In this document: in pieces, positions 1 through 30,104 of the stretch
How positions within the stretch are numbered: the first letter of the stretch is position 1
Layout of the letters: each line of letters opens with the position of its first letter
IMG/VR virus record: IMGVR_UViG_3300004369_000627
Coordinates: 1-30,104 of that record
Source of the DNA: a virus
Length of the DNA: 30,104 nt
Strand: one strand, 5' to 3'
Program-made: the position numbers and the translations under genes
Notes under the pieces: model-generated
Told to the model about the DNA's origin: nothing
Seen by the model: only the letters and a program-made list of their open reading frames with translations
Databases searched by the model: none

Positions 1-11
1 TGGATAGATGT

Positions 12-257
12 ATGGCCTGGAATGAATGGATGGTTGTTAATTTAAGTGTTGAGGAATCATTAAACTTAGAAAACCAAGCGCGGGTGCCCCTACGTCATGG
101 TAATGCAGGAGAAGTAGCGGCGCTGTGCTCAACCCTAATAAAACAGAATCATCACCTTACAAAACTTCTTAAACAAGCAGTAGGGCGTATCGCAGAATTA
201 GAAACAACTATTTATTTAGCTGAATCAAAGAGGAGCAGTTGGTGGAAACGTATATGA
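12..257 (+). CDS. Small hypothetical protein with C-terminal coiled coil
   Basis: The product is 81 residues from the ATG at 12, or 75 residues from the in-frame ATG at 30. Neither start has a clear ribosome binding site, so the start is uncertain. The second half has helix-like heptad spacing (LIKQNHHLTKLLKQAVGRI) and the end is basic and tryptophan-rich (SSWWKRI). I do not recognise the family. It lies at the window edge and points towards the sigma factor gene, overlapping its last 33 bases tail to tail. It is therefore probably the last gene of a rightward unit that starts outside the window. Composition and codon use look coding, but it could be spurious. Confidence 0.5.
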   Translation: MAWNEWMVVNLSVEESLNLENQARVPLRHGNAGEVAALCSTLIKQNHHLTKLLKQAVGRIAELETTIYLAESKRSSWWKRI

Positions 258-1103
258 ACCTGATGCCATTCTTTTTAATTTTCGGAGTATTTGATCCAGT
301 TTCTGCCGGGCTCTTTCACGGCTTATGTTATGCCTTTCCCCAATCTGTAACAGCGTCCATTGCTCGTTGTAACGTTTATTTATTATATCCCGTTCCTTGT
401 CGTTTAAATAAAAAATTGCCGATTCTAAATGTTCTTTGTTATAGCTTAAATCAATTTCCTCAAAAACTTCAGGACTAGCAATTAAATCTAATAATGAGCC
501 GCCGTCAGCTATTATTAATTGGTCTAGGCTAACGTGTGATAAGTTGGCTTCTAATAGCGCTAACACAGAATCTGCGGTTAGTTGCATTATTTCAGAAATT
601 TCTTTTATTGTTGGGTTGCGGCCATGAGTTTGCATATATTCTGCTATTAAACGTTGTGCTTTGTAGCAATTATCTAAGAAATATCCGGGCACTTTGATTA
701 CTCGTTCTTGCATGTCAATAGCTCTTGTAATAGCTTGACGCACCCACCAATACGCATAAGTTGAGAATTTATAGCCGCGTGTAGGATCAAATTTTTCAGC
801 TGCACGTTGCAAGCCAATTGAGCCTTCTTGGCATAAATCAACTATTGTCATGTGATTAGATTTTAATCGTCCTGTATAGCGCTTAGCTATGTGCATGACT
901 AACCTTAAATTGCAACTAACTATTTTATTCCTAGCCTTTAAGCCAGCTTTTATTTGTCGTTTTTGATCTGGCGTAAGATCTTTAAGGTCACGCAGTTCCA
1001 TATACTGTGCAACTTTGCGGCTTAATTGAATTTCCTGTTCAGCGGTAAGCAATGGGAACCGGCTAATTGACTGCAAATACTCACGAACAGGATCAAGTGT
1101 CAT
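225..1103 (-). CDS. Phage-encoded RNA polymerase sigma-70 family factor, cyanobacterial type
   Basis: A 292-residue sigma factor expected to bind host core RNA polymerase and direct it to selected promoters. Region 1.2 is at residues 3-35 (DPVREYLQ, then LLTAEQEIQLSRKV). Region 2 spans about 60-135, with NLRLVMHIAKRY, DLCQEGSIGLQRAAEKFD and FSTYAYWWVRQAI for core binding, -10 recognition and melting. Region 3 is about 138-195 and region 4 about 225-280, ending in the helix-turn-helix IGERHNISRERARQK. The -35-contacting R-E-R-x-R-Q pattern is kept. There is no long region 1.1, as in cyanobacterial group 2 factors. The ATG overlaps the preceding stop (ATGA, 1100-1103). As last gene of the unit from the 2693-2722 promoter, it could amplify or switch phage transcription. 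The function is clear; its target promoters are inferred. Confidence 0.95.
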   Translation of the reverse strand: MTLDPVREYLQSISRFPLLTAEQEIQLSRKVAQYMELRDLKDLTPDQKRQIKAGLKARNKIVSCNLRLVMHIAKRYTGRLKSNHMTIVDLCQEGSIGLQRAAEKFDPTRGYKFSTYAYWWVRQAITRAIDMQERVIKVPGYFLDNCYKAQRLIAEYMQTHGRNPTIKEISEIMQLTADSVLALLEANLSHVSLDQLIIADGGSLLDLIASPEVFEEIDLSYNKEHLESAIFYLNDKERDIINKRYNEQWTLLQIGERHNISRERARQKLDQILRKLKRMASGSYTFPPTAPL

Positions 1104-1303
1104 GCTGCTTGGGAGAGTGCTTCTACGATTTTGTCATAATCGCGGTTAAAGCTAAAAATTAGCTCCAAAGGAATTGGATCGTTGTCATCTTGGGCATTAT
1201 CGCGGATAGCTTCTGCAACAGCAACAGCTTCTATCATTAATTCGTGTAAACGATTTAAAACAGGTTCTTGCTTTTTGGAGATGGAAACTAATGGATGAGT
1301 CAT
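1100..1303 (-). CDS. Small hypothetical protein
   Basis: A 67-residue, mostly helical, acidic protein with no recognised domain. It begins with an ATG that overlaps the stop of the upstream gene (1300-1303) and its own stop overlaps the sigma factor start (1100-1103). The three genes are thus read as one translationally coupled block. Hydrophobic residues spaced along EPVLNRLHELMIEAVAVAEA suggest an amphipathic helix able to dimerise or bind a partner. Being coupled directly to the sigma factor, it might modulate that protein, but nothing in its sequence proves this. Confidence 0.75.
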   Translation of the reverse strand: MTHPLVSISKKQEPVLNRLHELMIEAVAVAEAIRDNAQDDNDPIPLELIFSFNRDYDKIVEALSQAA

Positions 1304-2148
1304 GATTTAGAAAGTTCAGTGAAAGCTTCTTTGGTAATTCTATAATGCTTTTTAGTACCTGGCATCCGCTCTATAAAGCCCCATTCTATTAGTTCAGCTA
1401 AAGCGCATGTAACCATGGAACGCCATCTATGTTTTAGCCGATTTTCTCCCTGAGACATTTTTTCTAAATCGCCATCCCAGAAATCGTTAAAACAATTTTC
1501 TATGTAACCATTTAAGGCTAAGCCTGAAAATGGATTAAGCAAAAATTTCTCATTAGTTTTAACAATTTGAATAACTATATCTGCCCATTGTTGCTTGCTT
1601 CTAAATGGTACGGCTACTTTGACTTTAATTGGTTGAATTTCAGGTTCTTTTTGTTTAATTTCAGAAACTTGAGTTTTAAAAGCTAACGCATTGCTTAGCT
1701 CTTCAACAATTTTTTTCATTTTGTAATTTTCTAATATTAGTGATTCAATATCGTTTGCGGCTTGTTTTAACATATGTGGCAAATGATGAATTGGGATTGG
1801 TTTGTGCTCATCACCTAATAGATCTAGCAAAGAGTTTGATTCAAACAAAAGCAAACTGCTATCTTGTTTAGCTAGTGGCATTGCCCCTCCTTTATATTCC
1901 CCTATGTATTCAGGATGAGAGGATAAGCTTACTTTTTCAGCTTTAACAATTGAATCTGGCTGCAAATTTTGAAACCAGTCTTCATTATCTGGAGCAAAAA
2001 TAATTCCTTTGAACTCTTGCCCTTCGTGTAAATAGACACATTTAGCTTGATGGTGCCCTGTTTTTGTAAGTGTTTGGCACAAGTTTAATATGCGGGCATT
2101 ACAGCTAAATGGCAGTTCTGGCATGTCGCTGGAAATAGTACTGTTCAT
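1300..2148 (-). CDS. Hypothetical protein with possible C-terminal winged helix
   Basis: A 282-residue protein of no family I recognise. The N-terminal ~110 residues look globular and beta-rich. A helical segment follows at about 120-160 (LKQAANDIESLILENYKMKK), then a lysine/glutamate-rich linker. The C-terminal ~110 residues resemble a helical DNA-binding domain that ends in a winged-helix-like stretch: SMVTCALAELIEWGFIERMPG followed by the strand KKHYRIT. That pattern suggests a regulator or a replication accessory. The gene lies 5 bases after the preceding stop and overlaps the next start by 4 bases, in the unit that ends with the sigma factor. No Shine-Dalgarno sequence is visible before the ATG at 2148. 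Confidence 0.8.
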   Translation of the reverse strand: MNSTISSDMPELPFSCNARILNLCQTLTKTGHHQAKCVYLHEGQEFKGIIFAPDNEDWFQNLQPDSIVKAEKVSLSSHPEYIGEYKGGAMPLAKQDSSLLLFESNSLLDLLGDEHKPIPIHHLPHMLKQAANDIESLILENYKMKKIVEELSNALAFKTQVSEIKQKEPEIQPIKVKVAVPFRSKQQWADIVIQIVKTNEKFLLNPFSGLALNGYIENCFNDFWDGDLEKMSQGENRLKHRWRSMVTCALAELIEWGFIERMPGTKKHYRITKEAFTELSKS

Positions 2149-2153
2149 GGCGG

Positions 2154-2354
2154 TTAAGCTGATTGGTAACGTAAACCTTGATGCAAAGAGCTTGCAGGAC
2201 CGTAGGTCTGTTTTAATTCTGGGAATGCCAAAAGTAATTTAGCTTTGTTTGATGGATCAGCTTTTAAGCCAGCTTTACCAATCAAGCTGTAAAAGCTGCC
2301 GCCATATTCAGCAGCAGTTGAAAATGTGTAGAAAATTTCAGATTCATTCATCAT
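2154..2354 (-). CDS. Small hypothetical protein
   Basis: A 66-residue soluble protein rich in aromatic and small residues (EYGGSFYSLIGKAG). I do not recognise it. Its ATG overlaps the stop of the tiny membrane protein gene upstream (ATGA, 2351-2354), so it is probably translated by coupling. It begins with two consecutive Met codons; the second could be the real start. It sits between the membrane protein and the 282-residue gene in the sigma-factor unit. Confidence 0.65.
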   Translation of the reverse strand: MMNESEIFYTFSTAAEYGGSFYSLIGKAGLKADPSNKAKLLLAFPELKQTYGPASSLHQGLRYQSA

Positions 2355-2467
2355 GATTGGTATGCAACGGGAATAGGATTTGCGTAAGGCGTTGGTTGTG
2401 TACCAAATTCAGCAACAACTAGATAAGTTGTAACTGCAACAATAGCGGCGCAAAGGAATTTAAACAT
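2351..2467 (-). CDS. Tiny single-pass membrane or secreted protein
   Basis: A 38-residue product from the ATG at 2467. Residues 2-19 are a hydrophobic segment (FKFLCAAIVAVTTYLVV) that should act as a membrane anchor or signal, followed by a short Pro/Tyr-rich tail (TPYANPIPVAYQS). The frame stays open upstream to 2722, but that extension only translates the promoter and leader, so the internal ATG is preferred. The start lies 20 bases after a conserved pseudoknot element (2488-2520). A membrane-anchored gene stands at the equivalent place in the sister module (2728-2910). Function unknown; the overlap with the next gene suggests it is translated. Confidence 0.6.
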   Translation of the reverse strand: MFKFLCAAIVAVTTYLVVAEFGTQPTPYANPIPVAYQS

Positions 2468-2487
2468 AAATAAAAGCAATGGAGTAG

Positions 2488-2520
2488 TGCCAGATTTAGA
2501 GCGGCTCTGGCGGGCCGCGT
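2488..2520 (-). promoter_or_regulatory. Putative H-type RNA pseudoknot, copy 1
   Basis: Read on the minus strand, GCGGC pairs with GCCGC (stem 1, 5 bp) and GCCAGA pairs with TCTGGC (stem 2, 6 bp). The stems are interleaved: loop 1 is CC, there is no loop 2, and loop 3 is TCTAAA. This is the geometry of a compact H-type pseudoknot. A second copy at 2932-2964 matches at 29 of 33 positions, and all four differences fit the fold. It starts 11 bases after the stop of the 40-residue gene and ends 20 bases before the next ATG. No T-tract follows, so it is not an ordinary terminator. Confidence 0.65.
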
Positions 2521-2531
2521 AATTGGCGCTG

Positions 2532-2654
2532 TTAAGCGTTCCTCTCTTCTGCTGACAATGAAGGATGTCTTTCTGCTGGCTCTTGATCGTCGTCAAAATC
2601 AGCTTCGTAATTGTCTGGGTCGATGCCAAGTGCTTCTGAAAAATAGTCGTGCAT
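2532..2654 (-). CDS. 40-residue acidic protein, first gene of the sigma-factor unit
   Basis: A complete small reading frame that is easily missed because of its size. It starts at the ATG at 2654, just after a promoter and leader hairpin, and ends with TAA at 2532-2534. The product begins MHDYFSEALGIDPDNYEADF and continues with an acidic run (DDDQEPAE) to ...LSAEERNA. It is strongly acidic with no hydrophobic segment. The position (promoter, hairpin, CA-rich leader, ATG) matches that of the 80-residue gene in the neighbouring module. Small acidic phage early proteins often bind host factors, but no function can be assigned. The longer overlapping frame through this region is not favoured, since it would have to start inside the promoter. 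Confidence 0.65.
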   Translation of the reverse strand: MHDYFSEALGIDPDNYEADFDDDQEPAERHPSLSAEERNA

Positions 2655-2670
2655 GGTTTTTGTGTGTGGT

Positions 2671-2684
2671 GGAGGTCTCCCTCC
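2671..2684 (-). promoter_or_regulatory. 5' leader hairpin after promoter A
   Basis: On the minus strand GGAGG, loop GAGA, CCTCC forms a short GC-rich hairpin beginning 8 bases after the -10 box, so at or near the 5' end of the transcript. A single-stranded CA-rich stretch of about 16 bases then leads to the ATG. The GGAGG is too far from the ATG (over 20 bases) to be its ribosome binding site. The other two units with this promoter type have hairpins of different sequence at the same place. Confidence 0.55.
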
Positions 2685-2692
2685 TTGCTAAT

Positions 2693-2741
2693 ACTATATA
2701 CCCTTGTGCACAGCTTGTACAATCCCTTTACAATGCTGTAA
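2693..2741 (-). promoter_or_regulatory. Early promoter A with conserved spacer and upstream palindrome
   Basis: The -10 is TATAGT (2693-2698) and the -35 TTGTAC (2717-2722), with an 18-base spacer. The spacer holds AAGCTGTGCACAAGGGTA, nearly identical to the spacers of the promoters at 3255 and 6316 and similar to that at 7285. Five bases upstream of the -35 is the inverted repeat TTACA-N4-TGTAA (2728-2741), which also contains the stop codon of the gene upstream. Conservation beyond the -35 and -10 boxes suggests an operator. It should drive the genes from 2654 down to the sigma factor. Confidence 0.7.
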
Positions 2742-2910
2742 CAATGCGTTGTACGGTAGATCTGCTGATCCCCATGTGCGTCGCGATTTGACGTTGCGTC
2801 CAGCCCCTATGGCGTAGGCGCATAGCCCGTTGGTTTCTAGTTTCTGTTGCCCATAAAATTACCAGCAGCGGCAATAACAGCACTGCTACAAATAGCGCGA
2901 GTGTAGTCAT
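2728..2910 (-). CDS. Membrane-anchored helix-turn-helix protein (60 aa)
   Basis: Residues 2-21 form a strongly hydrophobic membrane segment (TLALFVAVLLLPLLVILW). A short basic region follows, then residues 35-58 form a resolvase/Hin-type helix-turn-helix (RGWTQRQIATHMGISRSTVQRI). The whole protein is therefore a DNA-binding helix-turn-helix on a membrane anchor. N-in or N-out topology is unclear, but the basic segment after the helix favours a cytoplasmic C terminus. The ATG at 2910 lies 21 bases after pseudoknot copy 2, and the stop falls inside the operator-like palindrome of promoter A. It could regulate the repeated promoters. Resolvase-type helix-turn-helix motifs are well known; fusion to a membrane segment at this size is unusual. 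Confidence 0.75.
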   Translation of the reverse strand: MTTLALFVAVLLLPLLVILWATETRNQRAMRLRHRGWTQRQIATHMGISRSTVQRIVTAL

Positions 2911-2931
2911 AATTAGAAGAAAAATGTTTGT

Positions 2932-2964
2932 TGCTAGATTTTGGGCGGCTCTAGCGGGCCGCGT
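2932..2964 (-). promoter_or_regulatory. Putative H-type RNA pseudoknot, copy 2
   Basis: Same fold as the element at 2488-2520: stem 1 GCGGC/GCCGC, loop 1 CC, stem 2 GCTAGA/TCTAGC, loop 3 CCAAAA. Relative to copy 1, the C-G pair at the third position of stem 2 is T-A here, a compensatory change. The other two differences fall in loop 3. It begins 5 bases after the stop of the 80-residue gene and ends 21 bases before the ATG of the membrane-anchored helix-turn-helix gene. Confidence 0.65.
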
Positions 2965-2969
2965 TGGCT

Positions 2970-3212
2970 TTACGCCAGTTCAACCCAGTAAGCCGCAGGG
3001 AATCCAGCTGGCGTTTCATCGTCTTCAAAGCTTGTAACGAGCCCCTTGGAAATTAAAGAGCCGAGTACTCCAGCAGTTACATGATCGTTGTTAAAGGGGC
3101 TAATTTCATGTAGCCAGCCGCTCCCAGCTTCATCCATGCCGGCCTGAATTGCTTCATACAGCGCCTGCTCCTTGTCGGTGAGGCTGAGGTTGGAGGTAAT
3201 GGTGGTGTTCAT
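2970..3212 (-). CDS. 80-residue hypothetical protein, possible winged helix
   Basis: The start at 3212 is preferred over the longer open frame to 3284 because the extension only translates the promoter and hairpin. The product is MNTTITSNLSLTDKEQALYE... ending ...YWVELA. The pattern is a helix (TDKEQALYEAIQAGMDE), a middle segment with HEISPFNNDHVTAGVLGSL, then ISKGLVTSFEDD and a terminal strand AAYWVEL. It resembles a small MarR-like winged helix, in which the turn 'KGLV' precedes the wing. Possibly a DNA-binding regulator; not certain. It is the first gene after promoter B and is followed directly by pseudoknot copy 2. Confidence 0.7.
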   Translation of the reverse strand: MNTTITSNLSLTDKEQALYEAIQAGMDEAGSGWLHEISPFNNDHVTAGVLGSLISKGLVTSFEDDETPAGFPAAYWVELA

Positions 3213-3227
3213 GATTTGTGTGGCGGG

Positions 3228-3245
3228 GGAGGTCCGTTTGCCTCC
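3228..3245 (-). promoter_or_regulatory. 5' leader hairpin after promoter B
   Basis: On the minus strand GGAGG, an 8-base loop and CCTCC form a hairpin starting 9 bases after the -10 box. The stem is the same as in the promoter A leader but the loop differs (CAAACGGA instead of GAGA). A C- and A-rich unstructured leader of 15 bases separates it from the ATG at 3212. Confidence 0.55.
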
Positions 3246-3254
3246 GATGTACTT

Positions 3255-3303
3255 ATTATACACCCTTATGCACAGGGTGTACACCCCCTTTACAAAGCTG
3301 TAA
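3255..3303 (-). promoter_or_regulatory. Early promoter B with conserved spacer and upstream palindrome
   Basis: The -10 is TATAAT (3255-3260), a perfect consensus, and the -35 GTGTAC (3279-3284), with an 18-base spacer ACCCTGTGCATAAGGGTG. The inverted repeat TTACA-N4-TGTAA lies at 3290-3303, exactly as far from the -35 as in promoter A. It drives the 80-residue gene and the membrane-anchored helix-turn-helix gene. The terminator of the upstream unit ends right beside it. Confidence 0.72.
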
Positions 3304-3304
3304 C

Positions 3305-3326
3305 AAAAAGCCGGGTTCCCCCGGCT
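3305..3326 (-). terminator. Rho-independent terminator after ssb
   Basis: On the minus strand AGCCGGG, loop GGAA, CCCGGCT forms a perfect 7-bp GC-rich stem followed by five T. It lies 24 bases after the stop of the single-strand binding protein gene, closing the recombination unit, and immediately before promoter B. Confidence 0.85.
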
Positions 3327-3350
3327 GCGTTTACAAATTAGTAGCGACGC

Positions 3351-3677
3351 TCAGAATGGTGCCTCCATAGTTTTTGCCTTAGGCGGCAAACTAAAATCAT
3401 TTACCCGTAGCACAATCTTGGCGCCCTTTTCACCGTCCTTGCGGTCGTACTGCTCCACATAGCCATCGCCAGTCACGGTTACCTGTGATCCCTTAGAAAG
3501 ATAATCACCGATTACCTGGCAGCGTTTGCCCCATACAGAGCAATCCACTGCTGTTACGATGTCGCCGTTTTTGCTTTTGCGATTGCACAGAATAGTAAAA
3601 TTTGCAACCTCAATATCACCAACAGTTTTGATTTCAGGGTCGCGGGCAAGATTGCCTACAGCAGTTAAAGTCAACAT
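3351..3677 (-). CDS. ssb: Single-stranded DNA-binding protein (SSB)
   Basis: A 108-residue single-domain OB-fold protein that coats single-stranded DNA during phage replication and recombination. The family signature is clear: the first strand with VGNLARDPEIK, the middle FTILCNRKS and VDCSVWGKRCQVIGDYLSKGSQVTVTG, and the closing VEQYDRKDGEKGAKIVLRVNDF. It is shorter than bacterial SSB (about 150-180) because the glycine/proline-rich linker is nearly absent. It still ends in PF, like the protein-binding tip of bacterial SSB. It is last in the unit with the annealing protein and RusA and is followed by a terminator. Function is well supported by the motifs. Confidence 0.92.
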   Translation of the reverse strand: MLTLTAVGNLARDPEIKTVGDIEVANFTILCNRKSKNGDIVTAVDCSVWGKRCQVIGDYLSKGSQVTVTGDGYVEQYDRKDGEKGAKIVLRVNDFSLPPKAKTMEAPF

Positions 3678-3716
3678 AGTTAAGTAGCGTTTGGATAAAA
3701 GCGTTGCCGACTAGCG

Positions 3717-4409
3717 TTAGCTAGACAGAAACGCATTGACAAATTCAACATGTTCTTGAGTTTTGATTTCTTTAGATAACGCAGTTTTCGAATCGAGTTT
3801 AAATTTAGTTCTAAATGCTTTTGTTAAACTTTCAATTTTTTCTGGCGTGTTGGTGTGCACTTCTAATAGCAACCCCATTACGACCTGATATTCGTCCTCA
3901 CGAATTGGCATATCGCCAGGTTCAATCCGATTGTTTGCTTCAGGCTTAGCAGGTGCAATTGTTTTTGTTTTATGTTCTACCGGTGCTGGAGCTATAACGA
4001 CACCAGCTTCAGCAACTTCTTCTTTAGCCCATAGCTCATAGCCCAGCGACAACGTATAAGCCGCGCAAGCGCATAATGCTCGACGGTGTGCATCGGTTAA
4101 TGCTCTGGCGCTAATTTTATCAAACTGCACTGCATTGTTCCTGTTATCCATGATAGGAAACGGAAAATCAGCCGTTGCTTCATCTCCTGGGCCAGTAAAA
4201 TAACCAATTAAATAACCAGTACCATCTGGCGCTTTCCAGATATGTTCTCCATCTCTCGTAGTTTTTAAATGAAATTCCCAGCCAGGAGCGTGAGTATGTA
4301 AATGATTTGCAATTCGCGCCCAAGCAACATAAGAAGCAGCGTAGGAGCCACTGCCTTTGCTGTAAACGTCATCTTTTTTAATAATGCCAGCAAGATTCGG
4401 ATAAGTCAT
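3717..4409 (-). CDS. Single-strand annealing protein, DUF1071/Sak-type
   Basis: A 230-residue protein resembling the DUF1071 (SSAP_Sak) family of phage recombinases, which anneal complementary single strands as Red-beta and Erf do. Seen in sequence: an N-terminal YVAWARIANHLHTHAPGWEF, the central FPIMDNRNNAVQFDKISARA, and the helix LTDAHRRALCACAAYTLSLG followed by YELWAKEE. This order fits the family pattern (aromatic-rich start, 'MDN..NA', 'R.L...A..LGLY'). A Pro/Ala/Lys-rich linker (about 140-165) leads to a small helical C-terminal domain. It overlaps the RusA gene by 4 bases and sits next to SSB, the usual partners. The family call rests on recalled motifs, not a search. Confidence 0.75.
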   Translation of the reverse strand: MTYPNLAGIIKKDDVYSKGSGSYAASYVAWARIANHLHTHAPGWEFHLKTTRDGEHIWKAPDGTGYLIGYFTGPGDEATADFPFPIMDNRNNAVQFDKISARALTDAHRRALCACAAYTLSLGYELWAKEEVAEAGVVIAPAPVEHKTKTIAPAKPEANNRIEPGDMPIREDEYQVVMGLLLEVHTNTPEKIESLTKAFRTKFKLDSKTALSKEIKTQEHVEFVNAFLSS

Positions 4410-4846
4410 GAGATGATTTTGTAAATAGGTGTGCAGGTAATAATTGCGCCAGGCCGCTCTGAATTAGAGCAGTAACGCTTGTTAGCATTGATTTCAACAA
4501 CTTGTGAATCGTCGTCGAATAAAACAGTGGTCAGGGCATCTAGGATGCCACGAACAAGTTTGTCAATATCACCAATGCTTTTGCTTGTAGCTAAAGCTGG
4601 TGATTTAGGTGTTAATTGCCCTTTAGTGTTGTAATGCGATTTTGGCCGCAGGAAACAAAAAGCAATGTTAACTGACATGGGAGCTGTCGTTTCCCATGAT
4701 GCTGGACGGTGCTGCTGTGCGCCAAAACGCACATCATGCCGCCAGGTTTTAATATGCGGGCTAGCTTCAATCATGCGGCCATTGCCTAATGATTTTTTGC
4801 TGCCTTGTGGTCTGCTTACGCCTTCCACAAAAAAAGTAACCGTCAC
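4406..4846 (-). CDS. rusA: RusA-like Holliday junction resolvase
   Basis: A 146-residue endonuclease of the RusA family, which cuts four-way DNA junctions made by recombination or replication. The diagnostic acidic cluster is present: GDIDKLVRGILDAL (metal-binding aspartates) and VLFDDDSQVVEINANKRY (second acidic cluster, then basic residues). The N-terminal strand VTFFVEGVSRPQGSKK also matches the family start. Length is close to the usual 120-150. Both ends overlap neighbouring genes by 4 bases (ATGA), so it is coupled to the annealing protein downstream. It probably resolves branched concatemers before packaging. Confidence 0.9.
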   Translation of the reverse strand: MTVTFFVEGVSRPQGSKKSLGNGRMIEASPHIKTWRHDVRFGAQQHRPASWETTAPMSVNIAFCFLRPKSHYNTKGQLTPKSPALATSKSIGDIDKLVRGILDALTTVLFDDDSQVVEINANKRYCSNSERPGAIITCTPIYKIIS

Positions 4847-5145
4847 TTTTGTTTAACATGAGTCACACAAATATAGTTGGTTGTTTTAAATGTTGCAAGA
4901 CCAGAATGTTGTTCTCGTTCTTGCATAGATTTAACCATCGGAGAATAACTCCATGTTGTTCTTGTACGGCGTTCAAGGCAAACGTTTCCCATAATAGCAT
5001 TTCCTTTCTCGTTTAAATATTGATTAAGTTCACCTAACGACCATTTGAAAGAAATGTTATCAATAAGTTCTGCTTTTTCTTTTTCTAGCACTTTAATAGC
5101 AGCAGAAATTTCTGAGATCCGTTGAGTCATAATTTGTACAGTCAT
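4843..5145 (-). CDS. Hypothetical phage protein with N-terminal coiled coil
   Basis: A 100-residue protein. Residues 8-30 form a heptad-like helix (ISEISAAIKVLEKEKAELID). The C-terminal half has a distinctive stretch, TTWSYSPMVKSMQEREQHSG followed by ATFKTTNYICV. Similar 'W-Y-S-P-x-V-K' endings are familiar in small phage early proteins of unknown role. It starts 4 bases after the previous stop and its end overlaps the RusA start by 4 bases, so it is co-translated with the recombination genes. An alternative start is the internal ATG at residue 6. No function assigned. Confidence 0.75.
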   Translation of the reverse strand: MTVQIMTQRISEISAAIKVLEKEKAELIDNISFKWSLGELNQYLNEKGNAIMGNVCLERRTRTTWSYSPMVKSMQEREQHSGLATFKTTNYICVTHVKQK

Positions 5146-5149
5146 AGCG

Positions 5150-5557
5150 TTAAACAGGCAACGCTATAACATTATCATTTTCGTTAAATTGCCTGCGTAA
5201 ATTGCCTACTCTTTTATTGTATTTGTTTTGGCAAAGGCAATATTCAATCTGTAATTTATCTACTAATTCTTTTTGATTTCCTATTTCTTGACAAGCAAGT
5301 GATAGCAATTCTGCATAGGAATTACTCATGCCATATAAATCGCATGTGCACTCATCAGATTCGTCTGTTTTAGCAAGAGCATCGTCAATAAAACTATCTA
5401 ATTTCATCAAAATTGCCATTCGGTACGTCAACCTACGCAACCGTGTTTCTTGCGCTTCTAAAATTGCTGAACCTAAATCAATCTCATGCCGAAATTGAAG
5501 TAGCTCAGTATCAGAGCAAGATTCAAGCCATTGGAGCCAAGTTTGTTTTGTTGTCAT
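5150..5557 (-). CDS. Hypothetical helical protein
   Basis: A 135-residue, largely alpha-helical protein with no recognised family. Residues 1-60 include charged amphipathic helices (TELLQFRHEIDLGSAILEAQ, then RLRRLTYRMAILMKL). Four cysteines occur at CTC in the middle and CLC nearer the C terminus, without a clear zinc-finger spacing. It is the fourth gene of the unit from promoter C, with an 18-base gap before it and 4 bases after it. Probably cytoplasmic and possibly a coiled-coil dimer. Confidence 0.75.
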   Translation of the reverse strand: MTTKQTWLQWLESCSDTELLQFRHEIDLGSAILEAQETRLRRLTYRMAILMKLDSFIDDALAKTDESDECTCDLYGMSNSYAELLSLACQEIGNQKELVDKLQIEYCLCQNKYNKRVGNLRRQFNENDNVIALPV

Positions 5558-5575
5558 GATTTTAAAAAAGTGTGT

Positions 5576-5878
5576 TTACAGTTGATTTGAAATGTTTTTA
5601 AGTTGTGTAGGTTCAAAATTTAAGTCGCGTTCTATTTTTAAACCGAATGGTCCTTTAATTTCTTCCAATTCAATTAAGCTAAAATAACCTAATTCGTCTT
5701 CATGCCCTTTAACTAAACCAAAAAACAATTTGCTGTCTGGGTCAAATTCAAAAGCATACCAAGTCCAATCAGACCATGGTGTAAAAAATTTAACATATGC
5801 AGTTGCTTCTAACCCTTTGCCATCTTGTTCATATAAAGCAGGAATTTTTTTTGCTGTAGCTTTTGTAAGAAGTTTCAT
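5576..5878 (-). CDS. DUF2958 family protein
   Basis: A 100-residue protein matching the DUF2958 family, common in phages, plasmids and mobile elements; its function is not known. The family pattern is easy to see: start [20 protein letters not shown], the core [19 protein letters not shown], then [20 protein letters not shown], and the end [12 protein letters not shown]. Length is near the usual 100-120. It lies in the middle of the recombination unit, 7 bases from the gene before it. The name is secure from recalled motifs; the role is unknown. Confidence 0.85.
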
Positions 5879-5885
5879 TGGAAAA

Positions 5886-6095
5886 TTAAGAGAATTGTTT
5901 ACGTTTAAGGTAGCTGTTTGTAAGTTTTTTGTCTAGCATGTCAATTGCATGTACATAAGAGCCAAGTTCATAGTATAAGTTGTTTGGATCTTTTTGTAAA
6001 CGGTTTGATTCAATGCGAACAAGAGCATAAAGCATGTTTAGTTCGTGATTTGTAAGGCTTAGATTTTCTGGGTAAAGTGTGTAGGATGCCATCAT
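5886..6095 (-). CDS. Small hypothetical protein
   Basis: The preferred start is the ATG at 6095, one base after the stop of the upstream gene, giving 69 residues; a second ATG follows at once (6092). A longer open frame to 6170 would overlap the upstream gene extensively and is less likely. The protein is helical ([20 protein letters not shown] and [20 protein letters not shown]) and ends in a basic tail (YLKRKQFS). No family recognised. It is second in the unit from promoter C. Confidence 0.65.
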
Positions 6096-6096
6096 A

Positions 6097-6273
6097 TTAA
6101 CCGCACATTTGCTGCTTAAGAAGTTTGCCAAAAATCTTGCGTTGCTTTGATAATTCGCGTTTTGCTGCAATCATTTGATCTAGTTCGCCAGATGCAAAAA
6201 AGAACTGATAGGCAGTTTCGCTTTCAAAAATAAGCTCTTTTGTGAAGGAGATTTGGTCTTGAATGGTTTTCAT
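6097..6273 (-). CDS. Small hypothetical protein, first gene of the recombination unit
   Basis: A 58-residue protein beginning MKTIQDQISFTKELIFESET. The frame is open upstream to 6345, but that part translates promoter C and its leader hairpin, so the ATG at 6273 is taken as the start. It looks like two amphipathic helices with a basic second half (AKRELSKQRKIFGKLLKQQM). No family recognised. It lies 20 bases after the leader hairpin, in the same place as the first genes after promoters A and B. Confidence 0.65.
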   Translation of the reverse strand: MKTIQDQISFTKELIFESETAYQFFFASGELDQMIAAKRELSKQRKIFGKLLKQQMCG

Positions 6274-6292
6274 AAGGTGTGTAGCGGTGGGA

Positions 6293-6310
6293 TGCCAGGC
6301 TTGCCTGACA
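6293..6310 (-). promoter_or_regulatory. 5' leader hairpin after promoter C
   Basis: On the minus strand TGTCAGG, loop CAAG, CCTGGCA forms a 7-bp stem with one G-T wobble, starting 5 bases after the -10 box. The sequence is unrelated to the GGAGG/CCTCC hairpins after promoters A and B, yet it sits in the same place and is followed by a similar C/A-rich leader up to the ATG. Confidence 0.55.
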
Positions 6311-6315
6311 CCAAT

Positions 6316-6345
6316 ACTATATACCCTTATGCACAGCTTGTACAC
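6316..6345 (-). promoter_or_regulatory. Early promoter C with conserved spacer
   Basis: The -10 is TATAGT (6316-6321) and the -35 GTGTAC (6340-6345), with an 18-base spacer. From TGTACAAGCTGTGCA to the -10 the sequence is nearly identical to promoter A. The TTACA-N4-TGTAA palindrome of promoters A and B is absent here. It should transcribe eight genes down to ssb. Confidence 0.7.
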
Positions 6346-6431
6346 AGCTTATGCGGCTTTTTAAACATTTCTTTACATTTCAGCAAAATGAAGCAAGCCG
6401 GCAAGCGTTAGGCCATTTGCTTAAACTTAAA

Positions 6432-6617
6432 CTACTTAAGAGCTTTGTAGTCCATCCGTGGAATTTTTGTTGGTTTTCGCGTATTAGATCCTTTTGTACA
6501 TTTGTGCCCATTGCGCCTATATCTCTCTTCAGTCAATAAAGCTGCTTGCCTATACGCCTCATCACGGCCAGGAGGTTCTGGAATACTAGCTTCAAGCAGC
6601 ATTCGAGTCCAATCCAT
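6432..6617 (-). CDS. Small hypothetical protein coupled to the nuclease
   Basis: A 61-residue protein starting MDWTRMLLEASIPEPPGRDE. Residues 18-35 resemble a helix (RDEAYRQAALLTEERYRR) and the C-terminal third is strongly basic (KCTKGSNTRKPTKIPR), suggesting nucleic acid contact. Its ATG overlaps the last base of the nuclease stop (TGATG), so translation is coupled. It could be an accessory to the exonuclease, but there is no recognised domain. The region between its stop and promoter C (6346-6431) holds nothing I can name. Confidence 0.7.
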   Translation of the reverse strand: MDWTRMLLEASIPEPPGRDEAYRQAALLTEERYRRNGHKCTKGSNTRKPTKIPRMDYKALK

Positions 6618-7231
6618 CAGAAAGGTAATTTAATTGCGTTTTTATGATCAAGCAGTCTAGCTTCCCAAGCATCATAACAAACCTGCGGATCTTCACTAAT
6701 TACTTTTGTTCTACCAGGACCAACGATTACTGTGCAACATTTATCAACATTAACGCTTAAATGGTTTAAATTTAATCCATGTAAATAACCTCCTAACTGT
6801 GCTGTTGCTGGCTTGCGATTGTCAATTGCTTTATCTGTTTGCACAGACTTAAAGTCAATTAATGTAACCAGACCATCAGCAGTTTTAACAAGCGCATCAA
6901 AAGTTCCTGCAATTTCATGGCGCGGGATAACAACACTTAACTCAACAGCCATTGTTTCTGCTTTTTGCAATAACCAGCAATCTTTTAAAGCTGATATCCA
7001 TTCGCTGTATTCACCTACCTCGGGCTCAAGGCCAAGCAGTAATGCTTCCGCTGCTGTATGGACATAATTGCCGCGTGGTTCCCAGATATGTTTTGTTTCA
7101 TTAAACCGTTTTTGCTGTTCAATAGTTGTAGGCTGTGCAATGCGGCTTACGCTGTAACGAATCCAACTGCCTTGGAATTTATATCTGTGGATGTCTTTGT
7201 AAAATTCTAAATCTTTGTACGGCTTTAGCAT
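6617..7231 (-). CDS. PD-(D/E)XK family nuclease (recombination exonuclease)
   Basis: A 204-residue nuclease of the PD-(D/E)XK superfamily (Cas4/RecB/lambda-exonuclease type fold). The catalytic core is visible: an upstream helix with histidine and acid (GNYVHTAAEALLLGLEPE), the aspartate in EIAGTFDALVK, and the second motif LVTLIDFKS with D-x-K. A helix with glutamine and tyrosine follows (ATAQLGGYLHGLN), as in RecB-like enzymes. With the annealing protein, SSB and RusA it completes a phage recombination set: the exonuclease would make single strands for annealing. The ATG at 7231 was chosen because AGGAG lies 12 bases upstream; an in-frame TTG at 7243 directly abuts the AGGAG and is unlikely. 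Confidence 0.85.
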   Translation of the reverse strand: MLKPYKDLEFYKDIHRYKFQGSWIRYSVSRIAQPTTIEQQKRFNETKHIWEPRGNYVHTAAEALLLGLEPEVGEYSEWISALKDCWLLQKAETMAVELSVVIPRHEIAGTFDALVKTADGLVTLIDFKSVQTDKAIDNRKPATAQLGGYLHGLNLNHLSVNVDKCCTVIVGPGRTKVISEDPQVCYDAWEARLLDHKNAIKLPF

Positions 7232-7252
7232 TTGGTGGATCAACTCCTAGCA

Positions 7253-7281
7253 AGTATACACCATTTGCCAATTATTGTAAA
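7253..7281 (-). promoter_or_regulatory. Leftward promoter of the nuclease unit
   Basis: The -35 is TTTACA (7276-7281) and the -10 TATACT (7253-7258) with a 17-base spacer, each one mismatch from consensus. The expected transcript start leaves a leader of only about 15 bases, which contains AGGAG. Its -35 lies next to the divergent rightward promoter, so a protein bound between them could control both. Confidence 0.65.
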
Positions 7282-7284
7282 GGG

Positions 7285-7314
7285 GTGTACAAACCGTGCA
7301 TAAGGTGGTATAGT
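7285..7314 (+). promoter_or_regulatory. Rightward promoter D of the regulator and replication genes
   Basis: The -10 is TATAGT (7309-7314) and the -35 GTGTAC (7285-7290) with an 18-base spacer AAACCGTGCATAAGGTGG. It keeps the TGTACA and TGTGCA-like blocks (CGTGCA here) of promoters A, B and C, with TTGTAAAGGGG upstream as in A and B. This is the only rightward copy of the motif. It lies directly before the ribbon-helix-helix gene, which suggests autoregulation. Confidence 0.65.
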
Positions 7315-7335
7315 GGAAATGCCCTTGGAGCCCCT

Positions 7336-7497
7336 ATGCCTCGAATTGTCGTTGACATCAGCCCAGATTTACACGCTTGGCTAGAAACCCAGCGTGGCGA
7401 ATGGAAGCCTCGCACTGCTGTATTGCGAGATTTAATCCATGACGCTATGAGCCGTCAGATGCAAGAAAAGCAACTAAAATCACAGCCACCACAATAA
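7336..7497 (+). CDS. Ribbon-helix-helix transcription regulator (53 aa)
   Basis: A small Arc/CopG/MetJ-type protein. The N-terminal strand is PRIVVDISPDLHAWLE, followed by helix A and the turn GEWKPRTAVLRDLIHDAMSR for helix B; the basic/Gln-rich tail is probably disordered. Such proteins act as dimers whose paired strands read repeated operator half-sites. The ATG at 7336 is preceded by GGAG at 7327-7330; the open frame further upstream runs through the promoter and is discounted. It is the first rightward gene, transcribed from a promoter carrying the repeated TGTACA/TGTGCA block, so it is the leading candidate for the regulator of that motif. Fold confident; role inferred. Confidence 0.8.
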   Translation: MPRIVVDISPDLHAWLETQRGEWKPRTAVLRDLIHDAMSRQMQEKQLKSQPPQ

Positions 7498-7498
7498 A

Positions 7499-7528
7499 AA
7501 ACCCGCAGTGCCCACACACCACGGGTTT
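7499..7528 (+). terminator. Hairpin after the ribbon-helix-helix gene, possible terminator
   Basis: AAACCCG and CGGGTTT pair, with an internal GTG/CAC pairing beyond a 2x2 mismatch and a CCCACA loop. The hairpin begins two bases after the TAA. Only three T follow on the plus strand, while six T (GGGTTTTTT) follow on the minus strand. It may therefore stop leftward readthrough better than rightward transcription, or act as a leaky attenuator before the replication gene. Confidence 0.5.
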
Positions 7529-7563
7529 AAACGCTGTCTACGCCTTTGCAGGACAACCAAATT

Positions 7564-8349
7564 ATGCCACGAATTAGATCTACCGGTTTTTCTATCTGCC
7601 CGCACCAGTTAATGGATCAGATCGGCGAGCCAGGGGGCAAGCAGCGCGTCTGCGTATACCTAGTGCTACATCGCTACGGGAACGGCAGCTCACAGGGCTG
7701 CTACGCCTCTGTGACGACGCTTTCAGGGCAGCTTGGCATGACACGCCGAGATGTCATGACTGCGATCCATTGGCTTATTGATAACGGATGGGCTAGCTAC
7801 ACCATCGGCGATGGTCGTAAAAGGCACATTTATCTAAACGCTGATCGCCGAAAGCAACGCAGCAGTAGTGCCCAAAAAGGCACTGCATCACAAGTTGATA
7901 GTGCCCAAAAAGGCACCATTGCTAATAGTGCCCAAAAAGGCACCGTGCTTGGTGACCAAAAGGGCACCCTATCAATATCCCATCAACTAGATCCCTCTAT
8001 ATCTTCTTTATTATCTAAAGATAATAAACAAGCTATAGATATCGATATTGGTGAGAAAAAGGTAAATGCAAAAGGCAAGCCACTACCGCTTGAGCTAGAT
8101 CCTCATCGGGATTTAATTCATGCTTTTTGGAAAATCAAAAAAGGTTCCAAAGGTGACATAGCTTGGAAGCTTTTATGCACAGAGCTGCTAAAATTTCACA
8201 ACCAGCTTGGCCCGCTGGTAGTTGAAGAGCAGTTAACCCATGCAATCAATGGCAAGTGGACTGGTGTTAGCTTTAGCCGGCATCTACAATTCAATCCGCA
8301 TTTAGTTACTATCTCTCACCCATCTTCACCTGAATACAGTATTCGCTAA
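7564..8349 (+). CDS. Replication initiator, lambda-O-like, containing the origin
   Basis: The product is 261 residues from the ATG at 7564, with AGGA 10 bases upstream; a TTG at 7546 is a weaker alternative. Residues about 15-95 form a winged helix: VTTLSGQLGMTRRDVMTAIH (helix-turn-helix), then LIDNGWASYTIGDGRKRHIYL (wing). The middle (about 100-140) is a low-complexity linker with repeated AQKGT, encoded by four DNA iterons. The C-terminal domain (about 165-260) is helical and may contact the replicative helicase or its loader. The arrangement (N-terminal origin-binding domain, origin inside the gene, C-terminal interaction domain) is that of lambda O. No helicase or loader is seen nearby, so host DnaB may be recruited directly. 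The analogy is inferred from architecture. Confidence 0.75.
   Translation: MPRIRSTGFSICPHQLMDQIGEPGGKQRVCVYLVLHRYGNGSSQGCYASVTTLSGQLGMTRRDVMTAIHWLIDNGWASYTIGDGRKRHIYLNADRRKQRSSSAQKGTASQVDSAQKGTIANSAQKGTVLGDQKGTLSISHQLDPSISSLLSKDNKQAIDIDIGEKKVNAKGKPLPLELDPHRDLIHAFWKIKKGSKGDIAWKLLCTELLKFHNQLGPLVVEEQLTHAINGKWTGVSFSRHLQFNPHLVTISHPSSPEYSIR
7868..7967 (+). repeat. Four iterons inside the initiator gene
   Basis: Three exact copies of GTGCCCAAAAAGGCAC lie at 7868-7883, 7901-7916 and 7928-7943. A variant, GTGACCAAAAGGGCAC, lies at 7952-7967. Each has inverted symmetry (GTGCC...GGCAC around an A-rich centre) and they are spaced 33, 27 and 24 bases start to start, all in phase with the codons for AQKGT. 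Dyad-symmetric iterons in an initiator gene are the usual binding sites of the initiator itself. Confidence 0.8.
7968..8060 (+). other. AT-rich tract beside the iterons, probable DNA unwinding element
   Basis: Directly after the fourth iteron the coding sequence becomes AT-rich for about 90 bases. It includes a perfect 9-bp inverted repeat around AA (TTATTATCT...AGATAATAA, 8008-8027) and the palindrome ATATCGATAT (8039-8048). Iterons followed by an AT-rich tract match the layout of the lambda origin. The encoded peptide here is low complexity (SISHQLDPSISSLLS), consistent with the DNA, not the protein, being under constraint. Confidence 0.65.
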
Positions 8350-8642
8350 TGGAACTCTTTGAACACAAGTTGTGCAACGCTTACATCTGGTCATGTTCTG
8401 AAAAAAAAGATCGGTCTAACCCACAGAAAATTGTTTTTCGCGCAACATTAGACCCTACATTCGATAAGCTTTTAGTTGATCACAACCAGCTAGGCTCTTT
8501 CCCTGTTGGCAGATATGACGAAATGGGCCGCTGGCATACCTATTGTCAAGCCATAGACGGCATTCATGGTGGTCTCCCACGTTATGTTTTGCATCCATTA
8601 GCAGAGCAATTTAGACAAAAAATAATTCAAGGTGCCTACTAA
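8349..8642 (+). CDS. Hypothetical protein downstream of the initiator
   Basis: A 97-residue protein starting MELFEHKLCNAYIWSCSEKK. It contains FRATLDPTFDKLLVDHNQLG and VGRYDEMGRWHTYCQAIDG, compatible with a small alpha/beta fold, but no family is recognised. The ATG overlaps the initiator's stop by one base (TAATG) and its own stop overlaps the next gene in the same way. It is therefore part of the replication unit. A helper in replication, such as a helicase loader, is possible by position only; at 97 residues and without a P-loop it is not a DnaC-type ATPase. Confidence 0.75.
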   Translation: MELFEHKLCNAYIWSCSEKKDRSNPQKIVFRATLDPTFDKLLVDHNQLGSFPVGRYDEMGRWHTYCQAIDGIHGGLPRYVLHPLAEQFRQKIIQGAY

Positions 8643-8911
8643 TGGTTTTAAACCCACTTGAAACATTTGAAGGTGCTGGCACATTGCTTGCAAAAATGGT
8701 AGCAAAAGGTCAATGTACCATTGAAGATTTAGATAAACCGCCAGCAGGCATGATCCCTGAAGCAAAATACACAAATCTTTTGCGTGATTGGATTTCTGTT
8801 AACCCACAAAAATGGAAAGAAATTTTAGATGAATACAACGTTTTACCTGAACCAGCAGTTGAAGCTGGGCCATCGCCACGCGATTTTCTAACAAACGAAC
8901 TGCCCTTCTGA
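8642..8911 (+). CDS. Small hypothetical protein
   Basis: An 89-residue acidic protein (MVLNPLETFEGAGTLLAKMV...). The middle is helical (KYTNLLRDWISVNPQKWKEI), followed by a Pro/Glu-rich linker and the C-terminal end PRDFLTNELPF. The acidic start of the tail and final LPF recall the C-terminal tip that SSB proteins use to recruit partners, but this is weak. One-base TAATG overlaps at both ends show coupled translation with its neighbours. Function not assigned. Confidence 0.7.
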   Translation: MVLNPLETFEGAGTLLAKMVAKGQCTIEDLDKPPAGMIPEAKYTNLLRDWISVNPQKWKEILDEYNVLPEPAVEAGPSPRDFLTNELPF

Positions 8912-9207
8912 TGCCACGTTTTTACAATCGCAAAGTTGAAATACGCTTTGAAGATTCTGCTATTGAACAAATTGACAAGGTTGCAGCAAAATCAAATCTC
9001 TCAAGAGCAGAATTTATACGCAATGCTGCTGTCAATGCTTTAGACGCTACGCCTCAGCCACAGGTGCCTACAAGCGCTACAAAGCCGGCTTTAACCGTGA
9101 GCGCTTATCACGCCCTAGTCCAGCATGTTTACCGCAGCATGGGGGGCTCTGTGGCCCGAATACAAGTCGAAACCTGTGTAGCGACAACATTGCAATATTT
9201 ATTTTAA
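8911..9207 (+). CDS. Ribbon-helix-helix DNA-binding protein (98 aa)
   Basis: The N-terminal ~45 residues form a CopG/Arc-type ribbon-helix-helix: strand RKVEIRFEDSAIEQIDKVAA, turn KSNLSRAEFIRNAAVNAL. A Pro/Thr-rich linker follows, then a C-terminal helical segment (ALTVSAYHALVQHVYRSMGG). The Ser-Arg-Ala-Glu-Phe-Ile-Arg turn is typical of RHH regulators. It is last in the replication unit, 39 bases before the modification cassette, and could regulate the promoter between them. The ATG overlaps the previous stop (TGATG). Confidence 0.8.
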   Translation: MPRFYNRKVEIRFEDSAIEQIDKVAAKSNLSRAEFIRNAAVNALDATPQPQVPTSATKPALTVSAYHALVQHVYRSMGGSVARIQVETCVATTLQYLF

Positions 9208-9218
9208 TTTGATACTAT
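9190..9218 (+). promoter_or_regulatory. Candidate promoter of the modification cassette
   Basis: A -35-like TTGCAA (9190-9195) is followed after 17 bases by TACTAT (9213-9218), in the AT-rich gap between the ribbon-helix-helix gene and the ParB-like gene. The match to consensus is modest and part of it lies in the preceding coding region. No strong Shine-Dalgarno sequence precedes the ATG at 9247. Confidence 0.35.
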
Positions 9219-9246
9219 ATTTTTGTATTGTTGTTTCTGCTAAAAA

Positions 9247-9750
9247 ATGCCATCAATCAACGATTTTAAAACAGACAGTAAAAATGCACGTAAAAGAACC
9301 AACCAATCGGCAACATTGATTCAAGAGTCACTTAAGAGATATGGCGCAGCACGTTCAATTGTTGTTGATGAAAATGGAGTAGTGCTTGCTGGCAATGGTA
9401 CCTTTGAAAGTGCAAAGTCTGCTGGTATTACAAAAGTCAGAGTAATCGAGAGCGATGGAACTGAATTGATTGCAGTTCGCAGAACTGATTTGTCTGACGA
9501 GGAAAAAGTAGGCCTTGCGCTTGCAGATAATAGAACATCAGAACTATCCTCATGGGATAATGAAATGCTTCATAGGTTGTCTATGGAGCATGATATATCC
9601 CCGTGGTTTGAGCAAGACGACATATCGGCATTAATAGATGACCCAACCGAAAAGATTGCGCCAGAAAATTTTGCTGAAGTTGGAGAAGACATTGCAATTG
9701 AATATCGCTGCCCATCCTGTGGATACGAATGGAGCGGAAAAACAAAATGA
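9247..9750 (+). CDS. ParB/Srx-like domain protein of the modification cassette
   Basis: A 167-residue protein with a ParB/sulfiredoxin-like fold. Residues 20-80 hold the core: LIQESLKRYGAARSIVVDEN, then GVVLAGNGTFESAKSAGITK (the GN-x-x-x-E-x-A nucleotide/DNA-binding motif). Then comes EEKVGLALADNRTSELSSWD, a stretch familiar from phage ParB domains fused to or next to DNA methyltransferases. The C terminus has CPSCGYEW, half of a zinc ribbon. No methyltransferase is fused here; separate enzymes follow. It may position the modification enzymes on DNA or act as a nucleotide switch. Its stop overlaps the next start (ATGA). The fold is confident, the role inferred from its neighbours. Confidence 0.82.
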   Translation: MPSINDFKTDSKNARKRTNQSATLIQESLKRYGAARSIVVDENGVVLAGNGTFESAKSAGITKVRVIESDGTELIAVRRTDLSDEEKVGLALADNRTSELSSWDNEMLHRLSMEHDISPWFEQDDISALIDDPTEKIAPENFAEVGEDIAIEYRCPSCGYEWSGKTK

Positions 9751-10550
9751 TTGGACCAGTTAGACCTACACTAAGAAGAATCATAGCGCCACTACCAAAA
9801 CAAATAGCGGTATCAATGTCTGGGGGCATTGACTCTTCTAGCGTAATTGTTGCGGCGCTTGACGAAGGTAAAGATGTAACCGTTTTTTCTTTTACTTTTG
9901 AAGACTTTGAATCAACGGATTTCAAAGCCGCTAAAAAAATAGCTCAAAAATATAAACTACCTTTTGTTGAAGTACTTTTACCGTCTTGCCCCGGCAAAAT
10001 ATATGAAACAATTCAAGTAATTATTCGTCAATGCAGAATAAAAAAAAAGACAGCAGTTGAATGTGTTTTCCCGTTCGTGTTTTTAATTGATAAAATATGC
10101 CAATTTGATTTTAAGTGTTTACTGACCGGGCATGCTGCAGACGGGCATTTTGGCGTTTCAAAAAAAGCAATGATGCACTTTCGAGAACCACTAAGCAAAT
10201 TTAACGAATTTCGGCAAGAGTATTTTTCAAACCCTAATAGCTCACAAGTTAAAACACTTAAAAGCTACTGCCTAACAAAAGGAATAAATTTATCTACTCC
10301 ATATTTTGAACCTGACATATTCGCACTTTTTATTAACAGACCATGGAATGAATTGAACAAACCACGACAAAAAGAAGCGATTAGAATTGAATTTCCTGAT
10401 TTAGATGATCTCGCAATCAAACCACATAGCAACCTGCAAATGGGGGATTCACGTATTGCGGAAAGAGTTGGAGCAGCCGCATTAATGCACTTGCCTAATG
10501 CAAAAAATCCTGTTGCAGTATACAATCGCATTTATAGCGGGCATCTATGA
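9747..10550 (+). CDS. Asparagine-synthetase-like PP-loop ATP pyrophosphatase
   Basis: A 267-residue enzyme of the adenine nucleotide alpha-hydrolase class. Residues 20-50 contain the PP-loop SMSGGIDSSSVIVAALDEG, and about 130-140 has LLTGHAADGHFG, which parallels the 'G-x-G-A/S-D-E-x-F-G' loop of asparagine synthetase. The N-terminal glutaminase domain of AsnB is absent, so ammonia or another amine would be taken directly. Such enzymes adenylate a carboxylate or carbonyl and replace AMP by nitrogen. With a cytosine methyltransferase and a CmoA-like enzyme downstream, amidation of a modified base is a reasonable inference. The ATG at 9747 (ATGA overlap, GGAG 12 bases upstream) is preferred over 9729. 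Confidence 0.8.
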   Translation: MIGPVRPTLRRIIAPLPKQIAVSMSGGIDSSSVIVAALDEGKDVTVFSFTFEDFESTDFKAAKKIAQKYKLPFVEVLLPSCPGKIYETIQVIIRQCRIKKKTAVECVFPFVFLIDKICQFDFKCLLTGHAADGHFGVSKKAMMHFREPLSKFNEFRQEYFSNPNSSQVKTLKSYCLTKGINLSTPYFEPDIFALFINRPWNELNKPRQKEAIRIEFPDLDDLAIKPHSNLQMGDSRIAERVGAAALMHLPNAKNPVAVYNRIYSGHL

Positions 10551-11599
10551 AGCCAGCCTATAAAGTGCCGTCAATGGAAGAAATTACGGCAATACCTTGG
10601 AATAGATACAAGGTTGCATCTACATTTTCCGGATGCGGCGGATCTTGTCTGGGTTACCGAATGGCTGGATTTAAAGTTGTATATGCGAATGAATTTATCC
10701 CGGAAGCTCAAGAAACCTACAAAGCAAACCATCCAAATAGTTTTCTTGATCCAAGGGATATTCGCACAATACAGCCATCCGAGATTCTCAGCGCAACAGG
10801 TATTGCCGCTGGTGAGCTTGATTTGCTAGACGGGTCACCCCCTTGCTCAGCTTTTTCTACCGCTGGCAAAAGAGAAGGCGGCTGGGGCGAAGTAAAAAAA
10901 TACAGCGACACCGAGCAACGAGTAGATGACCTATTTTTTGAATATGTACGCCTGCTCAAAGGATTGCAGCCCAAGGTATTTGTTGCAGAAAACGTAACCG
11001 GGTTGGTTAAAGGAACTGCAAAAGGATATTTTAAGACGATACTTGCAGCCATGAAAGAATCCGGCTACAACGTAACATGCCGCATTCTTAATTCATGTTG
11101 GCTTGGTGTCCCACAAGCAAGGCAACGTACTATCTTTGTAGGAACAAGAAATGACTTGCAAGTTATGCCAGTTCATCCAGAGCCACTTCCATATTGCTAC
11201 ACAATTAGAGATTGTCTGGAAGGTGTATCAGGGGATAGTTTGTTTAGGCCGTTAACTCCTGGCACAAGACTACATGACTATTGGGAAGCATCAAAGCCTG
11301 GCGACCAGTTCAATAAAATCTCAAAAAAACGCAGAGGTGTTGATGCTTTTTATTCGCACATTAAAATGTCACCAGCGCGGCAAGCAAATACGATTACGCA
11401 GGTTTGCGCTATGTATCATTGGAATGAACCACGAAGCCTTACGATTGCAGAATTAAAAAGAGTTAGCGGGTTTCCGGATGACTTTATCTTTACCGGATCA
11501 TTTAGCAAGCAATGGGAAAGAATTGGTAGAGCTGTACCACCTGTAATGATGTCGCACGTAGCCTCTACAATACGCTCAAAGATATTGGACCTCATATGA
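10547..11599 (+). CDS. C5-cytosine DNA methyltransferase-like enzyme with Arg in motif X
   Basis: A 350-residue enzyme with the ordered C5-methyltransferase motifs: I (FSGCGGSCLGYRMAGF, SAM binding), IV (GSPPCSAFSTAGKRE, with the catalytic Cys), VI (AENV), VIII (PQARQRTIFVG), IX and X. The target-recognition region lies at about 225-300. Motif X reads RIGRAVPPVMM, where the family usually has G-N-x-V; the Asn is replaced by Arg. As I recall, changing the equivalent Asn in M.MpeI to a basic residue lets it use carboxy-SAM. It overlaps both neighbours by 4 bases. It could be an ordinary 5-methylcytosine enzyme, but the CmoA-like and PP-loop neighbours argue for a larger modification. No restriction endonuclease is nearby, so it probably protects phage DNA. 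Confidence 0.93.
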   Translation: MKPAYKVPSMEEITAIPWNRYKVASTFSGCGGSCLGYRMAGFKVVYANEFIPEAQETYKANHPNSFLDPRDIRTIQPSEILSATGIAAGELDLLDGSPPCSAFSTAGKREGGWGEVKKYSDTEQRVDDLFFEYVRLLKGLQPKVFVAENVTGLVKGTAKGYFKTILAAMKESGYNVTCRILNSCWLGVPQARQRTIFVGTRNDLQVMPVHPEPLPYCYTIRDCLEGVSGDSLFRPLTPGTRLHDYWEASKPGDQFNKISKKRRGVDAFYSHIKMSPARQANTITQVCAMYHWNEPRSLTIAELKRVSGFPDDFIFTGSFSKQWERIGRAVPPVMMSHVASTIRSKILDLI

Positions 11600-12249
11600 A
11601 AATCCCACGCAATTGGACATTCGAAACTGAAGAAGTAGCTAACGGTTTTGACAAGCATGTTAGAGAACAGTTGCCATGGTACGATCTTGCTACTGATGCC
11701 TTAAAACATATAGCTAGGCATTACATACCTCAAGATGGTATTGTTTACGATATCGGAGCATCTACTGGCAATATCGGACGAGCATTGGCACCTGTGATTC
11801 AAGCAAGAAATGCAAAACTAATTGCTATTGAACCATCAAAGGAAATGTGCAAAATTTACAATGCACCAGGCGAGGTCTTTTGTTCTAAAGCAGAAGATTT
11901 TGACTTTGATGCGTTTGACCTTGCGGTATTATTTCTTTGCCTTATGTTTATTGAACCTAGAAAAAGAATACAGCTTATGAATAAGTTGCGTCTAAATTGT
12001 CGCCCTGGCGGCGCTATTATTGTATTTGATAAACTTGAACCCAGAGGAGGATATATTTCAACAATTTTATATCGCCTTACACTGGCTGGCAAAAAAGCTG
12101 CTAATGTATCAGCAGAAGAAATTATTGAGAAAGAGTTGTCTTTGTCAGGTGTGCAACGACCAATTACTGAAGAACAACTTGGAGGCAGTTTTGTGAACTG
12201 GTTCAGGTTTGGCGATTTCTCTGGTTACATTATTGAGAGACCTGCTTAA
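11596..12249 (+). CDS. CmoA-like class I SAM-dependent enzyme
   Basis: A 217-residue protein resembling CmoA, which converts SAM and prephenate to carboxy-SAM. Shared features by eye: RNWTFETEEVANGFDKHVRE near the start (CmoA has WTFDERVAEVF), the SAM motif VYDIGASTGNIG (CmoA VYDLGCSLGAA), LIAIEPSKEM, then FLCLMFIEPRKR and RPGGAIIVFDKLEP, and NWFRFGDFSGYI near the end (CmoA LWFQCFNFGSL). The CmoA arginine contacting the carboxylate is not obvious at the aligned position, so carboxy-SAM synthesis is unproven; it may be another methyltransferase. It is the last gene of the coupled cassette (ATGA overlap at 11596). Confidence 0.75.
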   Translation: MKIPRNWTFETEEVANGFDKHVREQLPWYDLATDALKHIARHYIPQDGIVYDIGASTGNIGRALAPVIQARNAKLIAIEPSKEMCKIYNAPGEVFCSKAEDFDFDAFDLAVLFLCLMFIEPRKRIQLMNKLRLNCRPGGAIIVFDKLEPRGGYISTILYRLTLAGKKAANVSAEEIIEKELSLSGVQRPITEEQLGGSFVNWFRFGDFSGYIIERPA

Positions 12250-12251
12250 AA

Positions 12252-12569
12252 ATGGCAAGAATTACAATTGCTGAAATGGATGTGCGAGTCAATCGGGTGG
12301 TTCGCCTTTTATGCAATGGTGGTTCACGTTCTGATGTATTGCAATATGCTGCAAGTCAATGGGGCGTATGTATGCGTACTGCTGATGAGTATATTGCCAG
12401 AGCTCGTGTTGTCTTAAAAGAAGATTGGTCAATTGACAGACAAGCATATACAGCGCAAGTTATGGGTCAGCTTTCTGCAATACACAAAGAGGCTATGCGG
12501 ACAGGGAATCTAAGCGTGGCATTAGGTTGTGTTTCAAGATCTGCCGTAATTGCGCAGATTGGCTTATGA
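12252..12569 (+). CDS. terS: Terminase small subunit
   Basis: A 105-residue helical protein directly upstream of, and overlapping by 4 bases, the large terminase. The N-terminal part looks like a helix-turn-helix for DNA recognition (VVRLLCNGGSRSDVLQYAAS, then GVCMRTADEYIARARVVL). The second half is a helical oligomerisation-like segment (QVMGQLSAIHKEAMRTGNLS) typical of small terminases, which often carry 'A...G....A'. It would select the packaging start on concatemeric DNA. Length is at the low end for the family. The call combines helix pattern and position. Confidence 0.8.
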   Translation: MARITIAEMDVRVNRVVRLLCNGGSRSDVLQYAASQWGVCMRTADEYIARARVVLKEDWSIDRQAYTAQVMGQLSAIHKEAMRTGNLSVALGCVSRSAVIAQIGL

Positions 12570-13891
12570 GCATTCTTGCGACATGTAAAGGCGGCACAAT
12601 TCTTGATAATTGTTCCGAACTGTTGACATATAACGAAAACAATTTTTCTGAAATAACCTCGACATTAGCTGCTGCTTTAACTATTCCTCAGCGAAATGTT
12701 TGGGATTCAAGCAATCGGTTTAAGTTGCTTTGCTCAGGTCGGCGATTTGGTAAAACATATCTTTGCATCACTCGATTAATCTGTTGGGCGTTAGAAAAAC
12801 CTGGCAGCTTGAATTGGTATGTAACAGCTAACTACCGCATGGCAAAGCAGATTGCATGGCGGCAGTTAAAAGCTATGGCACCAACTGAGTTAGTTGTTAA
12901 ACGCAACGAATCTGACCTAAGTATTGAATTTGTCAACGGAAGCATCGTTGCTCTTCGTGGAGCTGACAATGAAGACTCTTTGCGTGGCGTTAGCCTTGCC
13001 TCTCTTGTAATTGATGAAGCTGCTTATGTAAAGCAAACAGCATGGGAAATGGTGCTACGTCCAGCATTATCAGATCAAGGCGGTCCCGCTTGGTTTATTA
13101 CTACACCTGCTGGTCTTAATTGGTTTCATGATTTATGGGAACACGCTCAAGAGCAGCCCGACTGGGAAACGTTTAGCTATACAACAGTTCAAGGAGGCAA
13201 TGTTAAAGCAGAAGAAATTGAAGCTGCACGCCGTACTTTAGATGAACGCACATTTAGGCAAGAATATCTTGCTTCCTTTGAAACATTATCTGGTCGTGTA
13301 TATGCTGATTTTAGCGATGACAACATTTCTGATAATGTTAAAGACACTGGCGCAGAAATTTATTGGGGGACTGATTTTAACGTTAGTGTTATGGCTGGTG
13401 TTCTTGGTAGCCGAGTCGGCGATACCTTACATATTTGGGATGAATTATCGGTTAACCAATCAAATACTGATGAAGTATGTGCAATACTAAAAGAACGGTT
13501 CCCTGATCGCCGAATCATTGCATATCCAGATCCAACAGGTTCAGCGCGTAAAACCAGTGCTGCTGGCAGGACTGACCATGACATCATTCGTCGTGCTGGC
13601 TTTAATTGCATCAGCCCTAAAGCGCCATGGGCAGTTAAAGACAAAATAAACGCTACTAACTGGATGATCCGAACAGCTACCGGCCAATTAAAATTATTTG
13701 TTCATCCACGTTGTAAACACACAATTAAAGCGCTTAAAAACGTAACCTATAAGCAAGGTGCAGATGATTATGTAATTGATAAATCAGCAGGGATTGAGCA
13801 CTGGACTGATGGCTTAGGATATTTAATTCTTGGTGCATTTAATCCGCTCTATGAACGTGCAGGCAAGGGCACCGGCATCCGAGTATATTAA
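12566..13891 (+). CDS. terL: Terminase large subunit (ATPase and nuclease)
   Basis: A 441-residue packaging motor. The ATPase domain has the Walker A-like CSGRRFGKT (about residue 55), Walker B SLVIDEAAY (about 150) and the coupling motif TTPAG. The C-terminal RNase H-like nuclease domain begins with WGTDFNVSVMAGV (metal-binding Asp), continues with PDPTGSARKTS, and ends with the acidic GIEHWTDGLGYL. Family length is 420-600. The start at 12566 (ATGA overlap with the small subunit) is taken over an upstream TTG. It pumps DNA into the prohead and cuts the concatemer. Confidence 0.95.
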   Translation: MSILATCKGGTILDNCSELLTYNENNFSEITSTLAAALTIPQRNVWDSSNRFKLLCSGRRFGKTYLCITRLICWALEKPGSLNWYVTANYRMAKQIAWRQLKAMAPTELVVKRNESDLSIEFVNGSIVALRGADNEDSLRGVSLASLVIDEAAYVKQTAWEMVLRPALSDQGGPAWFITTPAGLNWFHDLWEHAQEQPDWETFSYTTVQGGNVKAEEIEAARRTLDERTFRQEYLASFETLSGRVYADFSDDNISDNVKDTGAEIYWGTDFNVSVMAGVLGSRVGDTLHIWDELSVNQSNTDEVCAILKERFPDRRIIAYPDPTGSARKTSAAGRTDHDIIRRAGFNCISPKAPWAVKDKINATNWMIRTATGQLKLFVHPRCKHTIKALKNVTYKQGADDYVIDKSAGIEHWTDGLGYLILGAFNPLYERAGKGTGIRVY

Positions 13892-13947
13892 ACTGCTGAT
13901 ATGAGTTGTAATATGGCGTTAGACTGTACTAAAAGCGCTACCTTGAT

Positions 13948-15249
13948 ATGCAGGTAAACGACCCTAACAGCGTATGGCGCAACCAGGAGCCGCATTGGAT
14001 TCTGATTGAGGATCTAATGCAAGGCACCTATGGGATGCGTCGTAAACATCGCCGCTACCTGCCGCAAGAACCTAGGGAACTTGATGAATCATACGATAAT
14101 CGCTTGGCTAGATCGGTGCTGTCGCCTTATTACCAAAGGCTGGAGCGCATGTTAGCTGGTATGTTAACCCGCAAACCAGTAAAGCTAAAGGATACGGCAG
14201 ATGTTATACGCGAGCAATGTTTTGATATTGATTTGCAAGGCAATGATTTAAATGTGTGGACATATGAAACAGCACGCAAAATGGTGCGTTATGGGCATGT
14301 AGGCGTTTTAGTAGATGCGCCAAAAGCTGAATATGAGGGCCGCCCATATTGGTGTACTTATACACCACGGGAGATATTAGGCTGGCGTTATGAAGGCAGC
14401 AAGCTTGTGCAATTACGGCTAATGGAAAAGGTAGTGTTGCCTGATGGTGAGTACGGCGAGAAAACAGCAGAACAAGTAAGGGTGCTAACACCAGGCGAAT
14501 ATAAAATATATCAAAAGCAAAAGAATACGAATTTTGAGTTAATTGATGAAGGCACTACCAGCCTTGATGAAATACCATTTAGCGTTGCATATTCTAATCG
14601 TATTAACATATTAGAATCAAGACCACCGCTAGAAGATATTGCAGAATTAAACCTCAAGACGTATCAAACCCAATCAGACTTAGATAATATTTTGCATGTG
14701 TCAGCGGTGCCTATGTTGGCATTTTTCGGCTTTCCATCTGCGGCGGAGGAGGTATCAGCAGGGCCTGGGGAGGCTATTGCATTCCCATCAGAAGGCCGTG
14801 CAGAATATATTGAGTGCAAAGGTACTAGCTTTGAATATCAATTCCGCAGGTTAGAGCAGATTGCACAAAACATTAACGAGTTAGGTTTATCCGCAGTGTT
14901 AGGGCAAAAATTATCAGCCGAAACAGCGGAGGCTAAAACAATTGACCGCAGCCAAGGCGATTCAACAATGCAAGTAATAGCACAGAATATGCAAGATATG
15001 ATTGATAACAGTTTACAGTTTCATGCTGAATATCTGGGTAATACAACGGATGCTGGCAGCAGCTATGTCAACCGTGATTTCTTAGGCGCAAGGCTTGATC
15101 CGCAAGAGATTAACAGCCTGCTTCAGCTTTATACCGCCGGCACCATTACACAAGAAACGCTGTTAAACCAATTAGCGCAAGGCGAGGTTTTAGGCGATGA
15201 GTTTGATGTTGATGCAGAATTGGAGGCAACCGCTAATGCAGGATTATGA
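13948..15249 (+). CDS. Portal protein, DUF4055 family
   Basis: A 433-residue portal, forming the ring at the capsid vertex through which DNA enters. Features resembling DUF4055 portals are the N-terminal helical SVLSPYYQRLERMLAGMLTR, the membrane-like-free core WTYETARKMVRYGHVGVLVD, the central LESRPPLEDIAELNLKTYQT, and LGLSAVLGQKLSAETAEAKT before the C-terminal helices. It sits between terminase and the MuF-like protein, as expected. A 56-base gap before it holds no clear gene. It overlaps the next gene by 4 bases. Confidence 0.85.
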   Translation: MQVNDPNSVWRNQEPHWILIEDLMQGTYGMRRKHRRYLPQEPRELDESYDNRLARSVLSPYYQRLERMLAGMLTRKPVKLKDTADVIREQCFDIDLQGNDLNVWTYETARKMVRYGHVGVLVDAPKAEYEGRPYWCTYTPREILGWRYEGSKLVQLRLMEKVVLPDGEYGEKTAEQVRVLTPGEYKIYQKQKNTNFELIDEGTTSLDEIPFSVAYSNRINILESRPPLEDIAELNLKTYQTQSDLDNILHVSAVPMLAFFGFPSAAEEVSAGPGEAIAFPSEGRAEYIECKGTSFEYQFRRLEQIAQNINELGLSAVLGQKLSAETAEAKTIDRSQGDSTMQVIAQNMQDMIDNSLQFHAEYLGNTTDAGSSYVNRDFLGARLDPQEINSLLQLYTAGTITQETLLNQLAQGEVLGDEFDVDAELEATANAGL

Positions 15250-16436
15250 CCGTACCAGCGGAGTTATACCGTAACGCGATAGACCTTAATCGCTATAGCA
15301 ACAAAGTAGCTAAAGATATTATTATTGTATATAACGACATTATTATTGATGCTGTTAGTCAATTGAGAATGATTGATGATCTAGCCGCACCAGTAAAAGC
15401 AGCTAGACTTCGCGGTATTTTAGCTCAGTTAAAAGATAGCTTAGATACTTGGTCTAACGGCAGCATTACATCATTAACAGGCGAATTGCAAGGATTAGCT
15501 GAATTGCAGTCTGAATTTGCAGCAAGCCAGATGAAGAAGGCATTACCAGCCGGTAGCCGCACAGCAGTTAATACCGTTGAAATTAGTCCTCAATTCGCCC
15601 AATCAGTAGTAACAACAGACCCAACACAACTTAATCTAGTTACGCTATCGGATGATTTATTCGCTGCTGTTCAAGGCGCACCGCAGACCTTTAGCTTAAC
15701 AGCGGCAAAAGGCACAATGATTACGCTCCCAAATGGGGAAGTGGTGAGCAAAGCATTTCGTGGGATTGCATCTGATCAATCCGCGTTATTTAGCCAAGTT
15801 GTACGCAATGGCCTGTTAACAGGCGAAACCACGCAAAGTATTGCTAAACGCTTAACAGGGCAGCTTCAATTTGGCGAGGCTTTATCAGTTAAACAATTGA
15901 TTGCTAAAGGCGGCCAGTTAACATCAATGGCAGACAACCAGGTTATGGCGCTTGTACGAACAAGCATAAATCAGGTGGCTAATGCTGCTAGCCAACAGGT
16001 ATATGAGGCAAACCAAGATGTTACTAAAAAATATCGTTACATCGCAACACTTGACACTAGAACCAGCGCGATATGTCGGGCGTTAGATGGCCGTGAGTTT
16101 GAGTATGGCAAAGGGCCGTTACCACCGCAGCATTTTAATTGCAGATCAACGACAGTGCCAGTGATTAATTACGAAGAACTTGGATTTGATGCACCTCCAT
16201 CAGTTACTAAAGGCAAACGCGCTAGTATTGACGGCCCAGTACCAGTTAATACAAGCTACGGCGAATGGTTAAAAAAACAGCCGCGTAGCGTACAGGTTGA
16301 AGTATTAGGCAAGGATAAAGTGCCATATTTTAACCGGTTAGTTAAAGAGTACGGGCCGCGTGATGCCATTGCAAAGCTTGTGCGGGATGATGGTTCAGAG
16401 CTTACGCTTGAGCAACTTCGCAAGCGTTACGGCTAA
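15246..16436 (+). CDS. Minor head protein, Mu gpF-like (head morphogenesis)
   Basis: A 396-residue minor capsid protein. The C-terminal half carries the Mu F domain: the helix VMALVRTSINQVANAASQQV, then IATLDTRTSAICRALDGREF and LPPQHFNCRSTTVPV, with the conserved Cys and His residues and the 'D-x-R-T...C' pattern. The N-terminal half is helical and variable. MuF proteins are loaded in small numbers via the portal and help assembly; some carry effector domains, but none is seen here. The start overlaps the portal stop by 4 bases. Confidence 0.88.
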   Translation: MTVPAELYRNAIDLNRYSNKVAKDIIIVYNDIIIDAVSQLRMIDDLAAPVKAARLRGILAQLKDSLDTWSNGSITSLTGELQGLAELQSEFAASQMKKALPAGSRTAVNTVEISPQFAQSVVTTDPTQLNLVTLSDDLFAAVQGAPQTFSLTAAKGTMITLPNGEVVSKAFRGIASDQSALFSQVVRNGLLTGETTQSIAKRLTGQLQFGEALSVKQLIAKGGQLTSMADNQVMALVRTSINQVANAASQQVYEANQDVTKKYRYIATLDTRTSAICRALDGREFEYGKGPLPPQHFNCRSTTVPVINYEELGFDAPPSVTKGKRASIDGPVPVNTSYGEWLKKQPRSVQVEVLGKDKVPYFNRLVKEYGPRDAIAKLVRDDGSELTLEQLRKRYG

Positions 16437-16468
16437 TATGTGATTATCCACTTGCAGTCGAGCGCATC

Positions 16469-16555
16469 ATGCCTGGTTACATGGGTGGGCCTAAAAAACC
16501 ACAAAAGCCAGCACTAAAAGGTAAAGGCACAAAAGCTGGCGGAAAGAAAAAGTAA
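16469..16555 (+). CDS. Tiny basic Lys/Gly/Pro-rich protein (28 aa)
   Basis: A complete 28-codon frame, MPGYMGGPKKPQKPALKGKG and on to TKAGGKKK, ending in TAA whose last base is the first of the next ATG (TAATG). The composition is nearly all Lys, Gly and Pro, so it should be disordered and bind nucleic acid or an acidic surface. Short basic proteins of this sort are often found among phage head genes. The one-base overlap and the gap it fills support its being a real gene. Confidence 0.6.
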   Translation: MPGYMGGPKKPQKPALKGKGTKAGGKKK

Positions 16556-16785
16556 TGGCTATTGGAATTGGCTCCCGCGTCTCTTGGCAGTATCAAGGTA
16601 AGACCACCTTTGGCGTGGTTACCAGTAATGCTGGCACCCGCGCTAGTATTACTGGCCCTAGTGGTGGCAAGGTAACAAGGATTAGTACTAAGGATGATCC
16701 AGTATTACGGATTAAATCTGAATCAACTGGTAATCAAGTATTAAAGCCACGTTCTGAGTTAAAGGCAGCACCTAAGCGCAAATGA
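16555..16785 (+). CDS. Small TUDOR/HVA1-like (DUF2945-type) protein
   Basis: A 76-residue protein with a small SH3/Tudor-like barrel. Seen: GSRVSWQYQGKTTFGVVTS, the central glycine turn GPSGGKVTRI, and DPVLRIKSESTGNQVLKPRS, which parallels the 'P-x-Y-x-V-x-S-x-x-T-G-x-x-A-x-x-K-P-x-x-L' ending of HVA1/DUF2945 proteins. The function of such proteins in phages is unknown. It is coupled to its neighbours at both ends (TAATG, ATGA). Confidence 0.65.
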   Translation: MAIGIGSRVSWQYQGKTTFGVVTSNAGTRASITGPSGGKVTRISTKDDPVLRIKSESTGNQVLKPRSELKAAPKRK

Positions 16786-17054
16786 TTAACTATCGCGGTG
16801 AGCAGTTCGAGGGCTATAACAAGCCTAAGCGCACACCAAAGCATGAGAGCAAATCACATGCGGTGTTAGCTAAAGACGGCGAAACCGTTAAGTTGATTCG
16901 TTTCGGCCAGCAAGGTGTAAGCGGCAGCCCACCGTCGAAAGGTGAATCAGCAGCAGATAAAGCAAGGCGTGCATCATTTAAAGCCCGTCATGCCCAAGAT
17001 ATTGCTAAAGGTAAAATGAGTGCGGCTTACTGGGCAGACAAAGTTAAGTGGTAA
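16782..17054 (+). CDS. Conserved phage hypothetical protein (basic, head region)
   Basis: A 90-residue basic protein: KSHAVLAKDGETVKLIRFGQ then a glycine/serine-rich turn, and DKARRASFKARHAQDIAKGK followed by MSAAYWADKVKW. This pattern is widespread in phage head operons, but its function is unknown as far as I know. The basic C-terminal helix may bind DNA or the capsid interior. It overlaps the Tudor-like gene by 4 bases. Confidence 0.75.
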   Translation: MINYRGEQFEGYNKPKRTPKHESKSHAVLAKDGETVKLIRFGQQGVSGSPPSKGESAADKARRASFKARHAQDIAKGKMSAAYWADKVKW

Positions 17055-17088
17055 CTGATAACCTAATAATGCAAACGATTTGCACAAA

Positions 17089-17739
17089 ATGTCTGAAGAA
17101 CAATCAACAGCTCCCGACACACAAGCAATGGAAGCAGAATTAGAGGCATTACGCCGCAAGAATGCTGAGTTGCTAGACGAGTTCAAAAAAGCTAAGGCGC
17201 AAGCCAAGGCTGTACCTGATGGCGTCAATGTAGATGAATTGCTGGAATTTAAGCGCCAAGCCGATCAAAATGCCCTCGAATCTCAGGGCAAATACACCGA
17301 AGCAAGGCAGATATTGGAGCAACAGTTCCGTGAGGCGACGGCGCAAAAGGACCAGCGCATTACTGAACTTGAAACCAGATGCCGCGAACTTGAACTTGTT
17401 ACACCAGCAGTAACAGCATTAGCGGATCTAGTACATGATCCAGATATGGTGCTAAAAACTAAATTAAGCAGCGATAAGATTGAACGCGAACCTGATGGCA
17501 CCGTCGTTGTAGTTGATGGTTATCAACGAACACCAGTAGCAGAATGGGCTAAAACATTACCAGCATGGATGCAAAAACAACCAAAGCCACAAGGCGGAGG
17601 CGCTCCATCAGGTCGCAGTACGACTGAATTAACAGGTGTAAAAAATCCATTTTCACCTGCAACATTTAACCTAACTGAACAATCAAGGCTGTTTAAAACA
17701 GACCGTGATATGTATGAGAGATTAAAGGCGCTAGCATAA
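17089..17739 (+). CDS. Capsid scaffold protein
   Basis: A 216-residue protein just before the major capsid gene. The N-terminal ~120 residues are a long coiled coil (MEAELEALRRKNAELLDEFK, then LEQQFREATAQKDQRITELE). A Pro/Gly-rich low-complexity linker follows (KQPKPQGGGAPSGRS) and a short C-terminal segment (FNLTEQSRLFKTDRDMYERL) that would bind the capsid protein. This layout is typical of phage scaffolds, which guide prohead assembly and are then removed. The ATG at 17089 is preferred to the in-frame TTG at 17080. No protease gene is seen nearby. Confidence 0.82.
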   Translation: MSEEQSTAPDTQAMEAELEALRRKNAELLDEFKKAKAQAKAVPDGVNVDELLEFKRQADQNALESQGKYTEARQILEQQFREATAQKDQRITELETRCRELELVTPAVTALADLVHDPDMVLKTKLSSDKIEREPDGTVVVVDGYQRTPVAEWAKTLPAWMQKQPKPQGGGAPSGRSTTELTGVKNPFSPATFNLTEQSRLFKTDRDMYERLKALA

Positions 17740-17745
17740 GCGCAT

Positions 17746-17776
17746 CCAGTTGTGCTGGTAAGTAGGTTGTGCCTAC
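17746..17776 (+). promoter_or_regulatory. Two tandem hairpins with identical TTGTG loops
   Basis: CCAG-TTGTG-CTGG (17746-17758) and GTAGG-TTGTG-CCTAC (17762-17776) are separated by three bases. The stems differ completely while both five-base loops are the same. They lie in the 71-base gap between the scaffold and major capsid genes, 34 bases before the capsid ATG. There is no T-tract, so they are not a normal terminator; an mRNA stability or translation element is more likely. Confidence 0.5.
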
Positions 17777-17810
17777 GCCCCTGTAAAAATTCCCTTTTCT
17801 TGAGGATCTC

Positions 17811-18830
17811 ATGGCGACTCTTCGCTCTGACATCATTATTCCCGAGGTCTTTACACCGTATTTGATTGAAGCTACAACTCAGCGCGACGCATTTTTGTCG
17901 TCTGGTGTAGTTCAACCAATGGCGGAGTTAGATGCCTCGGAGGGTGGTGATTTCATCAATGTTCCCTTTTTTGCCGCTAACTTAACTGGCGATTTTGAAG
18001 TGCTAACTGATAGCTCTTCATTGACACCTGGCAAGATTACTGCCAACAAACAAGTTGGTGTTATTTTGCACCGTGGCCGTGCATTTGAATCACGCGATCT
18101 AGCTGCATTAGCTGCTGGCGCTGATCCAATGGCAGCCATTGCGACTAAAGTTGCTGACTATGTAGCCAACCAACGCCAAAAAGATCTCATTAAGTGCCTC
18201 GAAGGTGTATTTGGTAGCCTCACCGGCTCTGATTCACCAGCATTTGATGCCTTGCGTTTCGGCACCTCTGGAATGACTGCTCTTAGCCCCCGTCAGGTGG
18301 CTCAAGCGCGTGCATTGCTAGGTGACCAAGGCGACAAGTTGACTGCTGTTGCTATGCACTCTGCGGTCTATTACGACTTAGTAGAACGCAAAGCAATTGA
18401 TTACATTACTAACACCGAGGCACGTCTGAGCACTGCTGCGACTGGTGCTAGCACCATCAACGCAATCGCTGGTTCTGTTGCATCTGCTTATGCAGGTGAC
18501 AATGCAGTTCCAACGTATATGGGCTTGCGTGTAATCGTTAGTGATGACCTAGCACCTACCAGCACTAACTATCCGGTGTATTTCTTCACCGCAGGCGCTA
18601 TCGCTTCTGGTGAGCAAATGGCATTGCGCACTGAAACTGATCGTGACATCCTCGCTAAGAGTGATGCCATGGCAATTGATTTGCACTACTGCTACCACCC
18701 AATTGGTGCTAAGTGGGGAACTACAGTTAACCCAACTCAAGCTCAGTTAGCAACTATTACTAACTGGACTAAAGTGTATGAAGACAAAAATATTGGTATT
18801 GTACGCGCTACTTGTACCTCTAACTACTAA
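17811..18830 (+). CDS. Major capsid protein
   Basis: A 339-residue protein, placed between scaffold and connector genes and preceded by a good ribosome binding site (GAGGA, 7 bases before the ATG). The sequence resembles HK97-fold capsid proteins of the Gp13-like type: N-terminal IIIPEVFTPYLIEATTQRDA, the middle GDFINVPFFAANLTGDFEVL, and LHRGRAFESRDLAALAAGAD. The later GLRVIVSDDLAP and a C-terminal domain with YCYHPIGAKWGTTVNPTQAQ also fit. Small residues are abundant, as in highly expressed capsid proteins. It forms the icosahedral shell. Confidence 0.88.
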   Translation: MATLRSDIIIPEVFTPYLIEATTQRDAFLSSGVVQPMAELDASEGGDFINVPFFAANLTGDFEVLTDSSSLTPGKITANKQVGVILHRGRAFESRDLAALAAGADPMAAIATKVADYVANQRQKDLIKCLEGVFGSLTGSDSPAFDALRFGTSGMTALSPRQVAQARALLGDQGDKLTAVAMHSAVYYDLVERKAIDYITNTEARLSTAATGASTINAIAGSVASAYAGDNAVPTYMGLRVIVSDDLAPTSTNYPVYFFTAGAIASGEQMALRTETDRDILAKSDAMAIDLHYCYHPIGAKWGTTVNPTQAQLATITNWTKVYEDKNIGIVRATCTSNY

Positions 18831-18835
18831 TAGTC

Positions 18836-19249
18836 ATGGCAAGTATCTTTGAACTCGGCGACATCCCAGGTGGCCTTCTACCTGGGCAGATGGGTTTAGC
18901 AGCTCCTACTGCTACCGCAACCCTGTCTGCTGCTAACAGCTACAACGTCATCATCCGTGGTGTTCCTGCGGCTGCTGCTACATACACCACAGCTACGGCT
19001 GCGGCGATTGTGGCTGCTGTCGGTGGCGACTGCGCTATTGGCACCACTTTTATGGTGGTTGTTATTAACGCATCGGCTGGCGCTAATACCATCACTATTG
19101 CTGGTGGTACTGATGTAACAGTTAGCGGCGTTGCAACCATTGCACAAAACGCATCCAAGGTATTCCTTGGCCGTGTTACTGCTGTAGTTGCTGGTTCTGA
19201 AGCCATTACTTTGTATGGCTTAGGTTCTACTGCTGCGGCTGCTGCTTAA
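18836..19249 (+). CDS. Putative head decoration protein
   Basis: A 137-residue, Ala/Thr/Val-rich beta protein directly after the capsid gene. The repeat-like strands TTATAAAIVAAVGGDCAIGT, FMVVVINASAGANTITIAGG and SKVFLGRVTAVVAGSEAITL resemble small beta-sandwich proteins that decorate phage capsids or virion surfaces. Codon use is like that of the capsid gene, implying strong expression. It probably stabilises the head exterior. The call relies on composition and position. Confidence 0.65.
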   Translation: MASIFELGDIPGGLLPGQMGLAAPTATATLSAANSYNVIIRGVPAAAATYTTATAAAIVAAVGGDCAIGTTFMVVVINASAGANTITIAGGTDVTVSGVATIAQNASKVFLGRVTAVVAGSEAITLYGLGSTAAAAA

Positions 19250-19431
19250 TGGGCATGTTCGCTTTCCGGCGAATGCGTGAACGTGAGGCTGCTTCTAAGG
19301 AAGCGGCCTCATTTCTTACTGCGGAGCCTAAACTAGAACCATTAGAACCATTAGAGCAAACAGCAGATGGCAATCGCAATCGTGGCAACAGCAGGCGGGG
19401 TAAGCTCAAACTCGTATCTGACGCTGGCTGA
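19249..19431 (+). CDS. Small charged protein overlapping the connector gene
   Basis: A 60-residue protein starting MGMFAFRRMREREAASKEAA. It has a basic/acidic helical start, an acidic Pro/Leu repeat (EPKLEPLEPLEQ), and a basic end (NRNRGNSRRGKLK). Short genes of this type, beginning with 'MF-F-RR-RE', are common just after capsid genes of siphophages. The ATG overlaps the previous stop by one base (TAATG). The last 65 bases overlap the connector gene in another frame, an unusually long overlap for this operon. Function unknown. Confidence 0.65.
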   Translation: MGMFAFRRMREREAASKEAASFLTAEPKLEPLEPLEQTADGNRNRGNSRRGKLKLVSDAG

Positions 19432-19927
19432 TGCCCAATTAATTATTGATGGTTTCGTTGAAGATGCTGATATTCAGCATTGGAATACTGGCAACACCGA
19501 CAGCCGTAATCGCGCATTATTTACGGCTACACAAAGGCTAGACCGCGAGCGATTTTTAGGTGCTAGGTCAACTGACACGCAAGCATTGCAGTGGCCGCGT
19601 ACTGGCGTACGCAAACCAGACACATACATCAACACATATTCAACTGGCTTCCCGTTTCGCATTAGCACTGATTATTTTACAGATGTTGAGATCCCGCAAC
19701 AAATCAAATATGCACAGGCAGTGCTAGCGGCGTATTTACATAACAACACTGATGGCATCGGGCTTAGTGGGCTAGAAGATTTTAAGTCTGTTCAGATCGG
19801 TAGCCTTAACGTCACACCAAGCTTTAGCGGTGCTGTCGGGGCTGATAAAATCCCGCCAATGGTGGAAAGATACCTAACAGGCATTAGAATCAGCGGACCA
19901 GGCAACTTTTCCATCAAACGATCATGA
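19367..19927 (+). CDS. Head-tail connector (adaptor) protein
   Basis: A 186-residue protein like the connector family often labelled 'DnaT-like ssDNA-binding': N-terminal GGVSSNSYLTLADAQLIIDG, the helix NRALFTATQRLDRERFLGAR, the signature ALQWPRTGV, and EIPQQIKYAQAVLAAYLHNN. Position after the capsid and decoration genes fits the adaptor ring that docks under the portal. The start overlaps the previous gene by 65 bases; no good alternative ATG lies further downstream. Confidence 0.78.
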   Translation: MAIAIVATAGGVSSNSYLTLADAQLIIDGFVEDADIQHWNTGNTDSRNRALFTATQRLDRERFLGARSTDTQALQWPRTGVRKPDTYINTYSTGFPFRISTDYFTDVEIPQQIKYAQAVLAAYLHNNTDGIGLSGLEDFKSVQIGSLNVTPSFSGAVGADKIPPMVERYLTGIRISGPGNFSIKRS

Positions 19928-20151
19928 ACACCAAATACCCAGGCGCTGAATTTATTGATGATACGGTTGCTCATACCGGTAGATTTGGAGCGATTGTGGC
20001 GCTAGAAGATTCAGTTATTGCAAGCGCTACAGCTATGGGTTACACGGGCAACACATTGGCAGCTATCCAGTTAAAAGCATCCTGCGAAATGTGCGGTGTA
20101 TTTACAAGCGTTACATTAACTAGCGGTACGGTCGTTGCGTACAAAATCTAA
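19924..20151 (+). CDS. Small conserved head protein
   Basis: A 75-residue protein, MNTKYPGAEFIDDTVAHTGR, with FGAIVALEDSVIASATAMGY and a strand-rich end (SVTLTSGTVVAYKI). This pattern recurs in small virion proteins of many phages near connector genes; it probably forms a beta-rich trimer or decoration, but I cannot name the family. It overlaps the connector gene by 4 bases (ATGA) and the next by 1 (TAATG). Confidence 0.65.
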   Translation: MNTKYPGAEFIDDTVAHTGRFGAIVALEDSVIASATAMGYTGNTLAAIQLKASCEMCGVFTSVTLTSGTVVAYKI

Positions 20152-20507
20152 TGGGATTAGCCACACCGCTACGAAAGGTAAGTAGTAAGCTGATGGCTAA
20201 ATTTGGCGGTGAAGCGACCATTCGTCGTATCACAATGGGCACCTATGATCCTGCCACTGGCACAGCGGCTGAGACTGCTGCTGATACGGCTGTTCGTGGC
20301 ATATTAGAAGATATTAACCTGCGCGAAGTTAGTGATTTAATACAAGCAGGCGATAAAAGGTTAACGGTAGCAGCGGCTGATGTAGCAAATGCACCAACAC
20401 CAGCAGATAAGGTGCTGATTTCATCAGTAGTGCATCAGGTTATTGCAGTTAAAACAATTGAGCAGGATAATGAAGCGATTACACATGAATTAATCCTGAG
20501 GGTGTAA
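20151..20507 (+). CDS. Head-tail joining / head closure protein
   Basis: A 118-residue beta-rich protein: KLMAKFGGEATIRRITMGTY, DPATGTAAETAADTAVRGIL, LIQAGDKRLTVAAADVANAP and ADKVLISSVVHQVIAVKTIE. This resembles head-closure proteins (SPP1 gp16/lambda FII-type small barrels) that plug the connector. Its place between the adaptor and the neck/tail completion genes supports this. One-base overlaps at both ends. Confidence 0.7.
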   Translation: MGLATPLRKVSSKLMAKFGGEATIRRITMGTYDPATGTAAETAADTAVRGILEDINLREVSDLIQAGDKRLTVAAADVANAPTPADKVLISSVVHQVIAVKTIEQDNEAITHELILRV

Positions 20508-20947
20508 TGGCACGAAATATAAAAATTACTAAAATTGCTAATTACTGCAAAGGCAATATAGAGCAATTATTACGCGTAGCAGTGCTTGATACTGATACAA
20601 GGCTAAAGATGGAAAGTCCAGTGGATACAGGGCGTTTTCGTGCAAGCTGGCAAGTTGGTGAGAATGCCGCTGGTTCTTATGATGCAGGCCCGCAGCAATC
20701 ACCAGTAAATACCGACAGAAGCCTTACAAGCGCACCGGGTAAACCAGAAGGGTTTCCGTTACGCAAGATGAATTATGGCAAGGAAACAGTTGGTAATGTT
20801 TACAGCGTACACAATAACCTGCCATATGCTGAATCTCTTGCTAACGGCAGTAGCAAACAAGCCAATGCCGGGTGGGTACAGATGGTAGCCAAAGACCTCC
20901 AATCATATGTAATAGCGCAAGCAGCCAAGATCGGCAGAGAATCATGA
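20507..20947 (+). CDS. Neck / tail completion protein (HK97 gp10-like)
   Basis: A 146-residue protein of the minor tail/neck type. The signature lies in residues 30-60 (KMESPVDTGRFRASWQVGEN, the 'T-P-V-D-T-G-x-L-R-x-S-W' motif). Another lies in the C-terminal half, NVYSVHNNLPYAESLANGSS, which matches 'I-x-N-x-x-P-Y-A-x-x-L-E-x-G'. It joins the head connector to the tail. It overlaps its neighbours by 1 and 4 bases. Confidence 0.82.
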   Translation: MARNIKITKIANYCKGNIEQLLRVAVLDTDTRLKMESPVDTGRFRASWQVGENAAGSYDAGPQQSPVNTDRSLTSAPGKPEGFPLRKMNYGKETVGNVYSVHNNLPYAESLANGSSKQANAGWVQMVAKDLQSYVIAQAAKIGRES

Positions 20948-21366
20948 GCAGCACTTACAACAACGTCCGCGCTGCTATTGAAGGTCGTATTGCGACTGAA
21001 ATGGCATTGAATCCTGTTTATCCCGTTAGCTATGCAAACGTTCCATTCGCACCACCAGGCAATGCACCGTGGTTGCAAGCATCAGTACGGTTTGGCGATA
21101 ATGCTTATGCAACCTTGCTACCTACAGGCGGTGTAGGGTTTAACCGTCAAAACGGTGTGCTAGTCGTAAATGTGTTTACGCCAATAGGTGTTGGCGCAGC
21201 AGCGAATTACACAATTGCTGAACGCATCAAGGATTTATTTGATCGCGCCAAATTTTCTAGCATTATATTTGATGCCGCATCAGGGCCAGCACTTGTAACG
21301 CCCGCATCACCTGAGCCATATTTCCAAACGCAGTTAACGGCAACATTTGAAGCCTATTTGGATTAG
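20944..21366 (+). CDS. Tail terminator protein (DUF4128-like)
   Basis: A 140-residue protein starting at the ATG at 20944, which overlaps the previous stop (ATGA). A longer open frame from 20872 would run over the neck gene and is not favoured. Features: helix NNVRAAIEGRIATEMALNPV, the strand WLQASVRFGDNAYATLLPTG, FNRQNGVLVVNVFTPIGVGA, then ERIKDLFDRAKFS. These match small alpha/beta tail terminators (lambda gpU-like) that cap tail tube growth. Its place just before the tube gene agrees. Confidence 0.78.
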   Translation: MSSTYNNVRAAIEGRIATEMALNPVYPVSYANVPFAPPGNAPWLQASVRFGDNAYATLLPTGGVGFNRQNGVLVVNVFTPIGVGAAANYTIAERIKDLFDRAKFSSIIFDAASGPALVTPASPEPYFQTQLTATFEAYLD

Positions 21367-21376
21367 CGGCTATACT
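21347..21376 (+). promoter_or_regulatory. Candidate promoter before the tail tube gene
   Basis: TTGAAG (21347-21352), 18 bases, TATACT (21371-21376), overlapping the end of the terminator gene. A 37-base gap, long for this operon, follows before the tube ATG. The -10 is good, the -35 only moderate. A boost of tail tube transcription would make sense, but this is tentative. Confidence 0.35.
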
Positions 21377-21403
21377 TAGAGCAGCCAATCATCGCCTACA
21401 TCC

Positions 21404-22162
21404 ATGGCAACTACAGTTCTATCCGGTACGTCCGGTGCCCTCTATTACAAACCCGCTGGCACCAAAGCCACTTTTGGCGAAACTGCGGTTGATGTAGCCC
21501 TTGATGAAATTACCGTCGCGCCGTTCCTTGGTTTCAAGGTTGACGATCCGGTTCAATTTTCAGTCATCAACATCAACACTGGCGCTGCCGGCTCCGGCAC
21601 CTTGCCTGCTGGTATCACCGCTGCTACTACCTATTACGTTATTGCTTACACCGCTGCTACTGGCGTGATGGAGGTATCTGCCACCTCTGGTGGTAGTACT
21701 ATCACAATCACCGATGACGGCACGGCTGTAACGCCTAATGCGTTCCAGGTTGCTTACGAAGATTATTCTGCTGTTGGACAAATCCGCGAATGGTCGTTTG
21801 AAATTACCAGAGAAGAAATTGATGTAACAACTATCGGTCAAGCGGCTGGGCAGTATGCACCATTTAAAACTTATATCACCGGCTTTGCTGATGGTGAAGG
21901 CAGCGCATCAGTTTATATAACATCTGATGACACTTCAATTGGCAACCGCATGGTTGAAGATGTATTGCAGCGTACACAAACTGGTGCTGCATTTAAACTT
22001 TATACCGACAAGCAAAGCACCGACGTTCTTAGCCGTAGCATTTCTATGGAGGCTGTACTGTTAAGCGCTAGCTTTACAATTAACCCAGATGATGCTCAAA
22101 TGGTAGAAGTAACCTTCCGCCCAACTGGAGCACCAGCATTTGACTTCAGCACTACAGTTTAA
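21404..22162 (+). CDS. Major tail (tube) protein with inserted beta domain
   Basis: A 252-residue tail tube subunit. The tube fold can be traced in the N-terminal strand and in the C-terminal part: VGQIREWSFEITREEIDVTT, then FKTYITGFADGEGSASVYIT and SISMEAVLLSASFTINPDDA. Between residues about 32 and 110 lies an inserted beta domain (FLGFKVDDPVQFSV, LPAGITAATTYYVIAYTAAT, VSATSGGSTITITDDGTA) of a kind seen on many virion proteins. It is expected to decorate the tube exterior. Codon use resembles that of the capsid gene (many GCT/ACC codons), implying high expression. Confidence 0.85.
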   Translation: MATTVLSGTSGALYYKPAGTKATFGETAVDVALDEITVAPFLGFKVDDPVQFSVININTGAAGSGTLPAGITAATTYYVIAYTAATGVMEVSATSGGSTITITDDGTAVTPNAFQVAYEDYSAVGQIREWSFEITREEIDVTTIGQAAGQYAPFKTYITGFADGEGSASVYITSDDTSIGNRMVEDVLQRTQTGAAFKLYTDKQSTDVLSRSISMEAVLLSASFTINPDDAQMVEVTFRPTGAPAFDFSTTV

Positions 22163-22190
22163 CTTTAATACCCACCCGCCTTATTAAATC

Positions 22191-22535
22191 ATGCCTGGCA
22201 CACCAATAGTAAAAGCACTGGATCGGTTAAAAAAAGCTGCAAATCTAGTACCAGTAAAAAAAACTGTCATCCTTAGCGATGGCAGTGAGTTTGAATTTTT
22301 CTGTTCACCGCTTACGATGGCAGAGCGTGAACGGGCACAAAAGAATGCTGGCAATGAAGACGCCTCAGTGTTTGCATTACAGCTAATGATTTCGAAAGCA
22401 CAAGATGAAAGCGGCCAGCCATTATTTAAAGCTGCTGAAATTGCAGAGCTTAAGAATGAGGTGCGAGACGAAGATTTACAAAAGATAATGCTTGCTGTAA
22501 TTGTTTACGATAAGGAGACAGAACCAAAAAACTAA
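22191..22535 (+). CDS. Tail assembly chaperone, short product (gpG-like)
   Basis: A 114-residue helical protein between tail tube and tape measure: KKTVILSDGSEFEFFCSPLT, MAERERAQKNAGNEDASVFA, then ELKNEVRDEDLQKIMLAVIV and the end YDKETEPKN. By analogy with lambda gpG it coats the tape measure protein during tail assembly and is not part of the finished tail. The stop at 22533-22535 directly follows a slippery heptamer, and a -1 shift gives a longer product. Normal termination yields this short form, which should be the more abundant. Confidence 0.85.
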   Translation: MPGTPIVKALDRLKKAANLVPVKKTVILSDGSEFEFFCSPLTMAERERAQKNAGNEDASVFALQLMISKAQDESGQPLFKAAEIAELKNEVRDEDLQKIMLAVIVYDKETEPKN

Positions 22536-22708
22536 AAGCGGAGTTGAAGCGTGATTCGCTGCTGCAACTCCAAATGTCACTAGCGATAGAACTAGGCTAT
22601 ACGTTAAAGGATTTAGGCGAAAGCTTGACATACGAAGAACTGGAGCTATGGAGCGCCTACTACGGATTACAGGAAGACGAACGGGATTCGCAACGCCGCA
22701 AACGCTAG
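22191..22708 (+). CDS. Tail assembly chaperone, frameshifted long product (gpGT-like)
   Basis: A -1 frameshift at 22526-22532 joins 22191-22532 to 22532-22708, giving 172 residues. The added 58 residues start LKAELKRDSLLQLQMSLAIE and include YEELELWSAYYGLQEDERDS, typical of the T domain that binds tape measure and tube proteins. This part has no start codon of its own at the right place and would otherwise be a 173-base hole in a packed operon. Its composition is coding-like through to the TAG at 22706-22708. Lambda gpG/gpGT is the model. Confidence 0.85.
22526..22532 (+). promoter_or_regulatory. Programmed -1 ribosomal frameshift site A AAA AAC
   Basis: The heptamer AAAAAAC is read in zero frame as xxA AAA AAC and followed at once by the TAA stop. 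It fits the X XXY YYZ rule for simultaneous slippage of two tRNAs, and A AAA AAC is a well-known type. I did not find an obvious strong pseudoknot immediately after it; a weak stem or the upstream GGAG (22514-22517) could act as stimulator. Confidence 0.82.
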
Positions 22709-22733
22709 AATAAACTCAAAGGAGGTCTAGTCA

Positions 22734-25337
22734 ATGTCAGTTGTCGCCAATGTTGCTATTAACGTTGACGCAACAAAAGCTGTGCAGCAGCTTAAAAATG
22801 TTGACGCAGCAGCAAATAATATCCAAGGTGGTTTAGGTAGTGCCGCTAAAGGAGCAAGCGGGCTTGGCAGCGCTTTAACTGCTGCTTTAGGGCCAATCAT
22901 CACAATTACAGCAGCAGTTGAATTGTTCAGGAAGTCAATAGAGGCAACGTTTGCAAGAAATCAAGCTGAGACACGGTTAAAAGCATTAAGTGCAGCTTAT
23001 GGCGAAACTGCACATGTTGCAGCAATGGCAAGCAGCGCCAGTGAAAAATTTGGCTTAACGCAAACTGAAGCGTCAAAAGCAATTGGCGATGTATATGGTC
23101 GATTAAGACCACTTGGCTTTGGCTTAAAAGAAGTTAACGGCGTTTATGAAGGATTTAATATTTTAAGTAAAAAAGCAGCTTTAAGTAGCGATGAAGCGGG
23201 CAGTGTATTTACTCAACTTGCACAATCTTTAGGTTCTGGCGCATTAAGAGGAGATGAATTTAATAGAATGGCAGAATCAATGCCAGCAATTTTAGGGGTG
23301 GTAGCTAAAGAATTAGGTGTGTCACAAACACAATTAAGAGGGATGGCAGCTGAAGGTAAGCTTTCATCTGAAGTAGTAGTACGGGCTTTGCAATCTGTAG
23401 CAAAAGCAGGCGGCGATCTTGACCAATTTCTTGATCCTTCTACAAAAGCAATGAATAGCCTTAAGAAAAGTTCGGAAGATTTGTTTGTACAATTTGGAAA
23501 ATTATTTGGCCCAGCTGTAGTAGGCGCAACAAATGTAGCGGCTAAAGTATTTAAAAAAATGGCTGAAGGGTATGAATATTTTGGTGGTGTAATATTGCCT
23601 AAAATACAAGCAATATTGAAACCGCTAATAACAGAACTTGGAAAATTATTTGCCGGGTTTGATCCAAGCATCTTAATTAAGTTATGGCAAGGCGGAATGA
23701 TAATTGTATTAGGAGAAGTTGTAAAGGTATTAAAATTAATTGTTCCAATAATAACCTCTGTTGTTGGGGCTTTTAGGGCTTTAGGGGAGAATCCTGTATT
23801 TCAATCTATTGGGAAAGCAATTCAAGCATCAACTGGGTTCTTAATGGACGCATATAATAAAATTGTTGCTTATAAAGACGCGCAAAGAGAAGTAGTAAAA
23901 GAAAAAATGAAAGAAGTTGAAGCTTCAAGCGGTATGCCTGCGAAAATTGATGCGGAGAAAGCAGCTCTTGATGCAAAACTTGCAACTCTTAATCAAATAT
24001 CAAAATCATTGCTTAAGCAAGAAATGGCTATTAAAGCTCAAATTGCCAGTCTTGATCGTGGAGCAAAAATCACATCGGCTAGATATGAGGCAGAAAAAGC
24101 ATTAAGTGACCTTTCATTACAACAGCTAAACCGCCAATACGAATTAGCTACTACAGCAGAAAAAAGATTAGAACTTGCTAAGTTAATATTTAATGAACAA
24201 ATTAATGCGGCAAAGATTGAATACAAACAGGCGTTAGAAGCAATTACATTAGGTGAACGCAAGATAGAGTTAGAGTCAAAATTGGCAGAATTAAAGTATA
24301 AACAAATTCAAGCTGAAGGTGAATTGCAAATATTACAAGCAAAAGATATTGCCGCAGCAAACGAGAAGCGAGCACAGTTACAAAAAGCTCTTCTGGCTCA
24401 AAATGAAGTTATTAAAGCTACAAGAGAAACAGGTCTTGCCGAACAAGAAGTAAATCAATACAAAAAAATTACCGCTGAAACTCAATACAAGTCAAAAGTA
24501 TTAACAGCACAAATTGCATATGAACAAAAGTTAGTATCTAAAGAGATTGGTCTTTCGCAAGAACAAGCACAAAATCTATCAGATAAATTAGGTAGCTCTG
24601 TAACTAATGCAAAAAACCTTGTTTCAAGCACACAACAAATTAATAGTGCGGCAAATTCAGCCGCTAACGGATATATAAATTTAGAAAGAAGTGCAGTTAA
24701 CGCTGCTAATGCAATAAATAATGCTGCTAATGCTCAGATAAAACTAAATAGCGTTCCTCGCGTTAATACAAGCAGCGGCGGTGGCGGTAGCGGAACAACA
24801 ACCACTACAAATCCTAATGTTGTCCAAGATGGAATCAAGAATATAATTAACACCCCAGGGAACTATGGCAGCAGCAGCCTTGGGTCAGAAGGCGCTACCG
24901 GCGCATTCAATAGCAGCCTCAACATGGAAGCAGACTATCGTAAAGATAAAGATTATCTTGGACTTGCCAAAGGCGGTGTAGTAAACGGCCCTACCCTTGC
25001 GATGGTAGGTGAAGGCGGTGAGCGCGAATATATAATTCCTGAGTCCAAGATGGCTGCTGCAAGCGCTAATTACATGAGTGGCGCTCGCGGTGGTGCTGTT
25101 ATACCTGCATTTGCTAATGGCGGTGTTGTAGGGCCATCCAGGGCATCACAGGGGCGCAACAGCACAGCTACTATCAAGCCGCAAATAAGCATCCAAACTG
25201 GGCCAGTGGTGCAAATGGGCGGTAACAATTACGTCACAATGCAAGACCTAGGCCGTGCTGTACAAACTGGCGTAAGGCAAACATTAAACATAATCCAAGG
25301 TGATATGAATATGCGTAATCAGATGGGGTTAACGTAA
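22734..25337 (+). CDS. Tape measure protein
   Basis: An 867-residue protein that sets tail length and is ejected with the DNA. Near the N terminus (about 95-225) it has the tape-measure domain: EKFGLTQTEASKAIGDVYGR, then LGSGALRGDEFNRMAESMPA and AAEGKLSSEVVVRALQS. Hydrophobic, membrane-like segments lie at about 320-350 (MIIVLGEVVKVLKLIVPIIT). Long coiled coils follow at about 380-640. The C terminus has the motif GGVVNGPTLAMVGEGGEREY followed by IIPESKM. The ATG is preceded by AAAGGAGGT at 22718-22726, the strongest ribosome binding site in the region. At about 0.15 nm per residue the tail would be roughly 130 nm long (inference). Confidence 0.93.
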   Translation: MSVVANVAINVDATKAVQQLKNVDAAANNIQGGLGSAAKGASGLGSALTAALGPIITITAAVELFRKSIEATFARNQAETRLKALSAAYGETAHVAAMASSASEKFGLTQTEASKAIGDVYGRLRPLGFGLKEVNGVYEGFNILSKKAALSSDEAGSVFTQLAQSLGSGALRGDEFNRMAESMPAILGVVAKELGVSQTQLRGMAAEGKLSSEVVVRALQSVAKAGGDLDQFLDPSTKAMNSLKKSSEDLFVQFGKLFGPAVVGATNVAAKVFKKMAEGYEYFGGVILPKIQAILKPLITELGKLFAGFDPSILIKLWQGGMIIVLGEVVKVLKLIVPIITSVVGAFRALGENPVFQSIGKAIQASTGFLMDAYNKIVAYKDAQREVVKEKMKEVEASSGMPAKIDAEKAALDAKLATLNQISKSLLKQEMAIKAQIASLDRGAKITSARYEAEKALSDLSLQQLNRQYELATTAEKRLELAKLIFNEQINAAKIEYKQALEAITLGERKIELESKLAELKYKQIQAEGELQILQAKDIAAANEKRAQLQKALLAQNEVIKATRETGLAEQEVNQYKKITAETQYKSKVLTAQIAYEQKLVSKEIGLSQEQAQNLSDKLGSSVTNAKNLVSSTQQINSAANSAANGYINLERSAVNAANAINNAANAQIKLNSVPRVNTSSGGGGSGTTTTTNPNVVQDGIKNIINTPGNYGSSSLGSEGATGAFNSSLNMEADYRKDKDYLGLAKGGVVNGPTLAMVGEGGEREYIIPESKMAAASANYMSGARGGAVIPAFANGGVVGPSRASQGRNSTATIKPQISIQTGPVVQMGGNNYVTMQDLGRAVQTGVRQTLNIIQGDMNMRNQMGLT

Positions 25338-25843
25338 TGGCAGATTATGATATTATGAGCTTTATGGAATATTACACCGATAGGGATACAGCAGTTGACC
25401 CTATAAGCGGGTTACGGATACCAACAAAACAATGGCAAAACTTTTATCAATTACCGCAAATATTAAGCATTGATCCTGATGTTGGCGGCGAATATGCTTA
25501 CCTGCCATTTGATATCAATGGTTTTGGCTTGACGCAAGCAGCATCAGTGAATGATTTAAATATATCAATTGGCGGCAGGCAAGGTATTGTAGATACTACA
25601 GAAGAAGCAATGGAAAGCGATAATTTAATTATTGCATCACTTTATATCCAGGATGTTGGCTTTGATTCATTTGATGGTGCAAGCGCCCAATTGATAAATC
25701 GTTTTATTGGTAGTATTGTTGGTGCTAGCCTTACGGATGAAACGGTGCAATGGACAGTAAACCCATCAATTAATAAGTTGAAATTACAAGTGCCAACGCG
25801 TAAGATAACAGCAGACATGCTGCTTAGGCAGATAGGCTCATGA
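25337..25843 (+). CDS. Minor tail protein (tail tip region)
   Basis: A 168-residue beta-rich protein directly after the tape measure, overlapping it by one base (TAATG). Segments such as ISGLRIPTKQWQNFYQLPQI, FGLTQAASVNDLNISIGGRQ and LIIASLYIQDVGFDSFDGAS suggest a distal-tail or tip protein similar to lambda gpL or DUF1833-type proteins. I could not match it firmly. The order tape measure, tip protein, small gene, central tail protein is normal for siphophages. Confidence 0.65.
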   Translation: MADYDIMSFMEYYTDRDTAVDPISGLRIPTKQWQNFYQLPQILSIDPDVGGEYAYLPFDINGFGLTQAASVNDLNISIGGRQGIVDTTEEAMESDNLIIASLYIQDVGFDSFDGASAQLINRFIGSIVGASLTDETVQWTVNPSINKLKLQVPTRKITADMLLRQIGS

Positions 25844-26064
25844 CTGAAACCATAATTGGCGTTGGGTTAAGTGTTACTTGCGCTGATGGCACAACACGTA
25901 ATGGCGTAGTGTTTAAACTTATAGACGACATGCCAATATACGAAACGCCAGATGGCGAGCTATTAAAAGGCAGCACTAAAGTAATATCAACCCAAAGCGG
26001 TACTTTTGTTGCAAATATGCAACTTATGATGATCGCAATTTTTAAATACAAAAAGGAGGATTAG
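25840..26064 (+). CDS. Small hypothetical tail-region protein
   Basis: A 74-residue protein (MTETIIGVGLSVTCADGTTR...). It looks like a small beta barrel, with VVFKLIDDMPIYETPDGELL and the C-terminal VANMQLMMIAIFKYKKED. No family recognised. It overlaps the previous gene by 4 bases and contains AAGGAGG near its end (26053-26059), the ribosome binding site of the next gene. Confidence 0.65.
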   Translation: MTETIIGVGLSVTCADGTTRNGVVFKLIDDMPIYETPDGELLKGSTKVISTQSGTFVANMQLMMIAIFKYKKED

Positions 26065-26066
26065 TC

Positions 26067-28169
26067 ATGTATTCATCGTCATTAGAACCAAGAGATGCAG
26101 TTTTTAAAGAAGATACAACTGTAGAACTTAAGCCAGTATTCGAGTCTGCCGCAGATATATTTTACGCAGCAAGGCAAGGGCGAAACCAAGTAATGCAATT
26201 AGCGGTCAATAACATGCGAGCGCATCAGTTTAATAATTTAGCAAGGCAACATAATGAAAGAGTACTAGCAGCAAGAGCGCAAAAAGGGCAACCAGTAAAA
26301 AGTCAAAAACCACAGCCTGATATTAGTAAGCAGCAAGATGTTGCTACTGCTGGCGATACTGTTGGAATTGTGTTTTGCAAACGTGTCAACGATGCAGGCG
26401 GCACATGGGCGCAACCACAAATGATTAAGACAGGTTCAAATAATTTTGTAGGTAGTTTTCTTTATGTAATTAGCCAAGGCGAAATGGCAAGCAGCCCATC
26501 CAAGCATCTTGCTTGGGTTGGCAATAGAAATATTAAATTTCTAGCAGATCAAACAATTACTTTAACTCATTACTATGAAACAGTTGCAACTTTAGCGGCA
26601 GCAACTAATACATGCCCGATAAATTCTGGTAATATATATTGCGGATTGAATACTTATTCTTATTTAGAGCCTATTGTTAAAGCAGGTGCATATACTGAGC
26701 GTTACGCTGATTATAAAAATTTATACAATAGAACTCGCACAATTACCAGAGGGACTGGGGACACTAGCAATTCAGTCATTAAAGATTTTTATGATAATAT
26801 TACAATCTACGACAGTCTCACGGGCGCAGATGTCACTGCTACTGTTTTAACGGCATTAGGAATTACTAACCCAGCAGCAATAGCTAAGGTATTTAATCCA
26901 GTTATTGACCCAGCAACATCTGTTATAACTGGAGGACGCAATCCAGGCGTAATTTTAACATTCCCAACTAGCGGGTTAACGGCGCCTGACGCTGCGGCTT
27001 GGGCATATTATGGTTTAACCAATGCACCAGTTTGGGTTTATGCAAGTTTAGCAGTTGATAATCAAATTAATCCATTAAACCCAGCAAGTACCGGTACATT
27101 GGAAGGAGTGCAAAGTGAGATTTTTTTAAGCGAATACGCAGACCCTGCTGCACCACCTAGCACAGCAGACTATACTAATTTTGCAGATATTACATTTTTA
27201 GAAATTAACGGCAATATCTATGATGCCCCAGATGATGGTAGTTATCCAACGACTACTAGACAGATTTGTTTATTTTATGAAAATGGCATCAATGTAGACC
27301 TTTATAGCGGCGGTTTGGTTTTAAGCCAGTACACCGTAGGGCCGAGTAATCAATTTGTAGATTTTGCAATGCTGCTATTTACGCAACTTAAACGCGCTGA
27401 TGGTAGTGCAACGTTTGACATTGCAATGCCAATCAATGTAACTAATATGCAAGATTTGGCAGCATTTGCTGATGAGTATGGGTTGCATTTTAATGGGATA
27501 CTAGACCAGCCTGTTAATGTAATTGATTATATATCAAAAACTGCACCATTCTTTTTGTTGTTATTTATTTCTAACGGCGGCCAATATGAATTGCAGCCAC
27601 TGCTCCCTTTAAACGGCAGCCAGGAAATTGATGAAACCGCAATAACGCCTGCCGTTGTATTTAACGAAAATAATATATTGCCTGGCAGTTATAGCAAAGT
27701 GTATTTTAATTTAGACGAACGCCGCAATGTGCGGCTTTCGCTGCTATGGCGTGAAGCAGACCCGCTTATAATTGGCCTACAAAGAACTACTAGCATTAGA
27801 TATGATACAGCCGCTACTGATGCACCAATCATTCAATTCGATATGACTGATTTTTGCGCTAGTGCTGCTCATGCTACAATGTATGGTAAATACGAATTAG
27901 CAAGGCGTAAATATTCAACGCATAGCATATCATTGCAAACACCATTATTACCCAATGCGTTAAAACCAACTGATATTATAAAAGTAGAACGTCAACGGGT
28001 AAACAGCGCTGGCAATAATCGCACTGAAATAGACCATTATCAGGTTACTGATATTAAACATGAAACTTTTGGTATAACATCAATTACCGCTGAGCACTTC
28101 CCGCTCGATGTAAGTGACGTTAGCGTTATAAGTGATGAAATATTAAACGGTTTATTCGAGGTAATCTGA
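26067..28169 (+). CDS. Central tail / tip attachment protein (J-like)
   Basis: A 700-residue protein with a good ribosome binding site (AAGGAGG, 7 bases before the ATG). The start is helical and charged (to about residue 90). Middle regions hold extended beta domains: VGIVFCKRVNDAGGTWAQPQ, VSFLYVIS-type strands, and LTHYYETVATLAAATNTCPI. Later, ITFLEINGNIYDAPDDGSYP and ARRKYSTHSISLQTPLLPNA, followed by LKPTDIIKVERQRV, resemble the hub domains of J-like proteins. Size and place make it the tail hub that binds the host or carries fibres. Assignment is from architecture and position. Confidence 0.72.
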   Translation: MYSSSLEPRDAVFKEDTTVELKPVFESAADIFYAARQGRNQVMQLAVNNMRAHQFNNLARQHNERVLAARAQKGQPVKSQKPQPDISKQQDVATAGDTVGIVFCKRVNDAGGTWAQPQMIKTGSNNFVGSFLYVISQGEMASSPSKHLAWVGNRNIKFLADQTITLTHYYETVATLAAATNTCPINSGNIYCGLNTYSYLEPIVKAGAYTERYADYKNLYNRTRTITRGTGDTSNSVIKDFYDNITIYDSLTGADVTATVLTALGITNPAAIAKVFNPVIDPATSVITGGRNPGVILTFPTSGLTAPDAAAWAYYGLTNAPVWVYASLAVDNQINPLNPASTGTLEGVQSEIFLSEYADPAAPPSTADYTNFADITFLEINGNIYDAPDDGSYPTTTRQICLFYENGINVDLYSGGLVLSQYTVGPSNQFVDFAMLLFTQLKRADGSATFDIAMPINVTNMQDLAAFADEYGLHFNGILDQPVNVIDYISKTAPFFLLLFISNGGQYELQPLLPLNGSQEIDETAITPAVVFNENNILPGSYSKVYFNLDERRNVRLSLLWREADPLIIGLQRTTSIRYDTAATDAPIIQFDMTDFCASAAHATMYGKYELARRKYSTHSISLQTPLLPNALKPTDIIKVERQRVNSAGNNRTEIDHYQVTDIKHETFGITSITAEHFPLDVSDVSVISDEILNGLFEVI

Positions 28170-28540
28170 TGGCAACCTTCCCTTCACTGACGCCAAACTC
28201 AAGATCGTTGGATTTAGGCAATTATCCGCAAACTGTGCATGTTGCAGTTAGCGGCATTAATCTAAGATTTTTGCAAGGGTCAAAACGTGTAAATCAAATT
28301 CTAACACTTGGTTATTCTAATATTACTGAAACTGAACTGCAATTAATCTATACGCATTATGAAACGCAAGAAGGTACATTGGTTGCATTTGATTTACCAG
28401 CCGCAGTATGGGAAGGTTATGCGTCCGTGCCAATCAGTGCCGTAGATTATAATTGGCGTTATGCCGGTACTATTTCAGTTGATACCGCCTCGCCATTACG
28501 ATATAACGTAAACGTACAGCTTCTAAGCGTGGTGTTATAA
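28169..28540 (+). CDS. Tail tip protein, paralogue 1
   Basis: A 123-residue protein starting MATFPSLTPNSRSLDLGNYP. It is homologous to the next gene: shared MATFP-LTP-R start, GNYPQT, a strand-rich core with L-L-Y/F and then a helix ending in YTHYETQEGT (next gene AHYFDNYGT). Both also have VWEGYASVP (VWSGYVTPP) and NWRYAGTISVD (FWRYVSQPVIID). Small tail proteins of this pattern occur beside the hub of siphophages, perhaps as fibre adaptors. It overlaps the hub gene by one base. Role inferred. Confidence 0.7.
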   Translation: MATFPSLTPNSRSLDLGNYPQTVHVAVSGINLRFLQGSKRVNQILTLGYSNITETELQLIYTHYETQEGTLVAFDLPAAVWEGYASVPISAVDYNWRYAGTISVDTASPLRYNVNVQLLSVVL

Positions 28541-28542
28541 CA

Positions 28543-29046
28543 ATGGCAACCTTCCCTGCATTAACACCAACAACAAGGATATTTAGCCCAGGCAACTATC
28601 CGCAAACATACCAGCAAAGCATTGGCGGGACAGGCGCTGGTTTTAGGCGTGGCGCATTATCAATTGGCAAAAATTTAACTTTAACATTTGAATATGTATT
28701 AGAAGCAGATGTAAATGCAATCAAGGCGCATTATTTTGATAATTACGGCACTTATAATATTTTTAATGTATCTTCTACAGTATGGAGCGGTTATGTTACC
28801 CCGCCGGTAGATTTAAATGGCAACTATTTTTGGCGTTATGTATCGCAACCAGTTATTATAGATGTAACATGCGACCGGTTTACGGTTGAAGTGCAGCTTG
28901 AATCAGTACCAGCGCAAAGCGGCGATTTAATTTATGCAGCAGGTTTAGCTAGTGCAAGCCCAGTGCGAACTTATATACTGGTAGCAGGTGCCGCAGCGGC
29001 AGCTCCTGCCCGCGCTTATCTTATTTACGCTGGTGAAGCATTATGA
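28543..29046 (+). CDS. Tail tip protein, paralogue 2 with C-terminal extension
   Basis: A 167-residue paralogue of the preceding gene. Residues 1-122 align with the whole of that protein. After the shared domain (ending VQLESVP versus VQLLSVVL) it has a 44-residue extension with three imperfect repeats: DLIYAAGLASASPVR, TYILVAGAAAAAPAR and AYLIYAGEAL. The extension is Ala/Tyr-rich and could bind the following fibre protein. It lies 2 bases after its paralogue and overlaps the fibre gene by 4 bases. Confidence 0.7.
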   Translation: MATFPALTPTTRIFSPGNYPQTYQQSIGGTGAGFRRGALSIGKNLTLTFEYVLEADVNAIKAHYFDNYGTYNIFNVSSTVWSGYVTPPVDLNGNYFWRYVSQPVIIDVTCDRFTVEVQLESVPAQSGDLIYAAGLASASPVRTYILVAGAAAAAPARAYLIYAGEAL

Positions 29047-29765
29047 GCATTACGCAAACCGCCTTAATGCAGCAGCGGCGTGACACCGCTGCTAACTGGA
29101 CAACAGAAAACCCGACGCTGCTAGCAGGTGAGATTGGCATTGAATCGGGTACTAACAAAATAAAACTTGGCGATGGTAGCACCGCTTGGACATCACTGGG
29201 TTATACGCCATGGAGCCAAATAAGCGCCTACCCATTTGTTAACGCTGATATAGATGCTGCTGCGGCAATTGCTTATAGCAAACTCGCCGCCCTAACCAGT
29301 GGCAACCTGCTGGTGGGTAATAGCAGCAACGTAGCTACCAGCGTTGCAGTAAGCGGTGATGTAACAATCACTAATGCAGGCGTTACTGCTATCGGATCTG
29401 GTGTAATTGTTGATGCTGATATAGATGCTGCGGCGGCAATAGCAGGCAGCAAAATTAACCCAGATTTTGGCGCTCAAAACGTTACGACAACAGGCAACGT
29501 TATTGTTAATAGCCAGGGTGATGTGCGGTTTGGGGACGCTGATAGCAGTAATTACATTGCAATCCAGGCCGCGTCCGTAATCTCGGCCAATGTAACGTTG
29601 ACTCTCCCCAATTCTGACGGCACCAGCGGGCAGGTGCTAAGCACTGACGGGAGCGGTGCCTTGAGCTGGGCTACGGCTGGCGCCACGGTAGTAGATGGTG
29701 GCAATTTTGCTAACGGATCGAGTATAGTCTCAACATCCGGCACTATTGACGGTGGGAGCTTTTAA
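29043..29765 (+). CDS. Tail fibre protein
   Basis: A 240-residue fibre. The N-terminal module QQRRDTAANWTTENPTLLAG, followed by EIGIESGTNKIKLGDGSTAW and TSLGYT, is the widely shared fibre attachment/hyaluronidase-like repeat. Two near-identical segments, NADIDAAAAIAYSKL and DADIDAAAAIAGSKI, follow at about 66 and 123. The C-terminal half has shaft repeats (YIAIQAASVISANVTLTLPN, then SDGTSGQVLSTDGSGALSWA). It probably forms a trimeric fibre that meets the host surface. It ends with a Ser/Gly-rich stretch and is followed 3 bases later by another fibre gene. Confidence 0.8.
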   Translation: MSITQTALMQQRRDTAANWTTENPTLLAGEIGIESGTNKIKLGDGSTAWTSLGYTPWSQISAYPFVNADIDAAAAIAYSKLAALTSGNLLVGNSSNVATSVAVSGDVTITNAGVTAIGSGVIVDADIDAAAAIAGSKINPDFGAQNVTTTGNVIVNSQGDVRFGDADSSNYIAIQAASVISANVTLTLPNSDGTSGQVLSTDGSGALSWATAGATVVDGGNFANGSSIVSTSGTIDGGSF

Positions 29766-29768
29766 CTA

Positions 29769-30104
29769 ATGCCAACACCAGCGACCAGAACGCCTGTACG
29801 CATTGCACGTGGCACATACAGCGACCTCAACAGCAGCATTGCAGATTTGCAAGAAGGCGAAATTTGCTATGCAACAGATCAAAATAAATTTTATGCAATT
29901 GAAGGCGGCGCCTTAACAGAGCAGCCATATCTACCGACTGCCGGCGGCACGGTCACCGGCAACTTAGAAATCGGCATTGCAGGCAGCCTTACATTTGAAG
30001 GCAGCACCGCCGATGGCAGCGAAACCACACTAGCGGTAACTGATCCAACAGCGGATCGAACCGTAACTCTGCCTGATGCAACTGGTACGGTGTCATTGCT
30101 TAGC
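29769..30104 (+). CDS. Tail fibre protein, cut by the window end
   Basis: An open frame of 112 codons from the ATG at 29769 with no stop before the window ends, so it is partial. It begins MPTPATRTPVRIARGTYSDL, then LQEGEICYATDQNKFYAIEG and the fibre repeat GGTVTGNLEIGIAGSLTFEG. After that comes DPTADRTVTLPDATGTV, a motif typical of phage fibre shafts ('T-A-D-R-T-I-T-L-P-D-A-T-G-T'). A similar 'TLP' segment occurs in the preceding fibre. Confidence 0.8.
   Translation, partial: MPTPATRTPVRIARGTYSDLNSSIADLQEGEICYATDQNKFYAIEGGALTEQPYLPTAGGTVTGNLEIGIAGSLTFEGSTADGSETTLAVTDPTADRTVTLPDATGTVSLLS

Follow-up and report, generated by a model that had tools for sequence, protein, structure and literature searches.

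In phages T4 and RB69, the accessible text of PMC535899 describes a gene 32 operator in which an mRNA pseudoknot approximately 28 nt in size lies upstream of the start codon and is followed by an unstructured stretch. The cyanophage element reported here has a similar arrangement but differs from that operator in several respects. The T4 operator serves one gene, and its less structured part exceeds 40 nt, holds the ribosome-binding determinants together with UUAAA repeats, and is bound by gp32 (PMC535899, same portion). The cyanophage element, in contrast, precedes many genes, is followed by about 20-25 nt of C/A-rich spacer in which a Shine-Dalgarno (SD) sequence is very rare, has no known binder and lies between cistrons, after a stop codon. 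A second likeness is to the SAS of cluster K mycobacteriophages, a repeated conserved element just upstream of many gene starts, to which the ESAS adds an inverted repeat upstream (PMC3203893, accessible text). However, according to the same text SAS contains an AGGAG able to pair with 16S rRNA and ESAS is an imperfect 17-bp inverted repeat, whereas in the cyanophage element SD sequences are nearly absent (3 of 93 spacers), the pseudoknot is interleaved, and the distance to the start is about 20-25 nt. The structured RNAs wcaG, manA and PhotoRC-II, from cyanophages and marine sources, and the tandem pseudoknot STAXI, which in the accessible part of PMC2864571 are cis RNA motifs of (cyano)phages or a pseudoknot near SSB genes, are also comparable; no Rfam model matches the cyanophage element.

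We found no description of the element in Rfam 15 or in the accessible text of the open-licence literature searched, which does not prove its absence. Compact H-type pseudoknots of the luteovirus type have a short, GC-rich stem 1 (S1), a 2-nt loop 1 (L1) that starts with C and a loop 3 (L3) containing A residues, and they act in frameshifting together with a slippery site. The cyanophage element resembles these in fold class only, as its distances are not frame-locked and the gene start downstream of it is poor in SD sequences. The fold is already known; the family and its layout at gene starts appear to be new. One study found SD sequences in 49.6% of the cyanobacterial genes that it examined (PMC3121790, accessible portion), and the choice of SD-less starts in cyanobacteria is still under study. 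Here the phages themselves provide an element that is repeated, portable and conserved in structure, that keeps a fixed distance from SD-poor starts and that is small enough to be studied by direct genetics. So compact an RNA would make SD-independent initiation, or the protection of intercistronic mRNA, testable, and would give the RNA annotation of aquatic viruses a further family. The element appears to be a hitherto undescribed component of the way in which cyanophages begin or protect protein synthesis.

Two pseudoknots in the window and their family

The window, that is, the whole stretch of 30,104 nt analysed, contains two 30-base H-type elements (class I) on the minus strand, copy 1 at 2933-2962 and copy 2 at 2489-2518. 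In copy 1, S1 is formed by 2958-2962 with 2945-2949 and stem 2 (S2) by 2950-2955 with 2933-2938, with CC as L1 and CCAAAA as L3; in copy 2, S1 is formed by 2514-2518 with 2501-2505 and S2 by 2506-2511 with 2489-2494, with CC as L1 and TCTAAA as L3. The earlier note on this DNA had proposed the same geometry from 33-mers at 2488-2520 and 2932-2964 (minus strand), and it was confirmed: S1 is GCGGC/GCCGC (5 bp), L1 is CC, S2 has 6 bp (GCTAGA/TCTAGC or GCCAGA/TCTGGC), there is no loop 2, and L3 has 6 nt. The 33-mers do differ at 4 of 33 positions (12, 21, 23 and 30); positions 12 and 30 pair with each other in S2, as C-G in one copy and T-A in the other, a compensatory change, and positions 21 and 23 fall inside L3. 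Copy 1 begins 7 nt and copy 2 13 nt after a stop codon. On the minus strand each copy is followed by a spacer without an SD sequence, which for copy 1 has 22 nt (2911-2932) and leads to the ATG at 2910, and for copy 2 has 21 nt (2468-2488) and leads to the ATG at 2467; counted from the end of S2, these distances agree closely with the 20-21 nt previously counted from the 33-mer.

The 18-nt core of the element occurs twice in the window with no more than 3 mismatches, compared with a mean of 0.01 matches in shuffled sequences, none of which (0 of 100) contained two. Outside the element, blastn between the two window loci aligned a promoter-like stretch (75% over 101 nt) and otherwise only matches of 17 nt or less. 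By a rough estimate that adds stacks and a pseudoknot penalty of 9.6 kcal with no coaxial term, the pseudoknots reach -15.3 and -17.7 kcal/mol, versus -9.7 and -10.1 kcal/mol for the best nested folds of the two copies. A generic scan for H-type folds gave 5 matches on the plus strand of the window and 9 on the minus strand (several per site), and ten Markov-resampled windows gave 0 to 16 per strand. Because the resampled windows give similar counts, the fold class alone is not significant; significance comes from the shared sequence with its compensated change and from the family found elsewhere.

That family is large. Class I elements were found at no fewer than 124 distinct sites in at least 118 loci, which comprise viral contigs, the window and Synechococcus phage S-H1 (one site). 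The original two-copy observation is right, and the phenomenon is larger than claimed. The initial set kept only sites with six paired S2 positions (at least 130 distinct sites), from which 6 were removed for their loop or S2 letters; counts from the viral-contig scans are minimum figures from a sample that was not random. In a search of 40 chosen whole records, 34 contained a near-consensus copy, with one or two copies in each, confined to a single strand (this count does not extend to more divergent copies or to class II, described below), and the reversed pattern matched nothing in the same 40 whole records. Among cultured phages, S-H1 was the one clear match, and the other 33 records had E values of 0.1 or worse, as did all 4 records from a plasmid search, at 80-90% identity. 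Rfam 15 gave no matches to the window at the gathering score and none to 2300-3400 up to an E value of 10; covariance models capture pseudoknots only in part. In cellular genomes a degenerate pattern matched 68 stretches, nine of them with at least four of five S1 pairs and all S2 pairs. None of these nine best-paired sites has the CGGC/GCCG of stem 1, and no matching title names a cyanobacterium. The cellular matches were judged to be chance, although so narrow a pattern would miss divergent cellular relatives.

We also examined how far the two stems are preserved by pairing and how far by sequence. When the four middle pairs of S2 were left free in the search, 92 of the 95 listed sites still paired (Watson-Crick or G-U), 88 of them wholly by Watson-Crick pairs. 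This is the fairer figure for S2 covariation, because 37 of the 40 distinct elements had been pre-selected for a paired S2. Those 40 elements contain 25 both-sided changes in the structure, a number reached in none of 500 shuffles, and sliding the partner destroys the signal. Distinct S2 combinations paired in 7 of 9 cases compared with a shuffled mean of 3.2, a weak test since the shuffled maximum was also 7. Uncompensated breaks in either stem, which the earlier note had named as evidence against its proposal, proved rare in S2, where 3 of the 95 sites have an unpaired position. In S1 the outer pair is open in 5 of the 40 distinct elements; with S1 left free in the search the inner CGGC/GCCG was retained at 89 of 103 listed sites. 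Both-sided changes of S1 in the 40 elements are confined to the outer pair (G-C, G-U, A-U and C-G), and there is one inner G-U. Stem 1 is nearly fixed, conserved with little covariation.

The loops are similarly constrained; with both left free, L1 began with C at 120 of 121 listed sites and L3 read NCCCAA at 106 of 121. Freeing the 3' half of S2 together with L3 gave 157 listed sites; 78 of them had six paired positions and 73 had no more than four, a split expected for a real family plus chance matches. The S2 types in the pairing-selected set include GCCGGA/TCCGGC, GCCAGA/TCTGGC, GCTAGA/TCTAGC, GCTGGA/TCCAGC, GCTAAA/TTTAGC, GCCTGA/TCAGGC, GCCAAA/TTTGGC, CCGGGA/TCCCGG and CCGGCA/TGCCGG, and class I variants with a longer S2 occur among the contexts of membrane/HTH homologues considered below. 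A compact second class (class II) was found at no fewer than 11 sites, with an S1 of 3 bp (GGC/GCC), a 2-base L3 and an S2 of 6-7 bp; a stop codon lies 7-15 nt before it and a start codon 23-29 nt after it, the same kind of junction as in class I. In H-type geometry loop 3 crosses stem 1, and therefore the shrinkage of L3 together with S1 supports the topology. The predicted fold is of the H type, with two interleaved helices, stem 2 of which is supported by covariation. Both this pseudoknot and its tie to translation-initiation regions, as put forward in the earlier note, are well supported by the homologues.

Placement between stop and start codons

At 105 of 124 listed sites, the distance from the element to a start codon is 20-25 nt (100 ATG and 5 GTG or TTG), the start being defined as the first with an ORF of at least 25 aa, and GTG or TTG being accepted only where no ATG qualified. 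The corresponding control count, for ATG only, was 155 of 2,764 when positions were placed 36 nt beyond other ORF ends of these loci, a rough comparison that includes false ORFs and repeated loci. The remaining 19 sites have distances of 0 nt (3 sites), 26-33 nt (11), 50, 53 and 76 nt, or no start before the end of the contig (2). A same-strand start follows the element at 122 of 124 listed sites, the 2 misses running off the contig. On the other side, a stop codon lies 1-8 nt before S1 at 104 of 123 listed sites. The quartiles are 5, 6 and 7 nt from stop to element and 21.75, 23 and 24 nt from element to start. Neither the distance from stop to knot (40/52/31 for remainders 0/1/2 modulo 3) nor that from stop to start (49/40/27) is locked to the reading frame.

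The 93 distinct spacers of 15-34 nt, the range to which the spacer statistics apply, consist of 45% C, 30% A, 16% T and 9% G. SD-like 4-mers are present in 3 of these 93, and GAG or GGA, a possible weak SD, in 20. By comparison, such 4-mers precede 19 of 64 S-H1 genes and 16 of 52 genes of phage S-2L, approximate figures obtained with the same motif list in the last 20 nt before nearly all genes of the two phages. Five sites (L292, L294, L307, L309 and L311) carry a second hairpin, with a preceding A-run, directly after the knot; there the ATG is 50-53 nt from the knot, and by eye the stretch after the last structure is approximately 22-25 nt and the downstream gene is a homologue of the window gene at 2154-2354. 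At the level of sequence, the element is part of a module of about 60 nt composed of a stop codon, a short C-rich linker (quartiles 5-7 nt), a compact pseudoknot, a C/A-rich, SD-poor spacer of about 20-25 nt and a start codon.

In the window the module occurs within two consecutive units on the minus strand, each consisting of a promoter-like repeat, a hairpin, 15-16 nt, a small gene, its stop codon, the pseudoknot, 21-22 nt and a second small gene. The first unit has a GGAGG..CCTCC hairpin at 3228-3245, separated by 15 nt from the ATG of upstream gene 1 (2970-3212 in its ATG-start reading, the ORF being listed from a GTG at 3284; stop TAA), and copy 1 then precedes downstream gene 1 (2728-2910), which encodes 60 aa with a hydrophobic N-terminus (by eye) and an HTH domain (PF13384, E 9.4e-10). 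The second unit has a GGAGG..CCTCC hairpin at 2671-2684, separated by 16 nt from the ATG of upstream gene 2 (2532-2654, 40 aa, stop TAA), and copy 2 then precedes downstream gene 2 (2351-2467), which encodes a small hydrophobic protein of 38 aa from a cluster of 7. Within each unit, the plain hairpin before the first gene occupies the place that the pseudoknot has before the second, and the hairpin at 3228-3245 is a hairpin version of the pseudoknot layout. The promoter-like repeat, TGTGCAYAAGGGTRTATA, is present in three copies on the minus strand of the window, near 6335, 3274 and 2712, and each copy is followed by a hairpin and a C/A-rich spacer of 15-18 nt leading to an ATG.

The genes beside the element are diverse. 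Proteins at the listed sites fall into 37 clusters downstream (22 single) and 44 upstream (33 single), as determined by single-linkage blastp of rule-called ORFs, a procedure that may produce large clusters by chaining and may count some false ORFs as singles. With 56 members (51 class I and 5 class II), the largest cluster downstream includes the 60-aa membrane/HTH protein of the window (2728-2910); the core letters of that protein are present in 42 members (38 class I and 4 class II), the rest being chained. The element had been tied to small membrane-protein genes, and a small membrane/HTH protein is indeed the commonest downstream product, but the element is not specific to membrane-protein genes. 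The protein itself belongs to a small phage family with a hydrophobic N-terminal segment and a C-terminal HTH (PF13384) that is common in these phages.

A search for membrane/HTH homologues gave at least 257 relatives, of which 80 were kept and 59 contexts listed. By our own reading, class I is present in 6 of the 59 (L353, L386, L392, L393, L397 and L401) and class II in 4 (L332, L350, L354 and L381); at least L332, L354 and L381 are on contigs already counted for class II, and L386 and L392 on class I contigs. Automatic pseudoknot labels on other homologues were loose and were not counted. Several homologues (such as L373, L384 and L339) have a plain hairpin approximately 20 nt from the ATG, and two of these contexts, L373 and L384, stand beside L392, which carries class I. 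Others (such as L359 and L396) have a promoter-like sequence with a hairpin. In L400, which has no structure, 5 nt separate the gene start from the stop codon that ends an upstream frame of 66 open codons. In the 55 contexts kept for measurement, once those too short or with a doubtful start were left out, 36 had their strongest local stem-loop ending 20-34 nt ahead of the start, whereas base-shuffled contexts gave 18.3; the control is a soft one, because shuffling also removes the G-poor spacer.

Possible roles of the pseudoknot

The position of the knot and the SD-poor, unstructured spacer suggest a cap that would define an SD-independent landing site. From the sequence evidence above, we would put the chances as roughly even that the pseudoknot structurally caps an intercistronic gene start lacking an SD, keeping the ribosome landing site open, or that it acts as an mRNA stabiliser. 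The knot would adjoin, without entering, the space of the ribosome terminating upstream and of the 30S subunit initiating downstream; judging by ribosome footprint sizes, it seems to sit as close to the two cistrons as it can while escaping melting by the first and coverage by the second. It would remain folded and screen the spacer from upstream RNA, leaving a fixed single-stranded landing site for SD-independent initiation, and it may additionally shield the downstream message from nucleases. The accessible text of PMC3121790 reports that bacterial starts lacking an SD depend on mRNA that is locally unfolded, and that of PMC3879156 states that ACA motifs can enhance translation in enteric bacteria. 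Since a smaller pseudoknot or an unrelated hairpin can replace the knot before homologous genes, its role would be mainly structural. However, the inner CGGC/GCCG of S1, the first base of L1 and the CCAA of L3 are conserved in sequence beyond the demands of a mere barrier, a hint of a triplex or of specific recognition. Because a stop codon precedes almost every class I site, the role may be tied to the upstream stop, and the layout is patchy in cultured relatives and missing from the homologue in L400.

Message protection is the main rival of the cap, and both can hold at once. It is possible, if rather unlikely, that the element serves mRNA stability or processing, the knot stopping exonucleases or setting a processed 5' or 3' end and so separating the half-lives of the cistrons. 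A compact knot within 1-8 nt of the stop codon (104 of 123 sites) would suit this purpose, as would the ability of unrelated stable hairpins to substitute for it and the hairpins near the predicted mRNA 5' ends of the window genes that follow promoter-like repeats, yet neither the fixed start distance of 20-25 nt (105 of 124) nor an SD-poor, G-poor spacer is required for it. The earlier note had offered three functions; the link to initiation regions stands, a 3'-end block may apply but leaves the fixed start distance unexplained, and a ligand-binding RNA or switch found no support.

We consider it unlikely that the element is the bacterial equivalent of an internal ribosome entry site, in which the knot would dock on the 30S subunit where the mRNA exits and the C/A-rich strand of about 20-25 nt would set the start without SD pairing, as a portable cassette across cyanophages. 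It seems improbable that the knot is an operator through which an RNA-binding protein of the phage or host represses or activates a set of genes, in the manner of T4 gene 32. The near invariance of S1, of the first base of L1 and of most of L3 would fit a protein-binding site, the knot followed by an unstructured stretch resembles the T4/RB69 operator (PMC535899, accessible text), and the window has an SSB gene (PF00436, 3351-3677) a short way upstream on the same strand. However, by inspection no knot precedes either this gene or the SSB gene of S-H1, plain hairpins can substitute for the knot, and the downstream proteins form 37 clusters.

The compact H-type fold, the conserved loops and the location near gene starts also recall a ligand-sensing riboswitch, which we hold to be very improbable given the same 37 clusters of downstream proteins, the lack of an Rfam match at the gathering threshold or at E values up to 10, the non-homologous hairpins that occupy the same place, and a class II that dispenses with most of L3. 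Recoding pseudoknots have a similar spacing of 5-7 nt from a stop codon, and the stop-to-knot spacing here is mostly 5-7 nt. A stimulator of stop-codon readthrough or frameshifting is nonetheless hardly credible, as neither stop-to-knot nor stop-to-start distances are frame-locked and in-frame readthrough meets another stop inside the element in both window copies, the copies in which slippery sites were looked for by eye. A transcription terminator is disfavoured by spacers with only 16% T and by the codirectional gene that follows, and a pure DNA element by S2 letters that vary while pairing persists and by the same-strand start (122 of 124).

Hosts and cultured relatives

Two of three contigs tested match cyanophages, one of them S-H1 and S-LBS1 and the other S-CBS1 or S-CBS3; the third, L162, gave no match in this test. 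The sigma factor of the window is nearest to those of KBS-S-2A and S-CBS1, and its terminase to that of cyanophage S-2L (52.7%), with Vibrio phages closely behind. From the contig matches to Synechococcus phages and the nearest sigma factor and terminase, we infer cyanobacterial hosts for part of the family.

In S-2L, a phage with diaminopurine DNA, no class I or class II element emerged from a relaxed scan, and no element counted as genuine was found at the junctions of S-CBS3, S-CBS1, KBS-S-2A and S-LBS1. By eye, a hairpin with a C/A-rich spacer is present at 4 of 25 junctions of these four phages, all in S-CBS3 and S-CBS1 and none at the KBS-S-2A or S-LBS1 junctions inspected. In the minus-strand early genes of S-2L (1706-5096), approximately 7 of 17 starts have, by eye, a GC hairpin and an SD-less, C-rich spacer of about 15-30 nt, and the average pairing profile of the S-H1 and S-2L early genes has merely a modest dip before the start. 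In S-H1 we noted by eye, upstream of the genes at 3126-3233 and 6002-6193, a degenerate copy with a broken S1 and a variant with a 3-base L1 and CCGGGA/TCCCGG as S2.

Finally, another conserved intercistronic element, CCGGTTGGCCCGG with a conserved upstream sequence similar to AACACGGCCTAAGTAAGCC, occurs at 25 sites among the loci examined, for example at L343:1403 and L160:11894 and in S-CBS3 and S-CBS1. An ATG lies 21-24 nt beyond it at 19 of the 25 sites and 33 nt beyond it at one, with none within 70 nt at five, and alternative pairings may be possible within this element.

What the first reader, a model, noticed from the sequence alone, without database searches (positions are those of the whole stretch)
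9247..12249. Four-gene cassette that may install a carboxymethyl- or carbamoylmethyl-cytosine in phage DNA
Seen: a ParB/Srx-like protein, an asparagine-synthetase-type PP-loop enzyme without glutaminase domain, a C5-cytosine methyltransferase and a CmoA-like protein, joined by ATGA overlaps. Known: CmoA makes carboxy-SAM from SAM and prephenate; asparagine synthetase turns a carboxylate into an amide; C5 enzymes can be altered to accept carboxy-SAM. Inference: the CmoA-like enzyme supplies carboxy-SAM, the C5 enzyme makes 5-carboxymethylcytosine, and the PP-loop enzyme amidates it to 5-carbamoylmethylcytosine; the ParB-like protein targets DNA or gates the reaction. Such a cytosine pathway would be new to my knowledge and would protect against host restriction.
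Basis: partly seen in the sequence, partly recalled or inferred. Interest (0 to 1): 0.88.

Follow-up and report, generated by a model that had tools for sequence, protein, structure and literature searches.

The report
Phage CmoA–CmoX–CmoY cytosine hypermodification cassette
Four neighbouring phage genes very likely attach a carboxymethyl group to cytosines in the phage's DNA and then cap it, probably with glycine; this pathway was published in December 2025, so the locus is a new member of a known system, notable mainly because close sister phages carry a different capping enzyme in its place.

Summary
Four overlapping ORFs at 9247-12249 encode a ParB/Srx-like protein, an asparagine-synthetase-type PP-loop ligase without glutaminase domain, a C5-cytosine methyltransferase and a CmoA homologue.
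The carboxymethylcytosine reading is right but no longer new. Yang et al. (PMC12783734, Dec 2025) showed it biochemically in Synechococcus phage S-B43: CmoA makes Cx-SAM, CmoX makes 5-carboxymethylcytosine, CmoY adds glycine.
The window's MTase matches CmoX (8YF3, E 5e-74) far better than any other structure. It has the diagnostic Arg (R328) where HhaI has Asn304. Across my loci that residue is Arg in 122 of 124 scorable MTases with CmoA nearby, and Asn/Met in 55 of 59 with neither CmoA nor CmoY nearby.
The last step should be corrected: this ligase is the short, glutaminase-free SpCmoY type, so glycine (5gcxmC) is more likely than ammonia. Sister phages (CmoA 97%, ParB 89% identical) carry instead a 487-aa glutaminase-bearing ligase at another position, with a diverged target-recognition region. 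They are the better candidates for carbamoylmethylcytosine.
The ParB-like protein also accompanies related MTases without CmoA, so it probably serves the methyltransferase.
No chemistry was tested here; amine and target sequence remain inferred.

The parts
9247..9750 (+). ParB/Srx-like protein, 167 aa, with C-terminal CPxCG motif (C155/C158, codons at 9709-9711 and 9718-9720)
   Evidence: phrog_620 3.8e-26; C155 and C158 invariant in 45 aligned relatives
9747..10550 (+). CmoY-like ATP-dependent amide ligase, 267 aa, PP-loop SGGIDSS at residues 25-31, no glutaminase domain
   Evidence: Pfam Asn_synthase 4.1e-12; 35% identical to the CmoY of Synechococcus phage RB11-B; AF2 model pLDDT 93.6, best PDB folds carbapenam, asparagine and beta-lactam synthetases
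10547..11599 (+). CmoX-like DNA cytosine C5-carboxymethyltransferase, 350 aa
   Evidence: 8yf3 (SpCmoX) E 5.2e-74 against 5.6e-30 for the next PDB hit, M.HaeIII; Pfam 2.8e-61
10844..10846 (+). codon of C100 (SPPC motif), aligned with SpCmoX catalytic Cys98 and HhaI Cys81
   Evidence: alignment
11528..11530 (+). codon of R328, aligned with SpCmoX R350 (Cx-SAM carboxylate contact), HhaI N304 and the engineered M.MpeI position N374
   Evidence: alignment; role from PMC12783734
11596..12249 (+). CmoA-like carboxy-SAM synthase, 217 aa, phage subtype (H21, E180, R188)
   Evidence: TIGR00740 2.1e-19; AF2 model TM 0.84 to E. coli CmoA 4gek, the best hit in PDB; residue pattern

Best explanation
A CmoA-CmoX-CmoY DNA hypermodification cassette. 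(1) The CmoA homologue makes carboxy-SAM from SAM and host prephenate. (2) The CmoX homologue flips out a cytosine at its recognition site, attacks C6 with Cys100 and transfers the carboxymethyl group to C5; Arg328 holds the carboxylate. The product is 5-carboxymethylcytosine. (3) The CmoY homologue adenylates that carboxylate with ATP and joins it to an amine, most likely glycine, giving 5-glycylcarboxymethylcytosine. (4) The ParB/Srx-like protein with its CPxCG tail is an accessory of the methyltransferase, perhaps in DNA loading or targeting. The modified DNA resists host restriction enzymes. Steps 1-3 were shown experimentally in S-B43 and are inferred here from homology, residues and gene order. 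Glycine is an inference from ligase type. The ParB role is a guess.
For: Biochemistry of the homologous system, including a CmoX crystal structure, R350N loss of activity and 5gcxmC in native phage DNA (PMC12783734). CmoX is by far the best PDB match of the window MTase. R328 sits at the Cx-SAM position, and Arg there tracks CmoA: 122 R, 2 G, 1 unscored with CmoA in the locus; 48 N, 7 M, 4 R, 1 unscored with neither CmoA nor CmoY. Three of those 4 R cases lie at contig ends. MTases L030, L125 and L126 group among the R-type enzymes but have Asn and no CmoA (their exact placement has low support). CmoA fold confirmed, and the window CmoA has the same H/E/basic pattern as the S-B43-type CmoA. 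The ligase shares SpCmoY features (KKTxxECxFPF, ADGxxGVSKKA, ELNKPxQK) and lacks a glutaminase domain.
Against: No DNA chemistry was measured. The CmoA lacks Arg199 and Asn132 of E. coli CmoA and is shortened near the C-terminus; the S-B43-type enzyme also lacks both residues. The ligase is only about 35% identical to SpCmoY, and the paper says some ligase clusters have other active-site residues and unknown amines. The residue set that binds glycine is in a supplement I could not read. The record is 30 kb and may be incomplete.
Confidence: 0.85

Rival explanations
1. Same first two steps, but the ligase adds ammonia, giving 5-carbamoylmethylcytosine.
For: The ligase has the asparagine synthetase fold; free ammonia could serve without a glutaminase domain.
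Against: The characterised short ligase uses glycine. Glutaminase-bearing ligases exist in sister phages and differ from short ones at many otherwise conserved positions, e.g. window C106, G133, K139, H227.
Confidence: 0.12
2. Same first two steps, but the ligase adds another amine (another amino acid or a polyamine), a hypermodified base not yet described.
For: PMC12783734 reports ligase clusters with distinct active-site residues and states that the glycine-type pocket might accept other alpha-amino acids.
Against: The window shares most short-type signature residues with SpCmoY.
Confidence: 0.2
3. An ordinary cytosine-5 methyltransferase with unrelated neighbours.
For: Pfam C5 family membership.
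Against: R328; near-perfect association with CmoA; wild-type SpCmoX accepts only Cx-SAM.
Confidence: 0.04
4. The ParB/Srx-like protein is an enzyme of the carboxymethyl or amide chemistry.
For: It lies in the same operon in most ParB-type loci.
Against: It also lies beside N-type (L030, L125, L126) and M-type (L148-L152, L155) MTases with no CmoA or CmoY, and is absent from the S-B43-type locus (L004).
Confidence: 0.08

Closest known systems
CmoA/CmoX/CmoY system of Synechococcus phage S-B43 (PMC12783734)
   Same: Same three enzymes as neighbours; Arg at the HhaI N304 position; glutaminase-free ligase; CmoA with His at E. coli M31 and Glu at R199 (seen in RB11-B, a phage of the same host with S-B43-type genes).
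   Different: Gene order here ParB-CmoY-CmoX-CmoA, there CmoA-CmoY-CmoX; ParB added here; target-recognition region only about 8-12% identical over residues 226-275; host unknown.
Moraxella phage Mcat8 (KR093632)
   Same: ParB-CmoX-CmoA order next to the terminase; CmoA 55%, CmoX 46% identical.
   Different: No ligase, so 5-carboxymethylcytosine would be the end product.
Pseudomonas phage PaBG (KF147891)
   Same: ParB, CmoX, CmoA and short ligase together.
   Different: CmoA of the E. coli subtype (R199 kept); different order.
Engineered carboxymethyltransferase M.MpeI N374K (cited in PMC12783734)
   Same: Basic residue at the same cofactor-site position.
   Different: Engineered, CG-specific, no ligase.
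Bacterial CmoA/CmoB tRNA cmo5U pathway
   Same: Source of Cx-SAM.
   Different: Targets tRNA uridine; no CmoB was seen among the cassette genes.

Membership tests
CmoX (DNA C5-carboxymethyltransferase) | C5-MTase fold with SPPC motif | tested here: met
   Pfam 2.8e-61; S97-P98-P99-C100
CmoX (DNA C5-carboxymethyltransferase) | Arg at SpCmoX R350 / HhaI N304 | tested here: met
   R328
CmoX (DNA C5-carboxymethyltransferase) | Makes 5cxmC from Cx-SAM and not 5mC from SAM | not testable with these tools
   needs an assay
CmoA (Cx-SAM synthase) | CmoA fold and sequence family | tested here: met
   TIGR00740 2.1e-19, below its curated cut-off; 4gek TM 0.84
CmoA (Cx-SAM synthase) | E. coli Arg199 | tested here: not met
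   E180 in the window; also Glu in the S-B43-type CmoA, whose S-B43 homologue is proven active, so not required for the phage subtype
CmoY (short, glycine-type ligase) | AsnS-type PP-loop domain without glutaminase domain, next to CmoX | tested here: met
CmoY (short, glycine-type ligase) | Glycine-carboxylate-binding residues of the SpCmoY cluster | tested here: inconclusive
   Short-type signature residues shared, but the published residue list is in a supplement I could not read
Glutaminase-type ligase (ammonia; A0A7T0Q3R0 cluster) | N-terminal glutamine amidotransferase domain | tested here: not met
   No GATase hit in the window ligase; present in L022, L017, L076, L050, L123, L034, L012
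ParB/Srx superfamily | Sequence similarity to phage ParB-like families | tested here: met
   phrog_620 3.8e-26; no Pfam hit

The most novel reading that the evidence does not exclude
The capping step of the pathway is an exchangeable module: nearly identical phages swap a glycine-type ligase for a glutamine-amidotransferase-type ligase, together with a changed MTase target-recognition region, so that the same phage lineage carries different hypermodified bases (5gcxmC here, 5-carbamoylmethylcytosine in the sisters), probably to outrun modification-dependent host defences.
Probability: 0.45. Interest if true: 0.55.

Novelty: new member of a known kind. Interest (0 to 1): 0.36.

Why it matters
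It confirms by independent residue and neighbourhood evidence that the newly published carboxymethylcytosine pathway is spread among unrelated phages, and it identifies sister phages that differ in the last enzyme. That pair would show directly whether ammonia and glycine ligases make different DNA bases and whether the change alters sensitivity to host restriction. The short and glutaminase-bearing ligases could also be useful for enzymatic DNA labelling.

Tried and rejected
Novelty of the pathway was rejected after finding PMC12783734. E. coli Arg199 as a test of CmoA function was rejected because the S-B43-type CmoA lacks it. ParB as a chemical enzyme of the pathway is disfavoured. Several CmoX copies per Verrucomicrobia genome turned out, in the one locus read, to lie among phage genes, and the copies share long flanks: probably related prophages, not a new bacterial system. 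A search for relatives of the Staphylococcus F1 ligase in viral contigs found none. A literature search for CmoA Arg199 papers found none. The predicted models came without coordinates, so ligand pockets could not be inspected. The target sequence of the window CmoX could not be predicted: its recognition region is too diverged.

Full report
Observation. The window is an IMG/VR virus record of 30,104 bases. At 9247-12249 four + strand genes overlap by ATGA: a ParB/Srx-like protein (phrog_620, 3.8e-26), a PP-loop ligase (Pfam Asn_synthase 4.1e-12, no glutaminase domain), a C5-cytosine MTase (2.8e-61) and a CmoA homologue (TIGR00740 2.1e-19, below the curated cut-off; phrog_4752 3.6e-50).

Known system. 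A literature search found the same pathway already demonstrated: PMC12783734, Nat Commun, 7 December 2025. In Synechococcus phage S-B43, CmoA makes Cx-SAM, CmoX makes 5-carboxymethylcytosine (structure 8YF3; R350 binds the carboxylate; wild type accepts only Cx-SAM), and CmoY, an asparagine-synthetase-like ligase without glutaminase domain, attaches glycine. The product 5gcxmC was found in native phage DNA. The authors searched IMG/VR among other sources, found 5,615 CmoX candidates and noted frequent ParBc and glutaminase-bearing ligase neighbours. The window may be among their 5,615; I could not check.

The MTase is a CmoX. Its best PDB match is 8yf3 at E 5.2e-74; the next is M.HaeIII at 5.6e-30. 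Cys100 aligns with the catalytic Cys and R328 with SpCmoX R350 and HhaI N304. I tested the Arg against gene context in loci gathered by patterns that do not include this position (scored). With CmoA present: 122 R, 2 G, 1 unscored. With neither CmoA nor CmoY: 48 N, 7 M, 4 R, 1 unscored; three of the four R cases (L039, L122, L143) lie at contig ends. These counts are not independent because of shared ancestry. However, MTases L030, L125 and L126 fall among the R-type enzymes in the tree while having Asn and no CmoA (placement poorly supported), and the two G-type enzymes belong to a separate Staphylococcus lineage.

CmoA. The AF2 model (pLDDT 91.9) has E. coli CmoA as its closest PDB fold, TM 0.84. 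In 129 CmoA sequences from these loci I saw a switch in residues. 114 have His at E. coli Met31; these almost always lack Arg199, and 106 of them have Arg or Lys at E. coli Leu207. The 15 with Met mostly keep Arg199 or have Lys and have Val or Leu at 207. The window (H21, E180, R188) is of the His type. So is the S-B43-type CmoA, whose S-B43 homologue has proven activity. That the basic residue at 207 replaces Arg199 is my inference.

Ligase. The AF2 model (pLDDT 93.6) matches carbapenam, asparagine and beta-lactam synthetases. It is 35% identical to the CmoY of RB11-B and shares short-type signatures that the glutaminase-bearing ligases lack. Glycine is therefore the best guess, ammonia less likely.

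Ligase exchange between sisters. L022, L107 and L108 share with the window CmoA at 97%, ParB at 89% (L022 and L107) and flanking DNA at 81-88%. They lack the short ligase between ParB and CmoX. Instead a 487-aa ligase whose start reads MCGIAGAF (seen in L107) and which has GATase and Asn_synthase domains (tested in L022) lies between CmoX and CmoA. CmoX is 60% identical overall but only about 20% over residues 226-250. L109 shows the same arrangement. L014, L013 and L015 carry the short type. So the capping enzyme and target region vary within an otherwise conserved cassette. I did not see this described in the parts of the paper that I read (parts 1-3 of 8, which hold the abstract, results and discussion).

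ParB. Across 45 aligned relatives the C-terminal CPxCG cysteines are invariant. The protein also sits beside MTases of N and M type without CmoA, and is missing from the S-B43-type locus. It probably serves the MTase. Two cysteines per chain could bind zinc across a dimer; this is untested.

Verdict. A real and well-supported CmoA-CmoX-CmoY cassette; a new member of a known kind.

Noticed in passing
L002 5257-7775 (Staphylococcus phage vB-SscS-F1) and L006 5989-7688 (SPbeta-like): MTases next to CmoA (and, in F1, a short ligase) have Gly instead of Arg at the HhaI N304 position, whereas the related MTase of phage Perkons, whose 9-kb neighbourhood shows no annotated CmoA, has Asn. Possibly a second, Arg-free way to use Cx-SAM that an R350 filter would miss.
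   Followed up: partly
L202 79-2271 (Erwinia phage Y3, record 30466-32088 region): A CmoX-like MTase is split by an intein-like insert exactly at the catalytic Cys of SPPC (GSPPC...VVHNCKGFS), with Arg kept at the Cx-SAM position; it lies about 16 kb from that phage's CmoA and ligase genes.
   Followed up: partly
L128-L141, L147 (Verrucomicrobia genomes): Several diverged ParB-CmoX-CmoA copies per genome; in L140 they lie among phage genes (DNA polymerase, terminase-like and portal-like ORFs), so probably several related prophages in one host.
   Followed up: partly
L146 (Chloroflexi NAT137): CmoX with Arg and a short ligase but no CmoA detected within about 8 kb on either side.
   Followed up: no
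L148-L152, L155: ParB-linked SPPC-type MTases with Met at the HhaI N304 position (CGMSVPP) and no CmoA; their cofactor use is unclear.
   Followed up: no
window 8911-9207: Ribbon-helix-helix (CopG-like) small protein just upstream of the cassette, a possible regulator.
   Followed up: no

Follow-up and report, generated by a model that had tools for sequence, protein, structure and literature searches.

The locus examined here raises the question of which group is transferred to DNA by a phage C5 cytosine methyltransferase homologue in which an arginine stands in place of the asparagine of motif X. The window, as we call the whole stretch of DNA analysed, is a 30,104-base virus record from IMG/VR, with genes for the terminase, the portal, head morphogenesis, and capsid and tail proteins. 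A sequence-only reading had singled out the motif X segment RIGRAVPP and had proposed that this natural arginine, next to a CmoA-like gene, marks a DNA carboxymethyltransferase that uses carboxy-SAM (Cx-SAM). We are quite confident that this contig comes from a tailed phage and encodes a DNA hypermodification cassette of the CmoA-CmoX-CmoY type, a judgement that applies jointly to the whole of the explanation developed below.

The motif X arginine and the published enzyme SpCmoX

The gene in question (positions 10547-11599, plus strand) encodes a protein of 350 residues that matches the Pfam DNA_methylase family (E 2.8e-61) and that we refer to as CmoX, a predicted C5 cytosine carboxymethyltransferase. 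The substitution had been read exactly: RIGRAVPP corresponds to CmoX residues 325-332 (11519-11542), the Arg328 codon is AGA (11528-11530, plus strand, inside the interval 11512-11550 that had been flagged), and alignments to M.HaeIII and DNMT1 chains agree in placing Arg328 opposite the Asn of IGNAVP or VGNAVPP. The survey described below contains 103 non-redundant enzymes with arginine at this column (with or without CmoA, the window copy counted), indicating that Arg328 is no sequencing or chance oddity.

The top PDB match of CmoX is 8yf3 (E 5.2e-74), with M.HaeIII far behind (5.6e-30). This is the structure of SpCmoX from Synechococcus phage S-B43, described in the main text of Yang et al. 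(Nat Commun, Dec 2025; PMC12783734) as a DNA cytosine C5-carboxymethyltransferase. According to the same source, SpCmoX Arg350 replaces Asn304 of M.HhaI and contacts the carboxymethyl group of Cx-SAM through its carboxylate; wild-type SpCmoX accepts Cx-SAM as its only donor, and the R350N variant uses neither Cx-SAM nor SAM. CmoX and SpCmoX are identical at 142 of 337 aligned residues (~42%). The C5 methyltransferase fold and the SPPC nucleophile motif (residues 97-100) are present in the window enzyme, with the catalytic Cys100 (10844-10846, plus strand) aligned to Cys98 of SpCmoX. F27, E49, F50 and D71 of CmoX correspond to the Cx-SAM contacts F25, E47, F48 and D69, and Arg328, the predicted binder of the Cx-SAM carboxylate, aligns with Arg350, which makes that contact in 8YF3. 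The window enzyme thus retains all the residues to which the main text of PMC12783734 assigns Cx-SAM contact or catalysis (F27, E49, F50, D71, C100 and R328). By analogy with a homologue whose activity was established biochemically and by crystal structure, the proposal of a natural DNA carboxymethyltransferase is well supported, and we are highly confident that CmoX would prove Cx-SAM-dependent.

The proposal had also leaned on a precedent, that a basic residue at the equivalent position of M.MpeI permits use of carboxy-SAM, which is borne out in outline: an engineered M.MpeI N374K that takes Cx-SAM is cited in the main text of PMC12783734. In both enzymes a basic residue occupies the position of the same Asn; the M.MpeI variant is a laboratory mutant with a Lys and a CG target, whereas the Arg of the window enzyme is natural. 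Over the whole window (1-30104) the GC dinucleotide is over-represented (observed/expected 1.67) and CG stands at 0.90. If the window CmoX targets GC, the target of SpCmoX, sites for it would be dense.

Motif X residues and CmoA neighbours across loci

Our survey of relatives of the methyltransferase, CmoA and the ligase, drawn from IMG/VR, bacterial genomes and named phages, held 365 loci when counted. Genes were found by HMM, the residue at motif X was read, and CmoA was scored as a neighbour when it lay within 4 kb with a score above 80; 90 of the 431 methyltransferase-profile rows lacked a residue in the motif X column and went unscored. Among non-redundant enzymes from all sources, a CmoA neighbour was found for 95 Arg enzymes and missing for 8, as against 0 and 95 for Asn, 0 and 65 for Met, 0 and 3 for Lys, 5 and 0 for Gly, and 0 and 4 for D, E, Q and S combined. 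When only loci retrieved with methyltransferase queries were counted, the corresponding values were 47 and 7 for Arg, 0 and 93 for Asn, 0 and 64 for Met, 0 and 3 for Lys, 4 and 0 for Gly, and 0 and 4 for D, E, Q and S. The sequence-only reading had proposed a test of whether G-R-x-V and G-K-x-V variants are enriched beside CmoA-like genes. The enrichment is for Arg only: CmoA lay nearby in 47 of 54 Arg enzymes in the methyltransferase-query loci, so that G-R-x-V is not found mostly away from CmoA, and G-K-x-V was seen three times, never with CmoA. We also considered that the CmoA-like neighbour might be there by chance and rejected this, since 95 of the 103 non-redundant Arg enzymes have one. 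The survey further contained a large Met clade (L104 and L180-L259), with motif X reading IGMSVPP and CmoA in none of its 65 non-redundant members.

The eight non-redundant Arg enzymes scored as lacking a CmoA neighbour are L047, L266, L054, L057, L058, L059, L060 and L282. For L047, CmoA lies just outside the fetched stretch, and for L266 (Erwinia phage pEa_SNUABM_35) it lies elsewhere in the genome, ~15 kb away. The L266 methyltransferase is encoded in a single ORF of 2130 bases (2642-4771), about twice the usual length, making an insert, perhaps intein-like, likely. No CmoA was present on the contigs of L054 and L057-L060, which span 4 to 35 kb, are all classed as linear and are possibly fragments. 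L054 (4950-5969) and its relatives L055-L062 and L065 are Arg enzymes with the motif ERIGRAVPPL, and a search of eight contigs of this group over their full length (4-35 kb, possibly incomplete) found no CmoA. It is possible that these phages encode CmoA elsewhere or that their Cx-SAM is supplied by the host. An apparent lack of the catalytic Cys in some Arg enzymes, as read from the HMM, proved to be due to misalignment for L054, the one checked, which has SPPC.

The second departure from a strict pairing of Arg with CmoA comes from Staphylococcus-type phages, in which CmoA stands beside an HhaI-like methyltransferase with GGVI (VGGVI) at motif X and GSPC for SPPC; all five non-redundant enzymes of this kind have CmoA. 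They are encoded in L106 (phage vB-SscS-F1; 5768-6775) and L260 (5016-6011), each with a ligase, in L261 (5001-5999), in L262 and L263, and in L264 (an S. epidermidis SPbeta-like phage; 4690-5688). In L260, two C5 methyltransferase genes lie in tandem (4143-4988 and 5016-6011) after CmoA and the ligase, one with Arg and one with Gly, whereas the other records show one such gene each. The L260 Arg enzyme is of HhaI type, reads YERAGRTV and occupies a separate branch of the tree; a search for its relatives returned only itself and the distant L382, which had neither a CmoA-profile match nor a readable motif X. The closest Asn-bearing relatives of the Gly enzymes are those of Perkons and PT94, phages in which we found no CmoA. 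Together with the L054 group, the Gly enzymes indicate that Arg need not be accompanied by a linked CmoA and that CmoA also occurs beside a residue other than Arg. Cx-SAM may be bound by means other than Arg, and whether the Gly lineage represents a second, Arg-less natural route to DNA carboxymethylation is a proposition on which our judgement is evenly divided. The published census covered IMG/VR and required SPPC and R350 (PMC12783734, main text). The Gly lineage falls outside that filter, and carboxymethyl-DNA may thus extend beyond the census. No word beginning with "staphylo" occurs in the main text of that article, and a search at the level of titles and abstracts, with preprints and most subscription papers outside its scope, returned no other paper on this lineage.

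To place these enzymes by descent, we used a tree of 85 representatives built by a quick method with SH-aLRT support only, 6 of 91 (of the K, S, D and Q types) being excluded. On this tree Arg requires at least four changes, three of them forced by well-supported branches, and Met and Gly each form one clade. Two Asn-bearing enzymes, L064 and L283, are nested among Arg enzymes, and no CmoA was found in their whole contigs (34.7 and 71.8 kb) with the profile that found it elsewhere; Arg and CmoA thus seem to be gained or lost together. In an independent-pairs test, three pairs agreed, none disagreed and two tied; five pairs were too few to reach significance (p 0.25). A ParB-like partner with a CPxC tail is already present in the Asn-type sister group (CL131 and relatives), which suggests that CmoA, Arg and the ligase were added to an older pair of ParB-like protein and methyltransferase.

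A four-gene cassette with a ligase and a ParB-like partner

Four genes run in one direction in the window: ParB-like (9247-9750), ligase (9747, or 9729, to 10550), CmoX (10547-11599) and CmoA-like (11596-12249). The ligase and CmoX genes overlap by four bases, as do the CmoX and CmoA-like genes, where the overlap is ATGA. The ligase ORF opens at 9729, and a start at the ATG at 9747, which overlaps the stop codon of the ParB-like gene, would give the first two genes the same four-base overlap. The cassette is therefore probably translated as a unit. Among 100 non-redundant CmoA-linked loci of the Arg and Gly types, the window order ParB-ligase-CmoX-CmoA is the commonest layout (29 loci, the window counted), followed by ParB-CmoX-CmoA without a ligase (23) and ParB-CmoX-extended ligase-CmoA (13), the remaining layouts being smaller.

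The adjoining CmoA-like gene that had been noted from the sequence is real. It lies at 11596-12249 on the plus strand and encodes a protein of 217 residues, a predicted phage-type Cx-SAM synthase, whose top PDB match is E. coli CmoA (4gek, E 3.6e-14) and whose best characterised matches are CmoAs. It misses the TIGR00740 CmoA cut-off of 193.3 bits, scoring 70.1 (SpCmoA scores 115.6), and we therefore call it CmoA-like, of phage type; it is distantly related to SpCmoA (identity at 45 of 209 aligned residues, ~22%). Bacterial CmoA holds the Cx-SAM carboxylate through Arg199 and has Tyr39, Asp62 and Gly64 as SAM-site residues (both as given in PMC3663124). The latter three are retained in the window protein as Y29, D52 and G54 and are invariant in 115 distinct phage CmoA-like ORFs. 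Arg199 is replaced by Glu180 in the window protein and, by alignment, by Glu in SpCmoA as well; across the 115 ORFs this column holds Glu in 98, Arg in 7 and another residue or a gap in 10. Phage SpCmoA makes Cx-SAM with a kcat ~10 times that of E. coli CmoA (PMC12783734, main text). As SpCmoA has the Glu and a sub-cut-off score yet is active, the window protein would be expected by analogy to make Cx-SAM, presumably holding its carboxylate in some way other than through Arg199. Near the C-terminus, nearly all phage CmoA-like ORFs have a Lys or Arg (WFRFGDF in the window) where the aligned 4gek has Gln, and this near-invariant basic residue is a possible candidate for the carboxylate binder that replaces Arg199.

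The gene upstream of CmoX, overlooked in the sequence-only reading, is a hypermodifying ligase: a CmoY-type ATP-dependent amide ligase of the stand-alone, asparagine-synthetase-like PP-loop kind (9747-10550, plus strand; Asn_synthase E 4.4e-12). CmoY is an asparagine-synthetase homologue that couples glycine to 5-carboxymethylcytosine (5cxmC), as described in the main text of PMC12783734. The window ligase is identical to SpCmoY at 85 of 258 aligned residues (~33%) and, like a stand-alone CmoY, comprises the synthetase half of asparagine synthetase without the glutaminase domain. No solved structure matched it by sequence beyond a chance match (E 0.085). Its predicted structure (mean pLDDT 87.7) matches human asparagine synthetase over 258 residues with an rmsd of 3.2 (Z 22.8), beta-lactam synthetase 1mbz over 258 residues with an rmsd of 3.5 (Z 21.3) and E. 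coli AsnB 1ct9 over 261 residues with an rmsd of 3.3 (Z 19.4), other PP-loop enzymes scoring lower (LarE, for example, Z 12.6).

We classed ligases across the survey by two rules, as stand-alone (score >200) or as bearing an N-terminal extension, with ORFs fitting neither left uncounted. This gave 48 stand-alone ligases and 21 with an extension of glutaminase size, 19 of which carry a Cys-Gly motif of the kind that we take to be expected at the start of a glutaminase. The window ligase and SpCmoY have in common a stand-alone signature (S144 K145 K146 A147, H150, W206, N210, Q214, H233 and N235), which leads us to expect an amino acid such as glycine, and not ammonia, as the amine. A glycine amide as the final base is a prediction that we hold at about even confidence. 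The CmoA of L107 is 97% identical to that of the window, yet the L107 ligase is of the extended type, indicating that the enzyme that decorates the base changes while the core of the system stays the same. More generally, the CmoAs of L107-L110 and L112 are 82-97% identical to that of the window, and a glutaminase-type extended ligase lies between CmoX and CmoA in these loci.

The first gene of the cassette (9247-9750, plus strand) encodes a protein of 167 residues with a C-terminal CPSCGYEW knuckle. It is ParB-like by PHROGs only (PHROG 620, E 3.8e-26): it has no Pfam match at E 0.1, and PF02195 (ParBc) was absent in the genome profile search. ParBc neighbours are reported in many contigs in the main text of PMC12783734. 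In the fetched loci, a CxxC within the last 60 residues was found in 83 of 89 distinct ORFs with strong ParB-profile matches and in 176 of 3650 other ORFs of 120-300 residues. A CPxC tail was also present in 17 of 24 ParB-profile ORFs from loci without a CmoA match, beside Asn-type methyltransferases, and the tail is thus not special to carboxymethylation.

Comparison with named phages places the window close to the S-B43 system. In both, the three enzymes are encoded side by side, CmoX has the Arg, the Cys and the residues that contact Cx-SAM, the ligase is of the stand-alone type and CmoA has Glu for Arg199. They differ in gene order, which is CmoA-CmoY-CmoX in S-B43 and ParB-CmoY-CmoX-CmoA in the window; identity over aligned residues is ~42, 33 and 22% for CmoX, CmoY and CmoA, respectively. 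Streptomyces phage TurkishDelight, Moraxella phage Mcat8 and Pseudomonas phage PaBG resemble the window in combining an Arg CmoX with CmoA and ParB-like genes. Unlike the window, TurkishDelight has a glutaminase-fused ligase, Mcat8 has no ligase, and PaBG has a stand-alone ligase further downstream.

Proposed pathway, alternatives and significance

In the pathway that we propose, the CmoA-like protein would convert SAM to Cx-SAM using host prephenate. Cys100 of CmoX would attack C6 of the target cytosine while Arg328, in the place of the motif X Asn, would hold the Cx-SAM carboxylate so that a carboxymethyl rather than a methyl group is placed on C5, yielding 5-carboxymethylcytosine; the ligase would then add an amine, and the modified DNA would probably be shielded from host restriction before packaging. 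The evidence presented here consists of the sequence and order of the genes, the residues they conserve, the association seen across phages and a predicted ligase fold. Each chemical step has been shown in print for a homologue, from which we infer the same action by the window enzymes; the amine, the target site and the part played by the ParB-like protein are likewise what we infer in our best explanation.

That CmoX might be an ordinary SAM-dependent 5mC methyltransferase with a drifted motif X, its neighbours serving something else, draws on the observation that motif X does vary in the absence of CmoA, none of the 65 non-redundant Met enzymes having it. Arg tracks CmoA across the survey, though, and for this reason we reject simple drift; moreover, the SpCmoX crystal shows the equivalent Arg in contact with Cx-SAM, and the wild-type enzyme refuses SAM (PMC12783734, main text), leaving this reading with a very slight probability. 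Scarcely more probable is that CmoX is a carboxymethyltransferase supplied with Cx-SAM by the host's CmoA, the phage CmoA-like protein doing something else, such as methylating the new carboxylate. The loss of Arg199 to Glu would fit such a role, as would the Arg enzymes of the L054 group that lack a linked CmoA and the published finding that E. coli's own CmoA alone supplies SpCmoX with Cx-SAM (PMC12783734, main text). Against it, SpCmoA, which has the same Glu by alignment, is reported there to be an active Cx-SAM synthase, and the window protein finds its best characterised matches among CmoAs.

A far more serious contender keeps the pathway to 5cxmC intact and alters only its last step, with the ligase adding some other amine in place of glycine, whether a different amino acid, ammonia or a further compound; the end product would then be unlike that of S-B43. 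Only about one-third of the ligase residues match SpCmoY, ligase types are swapped between close relatives, and other amines are expected for some ligase clusters in the main text of PMC12783734. The stand-alone signature residues of SpCmoY are nonetheless present in the window ligase, and the absence of a glutaminase domain speaks against ammonia in particular. We regard a non-glycine amine as a real prospect, just short of an even one.

As a system of this kind appeared in print in December 2025 (PMC12783734, main text), the window represents a well-supported further example and not a new kind. Our preferred reading is that of a Cx-SAM-dependent CmoX within a CmoA-CmoX-CmoY cassette. Two residues by which Cx-SAM enzymes are recognised may be unreliable markers, to judge by the Gly lineage and by the absence of Arg199 from most phage CmoAs. 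The window phage, chosen blind, bears out the motif X Arg as a marker of phage DNA carboxymethyltransferases and shows the commonest layout of the cassette among the loci examined. The carboxymethyl group emerges as a chemical handle that is decorated by exchangeable phage ligases, which is useful for DNA labelling and for understanding how phages escape restriction.
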